Shown here: positions 1 through 46,372 of the stretch, piece by piece
Layout of the letters: each line of letters begins with the position of its first letter
How positions within the stretch are numbered: the first letter of the stretch is position 1
From: Kiritimatiellia bacterium
GTDB taxonomy: Bacteria > Verrucomicrobiota > Kiritimatiellia > RFP12 > UBA1067
Direction of reading: 5' to 3'
Assembly: GCA_017652705.1 (NCBI GenBank)
Contig: JAGCAM010000049.1
Span: 1 to 46,372, forward strand
Length of the DNA: 46,372 bases
Made by a program: the position numbers and the translations under genes
Notes under the pieces: generated by a model
The model's database searches: none
The model's input: only the letters and a program-made list of their open reading frames with translations
What the model was told of the DNA's origin: nothing

Positions 1-104
1 CCACCTGAACCCGCCTCCGGAAAAAGTCTGCGGCCATTTTGGAGGGCGTCGAAAATATTTTTCGGTCAATGTTTACAGGGGGATGGCGCACTTTCGGGGT
101 AAAC

Positions 105-125
105 TATCCCGTAAAAATCGGGATA
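105..125. repeat. Short hairpin upstream of the tRNA promoter
   Basis: A perfect 7-bp inverted repeat (TATCCCG / CGGGATA) with a 7-nt A/T-rich loop. It sits in the 145 bases before the tRNA promoter. It could end transcription from a gene left of the window, but no clear U-tract follows. I see no coding region in positions 1-145; short open frames there have no start signal and run into the tRNA genes. Confidence 0.35.
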
Positions 126-145
126 AGCGTGTTTCACTTGGGGAG

Positions 146-175
146 TTGACGATACTCGGTCATTTTTGATATGAT
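146..175 (+). promoter_or_regulatory. Sigma-70 promoter of the tRNA-Ser/tRNA-Gly unit
   Basis: The -35 is TTGACG (146-151), the spacer is 18 bp, and the -10 is TATGAT (170-175) preceded by TG at 167-168 (extended -10). The predicted transcript start is near 182, just before the mature tRNA-Ser 5' end at 189. Both boxes are close to consensus. Confidence 0.75.
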
Positions 176-188
176 ACCCACTTGTTGC

Positions 189-280
189 GGAGAGATGGCA
201 GAGCCTGGTTGAATGCACATGACTCGAAATCATGCATACCCGCGAGGGTATCGGGGGTTCGAATCCCTCTCTCTCCGCCA
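189..280 (+). tRNA. tRNA-Ser (anticodon CGA)
   Basis: The acceptor stem GGAGAGA (189-195) pairs with TCTCTCC (270-276). The anticodon stem is 218-222/230-234, with a 7-nt loop whose anticodon CGA at 225-227 reads UCG codons. A long variable arm (about 235-252) is diagnostic of a class II tRNA. The T-loop TTCGAAT is at 258-264, on a 5-bp stem. The discriminator base is G277, and the CCA end (278-280) is encoded in the DNA. Confidence 0.96.
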
Positions 281-293
281 GGCGTTTGATTCT

Positions 294-367
294 GCGGGCG
301 TAATTCAATGGCAGAATAGGAGCTTCCCAAGCTTCTTACGTGGGTTCGATTCCCATCGCCCGCTCCA
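294..367 (+). tRNA. tRNA-Gly (anticodon CCC)
   Basis: The acceptor stem GCGGGCG (294-300) pairs with CGCCCGC (357-363). The anticodon stem is 319-323/331-335, with one G-U pair, and the anticodon CCC is at 326-328. The T-loop is TTCGATT. The discriminator is T364, followed by an encoded CCA (365-367). It lies 13 nt after tRNA-Ser and has no promoter of its own, so the two are probably cotranscribed and then processed. Confidence 0.96.
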
Positions 368-434
368 ATTTCGCAGGACGCGGTCCGCGGAACAGTAAAG
401 ATTAGGCAATGTAAGGAAATCGGTTGACGGCGGT

Positions 435-2057
435 ATGTTGTCGCGGTTGACAGTTAAAAATTTTGCGATTGTGGAGAAGGTCGACGCGACTTTCGCCCCG
501 GGGCTTACCGTCATTACGGGAGAGACCGGAGCGGGCAAGTCGGTGCTGCTGGGAGCGCTGGAGTTCGTGCTTGGCGGCCGGGCTGACGCGGCGTCGGTTC
601 GGGACGGCGCGAAAGAAGCGGAGGTGGAGGCGGATTTCTGCGGCACTTTGGTGCGGCGGACGGTTACCGCGCGGGGGCGTTCGCGGGCGTGGATCGACGA
701 CGAATCGGTGACGTTGCCGGAACTTAGGGATTTCGGCTGCAGGATGGTGGACTTTCACGGACCGACGGCGAATCAGAAAATAATGGAGGAGAGTTTCCAA
801 CGCGAGGCGCTGGATGCGTGTTCCGAATCCGTCATCACAGCCAGGCAGACGTACGGGAAGGCTTACACGGCCATGCGGGGGCTGGAGACGTCTCTCGCGG
901 AACTGGCGGCCGACGGCGGTGAAGGCGAACTCGACATGCTGCGGTATCAGGTTGAAGAACTGGATCGCGCGGGACTCAGCGAGGCCGACGAAACCATTGC
1001 CGAGCGGCACGCGGCGGCGGCGCACGCAGAGGAAATCGTGGAAGGCGCGAATGCCATCACCGAGGCGCTGGGCGGGGATGATTCCGCGGCGGAAATGCTG
1101 ATACGGCTCGGCCCCGTTTTCCGCGCCGTCGCCCGACACCTGCCGGCGGCTGAAGAATGGGCTGCGGAGGCCGAGAACCTGACGGTCAGGATACAGGAAC
1201 TATCCCGGACCGTGGCGGACGTCGTTTCTAAGTTGGACGTCGCCGGTGAAAATTTCGAGGAACTGGACCGGCGGTTGACATTGATCAGCGGACTGAAGCG
1301 CAAGTATCTCAAGGGCGCGGGAGGCGTCAACGCTCTGCGGGAAATTCTCGAAGCGAAGCGCACCCGGCTGGACGCGCTTGAACACCGCGCGGAGCGGATG
1401 GAGGAACTGCGCGGGCTTATCGCGGCGGCGGCGGCCGAAACACGCGCGGCCGGGGCGGAACTGACCGCGAGGCGCCACGCCGCGGCGGAACGGATTTCAA
1501 AGGCGGTGAACAGGGAACTGGCGGATCTCGGCTTTCCGCGCGCGAAATTTTCGATCGCGCTGGAACCGGCCGAACCGGAGGCGCACGGAATGGACCGAGT
1601 GGTCTACATGTTCGAGCCGAACCCCGGCGAGGCGGCGCGTCCGCTGGCGGCGATCGCCAGTTCCGGCGAGATCGCGAGGGTGATGCTGGCGCTGAAGGTG
1701 AGCGTGAACGCGGCGACCGCCGGCGGGCGCAGGGCTCCGGAAAAGCGCGGCACGATGGTGTTCGACGAAATTGACGCCAACATCGGCGGCGAGGTCGGCA
1801 GAATCGTTGGGGAGAAATTGAGGGCGGTGGCGGAACGCGGACAAGTAATCGCCATCACCCATCTGCCGCAGTCCGCGGTGTACGGAGAGCGTCATCTCGT
1901 GGTGACCAAGGCCGTTTACGGCGGCAGGACGCGGGCGAAGATTTCTGAAGTAGAAGGCGAAGACCGGGTGTCGGAAATCGCCAGGATGCTCGGAGGGGAA
2001 AAATCAACCGGAGTGGTAAGGAGACATGCGGAAGAATTGCTTGAAATATCCCGTTGA
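435..2057 (+). CDS. recN: DNA repair protein RecN
   Basis: RecN is an SMC-like ATPase that binds DNA ends and helps recombinational repair of double-strand breaks in the cytoplasm. The 540-aa length matches the family (about 550). The N-terminus reads MLSRLTVKNFAIVEKV, the typical RecN start. Walker A GETGAGKS is at residues 29-36, an alanine/glutamate-rich coiled-coil middle follows, the ABC-type signature region (SSGEIARV) lies near residue 408, and the Walker B/D-loop segment TMVFDEIDANIGG near 440. The ATG is preceded by AAGGAAA about 15 nt upstream, a rather distant ribosome site. The 3' end overlaps the next gene by 32 bp, suggesting translational coupling. The 67 bases between tRNA-Gly and this gene hold no other feature I can name. 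Confidence 0.93.
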   Translation: MLSRLTVKNFAIVEKVDATFAPGLTVITGETGAGKSVLLGALEFVLGGRADAASVRDGAKEAEVEADFCGTLVRRTVTARGRSRAWIDDESVTLPELRDFGCRMVDFHGPTANQKIMEESFQREALDACSESVITARQTYGKAYTAMRGLETSLAELAADGGEGELDMLRYQVEELDRAGLSEADETIAERHAAAAHAEEIVEGANAITEALGGDDSAAEMLIRLGPVFRAVARHLPAAEEWAAEAENLTVRIQELSRTVADVVSKLDVAGENFEELDRRLTLISGLKRKYLKGAGGVNALREILEAKRTRLDALEHRAERMEELRGLIAAAAAETRAAGAELTARRHAAAERISKAVNRELADLGFPRAKFSIALEPAEPEAHGMDRVVYMFEPNPGEAARPLAAIASSGEIARVMLALKVSVNAATAGGRRAPEKRGTMVFDEIDANIGGEVGRIVGEKLRAVAERGQVIAITHLPQSAVYGERHLVVTKAVYGGRTRAKISEVEGEDRVSEIARMLGGEKSTGVVRRHAEELLEISR

Positions 2058-3123
2058 AATCGCGGGGGACGCCTTCGGCGAATCGCCGGTTCTGGCGGAT
2101 ACGCTGAAGAAGGTCACGGGCTCGGACTCGCCCAGGGTGTTTCTGGTCGCGGACATTAACGTAGTGCAGCGCGTGGAGGGGCTCGGCACGAAAATCGGGC
2201 GCTACGTGAAGACGCACGGCATACGGCTGGTGGGTAATCCCGCAGTGCTGGCCGGCGGGGAGAAGATCAAGGCGGATGAACTGCAGAGCGCGATTTCGGT
2301 GATGAATGCCATGCTGTCGGCGAAACTCGGCAGAAACGACGCCGTGCTGGCCATCGGGGGCGGCACGGTTCTCGACGTGGCGGGGTACGCGGCGGCGCAG
2401 GTGCGGGGGGGCGTCAGACTGGTGCGGATACCCACGACGCCGGCCGCCATGGTCGACGCGGCGTTCGCGGAATACGCGGCGGTGGATTCCGTGTCGGTTA
2501 AAGACGCGTTAAGGGTTCCGTCGGAGCCGGCGGCGGTGGTGCTCGATCCGTCTTTCGCGGCGACGGTGCTTGAAGGAGTGTGGCGCGGCGGAATCGGAGA
2601 GGCGATACGGCTCGCGGCGGCGACGGACGCTCCGCTGCTGAAGCGGCTCGGCGGTATCGCGCCGGCCTACCGGGAGCGGAGCGAAGAGGCTCTGGTGAAG
2701 ATGCTGGAAGAGGTTCTCGCCGCGAGAAAAAAGCACGCCGGAACCGGTTTCGCGCAGTGGGCGGCGTTCCGGCTGGAGACGATGAGCGGGTACAAGCTGC
2801 CGCACGGTTACGCGGTCGGCATCGGCATGTATCTCGACCTCGGGTACGCGGTGGAGCGCGGGTTCATGACGCAGGGAGACCGCGACAATGTCGTGGGGCT
2901 GCTCGACGAGAGCAGGGCGCTTGACGGCATCAACCACTCTTCCCATCTTATAACCCAGCCGGACAATCTGCTGTACGGTCTCGACGCCTGGGCGTTGTCG
3001 TCAGGATCGACTCAAATCGAGCTGCCGGCGGGGCTGGGCAAGACGACATTCGACGCCGAACCCGACCGGGGCGCAATCAAAAAAATACTCAAAGAGATGC
3101 TTTCGTTCCCCGCGAAGAGCTAA
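2026..3123 (+). CDS. Diverged 3-dehydroquinate synthase-like protein (sugar-phosphate cyclase fold)
   Basis: A 365-aa protein co-linear with AroB, which converts DAHP to 3-dehydroquinate using NAD and a divalent metal. The NAD-binding segment IGGGTVLDVAG (about 110-120), the IPTT motif (135-138) and a GIGEAIR segment holding the first metal ligand (Glu192) are present, as is PHG with the last ligand (His260). By manual alignment the other key residues are changed: the metal-ligand His of the LGHTFGHA motif is Gln244, the following catalytic His is Phe248, the active-site Lys of VGGKT is Tyr150, the Asn after the conserved Lys159 is Asp160, and the Lys after the Glu ligand is Arg195. It is therefore unlikely to be a normal AroB. 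It may be a cyclase with another substrate or a pseudoenzyme. The ATG lies inside the end of recN, 2 nt after AAGGAG, an unusually tight spacing. Confidence 0.75.
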   Translation: MRKNCLKYPVEIAGDAFGESPVLADTLKKVTGSDSPRVFLVADINVVQRVEGLGTKIGRYVKTHGIRLVGNPAVLAGGEKIKADELQSAISVMNAMLSAKLGRNDAVLAIGGGTVLDVAGYAAAQVRGGVRLVRIPTTPAAMVDAAFAEYAAVDSVSVKDALRVPSEPAAVVLDPSFAATVLEGVWRGGIGEAIRLAAATDAPLLKRLGGIAPAYRERSEEALVKMLEEVLAARKKHAGTGFAQWAAFRLETMSGYKLPHGYAVGIGMYLDLGYAVERGFMTQGDRDNVVGLLDESRALDGINHSSHLITQPDNLLYGLDAWALSSGSTQIELPAGLGKTTFDAEPDRGAIKKILKEMLSFPAKS

Positions 3124-3127
3124 TTTT

Positions 3128-3136
3128 TGGTAAAAT
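3128..3136 (+). promoter_or_regulatory. Extended -10 promoter of bamA
   Basis: TGgTAAAAT with TG at 3128-3129 and the -10 hexamer at 3131-3136. No convincing -35 is seen. Only 7 nt separate the -10 from the bamA ATG at 3144, so the predicted transcript start falls on or next to the start codon. There is no Shine-Dalgarno in the gap. Confidence 0.55.
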
Positions 3137-3143
3137 ACCGGGT

Positions 3144-5549
3144 ATGAAAAAAATCATTGCGTTGATTGGGGTCTTCGGGTCGGTTGCGTTCGCGGCCGAC
3201 GTTACCGATGTCAAGGTCAGGGCGATAGACGGGTTCGGCGGCGACACGTCTTCGGTCGCCAGCCGGTGCCAGACGAAAGCGGGGTCCGTGTACGACCCGG
3301 TGACGGTGACGCGCGACGTCTCTTCGCTGAAGGAGTCGGGGGAGTTTGAAACGATCAGCGCCGACGTTCAGCGCAACGCCGCCGGCGTGGGCGTGACGTT
3401 CTTCGTCAAGCGCAAGATGCGCTACGCCGGTCCGCTGACCGTGATCGGCAACGACGAGTTCAGCGAGTCGAAGATCGCCAGAGAGTCCGGCCTGCAGGAC
3501 GGCTACCTCTACGGCGAATCGGATCTGGCGGCGGCGGCGGCGAAGGTGCGGCTCGCGTACCAGAAGAAATACTACGCCGACGCGAAGGTCGTCTACAAGA
3601 CGAAACTGCTCGGCGGCAATGACGTCAATGTCACCTTCATAGTCGACGAGGGTGTGCGTCAGAAAGTGTCCGACTACGTTTTCGCCGGCGCCGATCACGC
3701 GCTGGACGTGTCGATGTTCAAGAAGCTGCTGCCGTACTACGAACTAGACCCCGACACGTTCGACGTCGCCGAACTGCACGAGGCGATCGACGATCTGCCC
3801 TGGTGGAATCCGATCGGATGGTTCACCGACAGCCCGGTGACCAAAGACCAGCAGGCGCAGTGCTGCGAGAAAATCGCGACGGTGTTCCGCAACCACGGGT
3901 ATCTTGACGTCAAGGTCGAAGGCCCCGACAGGGTGCCGCTTGAGAACGGCAAGGTGAACGTTGTCTTCAAGGTCGCCGAAGGGCCGCAGTACATAATCGG
4001 CGAATCGTCCGTCAAGGGGCTGACGCGTTATCCCGAATCGGTCGTCAAGGAGAAGAGCGAACTGCCCGCGGCGGGTGAAATCGCTTCGGAGAAAACGCTT
4101 GCCGACGCCGCGCACCGTGTTGAGGTGACGGTTGGCTCGGGGGATTCCGGGCTGGCCGACACGCATGTGGCGGTCAAGCGCATACCCGCCGGTTCGGCGA
4201 ACACGGTGAACATCGTCTACCAGGTGACAGAGGGCGTTCCGGTGGTGATCAACGAGGTGAAGATACGCGGCAACGACTACACGAAAGACAGGGTCATCCG
4301 CCGCGAAATCGCGCTCGGACCGGGCGACAGAATGCTCGCCGACCGCGCCGAGCGTTCGCAGAAGCGGCTTGAAAACCTCGATTATTTTTCGCGGGTCAGG
4401 TACTATCTCGAGCACACCGGCAAGGGGAAGGACTCCGCCGGCGCCGAGTACCGCGATCTCGTCTACGAGGTGGAGGAGAAGAACACCGGTTCGTTCATGG
4501 TCGGCGTAGGTGCGTCGACGGTTGATTCGGTCTACATTTCGGCCGAAGTCAACCAGAACAACTTCGACCTTTTCGCTCCCACGAAACTGTTCCGCGGCGC
4601 CGGGCAGAAAGGGCGGGTCTACGTGGCGTGGGGCCCGCGCTACCAGTCCGCCGAAGTCGGCTTCGTCGAGCCGCATCTTTTCAGCCGCATGCTCGAACTT
4701 TCGGTCGATCTGTACCGCAGGCTGCGCTGGTACGACCAGTACGACCTGATACGTTCCGGCGCACTGGCGTCGCTTTCGTATCCGGTGAAGTTCTGGCCCA
4801 CGTGGGAAGCGTTCGGCCGAGTCGGGGTGGGGCTTTCCGGCGAATACATCGAATTCGACGACACGGATGAAGGCTACTACCGGTACGGCAACAGAACCGG
4901 GCGGCTGTATCTCGAGGAAGAAGACGAATACGGCGACGCGTTCGAACCGGTCATCCACCTCTTCTGGGTGAAGGACAGCCGCGACAACTTCCGCATGCCG
5001 ACGCGCGGGCACCGGACGAAAGTCTACGGCGACATCGATCCGGCGGGGGACAACAAGTACTGGCGGCTCGGTTTGAACCACCGCAGTTACTTCAACGTCT
5101 GGAAGCGCTACAACCACGTGTTCATGGCGGGGCTCCGTGCGGAGACGATTGACTCGTTTTCCGACGACGTGCCGATCTACAACCGCATGTTCCTCGGCGG
5201 GCCGAAGACGATCCGCGGCATCCGATACCGCTATGTGGCGCCGATGGCGCAGCGTTACGGCAGAAACACCTACACGCCGTGGGGCGGCCAGACCATGTTC
5301 TGCATGAATTTCGAGTACACGATACCGATCGTAAAGATGCTGCGTTTCGCGGCGTTTTCGGATCTCGGCTCGGTCGGCGAGGACGAGTTCGACCTCGATT
5401 TCTCCGACACCTTCGCGTGGACCGGCGGCGTCGGTGTGCGGCTCGACATACCGATGTTCCCGATCAGGCTTGATTTCGCGACCCCGTTCAAAGAACCCGA
5501 TCACTCGGAAAAGGAGGTGTTCTCCTTCATGATCGGGTATGACTTCTGA
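3144..5549 (+). CDS. bamA: Outer membrane protein assembly factor BamA
   Basis: Essential outer-membrane component that folds and inserts beta-barrel proteins. The 801-aa protein (E. coli: 810) starts with a Sec signal peptide (MKKIIALIGVFGSVAFA, cleaved near residue 18). Tandem POTRA domains follow; one is clear from the INEVKIRGNDYTKDRVIRRE stretch. A C-terminal 16-strand barrel from about residue 445 contains GGPKTIRGIRYR, the conserved lid-loop region, and the chain ends in Phe, as outer-membrane barrels do. Skp and LpxD follow, the classic bamA-skp-lpxD order. No ribosome site precedes the ATG; see the promoter entry. Confidence 0.95.
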   Translation: MKKIIALIGVFGSVAFAADVTDVKVRAIDGFGGDTSSVASRCQTKAGSVYDPVTVTRDVSSLKESGEFETISADVQRNAAGVGVTFFVKRKMRYAGPLTVIGNDEFSESKIARESGLQDGYLYGESDLAAAAAKVRLAYQKKYYADAKVVYKTKLLGGNDVNVTFIVDEGVRQKVSDYVFAGADHALDVSMFKKLLPYYELDPDTFDVAELHEAIDDLPWWNPIGWFTDSPVTKDQQAQCCEKIATVFRNHGYLDVKVEGPDRVPLENGKVNVVFKVAEGPQYIIGESSVKGLTRYPESVVKEKSELPAAGEIASEKTLADAAHRVEVTVGSGDSGLADTHVAVKRIPAGSANTVNIVYQVTEGVPVVINEVKIRGNDYTKDRVIRREIALGPGDRMLADRAERSQKRLENLDYFSRVRYYLEHTGKGKDSAGAEYRDLVYEVEEKNTGSFMVGVGASTVDSVYISAEVNQNNFDLFAPTKLFRGAGQKGRVYVAWGPRYQSAEVGFVEPHLFSRMLELSVDLYRRLRWYDQYDLIRSGALASLSYPVKFWPTWEAFGRVGVGLSGEYIEFDDTDEGYYRYGNRTGRLYLEEEDEYGDAFEPVIHLFWVKDSRDNFRMPTRGHRTKVYGDIDPAGDNKYWRLGLNHRSYFNVWKRYNHVFMAGLRAETIDSFSDDVPIYNRMFLGGPKTIRGIRYRYVAPMAQRYGRNTYTPWGGQTMFCMNFEYTIPIVKMLRFAAFSDLGSVGEDEFDLDFSDTFAWTGGVGVRLDIPMFPIRLDFATPFKEPDHSEKEVFSFMIGYDF

Positions 5550-5598
5550 GTGGGCGCGGAGAAGTAAGGCAAAGACAAACAGCCGGAGAGAAAAACAA

Positions 5599-6159
5599 AT
5601 GAAAAAAACGGTTTTTGCGGTTGCGGCGGCGATTGCGGTTTCGGCTTCGGCCGAGCTTAAGTTCGGGACGGTCGATTTGATGCTGCTGGTGAAGAACCAC
5701 CCGAACTACGAGTCCAACAAGACGCTGCTCACCTCCACTGACAACGACTACCAGAAGAAGCTCGACGCCATAAAGGCCGAAGGCGACAAACTTCAGGAGG
5801 AGGGCAAGAAGCTTTCCGAGCAGATGCGCAACCCGATGCTGGCGACCAAGGCGAAGAGCGACATCGAGAATCAGCTTGTGGACATCCAGAAGAAACTCAT
5901 GGGCATCGAGCAGCGCTACCGTTCCGAGGCGGTGCGTTGCCGCCAGGACCTGCAGGATCTGGAGCGGAGGCTGCTGAAAACCACCACCGACGATCTGCGC
6001 AAGCGGATTGCGAAATTCGCCGGGGCCAACGGCTACGATTTCATATTCGACGCCAACGCCGCCGCTTACGCCGGCAAATCTTTCGACGTGACCGATGACA
6101 TGCTCAAGGCGCTGGGGGTAGATCCGAAGGAGGCGAGAGGCCGGGATGAAGGCAAGTGA
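5599..6159 (+). CDS. skp: Periplasmic chaperone Skp/OmpH family
   Basis: Skp is a periplasmic trimeric chaperone that carries unfolded outer-membrane proteins to BamA. The mature protein is built of long amphipathic helices: residues about 45-130 are rich in Lys, Glu and Gln with heptad spacing. The 186-aa length is typical. The start at 5599 is chosen because GGAGAG lies 8 nt upstream and the product then begins with a signal peptide ([18 protein letters not shown]). A longer reading from 5539 would add 20 charged residues before it. It sits between bamA and lpxD, its usual place, and overlaps lpxD by 14 bp. Confidence 0.92.
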
Positions 6160-7207
6160 GCTTGCCGCGATTCTCGGCGGCGACATAGAAGGGGTCGACG
6201 TCGATCTTTTCGCCTGCGGCGGTCTTGAAGAGGCCCGTCCGGGCGATTTGAGTTTCTGCAAAGACGCGAAACACGCCGCACTGGTCGAAACCACCCGCGC
6301 GTCGGCAGTGCTGCTGCCGCGCGGATGGAAAGTTCCGCCGTCGCGGCTGAGGGCCGGCGCCCCGTTCGCGGTCATTCGGGTGGACGATCCCGACCGCGCC
6401 TGCATGACGGCGGCAGAAAAGTTCGCCCCGCCGGAGCCGGAGCGCGCGCCCGGAGTTCACCCTTCGGCGGTCGTCGATCCGTCGGTGAAGATCGGCCGCG
6501 GCGTTCATGTCGGCCCGTTCACCGTGATCGAGAAGAACGCTGTGATCGGCGACGGCGCCGTTGTCGACGCGCAGGTGTTCGTCGGTGAGGGGTGCAGGGT
6601 CGGCGCGGGCACGCGCATATACCCCCAGGTCACGCTTCGCGAAGGCACGGTGGTCGGGCGCGACTGCATCATCCACTGCGGAGTGCGCCTCGGCGGCGAC
6701 GGCTACGGGTTCAACAACGGCCGCCGCCCCGACGGCTCGGTGTTCATCGAAAAGATACCCCAGCTCGGCATTGTGGAAATCGGCGACGGGGTTGAAATCG
6801 GATCCAACACCACGATTGACCGCGCCCGCATCGGCCGCACCTACATCGGACCGATGACGAAAATCGACAACCTCGTGCAAATCGGTCATAACGTGAAGGT
6901 GAAGGGCTATTCAGGTCTTATCGCGCAGTCGGGCGTGGCCGGTTCCACCGAAATCGGCTACGGCTGCCTCATCTGGGCGCAGGCCGGCATCTCCGGGCAC
7001 ATAAAAATAGCCGACGGCGTTCAGGTCGGTCCGCAGGCGGGCGTTCCGCAGTCGCTGGACGGGTCGATGAAATACGTCATCGGCGCGCCGGCGATGTCCA
7101 TGCGGGATCTGGCCGCGATCACGCTCGCCCCGAAGATGATCGCCAAGCTGAAGGCGGAAATAAAGGAAATCAAGGCGCGAATGGCCGAGGGGGCCCGTAA
7201 ACGGTGA
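6146..7207 (+). CDS. lpxD: UDP-3-O-acylglucosamine N-acyltransferase LpxD
   Basis: Third step of lipid A synthesis: adds the second acyl chain, from acyl-ACP, to UDP-3-O-acyl-glucosamine. The 353-aa protein has an N-terminal uridine-binding domain (to about residue 100), then a left-handed beta-helix made of hexapeptide repeats of the [IV]GxGxxV type (about 105-315), and a C-terminal helix rich in Lys and Glu. The probable catalytic His248 lies in NLVQIGHNV. The segment GGDGYGFN (183-190) is also characteristic. The ATG overlaps the end of skp, and the stop codon overlaps the GTG of aroQ, so the genes are probably translationally coupled. Confidence 0.94.
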
Positions 7208-7644
7208 AAATTCTCGTCATCAACGGCCCCAATCTGAATCTGCTCGGCGAACGCGAGCCAGAAGTCTACGGCCGCCGCACGTACGCCGAACTCGTCGATT
7301 TCATCAGGGCGGCGGCGGCGGAGCGCGGTGCCGAGGCGGAAATCCGCCAGACCAACCACGAAGGGCAAATAGTGGACTGGATTCAGGAATGCCGAGGCGG
7401 TTTCGACGCTCTGGTGATAAACGCCGCGGCCTACACCCACACCTCCGTCGCGATCCACGATGCGATAAGGGCGGCCCGGATGCGCACCGTCGAGGTGCAT
7501 CTTTCCGACCCGAAGTCGCGGGAGGATTTCCGGCGCAGATCTTTCATTGAACCGGTCGCTGAAAAAACATGCTCGGGGCGCGGCTTTGAATCGTACGCCG
7601 ACGCCATCCGCCATCTGACCGGCGGGGAAGAAGGTTCCTTATGA
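7204..7644 (+). CDS. aroQ: Type II 3-dehydroquinate dehydratase
   Basis: Third step of the shikimate pathway: dehydrates 3-dehydroquinate to 3-dehydroshikimate. The 146-aa length is standard for the dodecameric type II enzyme. Visible residues are the start [15 protein letters not shown], catalytic Tyr22 in EPEVYG, the substrate-binding NHEGQ (51-55), Asn73 and His79 in INAAAYTH, His99 in EVHLSDP, and Arg110. Translation begins at a GTG overlapping the lpxD stop (GTGA). The end overlaps pyrB by 4 bp (ATGA). Its presence implies a working shikimate pathway, so a true AroB is expected elsewhere in the genome. Confidence 0.95.
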
Positions 7645-8717
7645 AGAGATTGACTGAAATCGGCTGGGAAGAATACTCCAGGCTTTCGCTGGACGAAAAG
7701 CGCCCCTATCTGGCGCGGCGGGAGGGGGACGGCATGCCCTATCACACGCTGTTCGCCCAGCAGTTCGACCGGGCGCTGCTCGAGCGGCTGTGCGCACTGG
7801 CGAACCGCATCAGGTTCATCAACAAATCGAAGGAGGGGGCGCTCTACCTTAAGAACGTTCTCGCGCACAAACGCGCCATGCTGTATTTTTCTCAGCCGAG
7901 TTCGCGCACGTTCCTTTCCCACCTCGCCGCCTGTCAGTTGCTCGGCATCACCACCGGTTCGGTGCGCGACGCCGCGACTTCGTCGGAATTCAAGGGCGAG
8001 TCGAAGGAAGATTCGATTCGCACTTTCTCAAGTTATTTCGACATGATCATCATGCGTTCCCCGGAGCAGGGGCTTGCCGAGAAGATGGCCTGGGAGCTTT
8101 CCAACAGCGACCGCCCGGTGCCGATTCTCAACGCCGGCTCCGGCAAGGATCAACACCCGACCCAGGCGCTGCTGGACATCTACACGCTGGTGCGGTCTTT
8201 CGAGAACAAGGGCGGCGTCGACGGGCGCACCGTAACGTTCTGCGGCGATCTGATGCGCGGGCGCACCGTTCGCTCTCTCTCGTACCTGCTCACCAACTTC
8301 CGCGGAGTGCGGCAGATTTTCGTCGCTCCGCAGGAACTGCAGGTGCCGGCCGACGTGGTGATGATTCTCGCGAAGAAGGGGGTGGATTTCGAAGTCTGCG
8401 ACAACCTCAAGGACGCGGTGAAAGTTTCCGACGCGGTTTACATGACGCGCATCCAGGACGAGTGGGACAGTTCCAAAGGAGCGTCGGCGGGCATCGACAC
8501 CAGCCATTTCAAGTTCGGCGCCGAAGAGCTCGCGCTGCTGAAAAAGGACGGCTGCATCATGCATCCGCTGCCGCGCCGGGATGAAATCGCCACCTGCTGC
8601 GACAACGATCCGCGGGCGATGTACTGGCGGCAGATGCGCAACGGAATGTGGATCCGCGCGGCGCTGATCGCCGCCGTCTTCGGTTTCGAGAAAACGATAA
8701 TGGAGTGCGGGTACTGA
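7641..8717 (+). CDS. pyrB: Aspartate carbamoyltransferase catalytic subunit (divergent)
   Basis: Joins carbamoyl phosphate and aspartate in pyrimidine synthesis. The 358-aa protein is longer than E. coli PyrB (311) because of about 50 extra N-terminal residues. The carbamoyl-phosphate loop reads SQPSSRTF instead of the usual EPSTRT. The 80s-type loop (SSEFKGESKEDSI) supplies Ser and Lys, GKDQHPTQALLDIYT is the ATCase form of the HPxQ motif, GDLMRGRTVRSL follows, and MHPLPRRDEI is the aspartate-binding loop. These favour ATCase over ornithine carbamoyltransferase. No pyrI neighbour is visible. The start ATG overlaps the aroQ stop, and metX follows with no gap. Confidence 0.88.
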   Translation: MKRLTEIGWEEYSRLSLDEKRPYLARREGDGMPYHTLFAQQFDRALLERLCALANRIRFINKSKEGALYLKNVLAHKRAMLYFSQPSSRTFLSHLAACQLLGITTGSVRDAATSSEFKGESKEDSIRTFSSYFDMIIMRSPEQGLAEKMAWELSNSDRPVPILNAGSGKDQHPTQALLDIYTLVRSFENKGGVDGRTVTFCGDLMRGRTVRSLSYLLTNFRGVRQIFVAPQELQVPADVVMILAKKGVDFEVCDNLKDAVKVSDAVYMTRIQDEWDSSKGASAGIDTSHFKFGAEELALLKKDGCIMHPLPRRDEIATCCDNDPRAMYWRQMRNGMWIRAALIAAVFGFEKTIMECGY

Positions 8718-10487
8718 ATGGGCGGCGTCGGAACGGTATCGCTGAAAAAAATGAAACTCAACCTGCCGGAAGGCGGGTTGAGACTCTCTTACGGCGGCGT
8801 CCTGAAGGAGGTCGAAGTCGCCTACGAAGAGTGCGGAGCACCGCTTGCGGACGGCAACGCCGTCTATATCTGCCACGCCCTTACCGGTGACGCGCACGTG
8901 GCCGGCTGCAAGCCCGGCGAAGACAAGCCGAGCGGTTGGTGGGAAGGCATGGTCGGCCCCGGCCGCGCGGTCGACACCGACAGATTTCACGTGATCTGCG
9001 CGAACGTTCTCGGCGGCTGCAGCGGCACCACCGGGCCGATGTCGATCAACCCCGACACCGGCGCGCCTTACGGGTCGGCTTTCCCGCAGTACACTTTCGA
9101 CGACGCGGTGGACGTGTTCAGGATGTTCCTAAGGCAACTCGGGGTGAAGCGGCTCTACGCGCTTATCGGCGGCAGCTACGGCGGGCTGCAGGTGGTCAAC
9201 TGGATCACGCGGTATCCCGACGACATGGAAAAGGTCTGCCTGATAGCGACAAGCGCAAACCTCAACACCCAGGCCATAGCGTTCAGCGTCATGAGCCGCA
9301 ATTCCATCACCGACGATCCGAAGTGGAAGGGTGGCGATTATTACGGCGCGGACGCCGGCGGCGGACCCGGCGCCGGACTGGCCGCCGCGCGCCAGCTCGC
9401 CCATATCACCTATCTCTCCAGGGAACTTCTGCAGCGCAAATTCGGGCGCCGGCTGCAGAAGAATTTCGTCGATGCGCCGGCGTCCGAACGGGCGGAGCGC
9501 GACCGGCTTTTCAAGACTTATTTCCAGATCGAAAGCTACCTCGACTATCAGGCGCTGAAGTTCCTCCGCCGTTTCGACGCCAACAGTTATCTGCACATCA
9601 CCCGCTCGATGGATCTTTACGATCCGTGCGACCGCTACGGTTCGCTGGACGCGGCGTTCGCGCGGGTCAAGGCGAAAACGCTCGTCGTTTCGTACGCCGG
9701 GGACATACTTTTCCCACGGTGGCAGTCGGAGGAAATCGCCGCCTCTCTGATGCGCGCCGGCAAGTCGGTGACCTACTGCCATCTTGAAAGCGGCACCGGG
9801 CACGATTCGTTCCTGACCGACATCGCCGACCTTTCTAAAATCGTCGGCGGATTCCTCGGAAGGCGCTCCGTGAAAATCATGAATTGGCAGGTGCGGCACA
9901 ACCGCAACGTTCTCGACATGGTGAAGGAAGGTGCGCACGTGGTGGACATCGGCTGCGGCGACGGCACGCTGCTCAACGTCCTGCGGGAGGAAAAAAACGT
10001 CAGGGGCGACGGCGTCGAAATCGACGTCGAGCGTTTCGAAGAGGCGTTGGCCGACGGTCACGACATGTTCTGGGGTGACGCCGACGAAGGGTTCGCGGTC
10101 ATTCCGGACGGCTACTACGACACGGCGATAGTCTCCGACACGCTGCAGGAGGTCCGGAACCCGCGCGGACTGCTCAGGGAGATGTTGCGCATCGCCGGCG
10201 AGGCGATAGTGACGTTCCCTAACTTCGCCGCCTACCGCATCCGCCTGACGCTGGCTTGCACCGGCCGCCTGCCGGTTTCGAAGCAGCTGCCGTTCGAATG
10301 GTATGACACGCCGAACATCCACTGCGTGACGCTTAAAGATTTCCGCAGACTCTGCGACAAGGAAGGCTACGAAATAAAAGAAGTCAAGGCGGAATCGCGA
10401 CACTTCCTCGGCAAGATCCTGCTGGCGCTCGGCTTTAAGAATCTCGGGGCCTCCCGCATCGTCGCCCGTATCGCCCGCAGGCGGTGA
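8718..10487 (+). CDS. metX: MetX-MetW fusion: homoserine O-acetyltransferase plus MetW-like methyltransferase domain
   Basis: A 589-aa two-domain protein. Residues about 12-385 are an alpha/beta-hydrolase of the MetX type, which acetylates homoserine for methionine synthesis. The nucleophile is Ser153 in GGSYGG, with Asp329 in YAGDIL, His362 in GTGHDSF, and the substrate-binding segment HITRSMDLYD near 293-302. Residues about 386-589 are MetW-like: an SAM-type fold with VVDIGCGDGTLL (408-419), EIDVERFEEAL and the late motif LPFEWYDTPNIHCVT. MetX and MetW are usually separate neighbouring genes, and MetW is reported to be needed for MetX function in some proteobacteria, so the fusion makes sense. 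The ATG directly follows the pyrB stop; an internal ATG at 8751 is an alternative start. Confidence 0.92.
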   Translation: MGGVGTVSLKKMKLNLPEGGLRLSYGGVLKEVEVAYEECGAPLADGNAVYICHALTGDAHVAGCKPGEDKPSGWWEGMVGPGRAVDTDRFHVICANVLGGCSGTTGPMSINPDTGAPYGSAFPQYTFDDAVDVFRMFLRQLGVKRLYALIGGSYGGLQVVNWITRYPDDMEKVCLIATSANLNTQAIAFSVMSRNSITDDPKWKGGDYYGADAGGGPGAGLAAARQLAHITYLSRELLQRKFGRRLQKNFVDAPASERAERDRLFKTYFQIESYLDYQALKFLRRFDANSYLHITRSMDLYDPCDRYGSLDAAFARVKAKTLVVSYAGDILFPRWQSEEIAASLMRAGKSVTYCHLESGTGHDSFLTDIADLSKIVGGFLGRRSVKIMNWQVRHNRNVLDMVKEGAHVVDIGCGDGTLLNVLREEKNVRGDGVEIDVERFEEALADGHDMFWGDADEGFAVIPDGYYDTAIVSDTLQEVRNPRGLLREMLRIAGEAIVTFPNFAAYRIRLTLACTGRLPVSKQLPFEWYDTPNIHCVTLKDFRRLCDKEGYEIKEVKAESRHFLGKILLALGFKNLGASRIVARIARRR

Positions 10488-10492
10488 TTTTT

Positions 10493-10501
10493 TGGTATAA
10501 T
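10493..10501 (+). promoter_or_regulatory. Extended -10 promoter before the small exported protein gene
   Basis: TGgTATAAT, with TG at 10493-10494 and a perfect -10 at 10496-10501, preceded by a run of T. No good -35 is seen. The predicted transcript start near 10508 leaves a leader of about 49 nt with an AAAGGA ribosome site before the ATG at 10557. Confidence 0.65.
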
Positions 10502-10556
10502 TCCCGTAATGTCCAACCAAACGAAAACTACCGCCGAAAGGCGTGAAAGGAACGCA

Positions 10557-10925
10557 ATGAAAAAACTAATATGTGCAGTAGCGATGGCCGGGGCGATGTT
10601 CGCCATGGCCGACGAAGCCAAGACCGCGTCCGCGGCGGTCCCCTCCGCACCGGCTGCAGAGGTTAAAGCGGATAAAGCTTCGGCTCCTTCCGGCGCGAAC
10701 CGCCGCGCACTCACCGACGAACAGCGGGCCAAATTCCGTGAACAGCGCGAGAAATTCATGGCCGAACGCCGGGCGGCCATGGACGCCAAAATGCTCGAAG
10801 TGATAAAAAAATACGGGCTTGACGATGAGAAGGCGAAGGCGCTGCTTAAAGATCTTCGCGACGCGATTAGGCCGCCGCGCAGAATGATGCGCAAACCGCC
10901 CAAACCCGCCGGCAAGGCGGACTGA
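10557..10925 (+). CDS. Small exported basic protein of unknown function
   Basis: 122 aa that I do not assign to a family. It has a clear Sec signal peptide (MKKLICAVAMAGAMFAMA), then an Ala/Ser/Pro-rich linker (about 20-48). Next comes a charged helical segment with LTDEQRAKFREQREKFMAERR (about 52-72) that resembles periplasmic Spy/CpxP-like helices, and a Pro/Arg/Lys-rich tail. That likeness is weak. The start is chosen at 10557 because AAAGGA sits 6 nt before it and the signal peptide begins there. An in-frame ATG at 10509 would add 16 polar residues. Confidence 0.7.
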   Translation: MKKLICAVAMAGAMFAMADEAKTASAAVPSAPAAEVKADKASAPSGANRRALTDEQRAKFREQREKFMAERRAAMDAKMLEVIKKYGLDDEKAKALLKDLRDAIRPPRRMMRKPPKPAGKAD

Positions 10926-10935
10926 CCCCCCAGCG

Positions 10936-10953
10936 GCCGCGTCCGGACGCGGC
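10936..10953. repeat. 18-bp perfect palindrome between two genes
   Basis: GCCGCGTCCGGACGCGGC is its own reverse complement. It fills much of the 37-nt gap between the small exported protein gene and obgE. It could form a short GC hairpin in RNA or be a protein-binding site. It is not a classic terminator because no U-run follows. Confidence 0.4.
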
Positions 10954-10962
10954 GTTCAACCG

Positions 10963-12120
10963 TTGAAAGCCAAAGCGTTCATAGACCAGATCGAAGTGCT
11001 TGTCCGTTCCGGCCGGGGCGGCGACGGTGCCACTTCGTTCCGCCGCGAGGCGCTGGTCGAATTCGGCGGGCCCGACGGCGGCGACGGCGGGCGCGGCGGC
11101 GATGTCGTCTTCAAAGCGTCCGAGCACGTCAATTCGCTGCAGTCGCTTTACTACGACCCGAAATGTTTCGCGCAGGACGGAGGCCCCGGACAGTCGCAGA
11201 AGATGTTCGGTCGCCGAGGCCGGGATCTCGTGGTCCCGGTTCCGCCGGGCACCGAGGTGTACGATGCCGACACCGGGCTGCTGGTGGCGGACATCACAGA
11301 GCCGGGGCGGTCGGTCGTGGTGGCGAAAGGCGGCGCCGGCGGTTACGGCAACGTCCACTTCAAATCTTCCGTCAATCAGGCGCCGACCGAACACACCCCC
11401 GGCGGCGAGTGCGAGGAGAAAAGACTCCGGCTGGAACTGAAAACCATAGCCGACGCCGGGCTGCTCGGCTTTCCCAATGCCGGCAAGAGTTCGCTGCTGT
11501 CCGCCTTGTCGGCGGCGACGCCGAAAGTCGCCGCCTATCCGTTCACCACCCTCAACCCGATGGTCGGAACGGTGCTGTACGACGACTATGCGGCGATACG
11601 TCTGGCGGATGTGCCCGGCATCATTGAAGGCGCCTCCAGAGGGGTCGGTCTCGGGCTCGCTTTTCTGAAGCATCTCGAAAGATCCAGAGTCCTCGTTTAC
11701 GTCATCGACATGGCCGGCGTCGACAACCGGGACCCGTGGGAGGATTTCAACGTGCTCCGCCGTGAAATCGCCGAATATTCGGTTGAACTTTCAGAACGTC
11801 CGCACATGGTCGTGGCCAATAAAATGGACAACCCCGCCGCACGTGAAAACCTGCGCCGGTTCACGGCGGAAACCGGTGTCGACCCGATTGCCGTGTCGTG
11901 CGCGACCCGCGAAGGGCTGGGCGGGTTCAAGGCCGAACTCCGCAAACTTGTGAAACCGAAAACGAAGTTCCACCACACGCACGCCGACGCCCCCGATTTA
12001 AAGGACATGCCCGACACCACCGGAGAGGAAATTCCCGCGGAAGCCCTGAAGTTCGCCACCTTCCTTAGCCTTGAAAAGCCAAAGGCGAAAACCCACCCCG
12101 CCCGCGGCAACATCCATTGA
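10963..12120 (+). CDS. obgE: GTPase Obg (CgtA)
   Basis: Essential ribosome-associated GTPase acting in late 50S assembly and stress responses. The 385-aa protein has the Gly-rich Obg fold (residues 1-160, many GG pairs such as GGDGGRGGD). The G domain shows G1 GFPNAGKSS (near 169), switch region YPFTTLNPMVG, G3 DVPGIIEG and G4 NKMD; G5 is near SCATREG. A basic tail of about 45 residues ends the protein, with no OCT domain. The start is a TTG, chosen because the Obg N-terminus (KAKAFIDQIEVLVRSGRGG) begins right there. No Shine-Dalgarno is visible, which is unusual. Confidence 0.94.
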   Translation: MKAKAFIDQIEVLVRSGRGGDGATSFRREALVEFGGPDGGDGGRGGDVVFKASEHVNSLQSLYYDPKCFAQDGGPGQSQKMFGRRGRDLVVPVPPGTEVYDADTGLLVADITEPGRSVVVAKGGAGGYGNVHFKSSVNQAPTEHTPGGECEEKRLRLELKTIADAGLLGFPNAGKSSLLSALSAATPKVAAYPFTTLNPMVGTVLYDDYAAIRLADVPGIIEGASRGVGLGLAFLKHLERSRVLVYVIDMAGVDNRDPWEDFNVLRREIAEYSVELSERPHMVVANKMDNPAARENLRRFTAETGVDPIAVSCATREGLGGFKAELRKLVKPKTKFHHTHADAPDLKDMPDTTGEEIPAEALKFATFLSLEKPKAKTHPARGNIH

Positions 12121-12155
12121 CCGGCGCGCCGCAATCCGGCATGGCGAGGTCAATT

Positions 12156-12164
12156 TGACATAAT
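12156..12164 (+). promoter_or_regulatory. Extended -10 promoter of the kinase unit
   Basis: TGaCATAAT, with TG at 12156-12157 and the -10 at 12159-12164. The predicted start near 12171 gives a leader of about 18 nt holding AAAGGGGG before the ATG of the 39-codon ORF at 12189. The overlapping TTGACA (12155-12160) has no matching -10 downstream. Confidence 0.5.
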
Positions 12165-12188
12165 TTATCAAGTGAAAGGGGGAATGCA

Positions 12189-12308
12189 ATGGCTGCGAAA
12201 AACTCGAAAGCCGCATTGGAGGTGCTGCTGGCCGGCGTAGAAATTCCGCTGCACCGGCCGCGATTCTCGCGCACGATTGCGCACGTCAGGCTGGAGATGC
12301 GAGCATGA
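12189..12308 (+). CDS. 39-codon ORF translationally coupled to the kinase gene
   Basis: An ATG with a strong ribosome site (AAAGGGGGAA, 4-10 nt upstream) opens a 39-aa frame that begins MAAKNSKAALEVLLAG and ends in a TGA sharing ATGA with the kinase start. No known family is recognised. It has no membrane segment or signal peptide, and its second half is basic with three His. The position suggests either a leader whose translation couples expression of the kinase, or a small partner protein. The kinase ATG itself has only a weak ribosome site (CTGGAG about 10 nt upstream), which supports coupling. Confidence 0.5.
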   Translation: MAAKNSKAALEVLLAGVEIPLHRPRFSRTIAHVRLEMRA

Positions 12309-13573
12309 ACGGGTGCGCGGATATCGGCGGCTACAAAATCGTGCGCCTGCTCGGCAAGGGCGGCATGAGCGAAGTCTACGAAGCGGAGAACCCGCGTCTC
12401 GGCACGAGACACGCGCTTAAGCTTTTCACCTACGACAAAGAAGATGAAGAGGTAAAAGAACGCTTCCAGATAGAGGGCAGGCTGCTGGCCAGACTCAGCC
12501 ACCCGCGCATCGTCAAGGTCACCGATTTCGGCACCGACGCCGCCAGCGGCAAACCGTATTTTGTGATGGATCTCGTCCTCAACGGGAACGGGGCGATGCA
12601 GCTGCTTTCCGATGTCGAGCCGGGAACGGCCGACGAAGAGACGATCGGCGCGTGGTACGACGACCTCCGCGAAGGCCTTGCCTACATCCACGCCAACGGG
12701 GTTGTTCACAGGGATCTGAAACTGCAGAACGTGCTGATCGGCCCCGACGGTCACGCGGTAATCACCGACTTCGGCATCTCGAAGATTTTCGACGTAAAAG
12801 GCGATGGTGCGCAGATAATCGACACGGTGCGGACGCTCGTCAAGGTCAGGGACGGACGCAGTCTCGTGATGGGTTCGCTCGGCTACATGGCGCCGGAACT
12901 TGAAATGGGCGTCGCCGCCAGTCCGCAGTCCGACTGGTACGCGCTCGGCGTGATGATCTACCGGCTGCTGACCGGCACCTGGTGCGATGCGCGAACCGAC
13001 GTGGCCGGTGCGCTCGAAACTTACGATCCGGTCTGGCGGCGGATAATCCCGAAACTGCTCCACACAAACCCCAACGGGCGGGAATGCCTCTCGTACGCCG
13101 CTGAGAAGCGAGTCGACCGCGAGCGTGCGGAATTCGCCGCGGAGGAGCGTTGGCTCAGGGAAAAACAGCGCGGGCACCGTGCCCGGCATATCGCCAGATA
13201 CGTCGCGGTCTCCACCGCGCTCGCCGCGCTTGCCGCAGTTTTCATCTGGCGGAACGATTCCGCCGCGCGAGGAATCCTCCGCGCCGAACTGCGCGATGCG
13301 GTGGAACTCGTCGACGACGCGGTCGTCAAGATAGAATCTGACCGGCTGGAGGCCGAGTTCGACGCGTTCGGCAAAGACGTCTCCCCCGCCCGCGAACGGG
13401 AAAAAGACGCCAGGAAAGACGGCGATGGAACCGCCGCCGGCACGGCGGGCGGAGACTTCTTCGCCGATTTCGGGGGGTTCGGAGAGAAGAAACGCGGTCC
13501 GAACACCATGGATGCCGTCAAGGCCCTTCTGGACCGCGCGTCGGATAAATTGCATGAAATTCTGCGCAGATGA
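12305..13573 (+). CDS. Membrane-anchored eukaryote-like Ser/Thr protein kinase
   Basis: 422 aa. The kinase domain (about 8-262) has the Gly-rich loop GKGGMSEVY, ATP-binding Lys39, the catalytic loop HRDLKLQN with Asp137, DFG Asp155, a long activation segment (160-195) and APE (196-198), so it looks active. A single transmembrane helix (about 298-316) precedes a C-terminal extracytoplasmic part of about 100 residues without PASTA repeats. That tail ends with a region (LLDRASDKLHEILRR) that may form a helix. It belongs to the PknB-like Hanks kinases. It overlaps the 39-codon ORF by 4 bp and is followed after 49 nt by a second single-pass membrane protein gene, a plausible partner or substrate. 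Confidence 0.9.
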   Translation: MNGCADIGGYKIVRLLGKGGMSEVYEAENPRLGTRHALKLFTYDKEDEEVKERFQIEGRLLARLSHPRIVKVTDFGTDAASGKPYFVMDLVLNGNGAMQLLSDVEPGTADEETIGAWYDDLREGLAYIHANGVVHRDLKLQNVLIGPDGHAVITDFGISKIFDVKGDGAQIIDTVRTLVKVRDGRSLVMGSLGYMAPELEMGVAASPQSDWYALGVMIYRLLTGTWCDARTDVAGALETYDPVWRRIIPKLLHTNPNGRECLSYAAEKRVDRERAEFAAEERWLREKQRGHRARHIARYVAVSTALAALAAVFIWRNDSAARGILRAELRDAVELVDDAVVKIESDRLEAEFDAFGKDVSPAREREKDARKDGDGTAAGTAGGDFFADFGGFGEKKRGPNTMDAVKALLDRASDKLHEILRR

Positions 13574-13622
13574 AGAGGCCCCGGCTTCACCGCCGCGGGT
13601 CTCGTGAATGGAGGTAGCCAAG

Positions 13623-14297
13623 ATGAAAAAGAAGTACATGCTGTTCACCGCCGTGGCGTCCGCGGCGGTTTTGGCCGTGATTGCGTGGTTCGCGTTCTGC
13701 GGCGGCGGGAGCCGACGGGGCGCCGTTGAAAACGGCGACGAGCGGTATGCATCGGCGGACGGCGGCGGCGCGGATTCAACCGGCGGGGAACGGCCGGCGA
13801 AGACGGTGTGGACTGAAGACGGCGGCGACGATGATGAGGAAGTCGCCGAAGAGGAGGAAGAACCCCTTACCGAAGAGGAGAAACGCGAAGAGGCCGAAGA
13901 CGCCGCCGTCGAAGCGTTCGACGAACTCGTCGACAAATGGACGGATCCCGCGAAAAAGGAAATTACGATGGCCGACATCGACAAGTTCGGCAACATGTTC
14001 CGCCAGGTGCCGGAAGCGCGGCGCGACGAGTGCGTGCACCGTGCGCTCAATCTGGTGCCCGATGAAAACGTTATGCTGCTTGCGGGCATATTGATGGACA
14101 AGAAAATGGACGAAGAGATCGTCCAGACCGTTTTCAACGACATTCTCAACCGCGATGAAGACGTCAAGAAGCCGATTCTCGAACAGATTTTCAAAGACAA
14201 GACCCATCCGTGCTGGGATGACGTCGCATGGATTCTCGACGTCACCGGTTCCGACGCCGGGGAAGGCGCAAAAAGCGATGAGGGAGAAGAGGAATAA
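13623..14297 (+). CDS. Acidic single-pass membrane protein of unknown function
   Basis: 224 aa. An N-terminal hydrophobic segment (MLFTAVASAAVLAVIAWFAF, about 6-25) acts as signal anchor. A Gly/Asp linker follows, then a strongly acidic stretch (about 60-85, mostly Glu), and a helical domain (about 90-205). No known domain is recognised. The start at 13623 is used because GGAGG lies 8 nt before it; a frame-sharing ATG at 13608 precedes that ribosome site. The gene follows the kinase closely, so it may be a partner or phosphorylation target, but that rests on position alone. Confidence 0.7.
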   Translation: MKKKYMLFTAVASAAVLAVIAWFAFCGGGSRRGAVENGDERYASADGGGADSTGGERPAKTVWTEDGGDDDEEVAEEEEEPLTEEEKREEAEDAAVEAFDELVDKWTDPAKKEITMADIDKFGNMFRQVPEARRDECVHRALNLVPDENVMLLAGILMDKKMDEEIVQTVFNDILNRDEDVKKPILEQIFKDKTHPCWDDVAWILDVTGSDAGEGAKSDEGEEE

Positions 14298-14325
14298 ATC
14301 GCGTGTAATCGCCGTGTTCTCGGAC

Positions 14326-14354
14326 TTTACACCCCCTCTGAAATCTGCTATACT
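14326..14354 (+). promoter_or_regulatory. Promoter of the oxidoreductase gene
   Basis: TTTACA (14326-14331), 17-bp spacer, TGcTATACT with the -10 at 14349-14354. It is near-consensus in both boxes and the extended TG. Nine nt separate the -10 from the ATG at 14364, so the transcript leader would be only about 2-3 nt, with no ribosome site. Confidence 0.7.
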
Positions 14355-14363
14355 GCTTACATA

Positions 14364-15863
14364 ATGAAAAACTGGCAATACAAAATCAACATCAACCGCA
14401 GAATGTTCGCTACCTGTCTGTTGGCGATTCTGGTCGGCACAGCGTTCGGCGTGGACGTGGCGCCTAAATCGGATTTTTCAGGCGAAATCAAGGGGCGGCG
14501 TCTGAAAATCGCCGCCGTCGGCAGCGGCGGCATGGGCGGCGCGGCCACCGAAAGCCTGATTAACGCCGGATGCGAACTTGTCGCCGTCTGCGACATCAAC
14601 CCCACCGCCTTTGACCGTTGGGAGAAAAAATATCCGGGCATACCGAAATACACCGACTACCGCGTGATGCTGCGCGAGATGGGCGACAAGTTCGAGGCCG
14701 TGCAGGTGGGTACGCCGGATCACACACACGCCTACATCTCCGTCGACTGCATGCTCGCCGGCAAGCACGTTTACGTGCAGAAGCCGCTCGCCAGGACGGT
14801 GGAAGAATGTGAAATCATGCTCGAAACCCAGCGGAAAACCGGTGTGGTGGTGCAGATGGGCAACCAGGGGCACCCGGGAGTGTGGCGCTACAAGGCCATG
14901 CGCGACGCGGCTGTCTGGGGGGAAATCAAAGAAATATACAGCTGGTCCGACCGGCCGATATGGCCGCAGGGCATGAAAGAGTATCCCGCCCCGCAGCCGC
15001 TTCCCGCCGGTTTCGCCACGAACGCGTGGGACTGCTGGTGCGGGCCGAGCGAAAACCGCGGCTTTTCGTCCGCCTACCATTCGTTCAGATGGCGCGGTTG
15101 GTGGGCTTACGGCTGCGGCGCGATCGGTGACATGGCGGTGCACAACGCCGACCCGGCGTTCTGGGCGCTTGAACTCGGTCTGCCGGTGAAAGTGCTCGGC
15201 GACACCTGCGGCGGCGGGGCGGTAACCATCGCCTATCCGCTGAAATCCCGCATCGAGATGACTTTCGCCCCCAACCGCTGGATTCCCCAAGGGGTCAAAC
15301 TGGTGTGGCTCGACGGGCACCTCAAGCCCGATTTCAAAGACGTTCCCGGACTGGAGGCCTTCGCGAAACAATGCGGAGCCGACCGCGAGCGGAAGAGGGC
15401 GGAGGACGCGAAAAAGAACAACCGGCCTTACTCGCAGCCGGCGGAAGCATCGCCGTACGTGCCCGACAACGGGCTTATAATCGTCGGCAGCCGGGCTACG
15501 ACCTTCAGCGGCTCCCACGCCGCCCGCCCGGTGTGTCTCGCCGGCGACAGATCCGCCGTCGACGCGGCGGTCAAGGCCGGTGACAAGGCCAGCGGCTACA
15601 ACCACTACCGCGAATTCGTCGAGGCCTGCCTGGCGAAGGATCCGTCCCGCTGCGGTTCCAGGCTCTCTTATGCGGCGCCCCTCACCGAGGCGCTGCTGAT
15701 CGGGTGCATCTCGCTGCGCTATCCCGGCGAGGAGCTCGCGTTCGATCCGAAAGCCTTGAAGTTCACCGGCAAAGAGGCGGCCAACGAGTTTCTCAAAGCG
15801 CCAAGGCGCGGCGAATGGGATTTTGAAAAAATGCGCAGGGGCGCTGACCGGCGGCATCCCTGA
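14364..15863 (+). CDS. Exported Gfo/Idh/MocA family oxidoreductase
   Basis: 499 aa. A Tat-like N-terminus (NINRRMFATCLLAILVG) precedes a Rossmann domain: IAAVGSGGMGG (about 50-60), then VAVCDINP, and later the QKPLA form of the EKP motif. The C-terminal domain is the family's substrate-binding alpha/beta fold. Such secreted members with WGEIKEIYSWSDRP-type motifs are abundant in Planctomycetes, Lentisphaerae and Kiritimatiellae and are thought to act on sugars or cyclitols. The substrate cannot be read from the sequence. It is monocistronic by its own promoter, and the next gene has another. Confidence 0.85.
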   Translation: MKNWQYKININRRMFATCLLAILVGTAFGVDVAPKSDFSGEIKGRRLKIAAVGSGGMGGAATESLINAGCELVAVCDINPTAFDRWEKKYPGIPKYTDYRVMLREMGDKFEAVQVGTPDHTHAYISVDCMLAGKHVYVQKPLARTVEECEIMLETQRKTGVVVQMGNQGHPGVWRYKAMRDAAVWGEIKEIYSWSDRPIWPQGMKEYPAPQPLPAGFATNAWDCWCGPSENRGFSSAYHSFRWRGWWAYGCGAIGDMAVHNADPAFWALELGLPVKVLGDTCGGGAVTIAYPLKSRIEMTFAPNRWIPQGVKLVWLDGHLKPDFKDVPGLEAFAKQCGADRERKRAEDAKKNNRPYSQPAEASPYVPDNGLIIVGSRATTFSGSHAARPVCLAGDRSAVDAAVKAGDKASGYNHYREFVEACLAKDPSRCGSRLSYAAPLTEALLIGCISLRYPGEELAFDPKALKFTGKEAANEFLKAPRRGEWDFEKMRRGADRRHP

Positions 15864-15869
15864 GATAAT
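15861..15869 (+). promoter_or_regulatory. Extended -10 promoter of the zinc-ribbon gene
   Basis: TGaGATAAT, TG at 15861-15862 (inside the upstream stop codon) and the -10 at 15864-15869. The predicted start is near 15876, leaving about 35 nt of leader with GAAAGGAG before the ATG at 15911. No clear -35. Confidence 0.45.
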
Positions 15870-15910
15870 GACGACACCAACATGGGCAAACCCCGCGAAA
15901 GGAGTATATC

Positions 15911-16285
15911 ATGGTCGAAGAGCAGAACGAAGAAAACGAGGTGACATTGCGCACCGACGTCGATGAAGCGGAAATCCGCGACACCGATATCGTGTTCGAC
16001 TGTCCGCACTGCGGCAAGAACCTGGTGATCGACTACCGCGGCGCCGGGCTGCAGATCAACTGTTCCGAATGCGGCGAGACGGTGCTGGTGCCGATACCTG
16101 ACGGAATGGAACTGCATGATCTCGATCTGGATCCGGGCGAGATTCTCAAGCAGCTTTTCGCCACCCGGCGCAATTTCCAGAAGGCGGAACTGGAGATTCA
16201 GGGTCTGAAGGCGCGGCTCGTGCAACTGCAGGAAGCGCTCGGCGTCATGCAGGAAGTGGTGGCAGAGGGCCTGGCCGACGCATGA
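15911..16285 (+). CDS. Zinc-ribbon protein with C-terminal coiled coil
   Basis: 124 aa. An acidic N-terminus (1-25) precedes a treble-clef/zinc-ribbon with CPHC and CSEC pairs (about residues 36-59) that should bind one zinc. A helix follows with heptad pattern (about 80-118), likely a coiled coil. No signal peptide. The function is unknown; similar short zinc-ribbon proteins are common in PVC bacteria. AGGAG precedes the ATG. The last codons overlap the phosphatidyltransferase gene by 4 bp (ATGA), so the pair is probably one operon. Confidence 0.75.
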   Translation: MVEEQNEENEVTLRTDVDEAEIRDTDIVFDCPHCGKNLVIDYRGAGLQINCSECGETVLVPIPDGMELHDLDLDPGEILKQLFATRRNFQKAELEIQGLKARLVQLQEALGVMQEVVAEGLADA

Positions 16286-16908
16286 ACGCGCACGGCGTCA
16301 TCGTCAACGCGATAACCTTCGCGCGGGTGCCCCTGATTTTCGCGTGGCTCGGCTTCGCCGTCGCCCACGAATACTTCGGGGGGGTCTGGCTCGCCTTCGC
16401 TGCGTGCGCGATGATGCTGCTCTCCGGGCTTACGGATGCGTGGGACGGCATTCTCGCCCGCCGGTGGAAGGTGGTTTCCACACTCGGCAAGATGGCGGAT
16501 CCGCTCATGGACAAGATTTTCTACCTGGTGGCCTTTCCAGCGCTCGTCTGGCAGATATCGCATCAGCGCGAATCCGACGCGCATGCGTTGGTGATGTTGG
16601 TGTTCACGGTGCTCTACATGCTGCGCGACACCTGGGTAACCTTCATGCGGTCGGTAGGGGCGCTGTACGGCGCCGACATGGCGGCAATGTGGCTCGGCAA
16701 GGTGCGCACGGCGCTCTCGTTCCCTGGCGCAGGTTGGGTTTATCTTTACTGTTGCGCCCACCGCGCCGCCCCGGAATCGTGGCGCGGCCCGTGGCTCGCG
16801 AGCTGTTACGCGGTGGAGTGCCTGCTTATAGCGCTGACAGTGTGGAGCCTTTTCACCTACACTTCCGCTTACATGCCGTATCTGCGCAGGGCACTTGCGC
16901 GAAAATGA
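16282..16908 (+). CDS. pgsA: CDP-alcohol phosphatidyltransferase (PgsA-like)
   Basis: 208-aa membrane enzyme. The family signature D-x2-D-G-x2-A-R-x8-G-x3-D-x3-D is intact: Asp52, Asp55, Gly56, Ala59, Arg60, Gly69, Asp73, Asp77. Several hydrophobic segments flank it. The family transfers a phosphatidyl group from CDP-diacylglycerol to an alcohol. PgsA (glycerol-3-phosphate, giving phosphatidylglycerol phosphate) is the usual member of this size, but the acceptor cannot be proved here; a cardiolipin or inositol-type enzyme is possible. It starts within the stop of the zinc-ribbon gene. Confidence 0.8.
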   Translation: MNAHGVIVNAITFARVPLIFAWLGFAVAHEYFGGVWLAFAACAMMLLSGLTDAWDGILARRWKVVSTLGKMADPLMDKIFYLVAFPALVWQISHQRESDAHALVMLVFTVLYMLRDTWVTFMRSVGALYGADMAAMWLGKVRTALSFPGAGWVYLYCCAHRAAPESWRGPWLASCYAVECLLIALTVWSLFTYTSAYMPYLRRALARK

Positions 16909-16923
16909 AATTTATGAGATAAT
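16895..16923 (+). promoter_or_regulatory. Promoter of the pseudopilin gene
   Basis: TTGCGC (16895-16900), 17-bp spacer, TGaGATAAT with the -10 at 16918-16923. The -35 is inside the end of the phosphatidyltransferase gene. The leader has CAAGGAG 10 nt before the ATG at 16954. Confidence 0.6.
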
Positions 16924-16953
16924 AACCTCATCCGAAGCAACAAGGAGAAAAAA

Positions 16954-17706
16954 ATGAAAAAACAGGCAAAAGGTTTCACGCTGGTCGAGTTGCTGGTCGT
17001 AATCGGCATTCTCGGCATCCTTATGGGTGCATTGTTCCCGGCGATTACGGCGGCGATGCTTTCCGCGAACACGTCCGCCATGTCGATGCGCGGTCGCAAT
17101 CTGTTTGTCGGCATCACGCAGGCGAACACCGAGCGCGAGGGCGCGGGGTTGACCAGCGTCTGGCCGAAAGATTCGACGCAGAAGAGCGACGACAGCGATG
17201 ACATCGCGGGCATGAATTTCTCCGACAGCGCCAAGTATTTCGAAGAACTCTTCAACATCGCCAAGTACGGCGACGAAGACTGGGCTCCCTACGTGCAGGG
17301 CGTCGACATCGGTGTGCTGTCCGGTTCGGGCGTGCCGGCGTTCACCGGCGGCACCACGCTTAAAGGCGACAACGTGGCGTGGTGTGTCGCGCAGGGCGTG
17401 GTCGACGAGATGGAGGATATCGTGCCGGTGCTCGTCACCCGCAACGCCCAGATCGATCAGCTGCCGACCAGCGGCGGCTCCCACGACATGTCGAAAGACA
17501 AAAGCGAAGTGAAGATGGGCAAGGCCAACGGCGGCGAATCCGATTCTCCCTTCGGCAACAAGGCGTTCATCGTGATCCGCAAAGGAGGCGCGGCGCAGGT
17601 CATCAAGGCGAAATACAACAAGCTCTACATCGTCTACAACCGGCAGAGTTTCGTAATTCCGAGCGGGGTGCAGTTCACCTACCTGAAGACTGGCTGCTCC
17701 AACTGA
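16954..17706 (+). CDS. Type II secretion/type IV pilin-like protein (prepilin)
   Basis: 250 aa. The N-terminus KQAKGFTLVELLVVIGILGI is a textbook class III prepilin: cleavage after Gly7, then Phe, Glu at position +5 and a hydrophobic helix (about 8-30). The rest is a soluble globular domain with two Cys (one near the C-terminus, GCSN). Lentisphaerae and Kiritimatiellae encode many such single pseudopilins outside secretion operons. No other secretion gene is near. Its role (surface structure or protein secretion) cannot be told. The stop is separated by one base from the priA GTG. Confidence 0.85.
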   Translation: MKKQAKGFTLVELLVVIGILGILMGALFPAITAAMLSANTSAMSMRGRNLFVGITQANTEREGAGLTSVWPKDSTQKSDDSDDIAGMNFSDSAKYFEELFNIAKYGDEDWAPYVQGVDIGVLSGSGVPAFTGGTTLKGDNVAWCVAQGVVDEMEDIVPVLVTRNAQIDQLPTSGGSHDMSKDKSEVKMGKANGGESDSPFGNKAFIVIRKGGAAQVIKAKYNKLYIVYNRQSFVIPSGVQFTYLKTGCSN

Positions 17707-17707
17707 T

Positions 17708-19885
17708 GTGCGTGTAAAGGTCGCGATCGACCTTGCGCTCGACCGGCTGTTCGATTACGAAGTGCCGGTGGCGTTGCAGAAGAAGCTGGCCGTCGGCCAG
17801 CTTCTTTCTGTTCCGTTCGGCCACCGCGAGGCCCGCGGGTTCGCGATGGCGGTGACCGGTGCGGAAGTCTCCGTCGGCCCCCCTCCTCCGCATGGGGATT
17901 TCAAACTTAAGCCCGTCGCCGCGATCGTCGATGAGACGCCTTTTTTTTCGCTGCCGTTGCTTGAACTGGTGAAAAGGGTGGCGGGCTACACCTCCGCCCC
18001 GGTGGAGTCCGTGCTGAAAGCGGCGGTCCCAGCGGCGGTGCTGAAGAAGAACGCGCGTCCCCGGGAACTTATGTTCATCGAGCCGGCCTTGGCGGCGCTT
18101 CCCGTGTCCGTGACGAAACGGCAGCAGTGGCTTTACGACCAGATAGTGCGGCTCGGCGGCGGCTGGATGAGCGAACTCTGCCGCGAACTCAGGACGACGC
18201 CGGCGACGATCCGAGAACTCGGGCTCAAAGGGCTCGTCACCGTCGCCGTCAGGGCGAGACGCCGCGACCCGCTCGGCGGGCGCAAGGTTCTGCCGTCGAA
18301 ACCGCTCGGGCTTAACGATGAACAGCGGGCCGCCCTGACGGCGGTGGAGACCGGCGGTAAACCGGTTTTGCTTTTCGGGGTGACCGGTTCGGGCAAGACG
18401 GAAGTGTATCTCCAGGCCATCGCCGGCGAACTGGCGGCCGACCGCGGCGCAATCGTCATGGTTCCGGAAATTTCGCTCACTCCGCAGACCGTGCAGCGGT
18501 TCGCCGCTCGGTTCGGCGACCGCGTCGCAGTGCTGCACTCGGCGCTGTCGGACGGTGAACGCTACGACGAATGGCACCGCATCCGTTCCGGCGCCGCGCG
18601 AGTGGTCGTCGGGCCGCGCTCGGCGGTCTGGGCGCCGGTGAAGAATCTTGGGCTTATCGTCGTGGACGAGGAGCACGAATCAAGTTACAAACAGGAGGAC
18701 ACCCCGCGATATCACGCGCGCGACGTCGCCGTGCTGCGCGGCGCGATTGAAGGAGCGAAAGTAGTGCTCGGCTCGGCTACCCCGTCGCTTGAAAGCTGGA
18801 TGAACGTTAAAAAGGGCAAATACGCTCTGGCGGAGCTTAAGCGCCGAGCCGGCGCCGGCACGATGCCCGCCGTTTCACTCGTGGAAATGACCGGCGGCTC
18901 CATCTATTCCCGGGAGTTGCTCGAAGCGGTGAGAATCCGCCTCGACCGCGGCGAGCAGACCATCCTGCTGCTGAACCGCCGCGGCTACGCCAGATCGGTG
19001 GAATGCGAAGGTTGCGGCTATGTCTTCGAGTGTCCCGAATGTTCCCTCCCCTACACCTACCACCGGGCGGACTCCTGTCTGCGCTGCCACGTTTGCGGCG
19101 GGTGGGCGTCCGGGCCGTCCTGTTGCCCGAAATGCCGTCGGCGGGTTCTCGATTTCATCGGCGTCGGCACCCAACGCGCCGAAGCCGCCCTCGCGAAGTG
19201 CTTTCCCAGGGCGCGGATACTTCGTATGGACGCAGATTCGACTTCGCGCAAAAACTCCCACGACGACATTCTCTCCGCTTTCAGAAGCGGCGAGGCCGAC
19301 ATATTGCTCGGCACGCAGATGATTGCGAAAGGCCTTGATTTTCCCAATGTAACGCTCGTCGGGGTTTTGAACGCCGACAGTTCGCTGCGCATGGCCGGAT
19401 CCGACTTCCGCGCGGCGGAGCGCACGTTCCAGCTGATCTCGCAGGTGGCGGGCCGCGCCGGACGCGCGGCGCTGCCCGGCGAAGTCATCGTGCAGAGCAG
19501 AGACGTTTCTGTCGCGGTCATCCGTCTCGCCGCGAGGGGGGACTACGGCGCTTTCGCCGCCGAGGAACTCAAAGCGCGGGAAGAATGTTTTCTGCCGCCC
19601 CACTGTCACTTCGCCGTGATTGGCATGAAGTCGAAGAACGCCGCTGCCGTCGGCGAATGGGCGGAGATGTACGCTGCAAGTCTGCGACAACTCGGGGATG
19701 TGAAAGTTTCCGGCGCGATGCCGTGCGCACTGGAAAAAGCCGACGGCTGGTACCGGTGGCAGATAACTCTTCGCTCGGAACGCGCATCGGCGATCTGCAG
19801 GGCCTGGCGCTGGATTTCATCCGTGCGTCCAGTGCCAAAGGGCGTGCGCGCTTCGCTGGACATGGATGCATTTAATTTGGTTTGA
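17708..19885 (+). CDS. priA: Primosomal protein N' (PriA helicase)
   Basis: 725-aa superfamily 2 3'-5' DNA helicase that restarts stalled replication forks. An N-terminal 3'-DNA-binding domain begins VKVAIDLALDRLFDYEVP. Walker A GVTGSGKTE is near residue 226 and DEEH near 319. A zinc-binding region with eight Cys in CxxC pairs lies between about 433 and 478. Late motifs include LGTQMIAKGLDFPNV and QVAGRAGR. The length matches E. coli (732). Translation starts at GTG one base after the pseudopilin stop. It may be cotranscribed with that gene, though the functions are unrelated. Confidence 0.94.
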   Translation: MRVKVAIDLALDRLFDYEVPVALQKKLAVGQLLSVPFGHREARGFAMAVTGAEVSVGPPPPHGDFKLKPVAAIVDETPFFSLPLLELVKRVAGYTSAPVESVLKAAVPAAVLKKNARPRELMFIEPALAALPVSVTKRQQWLYDQIVRLGGGWMSELCRELRTTPATIRELGLKGLVTVAVRARRRDPLGGRKVLPSKPLGLNDEQRAALTAVETGGKPVLLFGVTGSGKTEVYLQAIAGELAADRGAIVMVPEISLTPQTVQRFAARFGDRVAVLHSALSDGERYDEWHRIRSGAARVVVGPRSAVWAPVKNLGLIVVDEEHESSYKQEDTPRYHARDVAVLRGAIEGAKVVLGSATPSLESWMNVKKGKYALAELKRRAGAGTMPAVSLVEMTGGSIYSRELLEAVRIRLDRGEQTILLLNRRGYARSVECEGCGYVFECPECSLPYTYHRADSCLRCHVCGGWASGPSCCPKCRRRVLDFIGVGTQRAEAALAKCFPRARILRMDADSTSRKNSHDDILSAFRSGEADILLGTQMIAKGLDFPNVTLVGVLNADSSLRMAGSDFRAAERTFQLISQVAGRAGRAALPGEVIVQSRDVSVAVIRLAARGDYGAFAAEELKAREECFLPPHCHFAVIGMKSKNAAAVGEWAEMYAASLRQLGDVKVSGAMPCALEKADGWYRWQITLRSERASAICRAWRWISSVRPVPKGVRASLDMDAFNLV

Positions 19886-19890
19886 GCCCC

Positions 19891-19920
19891 TTGACATGCC
19901 ATACGGAGGTATGGTAGAAA
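19891..19920 (+). promoter_or_regulatory. Promoter of the CsoR-like/permease operon
   Basis: TTGACA (19891-19896), 18-bp spacer, TGgTAGAAA with the -10 at 19915-19920. The spacer contains a perfect inverted repeat (separate entry), an arrangement expected for a metal-responsive repressor or MerR-type activator. Transcript start is near 19927, and AGAGGAGG lies 7-14 nt before the first ATG. Confidence 0.7.
19899..19914. promoter_or_regulatory. Candidate operator: inverted repeat CCATAC-GGAG-GTATGG
   Basis: Perfect 6-bp arms around a 4-nt centre, lying between the -35 and -10 boxes. CsoR/RcnR-type repressors bind G/C-tract-centred inverted repeats flanked by TA-rich arms, and the next gene encodes a CsoR-like protein, so autoregulation is a natural guess. 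The exact sequence is not a copy of any published operator I can cite. Confidence 0.5.
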
Positions 19921-19944
19921 AGACGGCAAGAGGAGGCACTGCAA

Positions 19945-20100
19945 ATGCGTACGGCGGAAACTTCGAAAATCCTGACGCTGCGGCTCAACAAGATCATCGG
20001 GCAGCTGAGTGGAATCAAGAAGATGATCGAGAACGGCAAGTCGGACGAGGCCATCGAGCCGATGGCCGAAGCGTTGGACAGTTTCGCCAAGATGGCGTGA
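19945..20100 (+). CDS. 51-aa CsoR/FrmR-like mini-protein (DUF156 N-terminal part)
   Basis: The short product reads ...LTLRLNKIIGQLSGIKKM... and keeps the first-helix hallmark of metal-sensing repressors of the CsoR/RcnR/FrmR family (R-L-x2-I-x-G-Q-x2-G-I). Full-length members have about 85-100 residues; this one stops inside the second helix. The conserved first Cys ligand is replaced by Ser33/Asp34, and the distal His/Cys ligands are absent. It is therefore either a truncated, possibly inactive regulator or a minimal regulator of another kind. A strong ribosome site precedes it. It shares its reading frame with the permease, separated by one TGA and seven codons. Confidence 0.55.
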   Translation: MRTAETSKILTLRLNKIIGQLSGIKKMIENGKSDEAIEPMAEALDSFAKMA

Positions 20101-20121
20101 TTCTCAGCGGGAGGGAAAACG

Positions 20122-21135
20122 ATGGACGTGGTTCTGAGCACGGTCAAATCTTTTTGGAATGTATTCGCGATGATGGCACCGTGGCTGGTCGTAGGTTTTC
20201 TCGCGGCCGGCGTGATCGCGGTGTGGATTCCACGCGGGCTCGTCATGCGCGTGATGGGGGGCACTTCCGGGTGGAAGGGCATTCTCCGCGCCGTGCTGAT
20301 CGGCGTGCCGCTGCCGATATGCTCGTGCGGTGTTTTGCCAATTGCCGCCGGACTCCGTAAACACGGCGCCGGGAAAGGCCCGATCGCCGCTTTCCTTATT
20401 TCGACACCGCAGACGGGGGTGGACTCCATTCTCGCGACCTATGCGCTGATGGGGCCGGTCTTCGCGTTCGCGCGCCCGGTAGCGGCCGCTTTAACCGGGC
20501 TGATTGGCGGGGGAGCCGTTTCGGCGGTCGGCGGCGACGATGCGTCGGATGTCGCCGTGGAGGCTTCAGAGCAGTCCCAGCGCGGAGTTGTCGCTGTTTT
20601 GCGTCAGTCTTACCGCCGGCTTCTGGGTTCGGTCGTCAAGCCGCTGCTTGTCGGGTTGGTCATATCGGCGCTCGTCACCGTGTGCGTTCCGGATGATTTC
20701 TTCACCAAGGCGTTCAACGGCAGCGACCTGATCGCCATGCCGGTGATGGTTCTTGTCGGTTTCCCGATGTATGTCTGCTCGACGGCTTCCATTCCGATCG
20801 CCGCTTCGCTTGTAATGAAGGGTGTGTCGCCAGGTGCGGCTTTCGTGTTTCTCATGGTGGGTCCTGCGATGAATGCGATGTCCGTGACGACGGTCGTGTC
20901 GCTCATAGGCAAAAAGGCGACTGCCGTCTATGTGGCTGTGATAGCGCTTGGAGCCATTGCCTGCGGCGTCGTCATCAACTTCATTCCCGGAGCGCTTCCG
21001 ACGACGATCGAAAGCGCCTGCAGCGCGGCTGAGCATTCGCCGTCCATTCTCCAGCAGGCGGCGGCGGTATTCCTTGCGGTGATGATGGCGTACAACCTGA
21101 TGCGCCCGTTCCGCATGGCAACCGCGAGTTGCTGA
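20122..21135 (+). CDS. SO_0444-type permease (DUF318 family), putative metal efflux
   Basis: 337-aa integral membrane protein with about eight to ten helices. The two halves repeat: the first has PLPICSCGVLPIAAGLRK (about 64-80, Cys67 and Cys69), then STPQTGVDSI; the second has MYVCSTASIPIAASLVMKG and VGPAMN near residues 215-255. This is the pattern of the DUF318 permease family, whose SO_0444-like branch is annotated as a Cu/Zn efflux transporter. Conserved Cys residues on the transport path fit soft-metal or metalloid export. It is in the same unit as a CsoR-like protein behind an operator-like promoter, which supports metal-controlled expression. GGGAGG lies 7 nt before the ATG. Confidence 0.8.
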   Translation: MDVVLSTVKSFWNVFAMMAPWLVVGFLAAGVIAVWIPRGLVMRVMGGTSGWKGILRAVLIGVPLPICSCGVLPIAAGLRKHGAGKGPIAAFLISTPQTGVDSILATYALMGPVFAFARPVAAALTGLIGGGAVSAVGGDDASDVAVEASEQSQRGVVAVLRQSYRRLLGSVVKPLLVGLVISALVTVCVPDDFFTKAFNGSDLIAMPVMVLVGFPMYVCSTASIPIAASLVMKGVSPGAAFVFLMVGPAMNAMSVTTVVSLIGKKATAVYVAVIALGAIACGVVINFIPGALPTTIESACSAAEHSPSILQQAAAVFLAVMMAYNLMRPFRMATASC

Positions 21136-21175
21136 ACATCCTTGATCTGGTGATGGTGCTGGAGGAGTGCGGTTT

Positions 21176-21244
21176 CGCTAAGTGTCGGGTTAATACAGCG
21201 CCAAGTTTAGGGTCGAAACCGCGCCAAGTGTCGGGTTTGCTTGC
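21176..21244. repeat. Three tandem 23-bp repeats
   Basis: Copies start at 21176, 21199 and 21222. Each begins CGCYAAGT and continues with a GTCGGGTT-like core; copies 1 and 3 share CAAGTGTCGGGTT apart from one base. The 23-bp period is exact. They end 5 bases before the ATG of the ATPase relic. Possible roles include repeated regulator sites or the edge of a mobile insertion. Confidence 0.6.
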
Positions 21245-21248
21245 AGAT

Positions 21249-21395
21249 ATGAGAAAATATCGAAAAAGGATTGCTGACGAAATTCTGTCTTTTAAACTTG
21301 AAGAGGCAGGGGCCGCTCTGGTTGAGGGAGTTAAGTGGTGCGGGGAAACGACTACCTCGGAACAGTTGGCGAAAAGCACTGCCTACATCGATGAT
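21249..21395 (+). pseudogene. Relic of a DUF4143-type AAA ATPase gene (N-terminal 49 codons)
   Basis: The frame begins MRKYRKRIADEILSFKLEEA and continues with VEGVKWCGETTT and ending STAYIDD. This matches the N-terminus of the ATP-binding DUF4143 family (about 400 aa), where the P-loop is GPKWCGKTT. Here the catalytic Lys is Glu33 (one A-to-G change) and similarity ends after 49 codons. The frame stays open to 21674 without family likeness. Such ATPases are scattered, probably mobile genes. The rest of the 21136-21712 gap (577 bases) holds the 23-bp repeats, a GC stem near 21572-21592, the hom promoter, and nothing else I recognise. Confidence 0.6.
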
Positions 21396-21655
21396 ATCCT
21401 TGAGGACGCCCGTCTTCAGGGAAGGCGCATTCGATGGCGCGGCGACGAACATGATGGCCGGAGGGCGCTCGGGACACGTGTTCAACGTCGTGTCGGCCGA
21501 GGCCTCCCGACGGTCTCCGTGGGCTGGCTTCGCCCGGTCTTGAACTGCGAGGAGCCTCGCCCACCGGTGTCTCGCCGCGCCTTTTGCCGCGGCAAGGGCT
21601 CTTGGCAGCAGGGACGGGAAGATGATTTGGAATTTCTGGACACCGCCGCGCACGC

Positions 21656-21684
21656 TTGCAAAAGCGCCGCATAAATAGTAAAAT
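21656..21684 (+). promoter_or_regulatory. Promoter of hom-lysC
   Basis: TTGCAA (21656-21661), 17-bp spacer, TAAAAT (21679-21684). Transcript start is expected near 21691, and GAGAAGG lies 6 nt before the hom ATG at 21713. No attenuator-like leader peptide is visible in the short leader. Confidence 0.65.
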
Positions 21685-21712
21685 ATCCGCTCTTTCCGGA
21701 GAGAAGGTCAAG

Positions 21713-23008
21713 ATGAATCAAATAGGTGTCGGTATACTCGGTTTCGGAACCGTCGGCGCGGGTGTCGCCGACGGACTTTTGAGACATGGCAAGATAATGG
21801 CCGAGCGTCTGGGCGTGGAAATCACGCTGAGGAAAATCGCCGATCTTGACATTGTGACGGATCGCGGCGTCGCGGTGCCGTCCGGAATGCTCACGACCGA
21901 CGCCGGCGCGGTGATCGCCGACGCCGGGACCCGCATCGTGGTCGAGACGATCGGCGGGACCGGAATCGCGAAGAGCCTGGTGCTTGAGGCGCTCAATGCG
22001 AAAAAGTGCGTCGTTACCGCCAACAAGAAACTGCTTGCGGAGCACGGGCGCGAGATTTTCGACGCGGCGAAGGCGAACGGGGTTGACATTTATTTCGGTG
22101 CGGCGGTCGGCGGCGGCATACCGATAATCCGCGTGCTGCGCGAAGGTTTGGCGGGCAACGAAATCGAGTCGGTGCACGGCATATTGAACGGCACGTGCAA
22201 TTACATCCTCACGAGAATGGAAAACGAGGGGCTGCCCTTCGATGAGGTGCTGAGAGACGCGCAGAAACTCGGTTATGCGGAGGCGAATCCGTCGCTCGAC
22301 ATCGATGGATTCGACACGGCGCACAAGGCGTGCATACTTTCGGCGCTGGCGTACGGCTTTCAGCCGACGCTGGATCAGGTGCGGGTGGAGGGCATCCGCG
22401 ACCTGTCCGGCGAGGACGTGAAGTACGCCGCTGATTTCGGTTACCGCATCAAACTGCTGGCCTGCGTCGCCAGAGACGGCGACGAGGTGGAGGTGGGGGT
22501 GCATCCCACGCTGATACCTTTTTCGCACATGCTGGCGAACGTCAACGGGGTGTTCAACGCGGCGATGGTGAAAGGTGACATGTCGGGATACACGATGTAC
22601 TACGGGCACGGCGCCGGGCGGCTGCCGACGGCTTCGACGGTAATCGGCGACATTGGCGACATCGCGCGCAATCTCGCGCACGGCGAGACGCGTTACGAGC
22701 GGGGGGCTCCGGCATACGGCGAGGGGCGCGTAAAGCTCCGTTCGGCGGGCGACATCGTGTCGAAGTTTTACATGCGGTTCATGGTGGCGGACAGACCCGG
22801 CGCGTTCGGGGTCATCGCGTCGGTGCTGGGGCGGCACGCGGTGTCGATATCCGCGGCGTCTCAGAAGGCCGGCGGCGTCGGCGAGGGCCCGGTGCCGGTG
22901 GCGGTGCTTTCCCACGAGGCGAAGACGGCCGACGTGGAGGCGGCGCTGGATGAAATCAGGGAATCCGGCGTGGTGGGGGCCGATCCGGTGAAACTCAGGA
23001 TGATTTGA
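21713..23008 (+). CDS. hom: Homoserine dehydrogenase
   Basis: Reduces aspartate-semialdehyde to homoserine with NAD(P)H, feeding threonine and methionine. 431 aa: Rossmann motif GFGTVGAGV (7-15), then TANKKLLAEHG, the catalytic-domain signature GILNGTCNYILTRME (about 159-173), DIDGFDTAHK, and a C-terminal ACT domain (about 348-430, starting at MVADRPGAFGVIASVLG) that senses an amino acid, usually threonine. The start at 21713 has a ribosome site; a longer reading from a TTG would add 19 residues overlapping the promoter. lysC follows after one base. Confidence 0.96.
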   Translation: MNQIGVGILGFGTVGAGVADGLLRHGKIMAERLGVEITLRKIADLDIVTDRGVAVPSGMLTTDAGAVIADAGTRIVVETIGGTGIAKSLVLEALNAKKCVVTANKKLLAEHGREIFDAAKANGVDIYFGAAVGGGIPIIRVLREGLAGNEIESVHGILNGTCNYILTRMENEGLPFDEVLRDAQKLGYAEANPSLDIDGFDTAHKACILSALAYGFQPTLDQVRVEGIRDLSGEDVKYAADFGYRIKLLACVARDGDEVEVGVHPTLIPFSHMLANVNGVFNAAMVKGDMSGYTMYYGHGAGRLPTASTVIGDIGDIARNLAHGETRYERGAPAYGEGRVKLRSAGDIVSKFYMRFMVADRPGAFGVIASVLGRHAVSISAASQKAGGVGEGPVPVAVLSHEAKTADVEAALDEIRESGVVGADPVKLRMI

Positions 23009-23009
23009 A

Positions 23010-24374
23010 ATGAAAGTGTGCAAATTCGGCGGGTCGTCGCTGGCGAACGCGGCGCAACTCAAGAAAGTGATCGACATCGTGCTGGCGGATCCGGCGCGGC
23101 GGATCGTGGTGGTGTCGGCGCCGGGCAAGCGGCACGAAGGCGACACGAAGGTCACCGATCTGCTTATCGAGCTGGCGGAGCTGGCGATGCGGGGGGAGAA
23201 CACCGACCGGCAGTTCGGGGCGGTGGTGGAGCGGTACGCGGAGATGGCAGCGGAGCTGAACCTTGGCGAGGAGATTGTCCGCAGAATCGAGCTGGACATC
23301 ACCGATCGCCTCGCGCAGGTGGGGTCGCTCGCGCCGGAGGAGTTCATGGACTTGATGAAGGCGGCCGGCGAGGACGACAACGCGAAACTGGTGGCGGTGG
23401 CGTTTGCGGCGCGCGGCCGGAAGGCACGGTACGTCAACCCGAAGGATTCGGGCATGATTCTGACCGGCAGGTTCGGTGACGCCACGCTCGATCCCGACAG
23501 CTATGCGATACTGGGGAGGGCGTTTTCTAATTTCGACGGCATCGTGATATATCCCGGTTTCTTCGGGTACACCCGCGACGGCAAGGTCGCGACTTTTCCG
23601 CGCGGCGGGTCGGATATAACCGGCTCGATTCTGGCGGCGGCGGTGCGCGCCGACGTCTACGAAAATTTCACCGACGTGGATTCGGTATATCCCTGCGATC
23701 CGCGGATCGTGGAAGAGGTGAAGAACGGTGAAGGCATACCGACGATGACCTACCGGGAGATGCGGGAGCTGTCGTACGCGGGTTTCGGGGTGTTCAACGA
23801 CGATGCGGTCATTCCGGCGGTCAGGGCGAGGATTCCGATCAACATACGCAACACCAACCACCCCGCGGAACCGGGTACGATGATCCAGCAGTCGCGGCGG
23901 GTAGTGCCGGGCACGGTGGTCGGGGTGGCGTCGGCCGACGGATTCTGCAACATAGTCGTGGAGAAATACCTGATGAACCGGCAGATCGGGTTCGGGCGGC
24001 GGTTGCTGCAGGTGCTGGAGGATGCCGGAATTTCCTACGAACACATGCCGTCGGGGGTGGACTCGCAGTGCGTCGTGGTGAAGGAGCAGTTCATCCCGAA
24101 GGAGATGGAACACCGGCTAGTTCAGGCGTTGAAAAAGGCGCTGGATCCCGATTTCATCACCATAGAACGCGACCTGACGATGCTGATGATCGTCGGGGAA
24201 GGCATGTGTTACACGCCGGGCATGCTGGCGAAGGCGTGTCTGGCGCTTGCTTCGGTGGGCATTTCGATGTCGATGGTGAACCAGGGTTCGAGCGAAGTGT
24301 CGTTCATGATCGCAATACGGAGTAAGGACCGCGACCAGGCGGTGCGGGCGCTGTACCGCGCTTTTTTCACTTGA
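23010..24374 (+). CDS. lysC: Aspartate kinase
   Basis: Phosphorylates aspartate, the first step toward Lys, Met and Thr. 454 aa: KFGGSS (5-10), then GRGGSD-like PRGGSDITGS near 203-212, FTDVDSVYPCDPR (about 224-236), and two ACT domains at the C-terminus (about 305-450; SVGISMSMVNQGSSEVSF near 418-435). It is monofunctional, not fused to homoserine dehydrogenase as in E. coli ThrA, but the neighbour is the separate Hom enzyme. Its stop codon overlaps a TTGACA just before the mreB promoter. Confidence 0.95.
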   Translation: MKVCKFGGSSLANAAQLKKVIDIVLADPARRIVVVSAPGKRHEGDTKVTDLLIELAELAMRGENTDRQFGAVVERYAEMAAELNLGEEIVRRIELDITDRLAQVGSLAPEEFMDLMKAAGEDDNAKLVAVAFAARGRKARYVNPKDSGMILTGRFGDATLDPDSYAILGRAFSNFDGIVIYPGFFGYTRDGKVATFPRGGSDITGSILAAAVRADVYENFTDVDSVYPCDPRIVEEVKNGEGIPTMTYREMRELSYAGFGVFNDDAVIPAVRARIPINIRNTNHPAEPGTMIQQSRRVVPGTVVGVASADGFCNIVVEKYLMNRQIGFGRRLLQVLEDAGISYEHMPSGVDSQCVVVKEQFIPKEMEHRLVQALKKALDPDFITIERDLTMLMIVGEGMCYTPGMLAKACLALASVGISMSMVNQGSSEVSFMIAIRSKDRDQAVRALYRAFFT

Positions 24375-24379
24375 CACCC

Positions 24380-24408
24380 TTGACGGGAACCGGAAAAATT
24401 CATAGAAT
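24380..24408 (+). promoter_or_regulatory. Promoter of the mreB envelope cluster
   Basis: TTGACG (24380-24385), 17-bp spacer, TAGAAT (24403-24408). Only 9 nt lie between the -10 and the mreB ATG at 24418, so the leader would be 2-3 nt and there is no ribosome site. It is one of the strongest promoters in the window. Confidence 0.75.
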
Positions 24409-24417
24409 ATACGCATT

Positions 24418-25455
24418 ATGTTCGGAAAACTGAAATCGTTCTTCTCGACCGACATCGGCATTGATCTCGGAACGGCTAACTCGCTCGTCTACGTCAAAGA
24501 CCGCGGCATCGTTCTGCGCGAGCCGTCGGTGGTGGCGATCCAGGCTGGGTCCAAGCGGGTGCTTGCCGTCGGCGAGGAGGCGAAGCGCATGCTCGGCCGC
24601 ACGCCCGGGAACATTGTCGCCATCAGGCCGATGAAGTCGGGCGTGATTGCCGACTTCGACATCACCGAGGCGATGATCAAGTATTTCATCGAAAAGGTCT
24701 GTCCGCCGCGGTTCTATTCGAAGTACGCCAAGCCGCGCATGGTGATAGCGGTGCCGTCGGGCATCACCGAGGTGGAGAAGCGCGCGGTGGAGGACGCCGC
24801 GCACGCGGCCGGCGCGGGGAGCGTGTTTCTCGTGGAGGAGCCGATGGCCGCGGCGATCGGGGTGGGTCTGCCGGTGTCGGAGCCGGCCGGTTCGATGATC
24901 GTCGACATCGGCGGAGGAACCTGCGAGGTGGCGATCATCTCCCTCGCCGGCATCGTCCACAGTTTTTCGGCGCGGCAGGCCGGCGGAGACGCGATGGACG
25001 ATGCGATCATGAGCTATATGAAGCGTGTGTACAATCTCCTGATCGGGGAACGCACCGCGGAGGACATAAAAATAAAAATCGGTAGTGCGTACCCGACGGG
25101 CGAGGAGCAGACCTACGAGGTGCGCGGCAGGGACATAGTGGCGGGGTTGCCGAAGACTTTGACGATAACCTCAGAGGAGATCAGGGACGCACTCAAAGAT
25201 CCGGTGGTGCTGATCGTGGACGCCGTAAGGACCACGCTCGACCGCTGCGAGCCGGAACTGGCGGCGGATCTGGTGGATCGCGGGCTTGTGCTTTCGGGGG
25301 GCAGCTCCCAGCTCAAGGGCCTCGACAAACTCCTCTCGGCGCAGACGGGGCTGCCCGTCACGGTGGCGGACGACCCGCTGTCGGCTGTCGCCGAAGGGAC
25401 TGGGGCCGTCATGCACGAACTCGACATCCTCGCCAGGAACAAGCGAGCTTCGTGA
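24418..25455 (+). CDS. mreB: Rod shape-determining protein MreB
   Basis: Bacterial actin that polymerises under the inner membrane and guides the elongation machinery. 345 aa, the usual length. Phosphate-1 motif DIGIDLGTANSLVY (about 11-24), EEPMAAAIG (connect region), phosphate-2 DIGGGTCEVAI (about 163-173), and the adenosine motif LVLSGGSSQLKG (about 288-299). An amphipathic N-terminus (MFGKLKSFFS) is typical. mreC begins within its stop codon (GTGA). Confidence 0.97.
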   Translation: MFGKLKSFFSTDIGIDLGTANSLVYVKDRGIVLREPSVVAIQAGSKRVLAVGEEAKRMLGRTPGNIVAIRPMKSGVIADFDITEAMIKYFIEKVCPPRFYSKYAKPRMVIAVPSGITEVEKRAVEDAAHAAGAGSVFLVEEPMAAAIGVGLPVSEPAGSMIVDIGGGTCEVAIISLAGIVHSFSARQAGGDAMDDAIMSYMKRVYNLLIGERTAEDIKIKIGSAYPTGEEQTYEVRGRDIVAGLPKTLTITSEEIRDALKDPVVLIVDAVRTTLDRCEPELAADLVDRGLVLSGGSSQLKGLDKLLSAQTGLPVTVADDPLSAVAEGTGAVMHELDILARNKRAS

Positions 25456-26237
25456 AGTCGGAAAAATCCGGAAAATTCGCATTGAACGTGTTGACCGTCG
25501 GGGCGCTGGTCCTGATGGTGTTCCGTTATGCGGTCGCGGTGGAGGCGGTGTATCCGGTCGAACGCGCGCGGAATGTTTTTTCGCGTGGCCTGCTGACGCG
25601 GCTGGTCGGCATGTTCGACGGCGCGGCTGCTGCTGCGGAGAACGTCCGGCTGAAACGCGAGGTGGCGGAACTGTCGCTGCTGCGCGGCGACATGAAGCGG
25701 CTCGAGGCGGAGAATGCGCGCCTGCGGCGGGCGATCGGATATTCCGCGCACGGCGGGAAGGAATGGGTCGCCGCCGCGGTGCTGTCAACCGGCGGCGGCG
25801 CGGCGGGGCACCGCGATTCCATCCGCGTGGACCGCGGGGGGCTCGCCGGAGTGCGCGAGGGGGCGGTGGTCGCGGTGCCGGAGGGTCTGGTCGGCAAGGT
25901 GATCGCCGTTACGCCCCACACTTCGGAAATCATGCTGGTGACCGATCCGTCGCTGAAAGTCGCCTGCGAGACTGAGGTTGCCTCGGGAAGACGCCTGCGG
26001 GGCATTCTCTCCGGCGGCGATCCCGACCTGTTGCTGCTGAAATATTTGAGAAACGCGGAGGCTTCGTCTCCGCGGTCAAAGGTTTATACATCGGGTCTCG
26101 GCGGGGTTTTCCCGCGCGGCATCGAGGTGGGCACTTTGCTGACCGTTACGAGCGGAGTTCGCGGCGTGGTGGGTGAAGTGCGGCCGGGAGTCGAGTTTTC
26201 GACGCTGGAGGACGTCTTCATCCGCCGTGGCAAATGA
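25452..26237 (+). CDS. mreC: Rod shape-determining protein MreC
   Basis: Inner-membrane protein whose periplasmic part binds PBP2 and activates the elongasome. 261 aa: an N-terminal transmembrane helix (about 12-30), a coiled coil (about 55-95, rich in Leu, Glu and Arg), then the beta-rich domain with VDRGGLAGVREGAVVAVPEGLVGKV, the family hallmark. The start is GTG, overlapping the mreB stop. The last 11 bases overlap mreD. Confidence 0.92.
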   Translation: MKSEKSGKFALNVLTVGALVLMVFRYAVAVEAVYPVERARNVFSRGLLTRLVGMFDGAAAAAENVRLKREVAELSLLRGDMKRLEAENARLRRAIGYSAHGGKEWVAAAVLSTGGGAAGHRDSIRVDRGGLAGVREGAVVAVPEGLVGKVIAVTPHTSEIMLVTDPSLKVACETEVASGRRLRGILSGGDPDLLLLKYLRNAEASSPRSKVYTSGLGGVFPRGIEVGTLLTVTSGVRGVVGEVRPGVEFSTLEDVFIRRGK

Positions 26238-26685
26238 AATAGTCCAGCTGATTGTCGCCGCAATGGCGCTTGTCTTCGGGGGGGCGTTCGAGGAGATGCT
26301 CCCTAAATTCCTGTGGGTCGGGTTTCCGGTGCTGCTGGCGGCGGTGCAGTTTTTCGCGACGCACGCCGGGTTGAAGACGGCGCTGCTGTTCGCGGTTGCC
26401 GCAGGAGCGATGGAAGACGCCGTGTCGTCGCTGCCGGTGATGACCAGCGCGAGTTATTTTCTGTTCGCGGCGGCGTTCACCCGCTGGGCGGGGCTGCCGC
26501 GGAGCGCGGCGGCGGTTACGTACCCGTGTTATCAGCTGTGGCTGGCGCTGTGGCTGGCCGACATGGGCGGGAGCGTGTTCACGCGCGTTCTCGCGGCTTT
26601 TCCGGTGGGGTTGGCGACGGCGTTCGCGACTGACGCGGCGATGTCGTGGGTGTGGAGAAAGGCGGCGGTCAATGAGCGCGGGTGA
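26227..26685 (+). CDS. mreD: Rod shape-determining protein MreD
   Basis: 152-aa integral membrane protein with about five hydrophobic helices covering most of the chain. Sequence alone is weakly conserved; the assignment rests on size, topology and the position between mreC and mrdA. The GTG at 26227 is chosen because a longer frame starts deep inside mreC with Arg/Ser-rich residues that do not fit. It overlaps mreC by 11 bp and mrdA by 14 bp. Confidence 0.8.
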   Translation: MANEIVQLIVAAMALVFGGAFEEMLPKFLWVGFPVLLAAVQFFATHAGLKTALLFAVAAGAMEDAVSSLPVMTSASYFLFAAAFTRWAGLPRSAAAVTYPCYQLWLALWLADMGGSVFTRVLAAFPVGLATAFATDAAMSWVWRKAAVNERG

Positions 26686-28441
26686 TTCGCTGGCGGGCCG
26701 TCTTTCGTGCTGCGCGCTCGCGATGGCGTTCATCGTCGGGCTGCTGCATCTCGCGGTGCGTCTGCGGGAGGTGCAGGTGGTGGAGGCGGCGGATTACGGG
26801 TACATTCTGGGGCGGCAGGCCGAGCGCAGGGTGCAGACCGGCGGTACGCGCGGCCGCATTTTCGACCGCAACGGATCTGTCTTGGCCGACAACCGCGAGT
26901 CTGTGTCGATAATCTGCCGGCCGTCTTTTTTCAAGAAACGCACCTGGGATGAAATCGCTTCGGGCATAATCGCGGCGATATCGAACGTGGAGTCGGTGGT
27001 GGGCCGCCCGTCGCCGGTCACGGCGAAGGACGTCCGTCGGCACATAGCCAGATCGCTGGCGATGCCGCTGCCGGTCTGGCGCGACGTCGACGACGGGGAA
27101 CTCGCGCGGTTCTCCGAACGCGAAAGCGAGTTCCCGGGTTTTGCGGCGGAGGTCGTCGCGGAAAGGGTCTATCCGCAGCGGCGGCTTGCGGCGCACTTGC
27201 TCGGTTACGTTGGACGAGACCGCGGCGAGAGCGTGGCCGGCGACGAGAAATTCAATTTCTTCCTGCCGGAACTCCGCGGCAGATCCGGCATAGAACACTA
27301 TTACGACGGCTTTCTCATCGGAGTGCCCGGCGAGCGCAAGCTGCTGGTCGACGCGCGGGGGTTCACCATCCGCGAATGGACGGTAGTGGAGGCCAAGAAA
27401 GGGCCCGACCTGAGGCTGACTATCGACTCTGGCGTTCAGCGCGCGGTGGAACGCCAGCTGCGCGGGGAAATCGGGGCCTGCGTGGTGCTGGACCCGCGGA
27501 ACGGCGAAGTGCTGGCGATGGCGAGTGCGCCCGGCTTCGACCCGAACGATTTCGTGCCGGTGCTGAGGACCGAGGTATACGAGCGTTTCGCCGGCGATCC
27601 GTCCAAGCCGCTGCTCAACCGGGCCACCGGGGGCGCGTTCGCGCCGGGCTCGACCTTCAAGCCGATCACCGCGCTCGCCGGGCTGCGCGCGGGGTATCCG
27701 GAGACGGCGGAGTACAACTGCGACGGCGTCTATCAGCTGGGCATGATGCGCATCCACTGCGCCAGACGGTGGGGGCACGGCGAACTGGACCTGCGCCGCG
27801 CGCTGATGAAGAGCTGCAATCCGTTTTTCTGCAATCTCGGCATGGACATAGGAACCAACGCGCTGATCGCTGCGGCGCGCGATTTCGGTCTCGGCCGCCG
27901 CACCGGCGTCGATTTCGGCGTCGACTCGCCGGGGGTCGTGCCCGACGGGGAATGGAAGCTGAGGAAGTACCGTGAAAAGTGGTTTCAGGGGGATTTGGCG
28001 CAGATGTCGATCGGGCAGGGCATGCTGCTCGTGACGCCGCTGCAGATGGCGATGGTGGCTGGGGCGATCGGCACCGGTTACTCGGTGATGCCGCACCTTA
28101 AGGCGGACATGGCGCCGGTGCGCCGTCCGCTGCCATTCGCGGCGGCGCATCTCAGGGCGGTGCGCGAAGGCATGCGGATGGTCGTCGCCGGCGACGGCGA
28201 GAGCGGCGGCAGCGGATGGCGCGGCGGGGAGGGCGTTCCGGTTCCGGTGTCGGGCAAGACGGGCACGGCGGAGGTCGGCAGACGCGATCGCCGCCGCAAC
28301 AACACCTGGTTCATCGCGTACGCCCCTTCGGAGGCGCCGCGCGTGGCGGTGGCGATGCTGATTGAAGACGGAGTGTCCGGCGGCGGAACGGCGGCGCCGA
28401 AGGTGGCGGAAATCCTGAAGGCGGTGTTCAATGACGGCTAA
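26672..28441 (+). CDS. mrdA: Penicillin-binding protein 2 (PBP2, elongation transpeptidase)
   Basis: Cross-links peptidoglycan during cell elongation. 589 aa: N-terminal membrane anchor (about 10-28), dimerisation/pedestal region starting GGTRGRIFDRNGSVLADN (about 57-74), and the transpeptidase domain with catalytic Ser327 and Lys330 in GSTFKP, an SCN motif in MKSCNPFF, and Lys529-Thr-Gly (SGKTGTAEV). Length fits E. coli PBP2 (633) less some loops. It sits between mreD and rodA, the classic order, and overlaps both. Confidence 0.94.
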   Translation: MSAGDSLAGRLSCCALAMAFIVGLLHLAVRLREVQVVEAADYGYILGRQAERRVQTGGTRGRIFDRNGSVLADNRESVSIICRPSFFKKRTWDEIASGIIAAISNVESVVGRPSPVTAKDVRRHIARSLAMPLPVWRDVDDGELARFSERESEFPGFAAEVVAERVYPQRRLAAHLLGYVGRDRGESVAGDEKFNFFLPELRGRSGIEHYYDGFLIGVPGERKLLVDARGFTIREWTVVEAKKGPDLRLTIDSGVQRAVERQLRGEIGACVVLDPRNGEVLAMASAPGFDPNDFVPVLRTEVYERFAGDPSKPLLNRATGGAFAPGSTFKPITALAGLRAGYPETAEYNCDGVYQLGMMRIHCARRWGHGELDLRRALMKSCNPFFCNLGMDIGTNALIAAARDFGLGRRTGVDFGVDSPGVVPDGEWKLRKYREKWFQGDLAQMSIGQGMLLVTPLQMAMVAGAIGTGYSVMPHLKADMAPVRRPLPFAAAHLRAVREGMRMVVAGDGESGGSGWRGGEGVPVPVSGKTGTAEVGRRDRRRNNTWFIAYAPSEAPRVAVAMLIEDGVSGGGTAAPKVAEILKAVFNDG

Positions 28442-29603
28442 ACTCCGCAACTTCGACTATCTGTCGTTCGCCGTGATGATCGCGCTCATCGCGATAGGCA
28501 CGGTTTCGGTGTGGTCGGCCGGCAACGCCCGCACCGAGGCGGTCTTCCACGGCACCTGGCTGCGGAATCTGGCGACCGCCGCGTTCGGCCTCGTGCTGTA
28601 TCTTGCGATCGCGTTCTCCGACTATCGGCGCTGGCTCGGGCTTGTCGCGGCGCCGGCGTACTGCTTGGCGCTGGCGCTGCTCGTCGCCGTGCTGATTTTC
28701 GGCTCGGAGCAGTTCGGCGGCAGACGGTGGCTGTGGTTTTTCCAGCCGAGCGAAATCTCCAAACTGTGCGTGATTGCGATGATTGCGTGGCTGTACGGCG
28801 GCGAAGATTCGCCGATCGCGGGGGTGCGGCGGACGTTCCGCGGGTTTCTGATCGCCGCCGCCGTCGTCGGGCTGCCGGCGCTGCTGATACTGAAAGAACC
28901 CGATCTCGGCACCGCGCTTACGCTGATACCGGCCGCGGTGGTGATGCTGGTGGTCGCCGGCGTCTGGCGGCGCGGACTGGTGACGATTCTGGCCGGCGGC
29001 GGAATCGCCGCGCTGATGGTGCTCGGCGCGGTTTACGAGGCGGAGCGGCCCGGCGTCGCGCGCGAACGGCGCGACAAAATCATGCGGTTCGTGCCGCTTC
29101 GCGATCATCAGGTGCGCCGGGTGAAGACGTTCCTCTTCCAGGACGAGGATCAGACAGGCGCGGGATACAATTTGCGGCAGGCGAAAATCGCGATCGGTTC
29201 TGGCGGATTCTCCGGAAAGGGAATCGGCAAATCCGATTCGAGCCATCTCAAATACCTGCCGCAGGCGGTTTCGATGAACGACTTCATCTTCTGCGTCTAC
29301 GCGGAGGAGACAGGTTTCATCGGATCTTTGGTGCTGCTTGCGTTGTTCGGGACGCTGCTCGTTCTGGGCTGCAGAGCGGCATTTCTGTCGGCGGACGGCG
29401 GCGGACGGCTGCTGGCGCTCGGCGTGTCCACCCTTGTCTTCGCGCATGTCTACGTGAACGTCGCGATGTCGATCGGGGTGGTGCCGATCACCGGTCTGCC
29501 GCTGCCGTTCATTTCGTCCGGCCGCACATTTCTCATAACGGCGATGTGCGGATTCGGTGTAATCCAAAGTGTAACGATTCACAGGGAGGTAAAAAAAAGA
29601 TGA
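28431..29603 (+). CDS. rodA: Peptidoglycan glycosyltransferase RodA (SEDS family)
   Basis: Polymerises glycan strands from lipid II together with PBP2. 390 aa with about ten transmembrane helices. SEDS motifs: WLWFFQPSEISKLCVI (about 102-117), LKEPDLGTAL (about 154-163), GSGGFSGKGIGKSDSS (about 257-272), and the late GVVPITGLPLPFISSGRT (about 350-366). It overlaps mrdA by 11 bp. Its stop is inside the ATGA that starts the RNase G gene. Confidence 0.95.
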   Translation: MTAKLRNFDYLSFAVMIALIAIGTVSVWSAGNARTEAVFHGTWLRNLATAAFGLVLYLAIAFSDYRRWLGLVAAPAYCLALALLVAVLIFGSEQFGGRRWLWFFQPSEISKLCVIAMIAWLYGGEDSPIAGVRRTFRGFLIAAAVVGLPALLILKEPDLGTALTLIPAAVVMLVVAGVWRRGLVTILAGGGIAALMVLGAVYEAERPGVARERRDKIMRFVPLRDHQVRRVKTFLFQDEDQTGAGYNLRQAKIAIGSGGFSGKGIGKSDSSHLKYLPQAVSMNDFIFCVYAEETGFIGSLVLLALFGTLLVLGCRAAFLSADGGGRLLALGVSTLVFAHVYVNVAMSIGVVPITGLPLPFISSGRTFLITAMCGFGVIQSVTIHREVKKR

Positions 29604-31186
29604 ATCTGTTCGGTTGGCTGAAGCGCTCGAAAATGAAGCGCGAAATAATAATAAACGTGGAAAAACTCGAAACGAGGGTGGCCGTCATGGAGAACGGCCG
29701 CATCGAAGAATACATGGTCGAACATCCGGAGGCCGAGCGGCTTGTCGGGAGCGTCTTCAAAGGGCGGGTGCAGAATCTCGAGAACGACCTTCAGGCGGCT
29801 TTCATCGACATCGGCCTGAAGAAGAACGCGTTCCTGCACTACTGGGACATGACGCCGGACGCCGACGCGCTGCTGGACGACGAAGACCCCAAAGACCGCA
29901 AGGCGCAGAAGGGCGGCCGCAAGGCGGCGAGACTATCCGACGCAGAAATCGCGAAGCGGTTTCCCCCGGGTTCCGAAATCGTCGTGCAGGTCACGAAAGG
30001 GCCGATTTCCACCAAAGGTCCGCGCGTCACCGCCAACCTTTCCATCCCCGGGCGCTATCTGGTGATGATGCCCGGCGCCAAAATCCGCGGGGTGTCGAAG
30101 AAAATCGGCGACGCCAACGAACGCAAGCGGCTGAAAAAGATCATCGACCGGCTGCCGCTGCCGGAAAACGTCGGTCTGGTGGTGCGCACGGTGGGCCAGG
30201 GCGCTTCGGCCCGCGCCTTCGCGCGCGATCTGCGCAACCTGCTTTCGGTGTGGAACGAGATGCAGGGCAACGTGAAGAACCTCCGCACTCCGTGCTGCAT
30301 CTTTCAGGAGCCGGATCTGTGCGAACGCGTCATCCGCGACTGGCTCACCGAAGACGTCGACGCGATCGTGATTGACGATCCGGCGAGCTACGAGTCGATG
30401 CGCGAAGTCGCCTCGCGCATTTCCCGGCGCGCCCGCTCGCGGATCAACCGGTTCGACGGCGACACCGGCATCTTCGAGCATTACGGCGTCGAGCGACAGC
30501 TGCAGAACGCCTTCGCCCGGCAGGTGGCGCTCAAGTCCGGCGGTTATCTCGTGATCGACGAAACGGAGGCGCTGGTCGCGGTGGACGTGAACACCGGGCA
30601 CTACAAGGGCAAGGGCAGCCAGGAGGACGCGATACGCGAAGTAAACCTCGAAGCCGTGGAGGAAGTCGCCCGGCAGCTGCGGCTCCGGAACATCGGAGGA
30701 CTCGTCATTCTCGACCTCATCGACATGAAAAGCCGCAAACACCAGCGCGAAGTGTGCAGGGCGCTCAAAGACGCGCTCAAGCGCGACAGAGCCCGCACGA
30801 ACGTGCTGGACATCTCCGAGCTGGGACTTCTTGAAATGTCGCGGCAGCGACAGGACCGCTCGATTCTCTCGCAGCTGACCTCCGTCTGCCCGTTTTGCAA
30901 AGGCCACGGGGTGGTGAAGTCTCCGATGGCGGTTTCGATTGAAATTCAGCGGCTGCTGGTCGCGATGCTCAAAAAAGCCGCGTCCGACAGGCGTCCGCTC
31001 GAACCCAAGGTGGTGATCGCGCCGCAGGTCATGCAGCGCCTGCGCACCGAAGACGGCGCGATTCTCGCCCAGTTGCAGAAGGAATTCGGCACCAGACTCA
31101 CTTTCGTTTCGGAACTCCACCGCCATCCGGAATCGTTTTCCATACTGGACGCGGCCACCTCTCAAGTGTTATACTCTCAATCATGA
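29600..31186 (+). CDS. rng: Ribonuclease G/E family endoribonuclease
   Basis: Cleaves single-stranded RNA regions; in E. coli it processes 16S rRNA and mRNAs. 528 aa: an S1 RNA-binding domain (about 40-125, with an insert of charged residues near 95-115), the catalytic Asp329 in LVAVDVNTG and Asp372 in LVILDLID (43 apart, as in E. coli RNase E), and the Zn-link CPFCKGHG with Cys430 and Cys433. No long C-terminal scaffold, so it is RNase G-like. The ATG at 29600 follows GGGAGG; frame-sharing upstream sequence is only the rodA shadow. RNase G near mre genes is also seen in proteobacteria. Confidence 0.94.
   Translation: MNLFGWLKRSKMKREIIINVEKLETRVAVMENGRIEEYMVEHPEAERLVGSVFKGRVQNLENDLQAAFIDIGLKKNAFLHYWDMTPDADALLDDEDPKDRKAQKGGRKAARLSDAEIAKRFPPGSEIVVQVTKGPISTKGPRVTANLSIPGRYLVMMPGAKIRGVSKKIGDANERKRLKKIIDRLPLPENVGLVVRTVGQGASARAFARDLRNLLSVWNEMQGNVKNLRTPCCIFQEPDLCERVIRDWLTEDVDAIVIDDPASYESMREVASRISRRARSRINRFDGDTGIFEHYGVERQLQNAFARQVALKSGGYLVIDETEALVAVDVNTGHYKGKGSQEDAIREVNLEAVEEVARQLRLRNIGGLVILDLIDMKSRKHQREVCRALKDALKRDRARTNVLDISELGLLEMSRQRQDRSILSQLTSVCPFCKGHGVVKSPMAVSIEIQRLLVAMLKKAASDRRPLEPKVVIAPQVMQRLRTEDGAILAQLQKEFGTRLTFVSELHRHPESFSILDAATSQVLYSQS
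31146..31175 (+). promoter_or_regulatory. Internal promoter before lptD
   Basis: TGGACG (31146-31151), 18-bp spacer, TGtTATACT with the -10 at 31170-31175, all inside the 3' end of rng. The lptD ATG follows the -10 by 7 nt, so initiation here would give a leaderless mRNA. lptD can also be read through from the upstream operon. Confidence 0.5.
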
Positions 31187-33360
31187 TCGCACATTTCCTT
31201 TTCGCCGCCTCACAGGCGATGACGTTCACGGCCGACCGCATAGCGGCGGACGGCACCACCCGGGCGCTTACCGCGACCGGGCACATCGTCGCCGCGTCGG
31301 GGCCGATCACCATACGCGGTGAGAAAATGACGCGCGACGCGGACGGGAAGATGATCTTCCACGATCCGGTCTGCGCCACCACCTGCACCAACGAAGTCGG
31401 CCACACCCACTGGAACGTGTCCGGCGAAGTGGAGTACATGGAGCACGACTACGTCCTGCTGCGCAACATGACGCTCAGGCTGTTCGAGATTCCGATACTG
31501 TGGCTCCCCTACATGTACTATCCGCTGGAGACCGACTGCGGCTTCAGCTGGATGCCCGGCTACACCGGCCGCTGGGGGGGGTACCTTCTGACGAAATACA
31601 CCTACCATCTGCTCGGCGACCCCGAACACGGCGACGACACCTGGTGGCTCGAGGGGGCTTCGCGCCTCGATCTGCGCTACCGTCACGGCGTCGCAGTCGG
31701 CGAAGACCTCACCTGGAACCTCGGCGACTTCGGCCGCGGCGGTTTCAACGTGTATTACGCCTGGGACGAAGACGCCGAGGATTACGGCGGGTACCGGGTT
31801 TCGGACTATTCCGACGCGTATCACAGCTACAACTGGGAGAGCCCCGTCAAGCGCGACCGCTATTCCATCGGGCTCCGGCACCGCTGGGAGGTCACCGAGC
31901 GCGACACGCTGCGCCTGACCGGAACGGTTCTCTCCGATTCGTCGTTCCGCAGCGACTTCGAGCGAAAAACGCTGTTCAACTGGAAAAGCCAGTGGATAGG
32001 CTACGACAACAGCGGCATCTTCTGGGAACACCTTGAAAACGACTTTTCGGTCGGAGCCGAGGTGTCTGGCCGGCTCAACGAATTCTACGGCATGACCGGC
32101 AGGCTGCCTGAGTTCTATCTCGACGTCAACCCGCGGCCGCTGTTCGGGCTGCCCGTCAACTACGAGACCGAAAACCGCATCGGCTACCTCCGGCGAGACC
32201 CCGCCGAATACGGCAGCAGCAACCGCGCAAGCGCGTATTCCTTCAACCCCGGGCCGTGGGCGGAATACGACGCGTTCCGTTTCGACACCTACCACCGTCT
32301 GACCGCGCCGTTCAGAACCATGTACGATCTGCTCTCGGTCGTTCCACGCGTCGGGTACCACGGCACCCACTGGAGCGAGAGCGGCCGCGACAACCTGACC
32401 GGGTGGGGTGACTCCGAAAGCGCCGGCGGCGCTTTCAGGTCCATTCTCGAAGGGGGCGCCACCTTCGCCGGCCGCGGGGTCGCGCCGGTCAACGACAGAT
32501 GGCAGCACATGGTCGAACCGTATTTCGACGTGCTCGCCCAGCGCGCCTGGCATTCCGGTTCGGGCAACCGGCCCTATGTGTTCGACAACATCGACGCTTC
32601 GGTGATGTGGGAGGATCAGTTCGCCGGCCGCGCGCGCAATCTGCCCTACTCCTACTACGGCGTCACCCCCGGTCTGCGCAACGCCTGGGAGACGCTGGAC
32701 GACCGCGGCCGCATGCGGCAGGTCGTCGACGTCGACGTGTATTCCGCGCTGCAGTTCGGCGAGACTTCTTTCGAAGGCGACGATGACGCCCACAAACTCG
32801 CCAAGGTCGGCAAGCCCAATTACGGCAAGAACGAATGCCTCGTGATTCCCGGCGCCAGAATCAGGTGGCGGCCGGACGATGACGTCACGATGATGGCGCG
32901 CGCCGAGTACGACTCCGACAACAACCGCATCGCACTCGCCGACGCCGGCTGGCGGCAGAAACTGACCGACAATTTCAAGTACAACGTCAAATACGCCCTC
33001 CGCGATTACCGGTGGTGGGATTTTTCGTCCGCCCCCTACGACCGGGCGCAGATGAGTTCCGATGATTTCAACTACGCGCGGTTCCATTTCATACAGGTCG
33101 GTTTCGAACAGCAGCCGATCGACTGGTTCGCCTGGGGGCCCTACATCCGCTGGGACATCCGCGAAAACGAACTCGACTGCGTCGGCTCCTGGTTCGACTA
33201 CCTCACCGACTGTCTCGGGTTCAGATTCATCGTCGAATACCAGAATTCCTACACCGCGATCGACGGGTACGAACGCCGCGAAGACTGGTCGGTCGGCTTC
33301 TACATCTACCTGCGGGCGTTCGGCAGTTCCGGCAGCAACATGTTTTTCGGCAGCAACTGA
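31183..33360 (+). CDS. lptD: LPS assembly protein LptD
   Basis: Outer-membrane translocon that inserts lipopolysaccharide into the outer leaflet. 725 aa: an N-terminal OstA/LptA-like jellyroll (about 12-110, TADRIAADGTTRALTATGHI), then a beta-barrel with dense Tyr/Trp/Asp strands. LRNMTLRLFEIPILWLPYMYYP (a conserved junction region) is at about 86-107, and WLEGASRLDLRYRHG near 158-172. The signal sequence is very short (MIAHFLFAASQA), so secretion or the start codon deserves care. Its ATG shares ATGA with the rng stop. Confidence 0.9.
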   Translation: MIAHFLFAASQAMTFTADRIAADGTTRALTATGHIVAASGPITIRGEKMTRDADGKMIFHDPVCATTCTNEVGHTHWNVSGEVEYMEHDYVLLRNMTLRLFEIPILWLPYMYYPLETDCGFSWMPGYTGRWGGYLLTKYTYHLLGDPEHGDDTWWLEGASRLDLRYRHGVAVGEDLTWNLGDFGRGGFNVYYAWDEDAEDYGGYRVSDYSDAYHSYNWESPVKRDRYSIGLRHRWEVTERDTLRLTGTVLSDSSFRSDFERKTLFNWKSQWIGYDNSGIFWEHLENDFSVGAEVSGRLNEFYGMTGRLPEFYLDVNPRPLFGLPVNYETENRIGYLRRDPAEYGSSNRASAYSFNPGPWAEYDAFRFDTYHRLTAPFRTMYDLLSVVPRVGYHGTHWSESGRDNLTGWGDSESAGGAFRSILEGGATFAGRGVAPVNDRWQHMVEPYFDVLAQRAWHSGSGNRPYVFDNIDASVMWEDQFAGRARNLPYSYYGVTPGLRNAWETLDDRGRMRQVVDVDVYSALQFGETSFEGDDDAHKLAKVGKPNYGKNECLVIPGARIRWRPDDDVTMMARAEYDSDNNRIALADAGWRQKLTDNFKYNVKYALRDYRWWDFSSAPYDRAQMSSDDFNYARFHFIQVGFEQQPIDWFAWGPYIRWDIRENELDCVGSWFDYLTDCLGFRFIVEYQNSYTAIDGYERREDWSVGFYIYLRAFGSSGSNMFFGSN

Positions 33361-33373
33361 CGGCGGTGCCTGG

Positions 33374-34582
33374 ATGCGCAAGGCGAAACAGAGCGGAATC
33401 GAACGTCTCGAGAGTTATCTCGTCCGGCTGATTCAGGAGAAGGGCGCCGACCGTGACCAGTCGGTGTGGATAAATTTTCTGCTGGCCGCGCTCAAGGGCA
33501 TGAGCGTGGTTTTCGCCGCGGTGGTCGCCGTGCGCTATTGTCTCTACAGTTTCGGCGTCCTGCGCCGCTACCCGCTTGGCATCCAGGTGATTTCCATCGG
33601 CAATGTAACCGCCGGCGGCACCGGCAAGACCCCCGTCACCGAGATTTTCGCGCGCACTCTGGCCGCCGCGGGCCGCAAAGTGGCGATTCTGTCGAGGGGA
33701 TACCGCCGCAAGGAGGCGCCCTGGTGGCAGCGCGTGTTCACGCAGGCGGTTGTCCCGCCGCTGGTGGTCTCGGACGGGAAACACGTTCTGCAGGACTCCG
33801 CCACCGGCGGCGACGAACCGTACATGCTCGCCTCCAATCTGCCTGGGGTGGCGGTCGTGGTCGACCGGAACCGCGTTAAAGCGGGGCGCTACGCGGTGAA
33901 ACGGCTCGGCTGCGACACGATAATCCTCGACGACGGGTTTCAATACCAGAAACTCAAACATTCGATTGAGGTTCTGCTCGTCGACTCCTCCAATCCCTTC
34001 GGCAACGGCAACATGCTGCCGCGCGGTATCCTCCGCGAACCGGCGTCGAATCTCGGCCGCGCCGACATAATCTTTCTCACCAAGTGCGACGGCGACGTTT
34101 CGGCGGTCAAGGCCGAAGTCCGCAAATACACCGATTCAGCCGAAATCGTTGAATGCAACCACACCCCGAAGTCGCTCAAAGACGTCTGGAGCCGCGAGGA
34201 GTTCCCTTTAAGCTGGCTGAACGGTAAAACCGTCTGTACGCTGTCCGGCATCGCGTCGCCGAAGGGATTCGAGAACTCCCTCCGCCGTCTGGGCGCGAAG
34301 GTGGTGTGGTGCGAACGCTACGCCGACCACCACCGCTATGATTCGTCCGAAGTGCTGTACGCGCTGAACCGCACCGCCGACATGGGGGCCGACGCCCTCG
34401 TCACCACCGAAAAGGACGCCGTGCGGTTCCCGCGGTTCGAGACTTCGCCGGTGCGCTGCCTCTATCTGCGCATCGCGATTGAAATACTCGCCGGCGGCGA
34501 AAGCTTCGACCAGATCATCAACCGCATCTGCTTCCGGAACAGGTGGAGGGACCCGGGGAACGGCGCCGATGAAAAGTCTTAA
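33374..34582 (+). CDS. lpxK: Tetraacyldisaccharide 4'-kinase LpxK
   Basis: Phosphorylates the lipid A precursor at the 4' position on the inner face of the inner membrane. 402 aa (E. coli: 328). After a hydrophilic head (1-30) comes a membrane helix (about 35-58), P-loop GGTGKT (81-86) in SIGNVTAGGTGKTPV, LSRGYRRK, then TIILDDGFQYQ with the Asp pair, and LVTTEKDAVR near the end. The head is longer than usual. The ATG at 33374 lies 13 bases after the lptD stop; extending upstream would run inside lptD. It overlaps murJ by 14 bp. Confidence 0.93.
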   Translation: MRKAKQSGIERLESYLVRLIQEKGADRDQSVWINFLLAALKGMSVVFAAVVAVRYCLYSFGVLRRYPLGIQVISIGNVTAGGTGKTPVTEIFARTLAAAGRKVAILSRGYRRKEAPWWQRVFTQAVVPPLVVSDGKHVLQDSATGGDEPYMLASNLPGVAVVVDRNRVKAGRYAVKRLGCDTIILDDGFQYQKLKHSIEVLLVDSSNPFGNGNMLPRGILREPASNLGRADIIFLTKCDGDVSAVKAEVRKYTDSAEIVECNHTPKSLKDVWSREEFPLSWLNGKTVCTLSGIASPKGFENSLRRLGAKVVWCERYADHHRYDSSEVLYALNRTADMGADALVTTEKDAVRFPRFETSPVRCLYLRIAIEILAGGESFDQIINRICFRNRWRDPGNGADEKS

Positions 34583-36014
34583 TGGCACGTTCGGGCACGT
34601 TTTCACGGTCGGTTCGTTCACGGCGCTTTCGAGGGTGCTCGGACTGGTGCGCGAGATGATGCAGTCGCGTCTGATCGGCGCCGGCGTCGAGCAGTCGGCG
34701 TTCACCCTCGCCTTCGCGGTTCCCAACATGGCGCGAAAACTTTTCGGCGAAGGGGCGCTCACCGCGGCGTTCGTGCCGGTCTTCAAAGGCGAGCTGGAGC
34801 GAGGCGAAGTCGAGGCGGCGAAAAGACTCGCCCGTTCGGTGATGACGATGGTGCTGCTCATCCTCGGTTCCGCGGCCGGCCTCGCAGTCCTCTCGGTGAG
34901 CGCGTTCCTGAATTTTTCGCCGTGCGAACTTTCGCCGCGGGCCGCGCTCACGCTGAAACTCGTGCGCATTCTGCTGCCGTACATGATTTTCATCTGCGGC
35001 GCGGCGTTCGGAATGGGGGTTTTGAACGCGCTCGGCCGTTTCGTCGAGGGGGCCTTCATGCCGGCGATGCTGAACCTCGTCTGGATTTCGGCTCTGGGGG
35101 CGCTCTGCTTTTTGCCGGGGTTGTCGATTTCGGCGCGCATCACGGCGGTATGCTGGGCGATACTCGCCGGCGGCGCCGCCCAGATGGCCTTCCTTTTCCG
35201 CTGCATGGCCAGACGCGGTTTCCCGCCGAGGTTCGTTTTCAGGGGGTTGCTCGACGGCAAGGCCTGCCTCGTGTGGCGCAACACCATGCTCGCCGCGGTC
35301 GGCGCCGGCGCGGTGCAGATCAACTACATGCTCGACCAGGTGCTCGCGCAGTGCGCCGCCCCGTGGGCGGCCGGTGTGATCGGCTACGCGGAACGTCTGA
35401 TCGACCTGCCGCTCGGCGTGGTGGCGGTCGCGTTCGGAACAGTGCTGCTGCCCACTTTCTCGGGGCATTTCGCCCGCAACGACTACGCCGGAGCCAGGGC
35501 CGAACTCCGCAAGTCGGCGTTCCAGATCACGGCGCTGATGATTCCCGCCTCCGCCGTCACGTACTTCTGCGCGCCGTGGATAGTGTGGCTCATCTACGAG
35601 GGTCACGCGTTCGACGCGGAAGCAACGGTGCGCGTTTCGCGCGCGCTTTCGGTGTACGGACTCGGCCTGTGCTTTTTTTCGCTGCAGAAATGCCTGATAC
35701 CGTTTTTCCAGGCGCGCAACGACATGAAAACGCCGTTGAAAGTTTCGGTACAGACGGTTGCGCTCAACGCGGTGCTTAACGTGCTCGCCGTCGTCACGCT
35801 GCCGCAGGAATGGCGACATGTGGGTCTGGCGGCGTCAACCTCGATATGCGCACTGGCCGGCTGCGGACTGTTCCTTGCCGCCATGCGAAGGATGGAGGAA
35901 AAAACGCCGCCGGCGCGTGCCGCCGTTCCGGCCCCCGGGCCGGAGAACCGGCCGGTTGACGGATGTTTGCGGCGGTGCAGGTTTGATGTGACTGCCAGTC
36001 ATGAAACGGATTGA
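34569..36014 (+). CDS. murJ: Lipid II flippase MurJ (MviN)
   Basis: Moves lipid II across the inner membrane for peptidoglycan synthesis. 481 aa with about 14 transmembrane helices. Family motifs: SRVLGLVREMMQSRLIGAG (about 19-37), FAVPNMARKLFGEGALTAAFVP (about 49-70; contains the RxxxGEGA motif), and a central YAERLIDLPLGVVAVAFGT. The ATG at 34569 matches where the family starts (SLNGTFGHVFTVGSFTALSR). It closes the envelope cluster that begins at mreB. Confidence 0.94.
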   Translation: MKSLNGTFGHVFTVGSFTALSRVLGLVREMMQSRLIGAGVEQSAFTLAFAVPNMARKLFGEGALTAAFVPVFKGELERGEVEAAKRLARSVMTMVLLILGSAAGLAVLSVSAFLNFSPCELSPRAALTLKLVRILLPYMIFICGAAFGMGVLNALGRFVEGAFMPAMLNLVWISALGALCFLPGLSISARITAVCWAILAGGAAQMAFLFRCMARRGFPPRFVFRGLLDGKACLVWRNTMLAAVGAGAVQINYMLDQVLAQCAAPWAAGVIGYAERLIDLPLGVVAVAFGTVLLPTFSGHFARNDYAGARAELRKSAFQITALMIPASAVTYFCAPWIVWLIYEGHAFDAEATVRVSRALSVYGLGLCFFSLQKCLIPFFQARNDMKTPLKVSVQTVALNAVLNVLAVVTLPQEWRHVGLAASTSICALAGCGLFLAAMRRMEEKTPPARAAVPAPGPENRPVDGCLRRCRFDVTASHETD

Positions 36015-36044
36015 ATCAACAACGGTTAAATGAAGGGACTGAAA

Positions 36045-39000
36045 ATGGTACGCCAAGCAGAAATCACTCTTATGTGCCTCGTCGCGGCGGGGCTCTCCGT
36101 GCGCGCGGACGGTCTGAAGGAACTTTCGTTCATAACGGCCATGCCGGCCGACAAACCGCCGGTCATCGACGGTTCTATGGACGACGCCTGCTGGGCGAAG
36201 GGAACGCCCAACCGAACGTACTACAAGCTCGACACGGTCAATCCGCCGCGGGTGAAACTGCGCACCGAATGCACGGTGATGTATGACGCGAAGGGAATCT
36301 ACGTCGGGTTGCGCAACTGGGAGGAGGACGTCTCGAAGCTGAGGAAGGACCATCTCAAGGACTGGGATCCGAATATCTGGCGAGACGACGGCGGCGAGGT
36401 CTACTTCGATCCGGACGCATCGGGCGTCGGTTTCTACAAGTTCGACCTGAGCTGCACCGGCAGGCACTACACGCTCTGGCGGATGGACGCGGCGAACATC
36501 CACACGGACTGGCGCGCGGAGGGCTGCGTCTCGGCGGCGAAGATCTTCGATGACCGATTCGAGATCGAGCTGTTCGTGCCGTGGGGCGACTTCCACGGGC
36601 GTCCCGCGCCGACGCCGGGGACGATGTGGACCTTCAACCACAACCGCTACCAGTGGCACAAGTGGATTCTCTGCTGCTCGTCGCCGTGCGCGGGCTACAC
36701 CACGCCGCAGAACTTCGGCTTCCTCTACTTCTCCGACGGCCGCGCACCGGAGGAGAAGGAGATTCTCGCGATGCTCGAAAAGCGCTTAGAGACCGAGTGG
36801 GGCATCGAGATCGGCGGACAGACCTGGCTCCACGACGCGGAAGGGACGCGTCCGATCGACGGCACGATCGCGGAGCTCGCCAAGCGCAAGGCGGAGGAGC
36901 TCAAGGCCGCCGAGGCGCTGGCCATCACCAACTTCTACATCTGCTGCCACGGCGACGGGTTCGTGCCGAAGATGGACTTGCCGCTCGCCGGGCAGTACGA
37001 CTTCAATCCGCCGAAGGAGTACAACGGCTACAACGGCTGGTACCGGCACAACCCGAACTTTGCGAAGTACCTCACTCCGCACCTCGACTGGGGCGATTCC
37101 GCCGCGGGGGACCCGACGAAAGTGCTCTTCATCTGCAGCTACGGCAACCTGCGCGACATGATGGAGATCCAGTACCGATTTCCGATCGAGGGGATGTTCT
37201 TCCCGGGGAACTTCGGAGCGAGCGGCATCTGGGAGGACTGCATCTCGGGCGGCACGCACATCGACAAGGAGCGCCAGTTCCAGTCGCTGCTCGCGCGCGC
37301 CCCCGACGTCGCGGTGATCGACGGGTTCACCATCGACAATGAGATCCCGAAGCGCTACCGCACGGAGCTCTTCCGCCGCGTGCGCGACGAGGGGATGGGG
37401 CTTCTGATCATCCAGGGCGGCTGGCGGCTTTGGAACTACTGCAAGGTCAAGGCGCCCGACGGGAAGGTGGTCTTCAACGGACGGCGCCTTACGTACAAGC
37501 GGATCGGGCGCGGCGTCGTCATTAGCGACGACTTCGGCCTGCCGCGCAAGATCTCGCCCTCGTGGTGGGCGGAGTACGAGACGCGGGCGGCGGAGCTCTT
37601 CCGGATGATCCAGAGCGTGCGCGCCGAGAAAGCGCCGATTGCGCTTCGGGCGGCGTTCGACGTCATCGGGCGTCCCGTCTACGGCGCGGGTACGAACTTC
37701 ATCGCGGTCGCGGCGATGGTCCGGGACGGCGGGGCGCTTTTCGGGTCCGACACTGCGACGTGGCGCGTAAGGGACGCCGGCAACGCGATCGTCCGCTCGG
37801 GCGAGGTGAAGCTGGCGGGCGGAACCGACACGGGCGTTCTCGTTCCGCTCGAGGGGCTGCCCGACGGCGAGTACTTCTGCGACGTGATCGCGAAGCGCCG
37901 CGGCGGGGTGGCGGACGCGCTCTCGTTCCCGTTCGCGCGGGAGGCGGTCGTGGGACGGTTTGCGGTCGATCCGTCGCGCACCGTCGCGCAGGAGAACGCG
38001 CCGCACGTGCCGCTCCGCTTCACCTACTCGAAGGGCGCGCCGAAGGGCAGCGTGATCCGATACGAGCTCCGCGACCTTCCCTACGGGCAGGTGCGCTTCC
38101 GCGGCGAGGTTCCGGCGACGGGCCGTGACCGGCTCGTCAACATCGCGGCGGCGCAGCCGTTCCCGACGCTCGCGGCGATGGTCTGCGCGGAGATCGCGGA
38201 TGCGGCCTCGAACGTGATCGCGCGGACGCGCGCGCACTACTACTTCCCGAACCACCGCTTCGACGACTACACGCTGATCTCGTGGGACAGCCTCAACTGC
38301 GCGGGCAACCTGGCGCCGATTCTCGCGCCGCAGGTCGTCGACGAGTTCGGCTACACGTCGAACCTCGGCGAGGGCGGCGACACGAGCGCGCTCTTCAACG
38401 CGCGGAGCGTCCCCTGCGTCGCGGCGATCACGCTGATGCCGGCGAAGAACGGCGGTGCTAACTTCCGGACGCTGCGCGGCTTCATCACGCCGTGGTCGGG
38501 TCCGCTCGCCGACCGCGTGAACAGGCTCGGCGGCGAGGTGAACCCGTACGACCCCGAGGTGCAGGCGATCGTCGACGAGGCGATGAAGGCGCACGTCACC
38601 AACACCGTGAAGTACGGCGTGTGCGTGTGGAACCTCGGGGACGAGAACGGCTATTCGACGGACGCGGGGCACGGTCCGAAGGACCGCGAGCCGTTCGCGA
38701 AGTTCCTGCGGGCGAAGTACGGCACGATCGCCGCGTTCAACGCAAAGCACGGCACGAACGCGGTCGATTTCGCCACGGCGCACCACAAGAGCACGCAGCA
38801 GGCGCTGGCCGACCGCGACTGGGTAAGCTGGTTCGACCACGTGCAGTACGTCGAGAAGATGTATTCCGACATCAACCAGATGCTTTCGAAATCGATCAAA
38901 AGGTACGATCCGAAAGCGCGCGTCGGCGCGGAGGGGTCGGCGGGGGCGGACATCGAGCAGACGATCGAGAAGCTCGAGTACTGGGGTCCGTACCGCAACG

Positions 39001-40205
39001 TCGTGACGGACGAGCTGATTCGCGATGTCGCGCCGGACCGCGTCCGCGGCATCTGGTGGGGCGGTTACTTCACCAGTCTCCGCGACGGCTTTCCGGTGCA
39101 GCAGTGGGAGTTCGTCCTCACCGGCACGCTTAACGCAGACCAGTGGTTCTGCATCAGTCCCGGCTCCTCGCAGGGGGCGTTCGGCCCCGATTTCTGTTTC
39201 GCGCCGTACGTGGAGCGGATGTTGCCGTATCTGAAAGAGATCCGCCGCGGACAGGCGCAGCTGCTGTTGCATACGCCTTTCCGCCGGGACGGTTTCGCCA
39301 TCTGGTATTCGCACGCCTCGAACGCCGCGGCGAAACTGGTCGACGAGTTCACGGCGCCGGATGCGGGGCAGAACGCGCTCATCCGATTCTGTTACCGCAC
39401 CGGCTACGGGGTAAACTTCGTCACCAAACGGCATTTGAAACGGCTCGACGGTCTCAAGGTGGTTTTTCTGCCGGGCGCGTGCGCCCTGTCGGACGCCGAG
39501 GTTGCCGCGCTCGCGGCGTTCGTGAAAAAGGGCGGGCTGATTGCCGCCGATTCCGAACCGGGGGTGATGGACGATTTTCTCTTCCGTCGCCCGTCGCCGC
39601 CGCTCAAAGGGCTCTGGACGAAATTCCTGTTCGACGACTCTGACGAGACGCTCCAGGCGATAGTTTCCAAGAGGGGCATCTCCCCCAACCGCGAGTCGAT
39701 CGCCGGTCTGCCGGCCGATCAGACGATCTTCCGCGTGCGAGAGCTTGGCGGGATGCGCGTTTTCGGCTTCAAGACCTCGGCAAAGTCGCTCGGACGCAGT
39801 GTGACGATCAACCTTGGCGGCGAGACGTGGGTTTACGAGGTTGGCAAGGGTCCGCTCGGCCGTATGGCTAAAGTTGAAATACAGTCGCTGGAGGTGCCGT
39901 TCAGGTTGTTCTCGGCGTTCAGCGACGAACAGCCGGCTCCGCCGGTAGTATTCGACCGGACCGAAATCGCCGCCGGCGGATTCGTCGAACTCAAGACCGA
40001 CAATCTGCGCCGCGAGTCGGTCTACCGGCTGGAAATCTCCGCGCCCGGCGGCGGAAAAATCGCCAACCGCGAAAAGGTGTTCGCCGCGGACGGCCAGCCG
40101 CTTAGATTCCAGTTCCCGTTCAGCGATGCGGCGGGCGTTTACACGGTTTCGCTGATGGATGTCGCGACCGGCATCGTCGGGCAAACCTGCATATCGGTCA
40201 AGTAG
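36045..40205 (+). CDS. Giant secreted multidomain protein with GH42-like domain
   Basis: 1386 aa. A signal peptide (VRQAEITLMCLVAAGLSVRA) is followed by a CBM9/DOMON-type carbohydrate-binding domain (about 30-230, beginning PPVIDGSMDDACWAKG). A ThuA/amidotransferase-like alpha/beta region follows (about 320-490, VLFICSYGNL ... DVAVIDGF ... GLLIIQGGW), then a domain related to GH42 beta-galactosidases. There Glu867 in WNLGDENGY is the likely acid/base, and Glu990 in VVTDEL a candidate nucleophile. A GATase-like domain follows (LDGLKVVFLPGACALSDAEV). The substrate is unknown. The start at 36045 is used because AAGGGA lies 6 nt before it; ATG 36030 is in frame without a ribosome site. Codon use shifts inside the gene. 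Confidence 0.78.
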   Translation: MVRQAEITLMCLVAAGLSVRADGLKELSFITAMPADKPPVIDGSMDDACWAKGTPNRTYYKLDTVNPPRVKLRTECTVMYDAKGIYVGLRNWEEDVSKLRKDHLKDWDPNIWRDDGGEVYFDPDASGVGFYKFDLSCTGRHYTLWRMDAANIHTDWRAEGCVSAAKIFDDRFEIELFVPWGDFHGRPAPTPGTMWTFNHNRYQWHKWILCCSSPCAGYTTPQNFGFLYFSDGRAPEEKEILAMLEKRLETEWGIEIGGQTWLHDAEGTRPIDGTIAELAKRKAEELKAAEALAITNFYICCHGDGFVPKMDLPLAGQYDFNPPKEYNGYNGWYRHNPNFAKYLTPHLDWGDSAAGDPTKVLFICSYGNLRDMMEIQYRFPIEGMFFPGNFGASGIWEDCISGGTHIDKERQFQSLLARAPDVAVIDGFTIDNEIPKRYRTELFRRVRDEGMGLLIIQGGWRLWNYCKVKAPDGKVVFNGRRLTYKRIGRGVVISDDFGLPRKISPSWWAEYETRAAELFRMIQSVRAEKAPIALRAAFDVIGRPVYGAGTNFIAVAAMVRDGGALFGSDTATWRVRDAGNAIVRSGEVKLAGGTDTGVLVPLEGLPDGEYFCDVIAKRRGGVADALSFPFAREAVVGRFAVDPSRTVAQENAPHVPLRFTYSKGAPKGSVIRYELRDLPYGQVRFRGEVPATGRDRLVNIAAAQPFPTLAAMVCAEIADAASNVIARTRAHYYFPNHRFDDYTLISWDSLNCAGNLAPILAPQVVDEFGYTSNLGEGGDTSALFNARSVPCVAAITLMPAKNGGANFRTLRGFITPWSGPLADRVNRLGGEVNPYDPEVQAIVDEAMKAHVTNTVKYGVCVWNLGDENGYSTDAGHGPKDREPFAKFLRAKYGTIAAFNAKHGTNAVDFATAHHKSTQQALADRDWVSWFDHVQYVEKMYSDINQMLSKSIKRYDPKARVGAEGSAGADIEQTIEKLEYWGPYRNVVTDELIRDVAPDRVRGIWWGGYFTSLRDGFPVQQWEFVLTGTLNADQWFCISPGSSQGAFGPDFCFAPYVERMLPYLKEIRRGQAQLLLHTPFRRDGFAIWYSHASNAAAKLVDEFTAPDAGQNALIRFCYRTGYGVNFVTKRHLKRLDGLKVVFLPGACALSDAEVAALAAFVKKGGLIAADSEPGVMDDFLFRRPSPPLKGLWTKFLFDDSDETLQAIVSKRGISPNRESIAGLPADQTIFRVRELGGMRVFGFKTSAKSLGRSVTINLGGETWVYEVGKGPLGRMAKVEIQSLEVPFRLFSAFSDEQPAPPVVFDRTEIAAGGFVELKTDNLRRESVYRLEISAPGGGKIANREKVFAADGQPLRFQFPFSDAAGVYTVSLMDVATGIVGQTCISVK

Positions 40206-40271
40206 GCTCTCAGCGGAGATAAATCGCGCACCTGGCCGGCGCGGCGCCCTATTCCTCTAATCGGCGGAATA

Positions 40272-40280
40272 TGGTATAAT
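40272..40280 (+). promoter_or_regulatory. Extended -10 promoter of the tig-clpP-clpX unit
   Basis: TGgTATAAT, TG at 40272-40273 and a perfect -10 at 40275-40280. No -35 stands out. Transcript start near 40287 leaves about 30 nt of leader with CAGGAG 12 nt before the tig ATG. The 111-base gap before tig shows nothing else besides a GC-rich stretch at 40233-40250. Confidence 0.65.
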
Positions 40281-40316
40281 TCATAAAAATACGGATATCA
40301 GGAGAACCTGTGCAAA

Positions 40317-41501
40317 ATGAAGACCAAAAGCAAGAGTCTTGAGAACTGTGAAGTCAAACTCGATGTCGAGCTCGACGCTGAAGAAATGCGCGGTATCGTG
40401 AAAGACGTCGAAAAAGTTTTTCTCCGCGAGGCGGTGGTGCCGGGGTTCCGCAAGGGCAAAGCGCCGATCGACCTCGTCCGCCGCGATTTCTCCGACGGCA
40501 TCAAGAAGGAAGTCGTCCGTCAGATGTTCCAGAAGAACTACGCCGCCGCCGTAAAGGCGGAGAATCTCGACGAAATCGCGGTGTCGGAGGTGGGGGACGT
40601 GAAGTACGACGACAACGGCGGCTCGTTCACCGCGGTAGTCGAAGTTAAGCCCAATTTCAAAATACCGACCTACAAAGGGCTGAAAATCGAATTCAAAGAC
40701 GCCAAAGTTCCGGAATCCGAGGTGACCGAACAGGTGGAGCGTCTGCGCGCCGGCTACGCGAAATACGAAGACGCCAAGCCCGGGGACGCGGCGGCGGAGT
40801 ACGACTTCGCGCAGATCGACTTCGAAGGGGAAGTGAACGGCAAGAAGATTCTCGAAATCAATCCTGAAGCGAAACTCTTCGGCAAAGGCGATGGATTCTG
40901 GCTGCGGATGGAAGACGGCTTTTTCATCCCCGAGATAATCGCCGCCGTTAAGGGCATGAAAGCGGGGGAAACCAGGGCCGGGATAAAGGTGAAGCTGGAC
41001 GGCGAGGGCGTACCGGAAGGGTTGAAAGGTGAAACGGCGGAGTACACCGTCACGCTCAAGTTCATCCGGCACCGCATTCTGCCTTCCGACGACGAATTCG
41101 CCGAAAAGGCGAAGGAGGAGTCGTACGGGAAACTGGTGTCGAAGATACGCGAGACGATGGAGAAGAGCGCGGTCGCCCGGGAGTCGCAGCGCCGGGAGAA
41201 CGAGGCGGTGGATCTGCTGATGAAAAAAGTCGATTTCGCCGTCCCCCCGAGCATGGTGCACCGCGTGATGGACGGAATTCTGCAGGACTTCGCGCAGAGG
41301 GCGCAGTATTCGGGGCTTGACGCCTCGTACTTCGACAAAAACCGCGAGCAGATCCTCAAGGACGCCGAGGCGCAGGCGGTGCGGCAGGTGCGGCTGTGGT
41401 ACGTGCTTGACGAAATCGCCAAGGCCGAAAAAATCGAGGCCGGCGAAAAAGAGCGCGGCAGGAAGGTGATCGAGTTCATACTGGCGAACGCCAAGAAGTG
41501 A
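40317..41501 (+). CDS. tig: Trigger factor
   Basis: Ribosome-bound chaperone and prolyl isomerase for nascent chains. 394 aa (E. coli: 432). The ribosome-binding signature PGFRKGKAP is at 42-50. The FKBP-like domain lies at about 150-235, and the C-terminal helical arms from about 240 (ending [25 protein letters not shown]-like charged helix). tig-clpP-clpX is the standard order. The stop overlaps the possible GTG upstream start of clpP. Confidence 0.94.
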
Positions 41502-41518
41502 AGCGGGAGGATTTGGCG

Positions 41519-42103
41519 ATGAAAGGATACATGATACCTTACGTGGTCGAGCAGACCGGCAAAGGCGAGCGCACCTACGACATCTATTCGCGGCTGCTGC
41601 TGGACCGCATAGTTTTCATTTCCGGCGAGGTGAACGACGAAATGGCCAACGCCGTGTGCGCGCAGCTGCTTTTTCTCCAGTCGCAGGACGCCAAGAAGGA
41701 AATATCGGTCTATGTGAATTCCCCCGGCGGCGCCGTCACGGCGGGGCTGGCGATTTACGACACGATGCAGTTTGTCAAATGCCCGGTGGCGACGTACTGC
41801 ATAGGTCAGGCGGCGTCGATGGGCGCGGTGCTGCTGACCGCGGGCGCTAAAGGCCGCCGCTTCGCACTGCCAAATTCCCGCATCATGATCCACCAGCCGT
41901 GGGGCGGCGCGGAAGGCAAGGCGTCCGACATAGAAATCACGGCCCGCGAAATACTGCGGTTGAAAGAACGCCTGAACGAAATTCTCGCGAAACACTCCGG
42001 CAGGAAGTTCGAGGATGTCGAGAAAGACACCGACCGCGACCATTTCATGTCGGCCGCCGAGGCGAAGGAGTGGGGCCTTATCGACGAAGTTCTGGAGCGG
42101 TGA
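41519..42103 (+). CDS. clpP: ATP-dependent Clp protease proteolytic subunit
   Basis: Serine protease that forms the tetradecameric barrel working with ClpX. 194 aa, the family length. Catalytic Ser100 in GQAASMGA, His125 in MIHQP, Asp174 in DTDRDHF. The ATG at 41519 with GGGAGG 9 nt before it is preferred over an in-frame GTG at 41498 that would add seven residues. clpX starts 7 bases after the stop. Confidence 0.96.
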
Positions 42104-42110
42104 ACGGTCA

Positions 42111-43358
42111 GTGAAAAGGAACAGGGAAGAGATCTACTGCTCGTTTTGCGGACGGGGTTCCGACGAAGTAACGGTCATACCAGGCGTCGACGGAAACATC
42201 TGCGTCGACTGCGTGAAGCACGCGAACGCCATGGTGAGCCGCCACGAAAGCCAGGCGAACGACGCGCCGCCGCTGCCGCCCACGCCGCCGCCCAGAAAGA
42301 TCAAGGAGTTTCTCGACCAGTTCGTAATCGGCCATGAAGAGACCAAGAAAGTGCTCTCGGTGGCGGTGCACAACCACTATCGCCGGCTGGAGGCGTCGGC
42401 GAAGGCTGCTGTGGGCGACTCCTCCGCCGCGGACGGATTCGCCGACGTCGAAATAGAAAAGTCGAATATTCTGCTCATCGGCCCGACCGGCACCGGCAAG
42501 ACGTTGCTTGCGAAGACGCTCGCGAAGATCATCGGGGTGCCTTTCGCCATCGGCGACGCGACGGTGCTCACTCAGGCCGGCTACGTCGGCGAAGACGTGG
42601 AGAACCTCGTGAGGTATCTGCTGCAGAACGCCGACGGCAACGTCGAACTCGCCAAGCGCGGCATAATCTACGTGGACGAAATCGACAAACTCGCCTCAAA
42701 GACCGACAACGTTTCGATTACGCGCGACGTCGGCGGCGAGGGCGTGCAGCAGACTCTGCTCAAACTCATCGAAGGCACGGTCTGCAGAGTTCCGCCCAAA
42801 GGCGGGCGCAAACACCCCGACCAGGAGTACATCGAAGTTGACACGACCAACATACTTTTCATCTGCGGCGGGGCGTTCGTGGGGCTGGACAAAATCGTCG
42901 CGGAGCGCAAGGGCCGCAACGTGATCGGGTTCGGCGCCGGGGACGGCGACGGAGACTCCGCGGCGCCGGCGGCGGGCAACGAGATAAATCCCCAAGACGT
43001 GCGGCCGGAAGATCTCGTGAAATTCGGGCTCATTCCCGAGTTCACGGGGCGGCTGCCGGTCATAACGTCGCTGAGGGATCTTTCCGAAGACGATCTCGTG
43101 AGGATTCTCACGGAACCGAAGAATTCGCTGGTCAAACAGTACCAGAAGCTGCTGGCGATGGACGGTGTCACGCTCGAATTCGAGCCCGCTGCGCTCAAGA
43201 ATCTGGCGAAGATGGCGCTCGCGCGCAAGACCGGCGCCCGCGGACTGCGGGCGGAAATGGAACGGCTGATGACCGACGTTATGTATGAAGCGCCAGGCAA
43301 TTCCCGCATGAAAAAGGTGGTTGTAACCCCCAAGATGATAAAGGAGAGGCTCGGGTGA
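42111..43358 (+). CDS. clpX: ATP-dependent Clp protease ATP-binding subunit ClpX
   Basis: AAA+ unfoldase that feeds substrates to ClpP. 415 aa: the N-terminal zinc-binding domain has Cys10, Cys13, Cys31 and Cys34; then [12 protein letters not shown] (Walker A), the pore loop GYVGED, Walker B IIYVDEID, the [15 protein letters not shown] segment, and the sensor-2 [10 protein letters not shown] region. The GTG start at 42111 puts the zinc finger at the right distance; there is GGAG about 13 nt upstream. A frame-sharing region further upstream is inside clpP and not part of the protein. Confidence 0.96.
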
Positions 43359-43386
43359 CCGCGGCGCGGGGCGCCAGCCTGCTGAC

Positions 43387-43716
43387 ATGCTGCTCAAAAT
43401 ACTTAAAGCAAAACTCCACCGGATACGGGTGACCGCCGCCGATCTCGCGTACGAAGGTTCGCTTACGCTCGACCCCGACGACATGGAGGCGGTCGGCATT
43501 CTGCCGTACGAGAAAATACTCTGCGCCGACGTGGAGAACGGCAACCGGTTCGAGACGTATGCGATCGCCGGCGACCGCGGCAGCGGGGTTTGCTGTCTCA
43601 ACGGAGCCGCCGCCCACCAGGGGCGGGTCGGTGACCGGCTGATAGTCATGGCGTTCGCCTTGATGACCGAAGAAGAGACCCGCGGCTGGTCTCCGCGCGT
43701 GAAACACTTCAACTGA
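43387..43716 (+). CDS. panD: Aspartate 1-decarboxylase
   Basis: Makes beta-alanine for pantothenate and coenzyme A. 109 aa. It is made as a proenzyme that cleaves itself between Gly24 and Ser25 (in YEGSLTL), generating the pyruvoyl group. Also seen are [15 protein letters not shown] (active-site Lys and His), TYAIAG with the proton-donor Tyr, and [12 protein letters not shown]. The C-terminus WSPRVKHFN is characteristic. It follows clpX by 28 bases, an unrelated function in the same unit. Confidence 0.94.
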
Positions 43717-43722
43717 AAATCC

Positions 43723-44835
43723 ATGCTGCACGTAATCGCCACGCCGATCGGAAACCTTGGAGACCTTTCGCCGCGGGCGCTTGAAACGCTTAAAAGCGTT
43801 TCGATCATCGCCTGCGAGGACACGCGGCGCACCTGGCGGCTCCTCTCCCACTTCGGCATTCCCCGCCCGGCGGAGATGTTCTCCTACCGGCAGGGGAACG
43901 AAGAGCGCGTCACCGGGAAGGTCATGGCCTGCCTCGCCGCCGGCAAGGAAGTCGCCCTCTGCTCCGACGGCGGCTATCCCGGCATATCCGATCCGGGCTA
44001 CCGCCTCATCCGCACCTGTGCGCAGGAAGCCGTGGACTACGAAGTGATCCCCGGCGCCTGCGCGGTGGAAGTGGCGCTTCTCAAGAGCGGACTCCCCACC
44101 TCGTCCTACACCTTCCGCGGATTCCCCCCGCGCGGTCCCGGCGCACTCCGCAACTGGTTCGAAGAAGACCGTGCCAAAGAGCACACCCTCGTCTGCTACG
44201 AGTCGCCGTTCCGCGTCGCCGCAACCCTCGGGGCCGCGCTCGAAGCGCTCGGCGACCGCGAAGCCGCGGTCTGCATCGAGCTCACCAAGCTCCATGAACG
44301 CGTCCGTCGCGGATACCTTTCCGATCTGGTGAAGGAATTCAAGGATGTGAAAGTGAAGGGCGAAGTTGCCCTCGTCATCGCCGGCGGCAATCCCAAGTTC
44401 CGCCGCGGCGGAGGTGACGAATCCGTCGGCGGATCCGGCCTTATCGAAACCATCGCCCGCGGCGTCTGCATCGTCGGCGACAAAATTCTCCTCTGCCGCG
44501 CGAAAGGTTCCAAGACCACATACCTCCCCGGCGGGCACATAGAATTCGGGGAAACCGGACGCACCGCCCTCATCCGCGAAATTCAGGAGGAAATGGGCGT
44601 CGCCTCCACCGCCGGAAAGTTCCTCGGCGTTGTCGAGAACTCCTTTCTCCAGCACGGACGTCGCCATTGCGAAATCAACCTCGTCTACGAACTCACCCTC
44701 GCGGACCACACCGTCATCGAATCGCAGGAGGATTGGATCGGGTTCGAATGGTGCCCCCTCGACCGAATACACACAGCCCACTTGCTGCCGGCAAACATCT
44801 TGTCCGAAACCATAGGAGGAACGAACCATGCATAA
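43723..44835 (+). CDS. rsmI: RsmI (16S rRNA 2'-O-methyltransferase) fused to a NUDIX hydrolase
   Basis: 370 aa. Residues about 1-225 are RsmI, which 2'-O-methylates C1402 of 16S rRNA: MLHVIATPIGNLGDLSPRAL start, CEDTRRT, SDGGYPGISDPGYRL (the family has DAGTP), and LTKLHERVRRG near 187-197. The family's small C-terminal helical tail is replaced, after a Gly/Arg-rich linker (about 228-240), by a NUDIX domain (about 243-365) with a full NUDIX box G-x5-E-x7-R-E-x2-E-E-x-G starting at Gly267. The NUDIX substrate is unknown. The last 8 bases overlap the next gene. Confidence 0.9.
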   Translation: MLHVIATPIGNLGDLSPRALETLKSVSIIACEDTRRTWRLLSHFGIPRPAEMFSYRQGNEERVTGKVMACLAAGKEVALCSDGGYPGISDPGYRLIRTCAQEAVDYEVIPGACAVEVALLKSGLPTSSYTFRGFPPRGPGALRNWFEEDRAKEHTLVCYESPFRVAATLGAALEALGDREAAVCIELTKLHERVRRGYLSDLVKEFKDVKVKGEVALVIAGGNPKFRRGGGDESVGGSGLIETIARGVCIVGDKILLCRAKGSKTTYLPGGHIEFGETGRTALIREIQEEMGVASTAGKFLGVVENSFLQHGRRHCEINLVYELTLADHTVIESQEDWIGFEWCPLDRIHTAHLLPANILSETIGGTNHA

Positions 44836-46372
44836 GTCCGTCTGCTGTATGCTCACCGCCGTTGCCGCGATAGTGTATTCCGCCGTCCTCGCCCAGGAGA
44901 AAAACGCGATAATCCCGCGCCCGCTGCCGCAGCCGGTCGTCCGCGTCCCCGATCTCCGCGCCGAAGAGAAACCGATCGCGGTGGAGAAGACGGAAAAAGA
45001 AGTTGCCGCCGACAAATTCTTCCGCCGCGTCCGCGCTTCCTTCGTCTTCACCAACCCGAACCACCGCGTCATGCAGGGCGAGTTCGAGTTTCCCATTCCG
45101 GACGAAGCCTTCGTCTGCGGCTACTCGCTCGAAATCAACGGATCCATGGTCCCCGGCGTTGTCTGCGAAAAGGAAAAGGCCCGCGTCGCCTTCGAGAACG
45201 AAGTCCGCAAAGGCGTCGACCCCGGCATCGTCGAACAGGTGAAGGGCAACCTCTGGCGAACCCGCATATTCCCTCTCAACCCCAACACGCCACGCCGCGC
45301 CGAAGTCGACTACATCGCACCGGCTGCCAATGCCTCCGAAGGTGAGATCTTCGAGCGGGACGGCGACAACGTCTTTGCCGCCACCTCTCAAGCCTCGCAA
45401 ACCCCTCAAACCTCGCAAACCTTCCCTTCCGGCTGGATTTTCTGGGACGCTTCGCTGTCGCGGCTAGATAAAACCGCCGCCGATCGCAAACGTCTTGAAG
45501 AGATCCTGCCCGAGAAGGGCTCCTGGAAGCTCGTCGTCTTCTCCAACCGTCCCGCCGCCCCCGTCGACGTCGCATCGCGCGACGAACTGCTAAAGCTTGT
45601 CGACGCCGCGGTATGCGATGGCGGAACCGACATCGCCTCCGCGCTCGCGCTCGCGCCCGGCGACGCGCCCAAGCTCCTCTTCACCGACGAAGTCGACACT
45701 CTCGGCACGAACAACGACTGGGAGAACGTCCCCAACCTCGCCATCGCCTCGCGCCCGCCGGCACCAAAGCGCGCGGTGGAAGTGCGCAAGCTCTCCGCCG
45801 AAGAGGCCGCGAAGGTGAAGGAAGCGAAGGAGTCCATTCTGCTCGCGACCGTGTGGGCGTCGCGGCGCATGACGGATCTCGCTTCGCAGGCGGATGCGCG
45901 CAAGGACGAGTTCCTCGCCCTCGGCCGCAAGTACTGCGTGGCGGGGCCGGGTCTCTCGCTCATCGTCCTCGAGACGCTCCAGCAATATCTCGACCACAAG
46001 ATCGAACCGCCCAAGTCCATGTCCTTCCACGATGAATGGGTCAAGCGCCGCGCCGCGGACGACGACCCCATAGCGGAGAAGAGGGCGAGGGCCCGGTTTG
46101 AGGCGCAGTTGCTTCGTTACTGGGAAGAACGCGTCAAATGGTGGAAGAATCCGATTCCGGAGCGTCCCAAACCGAGGAGCGGGCTATTCGATCGCATGAT
46201 CTCCGCCGTCACCCATTCCAGTTCCAGTTCGCGCAGAGCACCGGTTGCCATGTCGGCCGCGGCCAACGAGGAGTCCGGCGCCGTGGCGGAGGACCTGGAG
46301 GAGTCCCCCGCGGTGGAATCGGCGGCGCCCGGCGCCGCCCGCTCCGCGCCTCGTGCGCTCGGCGCCGGGCGG
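44828..46372 (+). CDS. VIT-domain protein, 3' end outside the window
   Basis: Open to the last base (515 codons, no stop). A signal peptide (SVCCMLTAVAAIVYSAVLA) precedes a VIT domain (about 75-170; FVFTNPNHRVMQGEFEFPIP, then EKARVAFENEVRKGVDPGIVEQ). The next region (about 235-300, DGGTDIASALAL ... KLLFTDEVDTLGT) resembles the second half of a von Willebrand A domain; no intact MIDAS start is visible. A low-complexity QASQTPQTSQT linker sits between. The tail is rich in Ser, Ala and Glu. VIT proteins with such layout are exported proteins of PVC and other bacteria; the role is unknown. AGGAGG lies 7 nt before the ATG, inside the rsmI end. Confidence 0.8.
   Translation, partial: MHKSVCCMLTAVAAIVYSAVLAQEKNAIIPRPLPQPVVRVPDLRAEEKPIAVEKTEKEVAADKFFRRVRASFVFTNPNHRVMQGEFEFPIPDEAFVCGYSLEINGSMVPGVVCEKEKARVAFENEVRKGVDPGIVEQVKGNLWRTRIFPLNPNTPRRAEVDYIAPAANASEGEIFERDGDNVFAATSQASQTPQTSQTFPSGWIFWDASLSRLDKTAADRKRLEEILPEKGSWKLVVFSNRPAAPVDVASRDELLKLVDAAVCDGGTDIASALALAPGDAPKLLFTDEVDTLGTNNDWENVPNLAIASRPPAPKRAVEVRKLSAEEAAKVKEAKESILLATVWASRRMTDLASQADARKDEFLALGRKYCVAGPGLSLIVLETLQQYLDHKIEPPKSMSFHDEWVKRRAADDDPIAEKRARARFEAQLLRYWEERVKWWKNPIPERPKPRSGLFDRMISAVTHSSSSSRRAPVAMSAAANEESGAVAEDLEESPAVESAAPGAARSAPRALGAGR
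45387..45421. repeat. Two 18-bp tandem repeats in the VIT gene
   Basis: CTCAARCCTCGCAAACC twice with a period of 18 bp, differing at one base. In frame they encode QASQTP and QTSQTF, a linker between the VIT and vWA-like parts. Length-variable by slippage is possible. Confidence 0.6.

Follow-up and report, generated by a model that had tools for sequence, protein, structure and literature searches.

What does a protein do that has the fold of 3-dehydroquinate synthase (AroB) and has lost most of the catalytic residues of that enzyme? The question is raised by a gene of a Kiritimatiellia bacterium that lies in a stretch of 46,372 nucleotides, analyzed here as a whole (the window). The original prediction, whose open reading frame at 2026-3123 is borne out as called, offered three possibilities: a paralogue with a new substrate, a different cyclase, or a pseudoenzyme coupled to recN. 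In this study, we compared the gene with its orthologues and relatives, and the alignments indicate that the metal and substrate site has been dismantled and rebuilt with conserved residues of its own, while the cofactor site has been retained. The gene and its immediate neighbors are the following.

2026..3123, + strand: EboD-related protein of the sugar phosphate cyclase fold without the metal site, 365 amino acids (profile, alignment, and tree)
435..2057, + strand: recN, directly upstream and overlapping the gene
3144..5549, + strand: bamA-like gene (POTRA plus Omp85), immediately downstream in this window and at many of the orthologous loci

By fold, the protein belongs to the sugar phosphate cyclase superfamily, with a two-domain DHQS fold and the GGG and PTT motifs; by chemistry it does not, as the Glu/His/His triad is broken by Q244 at the position of H247. 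It matches the Pfam models DHQ_synthase (73.9 bits; cut-off, 24.2) and DHQS_C (34.9 bits; cut-off, 27.6). The top NCBIfam family is PRK06203/NF004852 (EboD), at 170 bits and below its cut-off of 333, and the aroB model TIGR01357 ranks behind it at 118 bits (cut-off, 305). This low aroB score and the replacement of K142, N152, K187, K226, H247, and H251 (E. coli numbering) place the protein outside AroB. An AAGGAG ends merely 2 nt before the ATG at 2026, which leaves the exact start of the gene uncertain, and the predicted 32-bp overlap with recN holds only if this ATG is the start; the first residues are encoded inside the overlap, so their conservation says little. PADLOC matched no defense system at the locus, and we dropped that idea.

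The residues of the active site were compared across 47 distinct orthologues of one Kiritimatiellae genus, 28 EboDs, 3 intermediates described below, and 21 AroBs including that of E. coli, whose zinc ligands (E184, H247, and H264) and NAD contacts served as the reference; the zinc ligands align to E192, Q244, and H260. The positions that matter are listed here.

2356..2364, + strand: Gly111-Gly112-Gly113, NAD site; kept in 47 of 47 orthologues
2431..2439, + strand: Pro136-Thr137-Thr138 motif; kept in 47 of 47
2473..2475, + strand: Tyr150 at AroB Lys142; Lys in 0 of 47, with T, Y, N, F, and others instead
2503..2505, + strand: Asp160 at AroB Asn152; Asp in 45 of 47
2599..2601, + strand: Glu192, the first AroB metal ligand; kept in 45 of 47
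2608..2610, + strand: Arg195 at AroB Lys187; Arg in 42 of 47, Lys in 0 of 47
2725..2751, + strand: site of a loop deletion of about 13 residues, with Arg234 at AroB Lys226 and then the gap; common to 47 of 47
2755..2757, + strand: Gln244 at the metal ligand His247; L, Q, E, or K in orthologues, His in 0 of 47
2767..2769, + strand: Phe248 at AroB His251; A, L, N, F, and others, His in 1 of 47
2803..2811, + strand: His260-Gly261-Tyr262; His260 (AroB metal ligand) in 45 of 47, Tyr262 in 47 of 47, replacing the Glu of HGE

Aligning the protein with the AroB of E. coli and 20 further AroBs confirmed every substitution that had been read from the sequence (H247 to Q244, H251 to F248, K142 to Y150, N152 to D160, and K187 to R195), and it upheld the retention of GGG (111-113), PTT (136-138), Glu192, and His260 as well as the equal length of the segment around the active-site lysines, which runs without a gap relative to AroB from PTT through the lysines. 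Four further changes had been missed: K226 to R234, R120 to G128, HGE to HGY (Y262), and the deletion of about 13 residues before Q244. The deleted loop falls within AroB K226-L245, between residues 234 and 242 of our protein, and is absent from all 47 orthologues, none of which has K226 (R234 is found in 46). R120 is mostly replaced by G, K187 and K226 mostly by R, and N152 mostly by D. Since the metal-position His is found in none of the 47 distinct orthologues, the change is not due to chance or sequencing error, and rescue of this ligand by an alternative alignment was dropped because the sole nearby His, H237, is unconserved. Positions 150, 244, and 248 vary freely among orthologues; R195, R234, D160, Y262, P259, G184, and V185 are conserved specifically in the clade.

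Could the protein still be a metal-dependent sugar phosphate cyclase that uses a substitute third ligand, such as the new clade-specific His304? H304 is present in 45 of the 47 orthologues, the same number as keep E192 and H260, but K142, K187, K226, N152, and R120, nearly all of the substrate residues, are gone. Moreover, the candidate ligands are themselves missing in places: H304 is absent from L028, E192 is lost in two (L106 and L108), and H260 is lost in two (L108 and L029), making three orthologues without E192 and/or H260. We therefore regard continued metal-dependent cyclization as highly improbable, and the "different cyclase" of the original prediction, judged by the broken triad and the missing substrate residues, is unlikely.

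The ancestry of the gene was examined in a tree of 47 rows, in which genus copies and intermediates stood together with EboDs from both Kiritimatiellae and Proteobacteria, with AroBs, and with four cyclases of other kinds (EEVS, DDGS, DOIS, and aminoDHQS, one sequence each with annotations as deposited). The genus copies form a single clade (support, 100/100), and adding the intermediates of two sister genera, g14 and g16, gives a clade with a support of 100/98 that is sister to all EboDs (100/96) rather than placed inside them, although long branches make "sister to" rather than "nested in" uncertain. The four other cyclases fall outside the clade of EboD and our protein. AroB shares the fold and the NAD-site residues, but our protein lacks its metal and substrate residues and does not group on AroB's side of the tree. 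Thus, the idea of an AroB-fold paralogue whose metal and substrate site is lost stands, but its lineage does not go back to AroB: the gene is most likely a neofunctionalized branch of the sugar phosphate cyclases that arose on the side of EboD.

EboD itself is both the nearest known family, with the top family score, the sister position, and a similar fold layout, and a different protein. A Kiritimatiellae EboD of the same order, in an eboB-C-F-D-E cluster, scores 481 bits on PRK06203. H247, H251, K142, K187, and N152 are kept in 28 of 28 EboDs, whereas our clade lacks all five; and in several relatives eboD adjoins eboB, eboC, eboE, or eboF, whereas our clade sits behind recN, with recN and bamA as the neighbors here in place of an ebo neighborhood. 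EboD is described as a putative cyclase whose substrate is probably sedoheptulose 7-phosphate, and the ebo cluster has been tied to the transport of scytonemin precursors or to an unknown metabolite (PMC5133447, PMC6282210). Searches of the open-access literature turned up no protein resembling EboD or AroB that lacks the metal site or is tied to recN.

The three intermediates retain different parts of the old site. The g16 protein (L105) has both His residues and K187 and has lost K142 and N152; one g14 protein (L103) has K142 and K187 and has lost both His residues; the other (L104) keeps N152 and has lost the rest. The HGY motif of the genus is already found in both g14 proteins, and most of the loop deleted in the genus is still present in all three. 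This mosaic led us to abandon a simple order of residue losses. The two g14 proteins also have a Lys/Ala-rich N terminus and an acidic C-terminal tail. Among 387 genomes drawn evenly from the phylum, nothing scored apart from this genus, the g14 intermediate, and ordinary hits of the EboD type.

Other ebo genes occur in the genus. EboF-like phosphodiesterases with about 45 to 50% identity are found without other ebo genes in many genus genomes (L079-L085). One genome (G257) carries eboB-eboE-eboD on a 3.2-kb contig (L107, C194, positions 1-3247) besides its recN-linked copy; that contig may be contamination or a relic.

The cofactor site tells a different story from the metal site. The NAD-site positions D43, N45, E79, K82, G111-113, D117, T137, T138, K159, and T180 are each kept in 46 to 47 of the 47 orthologues, so that all 10 show the conservation expected of an NAD-binding pseudoenzyme; D144, at 35 of 47, is less well kept. 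The gene is also far from neutral. dN/dS values of close pairs are 0.05 to 0.25, in the same range as those of recN and bamA alongside, and dozens of residues are invariant across orthologues. The protein is held under purifying selection with conserved residues of its own, and a pseudogene is ruled out by the dN/dS values and the open frames. In-frame stops occur in a few copies, all at the very C terminus. Six orthologues (L030, L032, L034-L037) have C termini about 30 to 50 residues shorter, without the end of the C-terminal domain.

These data bear on a further explanation, namely, that the gene is a remnant of eboD in decay, whose frame stays open solely because of the recN overlap, after the ebo cluster was lost from the genus. 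Such a loss would fit the absence of any eboE match in 35 genus genomes and of a strong eboC match in genus genomes, and the gene does overlap recN. However, the dN/dS values and the dozens of invariant residues contradict decay, the stops are confined to the extreme end, and the overlap spans only about 30 bp; we do not find this scenario credible.

An AlphaFold2 model built on a 6-sequence alignment predicts the two-domain fold with good confidence (pLDDT, 81; pTM, 0.84), except that the active-site loop 149-164 falls below a pLDDT of 50. In VIA-align, the model aligns to DHQS, ValA, and DOIS with Z scores of 28 to 35, with ValA (Z, 35.0) and DHQS (Z, 34.0) at the top. ValA and a second structure (Z, 33.5), both in the VIA-align top three, are the closest solved structures by Foldseek; both hold NAD and zinc, and their sequence relatives are placed outside the clade of EboD and our protein. 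Iron-containing alcohol and glycerol dehydrogenases share the two-domain fold but are more distant (Z, about 25), with their own kind of metal site, which was not found in our protein.

A role as a replacement for AroB was dropped as well. The aroQ reported downstream is present:

7204..7644, + strand: aroQ, type II dehydroquinase (DHquinase_II)

The original prediction had called for a search for a second, canonical aroB, and we found one: besides our gene, the source genome carries a single PF01761 gene, which lies on contig C84 next to open reading frames resembling tyrA and aroA, has normal LGHTFGH and HGEAV motifs, and reaches 315.5 bits against the aroB cut-off of 305. The shikimate pathway is thus independent of the gene at 2026-3123.

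Which function, then, would leave the NAD site intact and the metal site gone? Our leading answer, held tentatively and at slightly less than even confidence, is a non-catalytic, metal-free, NAD-binding regulator or scaffold related to EboD. It is suggested by the loss of the metal and substrate residues alongside a near-invariant NAD site, the separate aroB, the low dN/dS, the predicted fold, and the fixed linkage to recN; the losses of E192 and H260 in three orthologues and the six short C termini would hardly be tolerable for a precise active site. Such a protein would no longer perform the metal-dependent oxidation, phosphate elimination, and aldol cyclization of its relatives. Judging from its residues, it would bind NAD(H) without a metal and might accommodate an anionic ligand close to the new Arg195, Arg234, and Tyr262, and it would be made together with RecN and act as a regulator or scaffold.

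The conservation of R195, R234, D160, Y262, E192, and H260 in the pocket region speaks against a non-catalytic role, as it would also fit a new active site. The protein may instead be a working enzyme whose NAD-linked chemistry is new and independent of metal, such as oxidation or epimerization of an anionic substrate, in a remodeled pocket: the NAD site is intact, the clade's own pocket residues are nearly invariant, and E192 and H260 persist in most orthologues. We consider this possible but on balance doubtful, because three orthologues do without E192 and/or H260, positions 150, 244, and 248 drift freely, and six copies lack part of the C-terminal domain. A pseudoenzyme and a paralogue with a new substrate, the two remaining options of the original prediction, are inseparable by sequence.

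For the regulator or scaffold that we favor, the genomic setting offers hints. The gene is present in 57 genus genomes and lies directly behind recN on the same strand in 53 of the 53 in which the contig continues; in the remaining 4, the locus is cut by contig ends, and 4 genus genomes without the gene also have no recN match and are uninformative on linkage. The proposal that homologues always sit next to recN therefore holds within the genus and fails outside it, where the gene is placed elsewhere. In both g14 genomes (L103, 1511-3124; L104, 1849-3303), the intermediate is directly upstream of polA, and the g16 intermediate adjoins genes that, read from sequence, resemble ptsI and HPr kinase. 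We found no conserved recN partner in sister genera, where the genes downstream of recN differ and none is like our gene. Two g17 loci (L153 and L154) have an eboF-eboD pair about 1.2 kb downstream of recN; we did not adopt this proximity as the origin of the linkage, as the intermediates sit elsewhere. Elsewhere in the window, a single 589-amino-acid open reading frame (8718-10487, + strand) joins a MetX-like alpha/beta hydrolase to MetW; MetX and MetW are usually encoded by separate neighboring genes.

Two placements beside DNA repair genes, recN and polA, are suggestive and could be chance; we treat a functional link to RecN as no more than a lead, and adjacency to recN may merely give coexpression. 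A more specific proposal, which we consider rather improbable, is a metal-free, EboD-related sensor of NAD(H) or of a phosphorylated ligand that acts with RecN in this genus and with DNA polymerase I in one of the sister genera, and so would couple DNA repair to the redox or metabolic state.

The protein appears to be a new variant within a known superfamily, probably with a new role, and genes of this type that are named "3-dehydroquinate synthase" by their fold are not that enzyme. The intermediates alive in sister genera present a metal-dependent cyclase fold in the course of losing its metal site while the NAD site stays under selection. Should the linkage to recN and polA prove functional, it would connect DNA repair, unexpectedly, with a metabolic fold that binds NAD.
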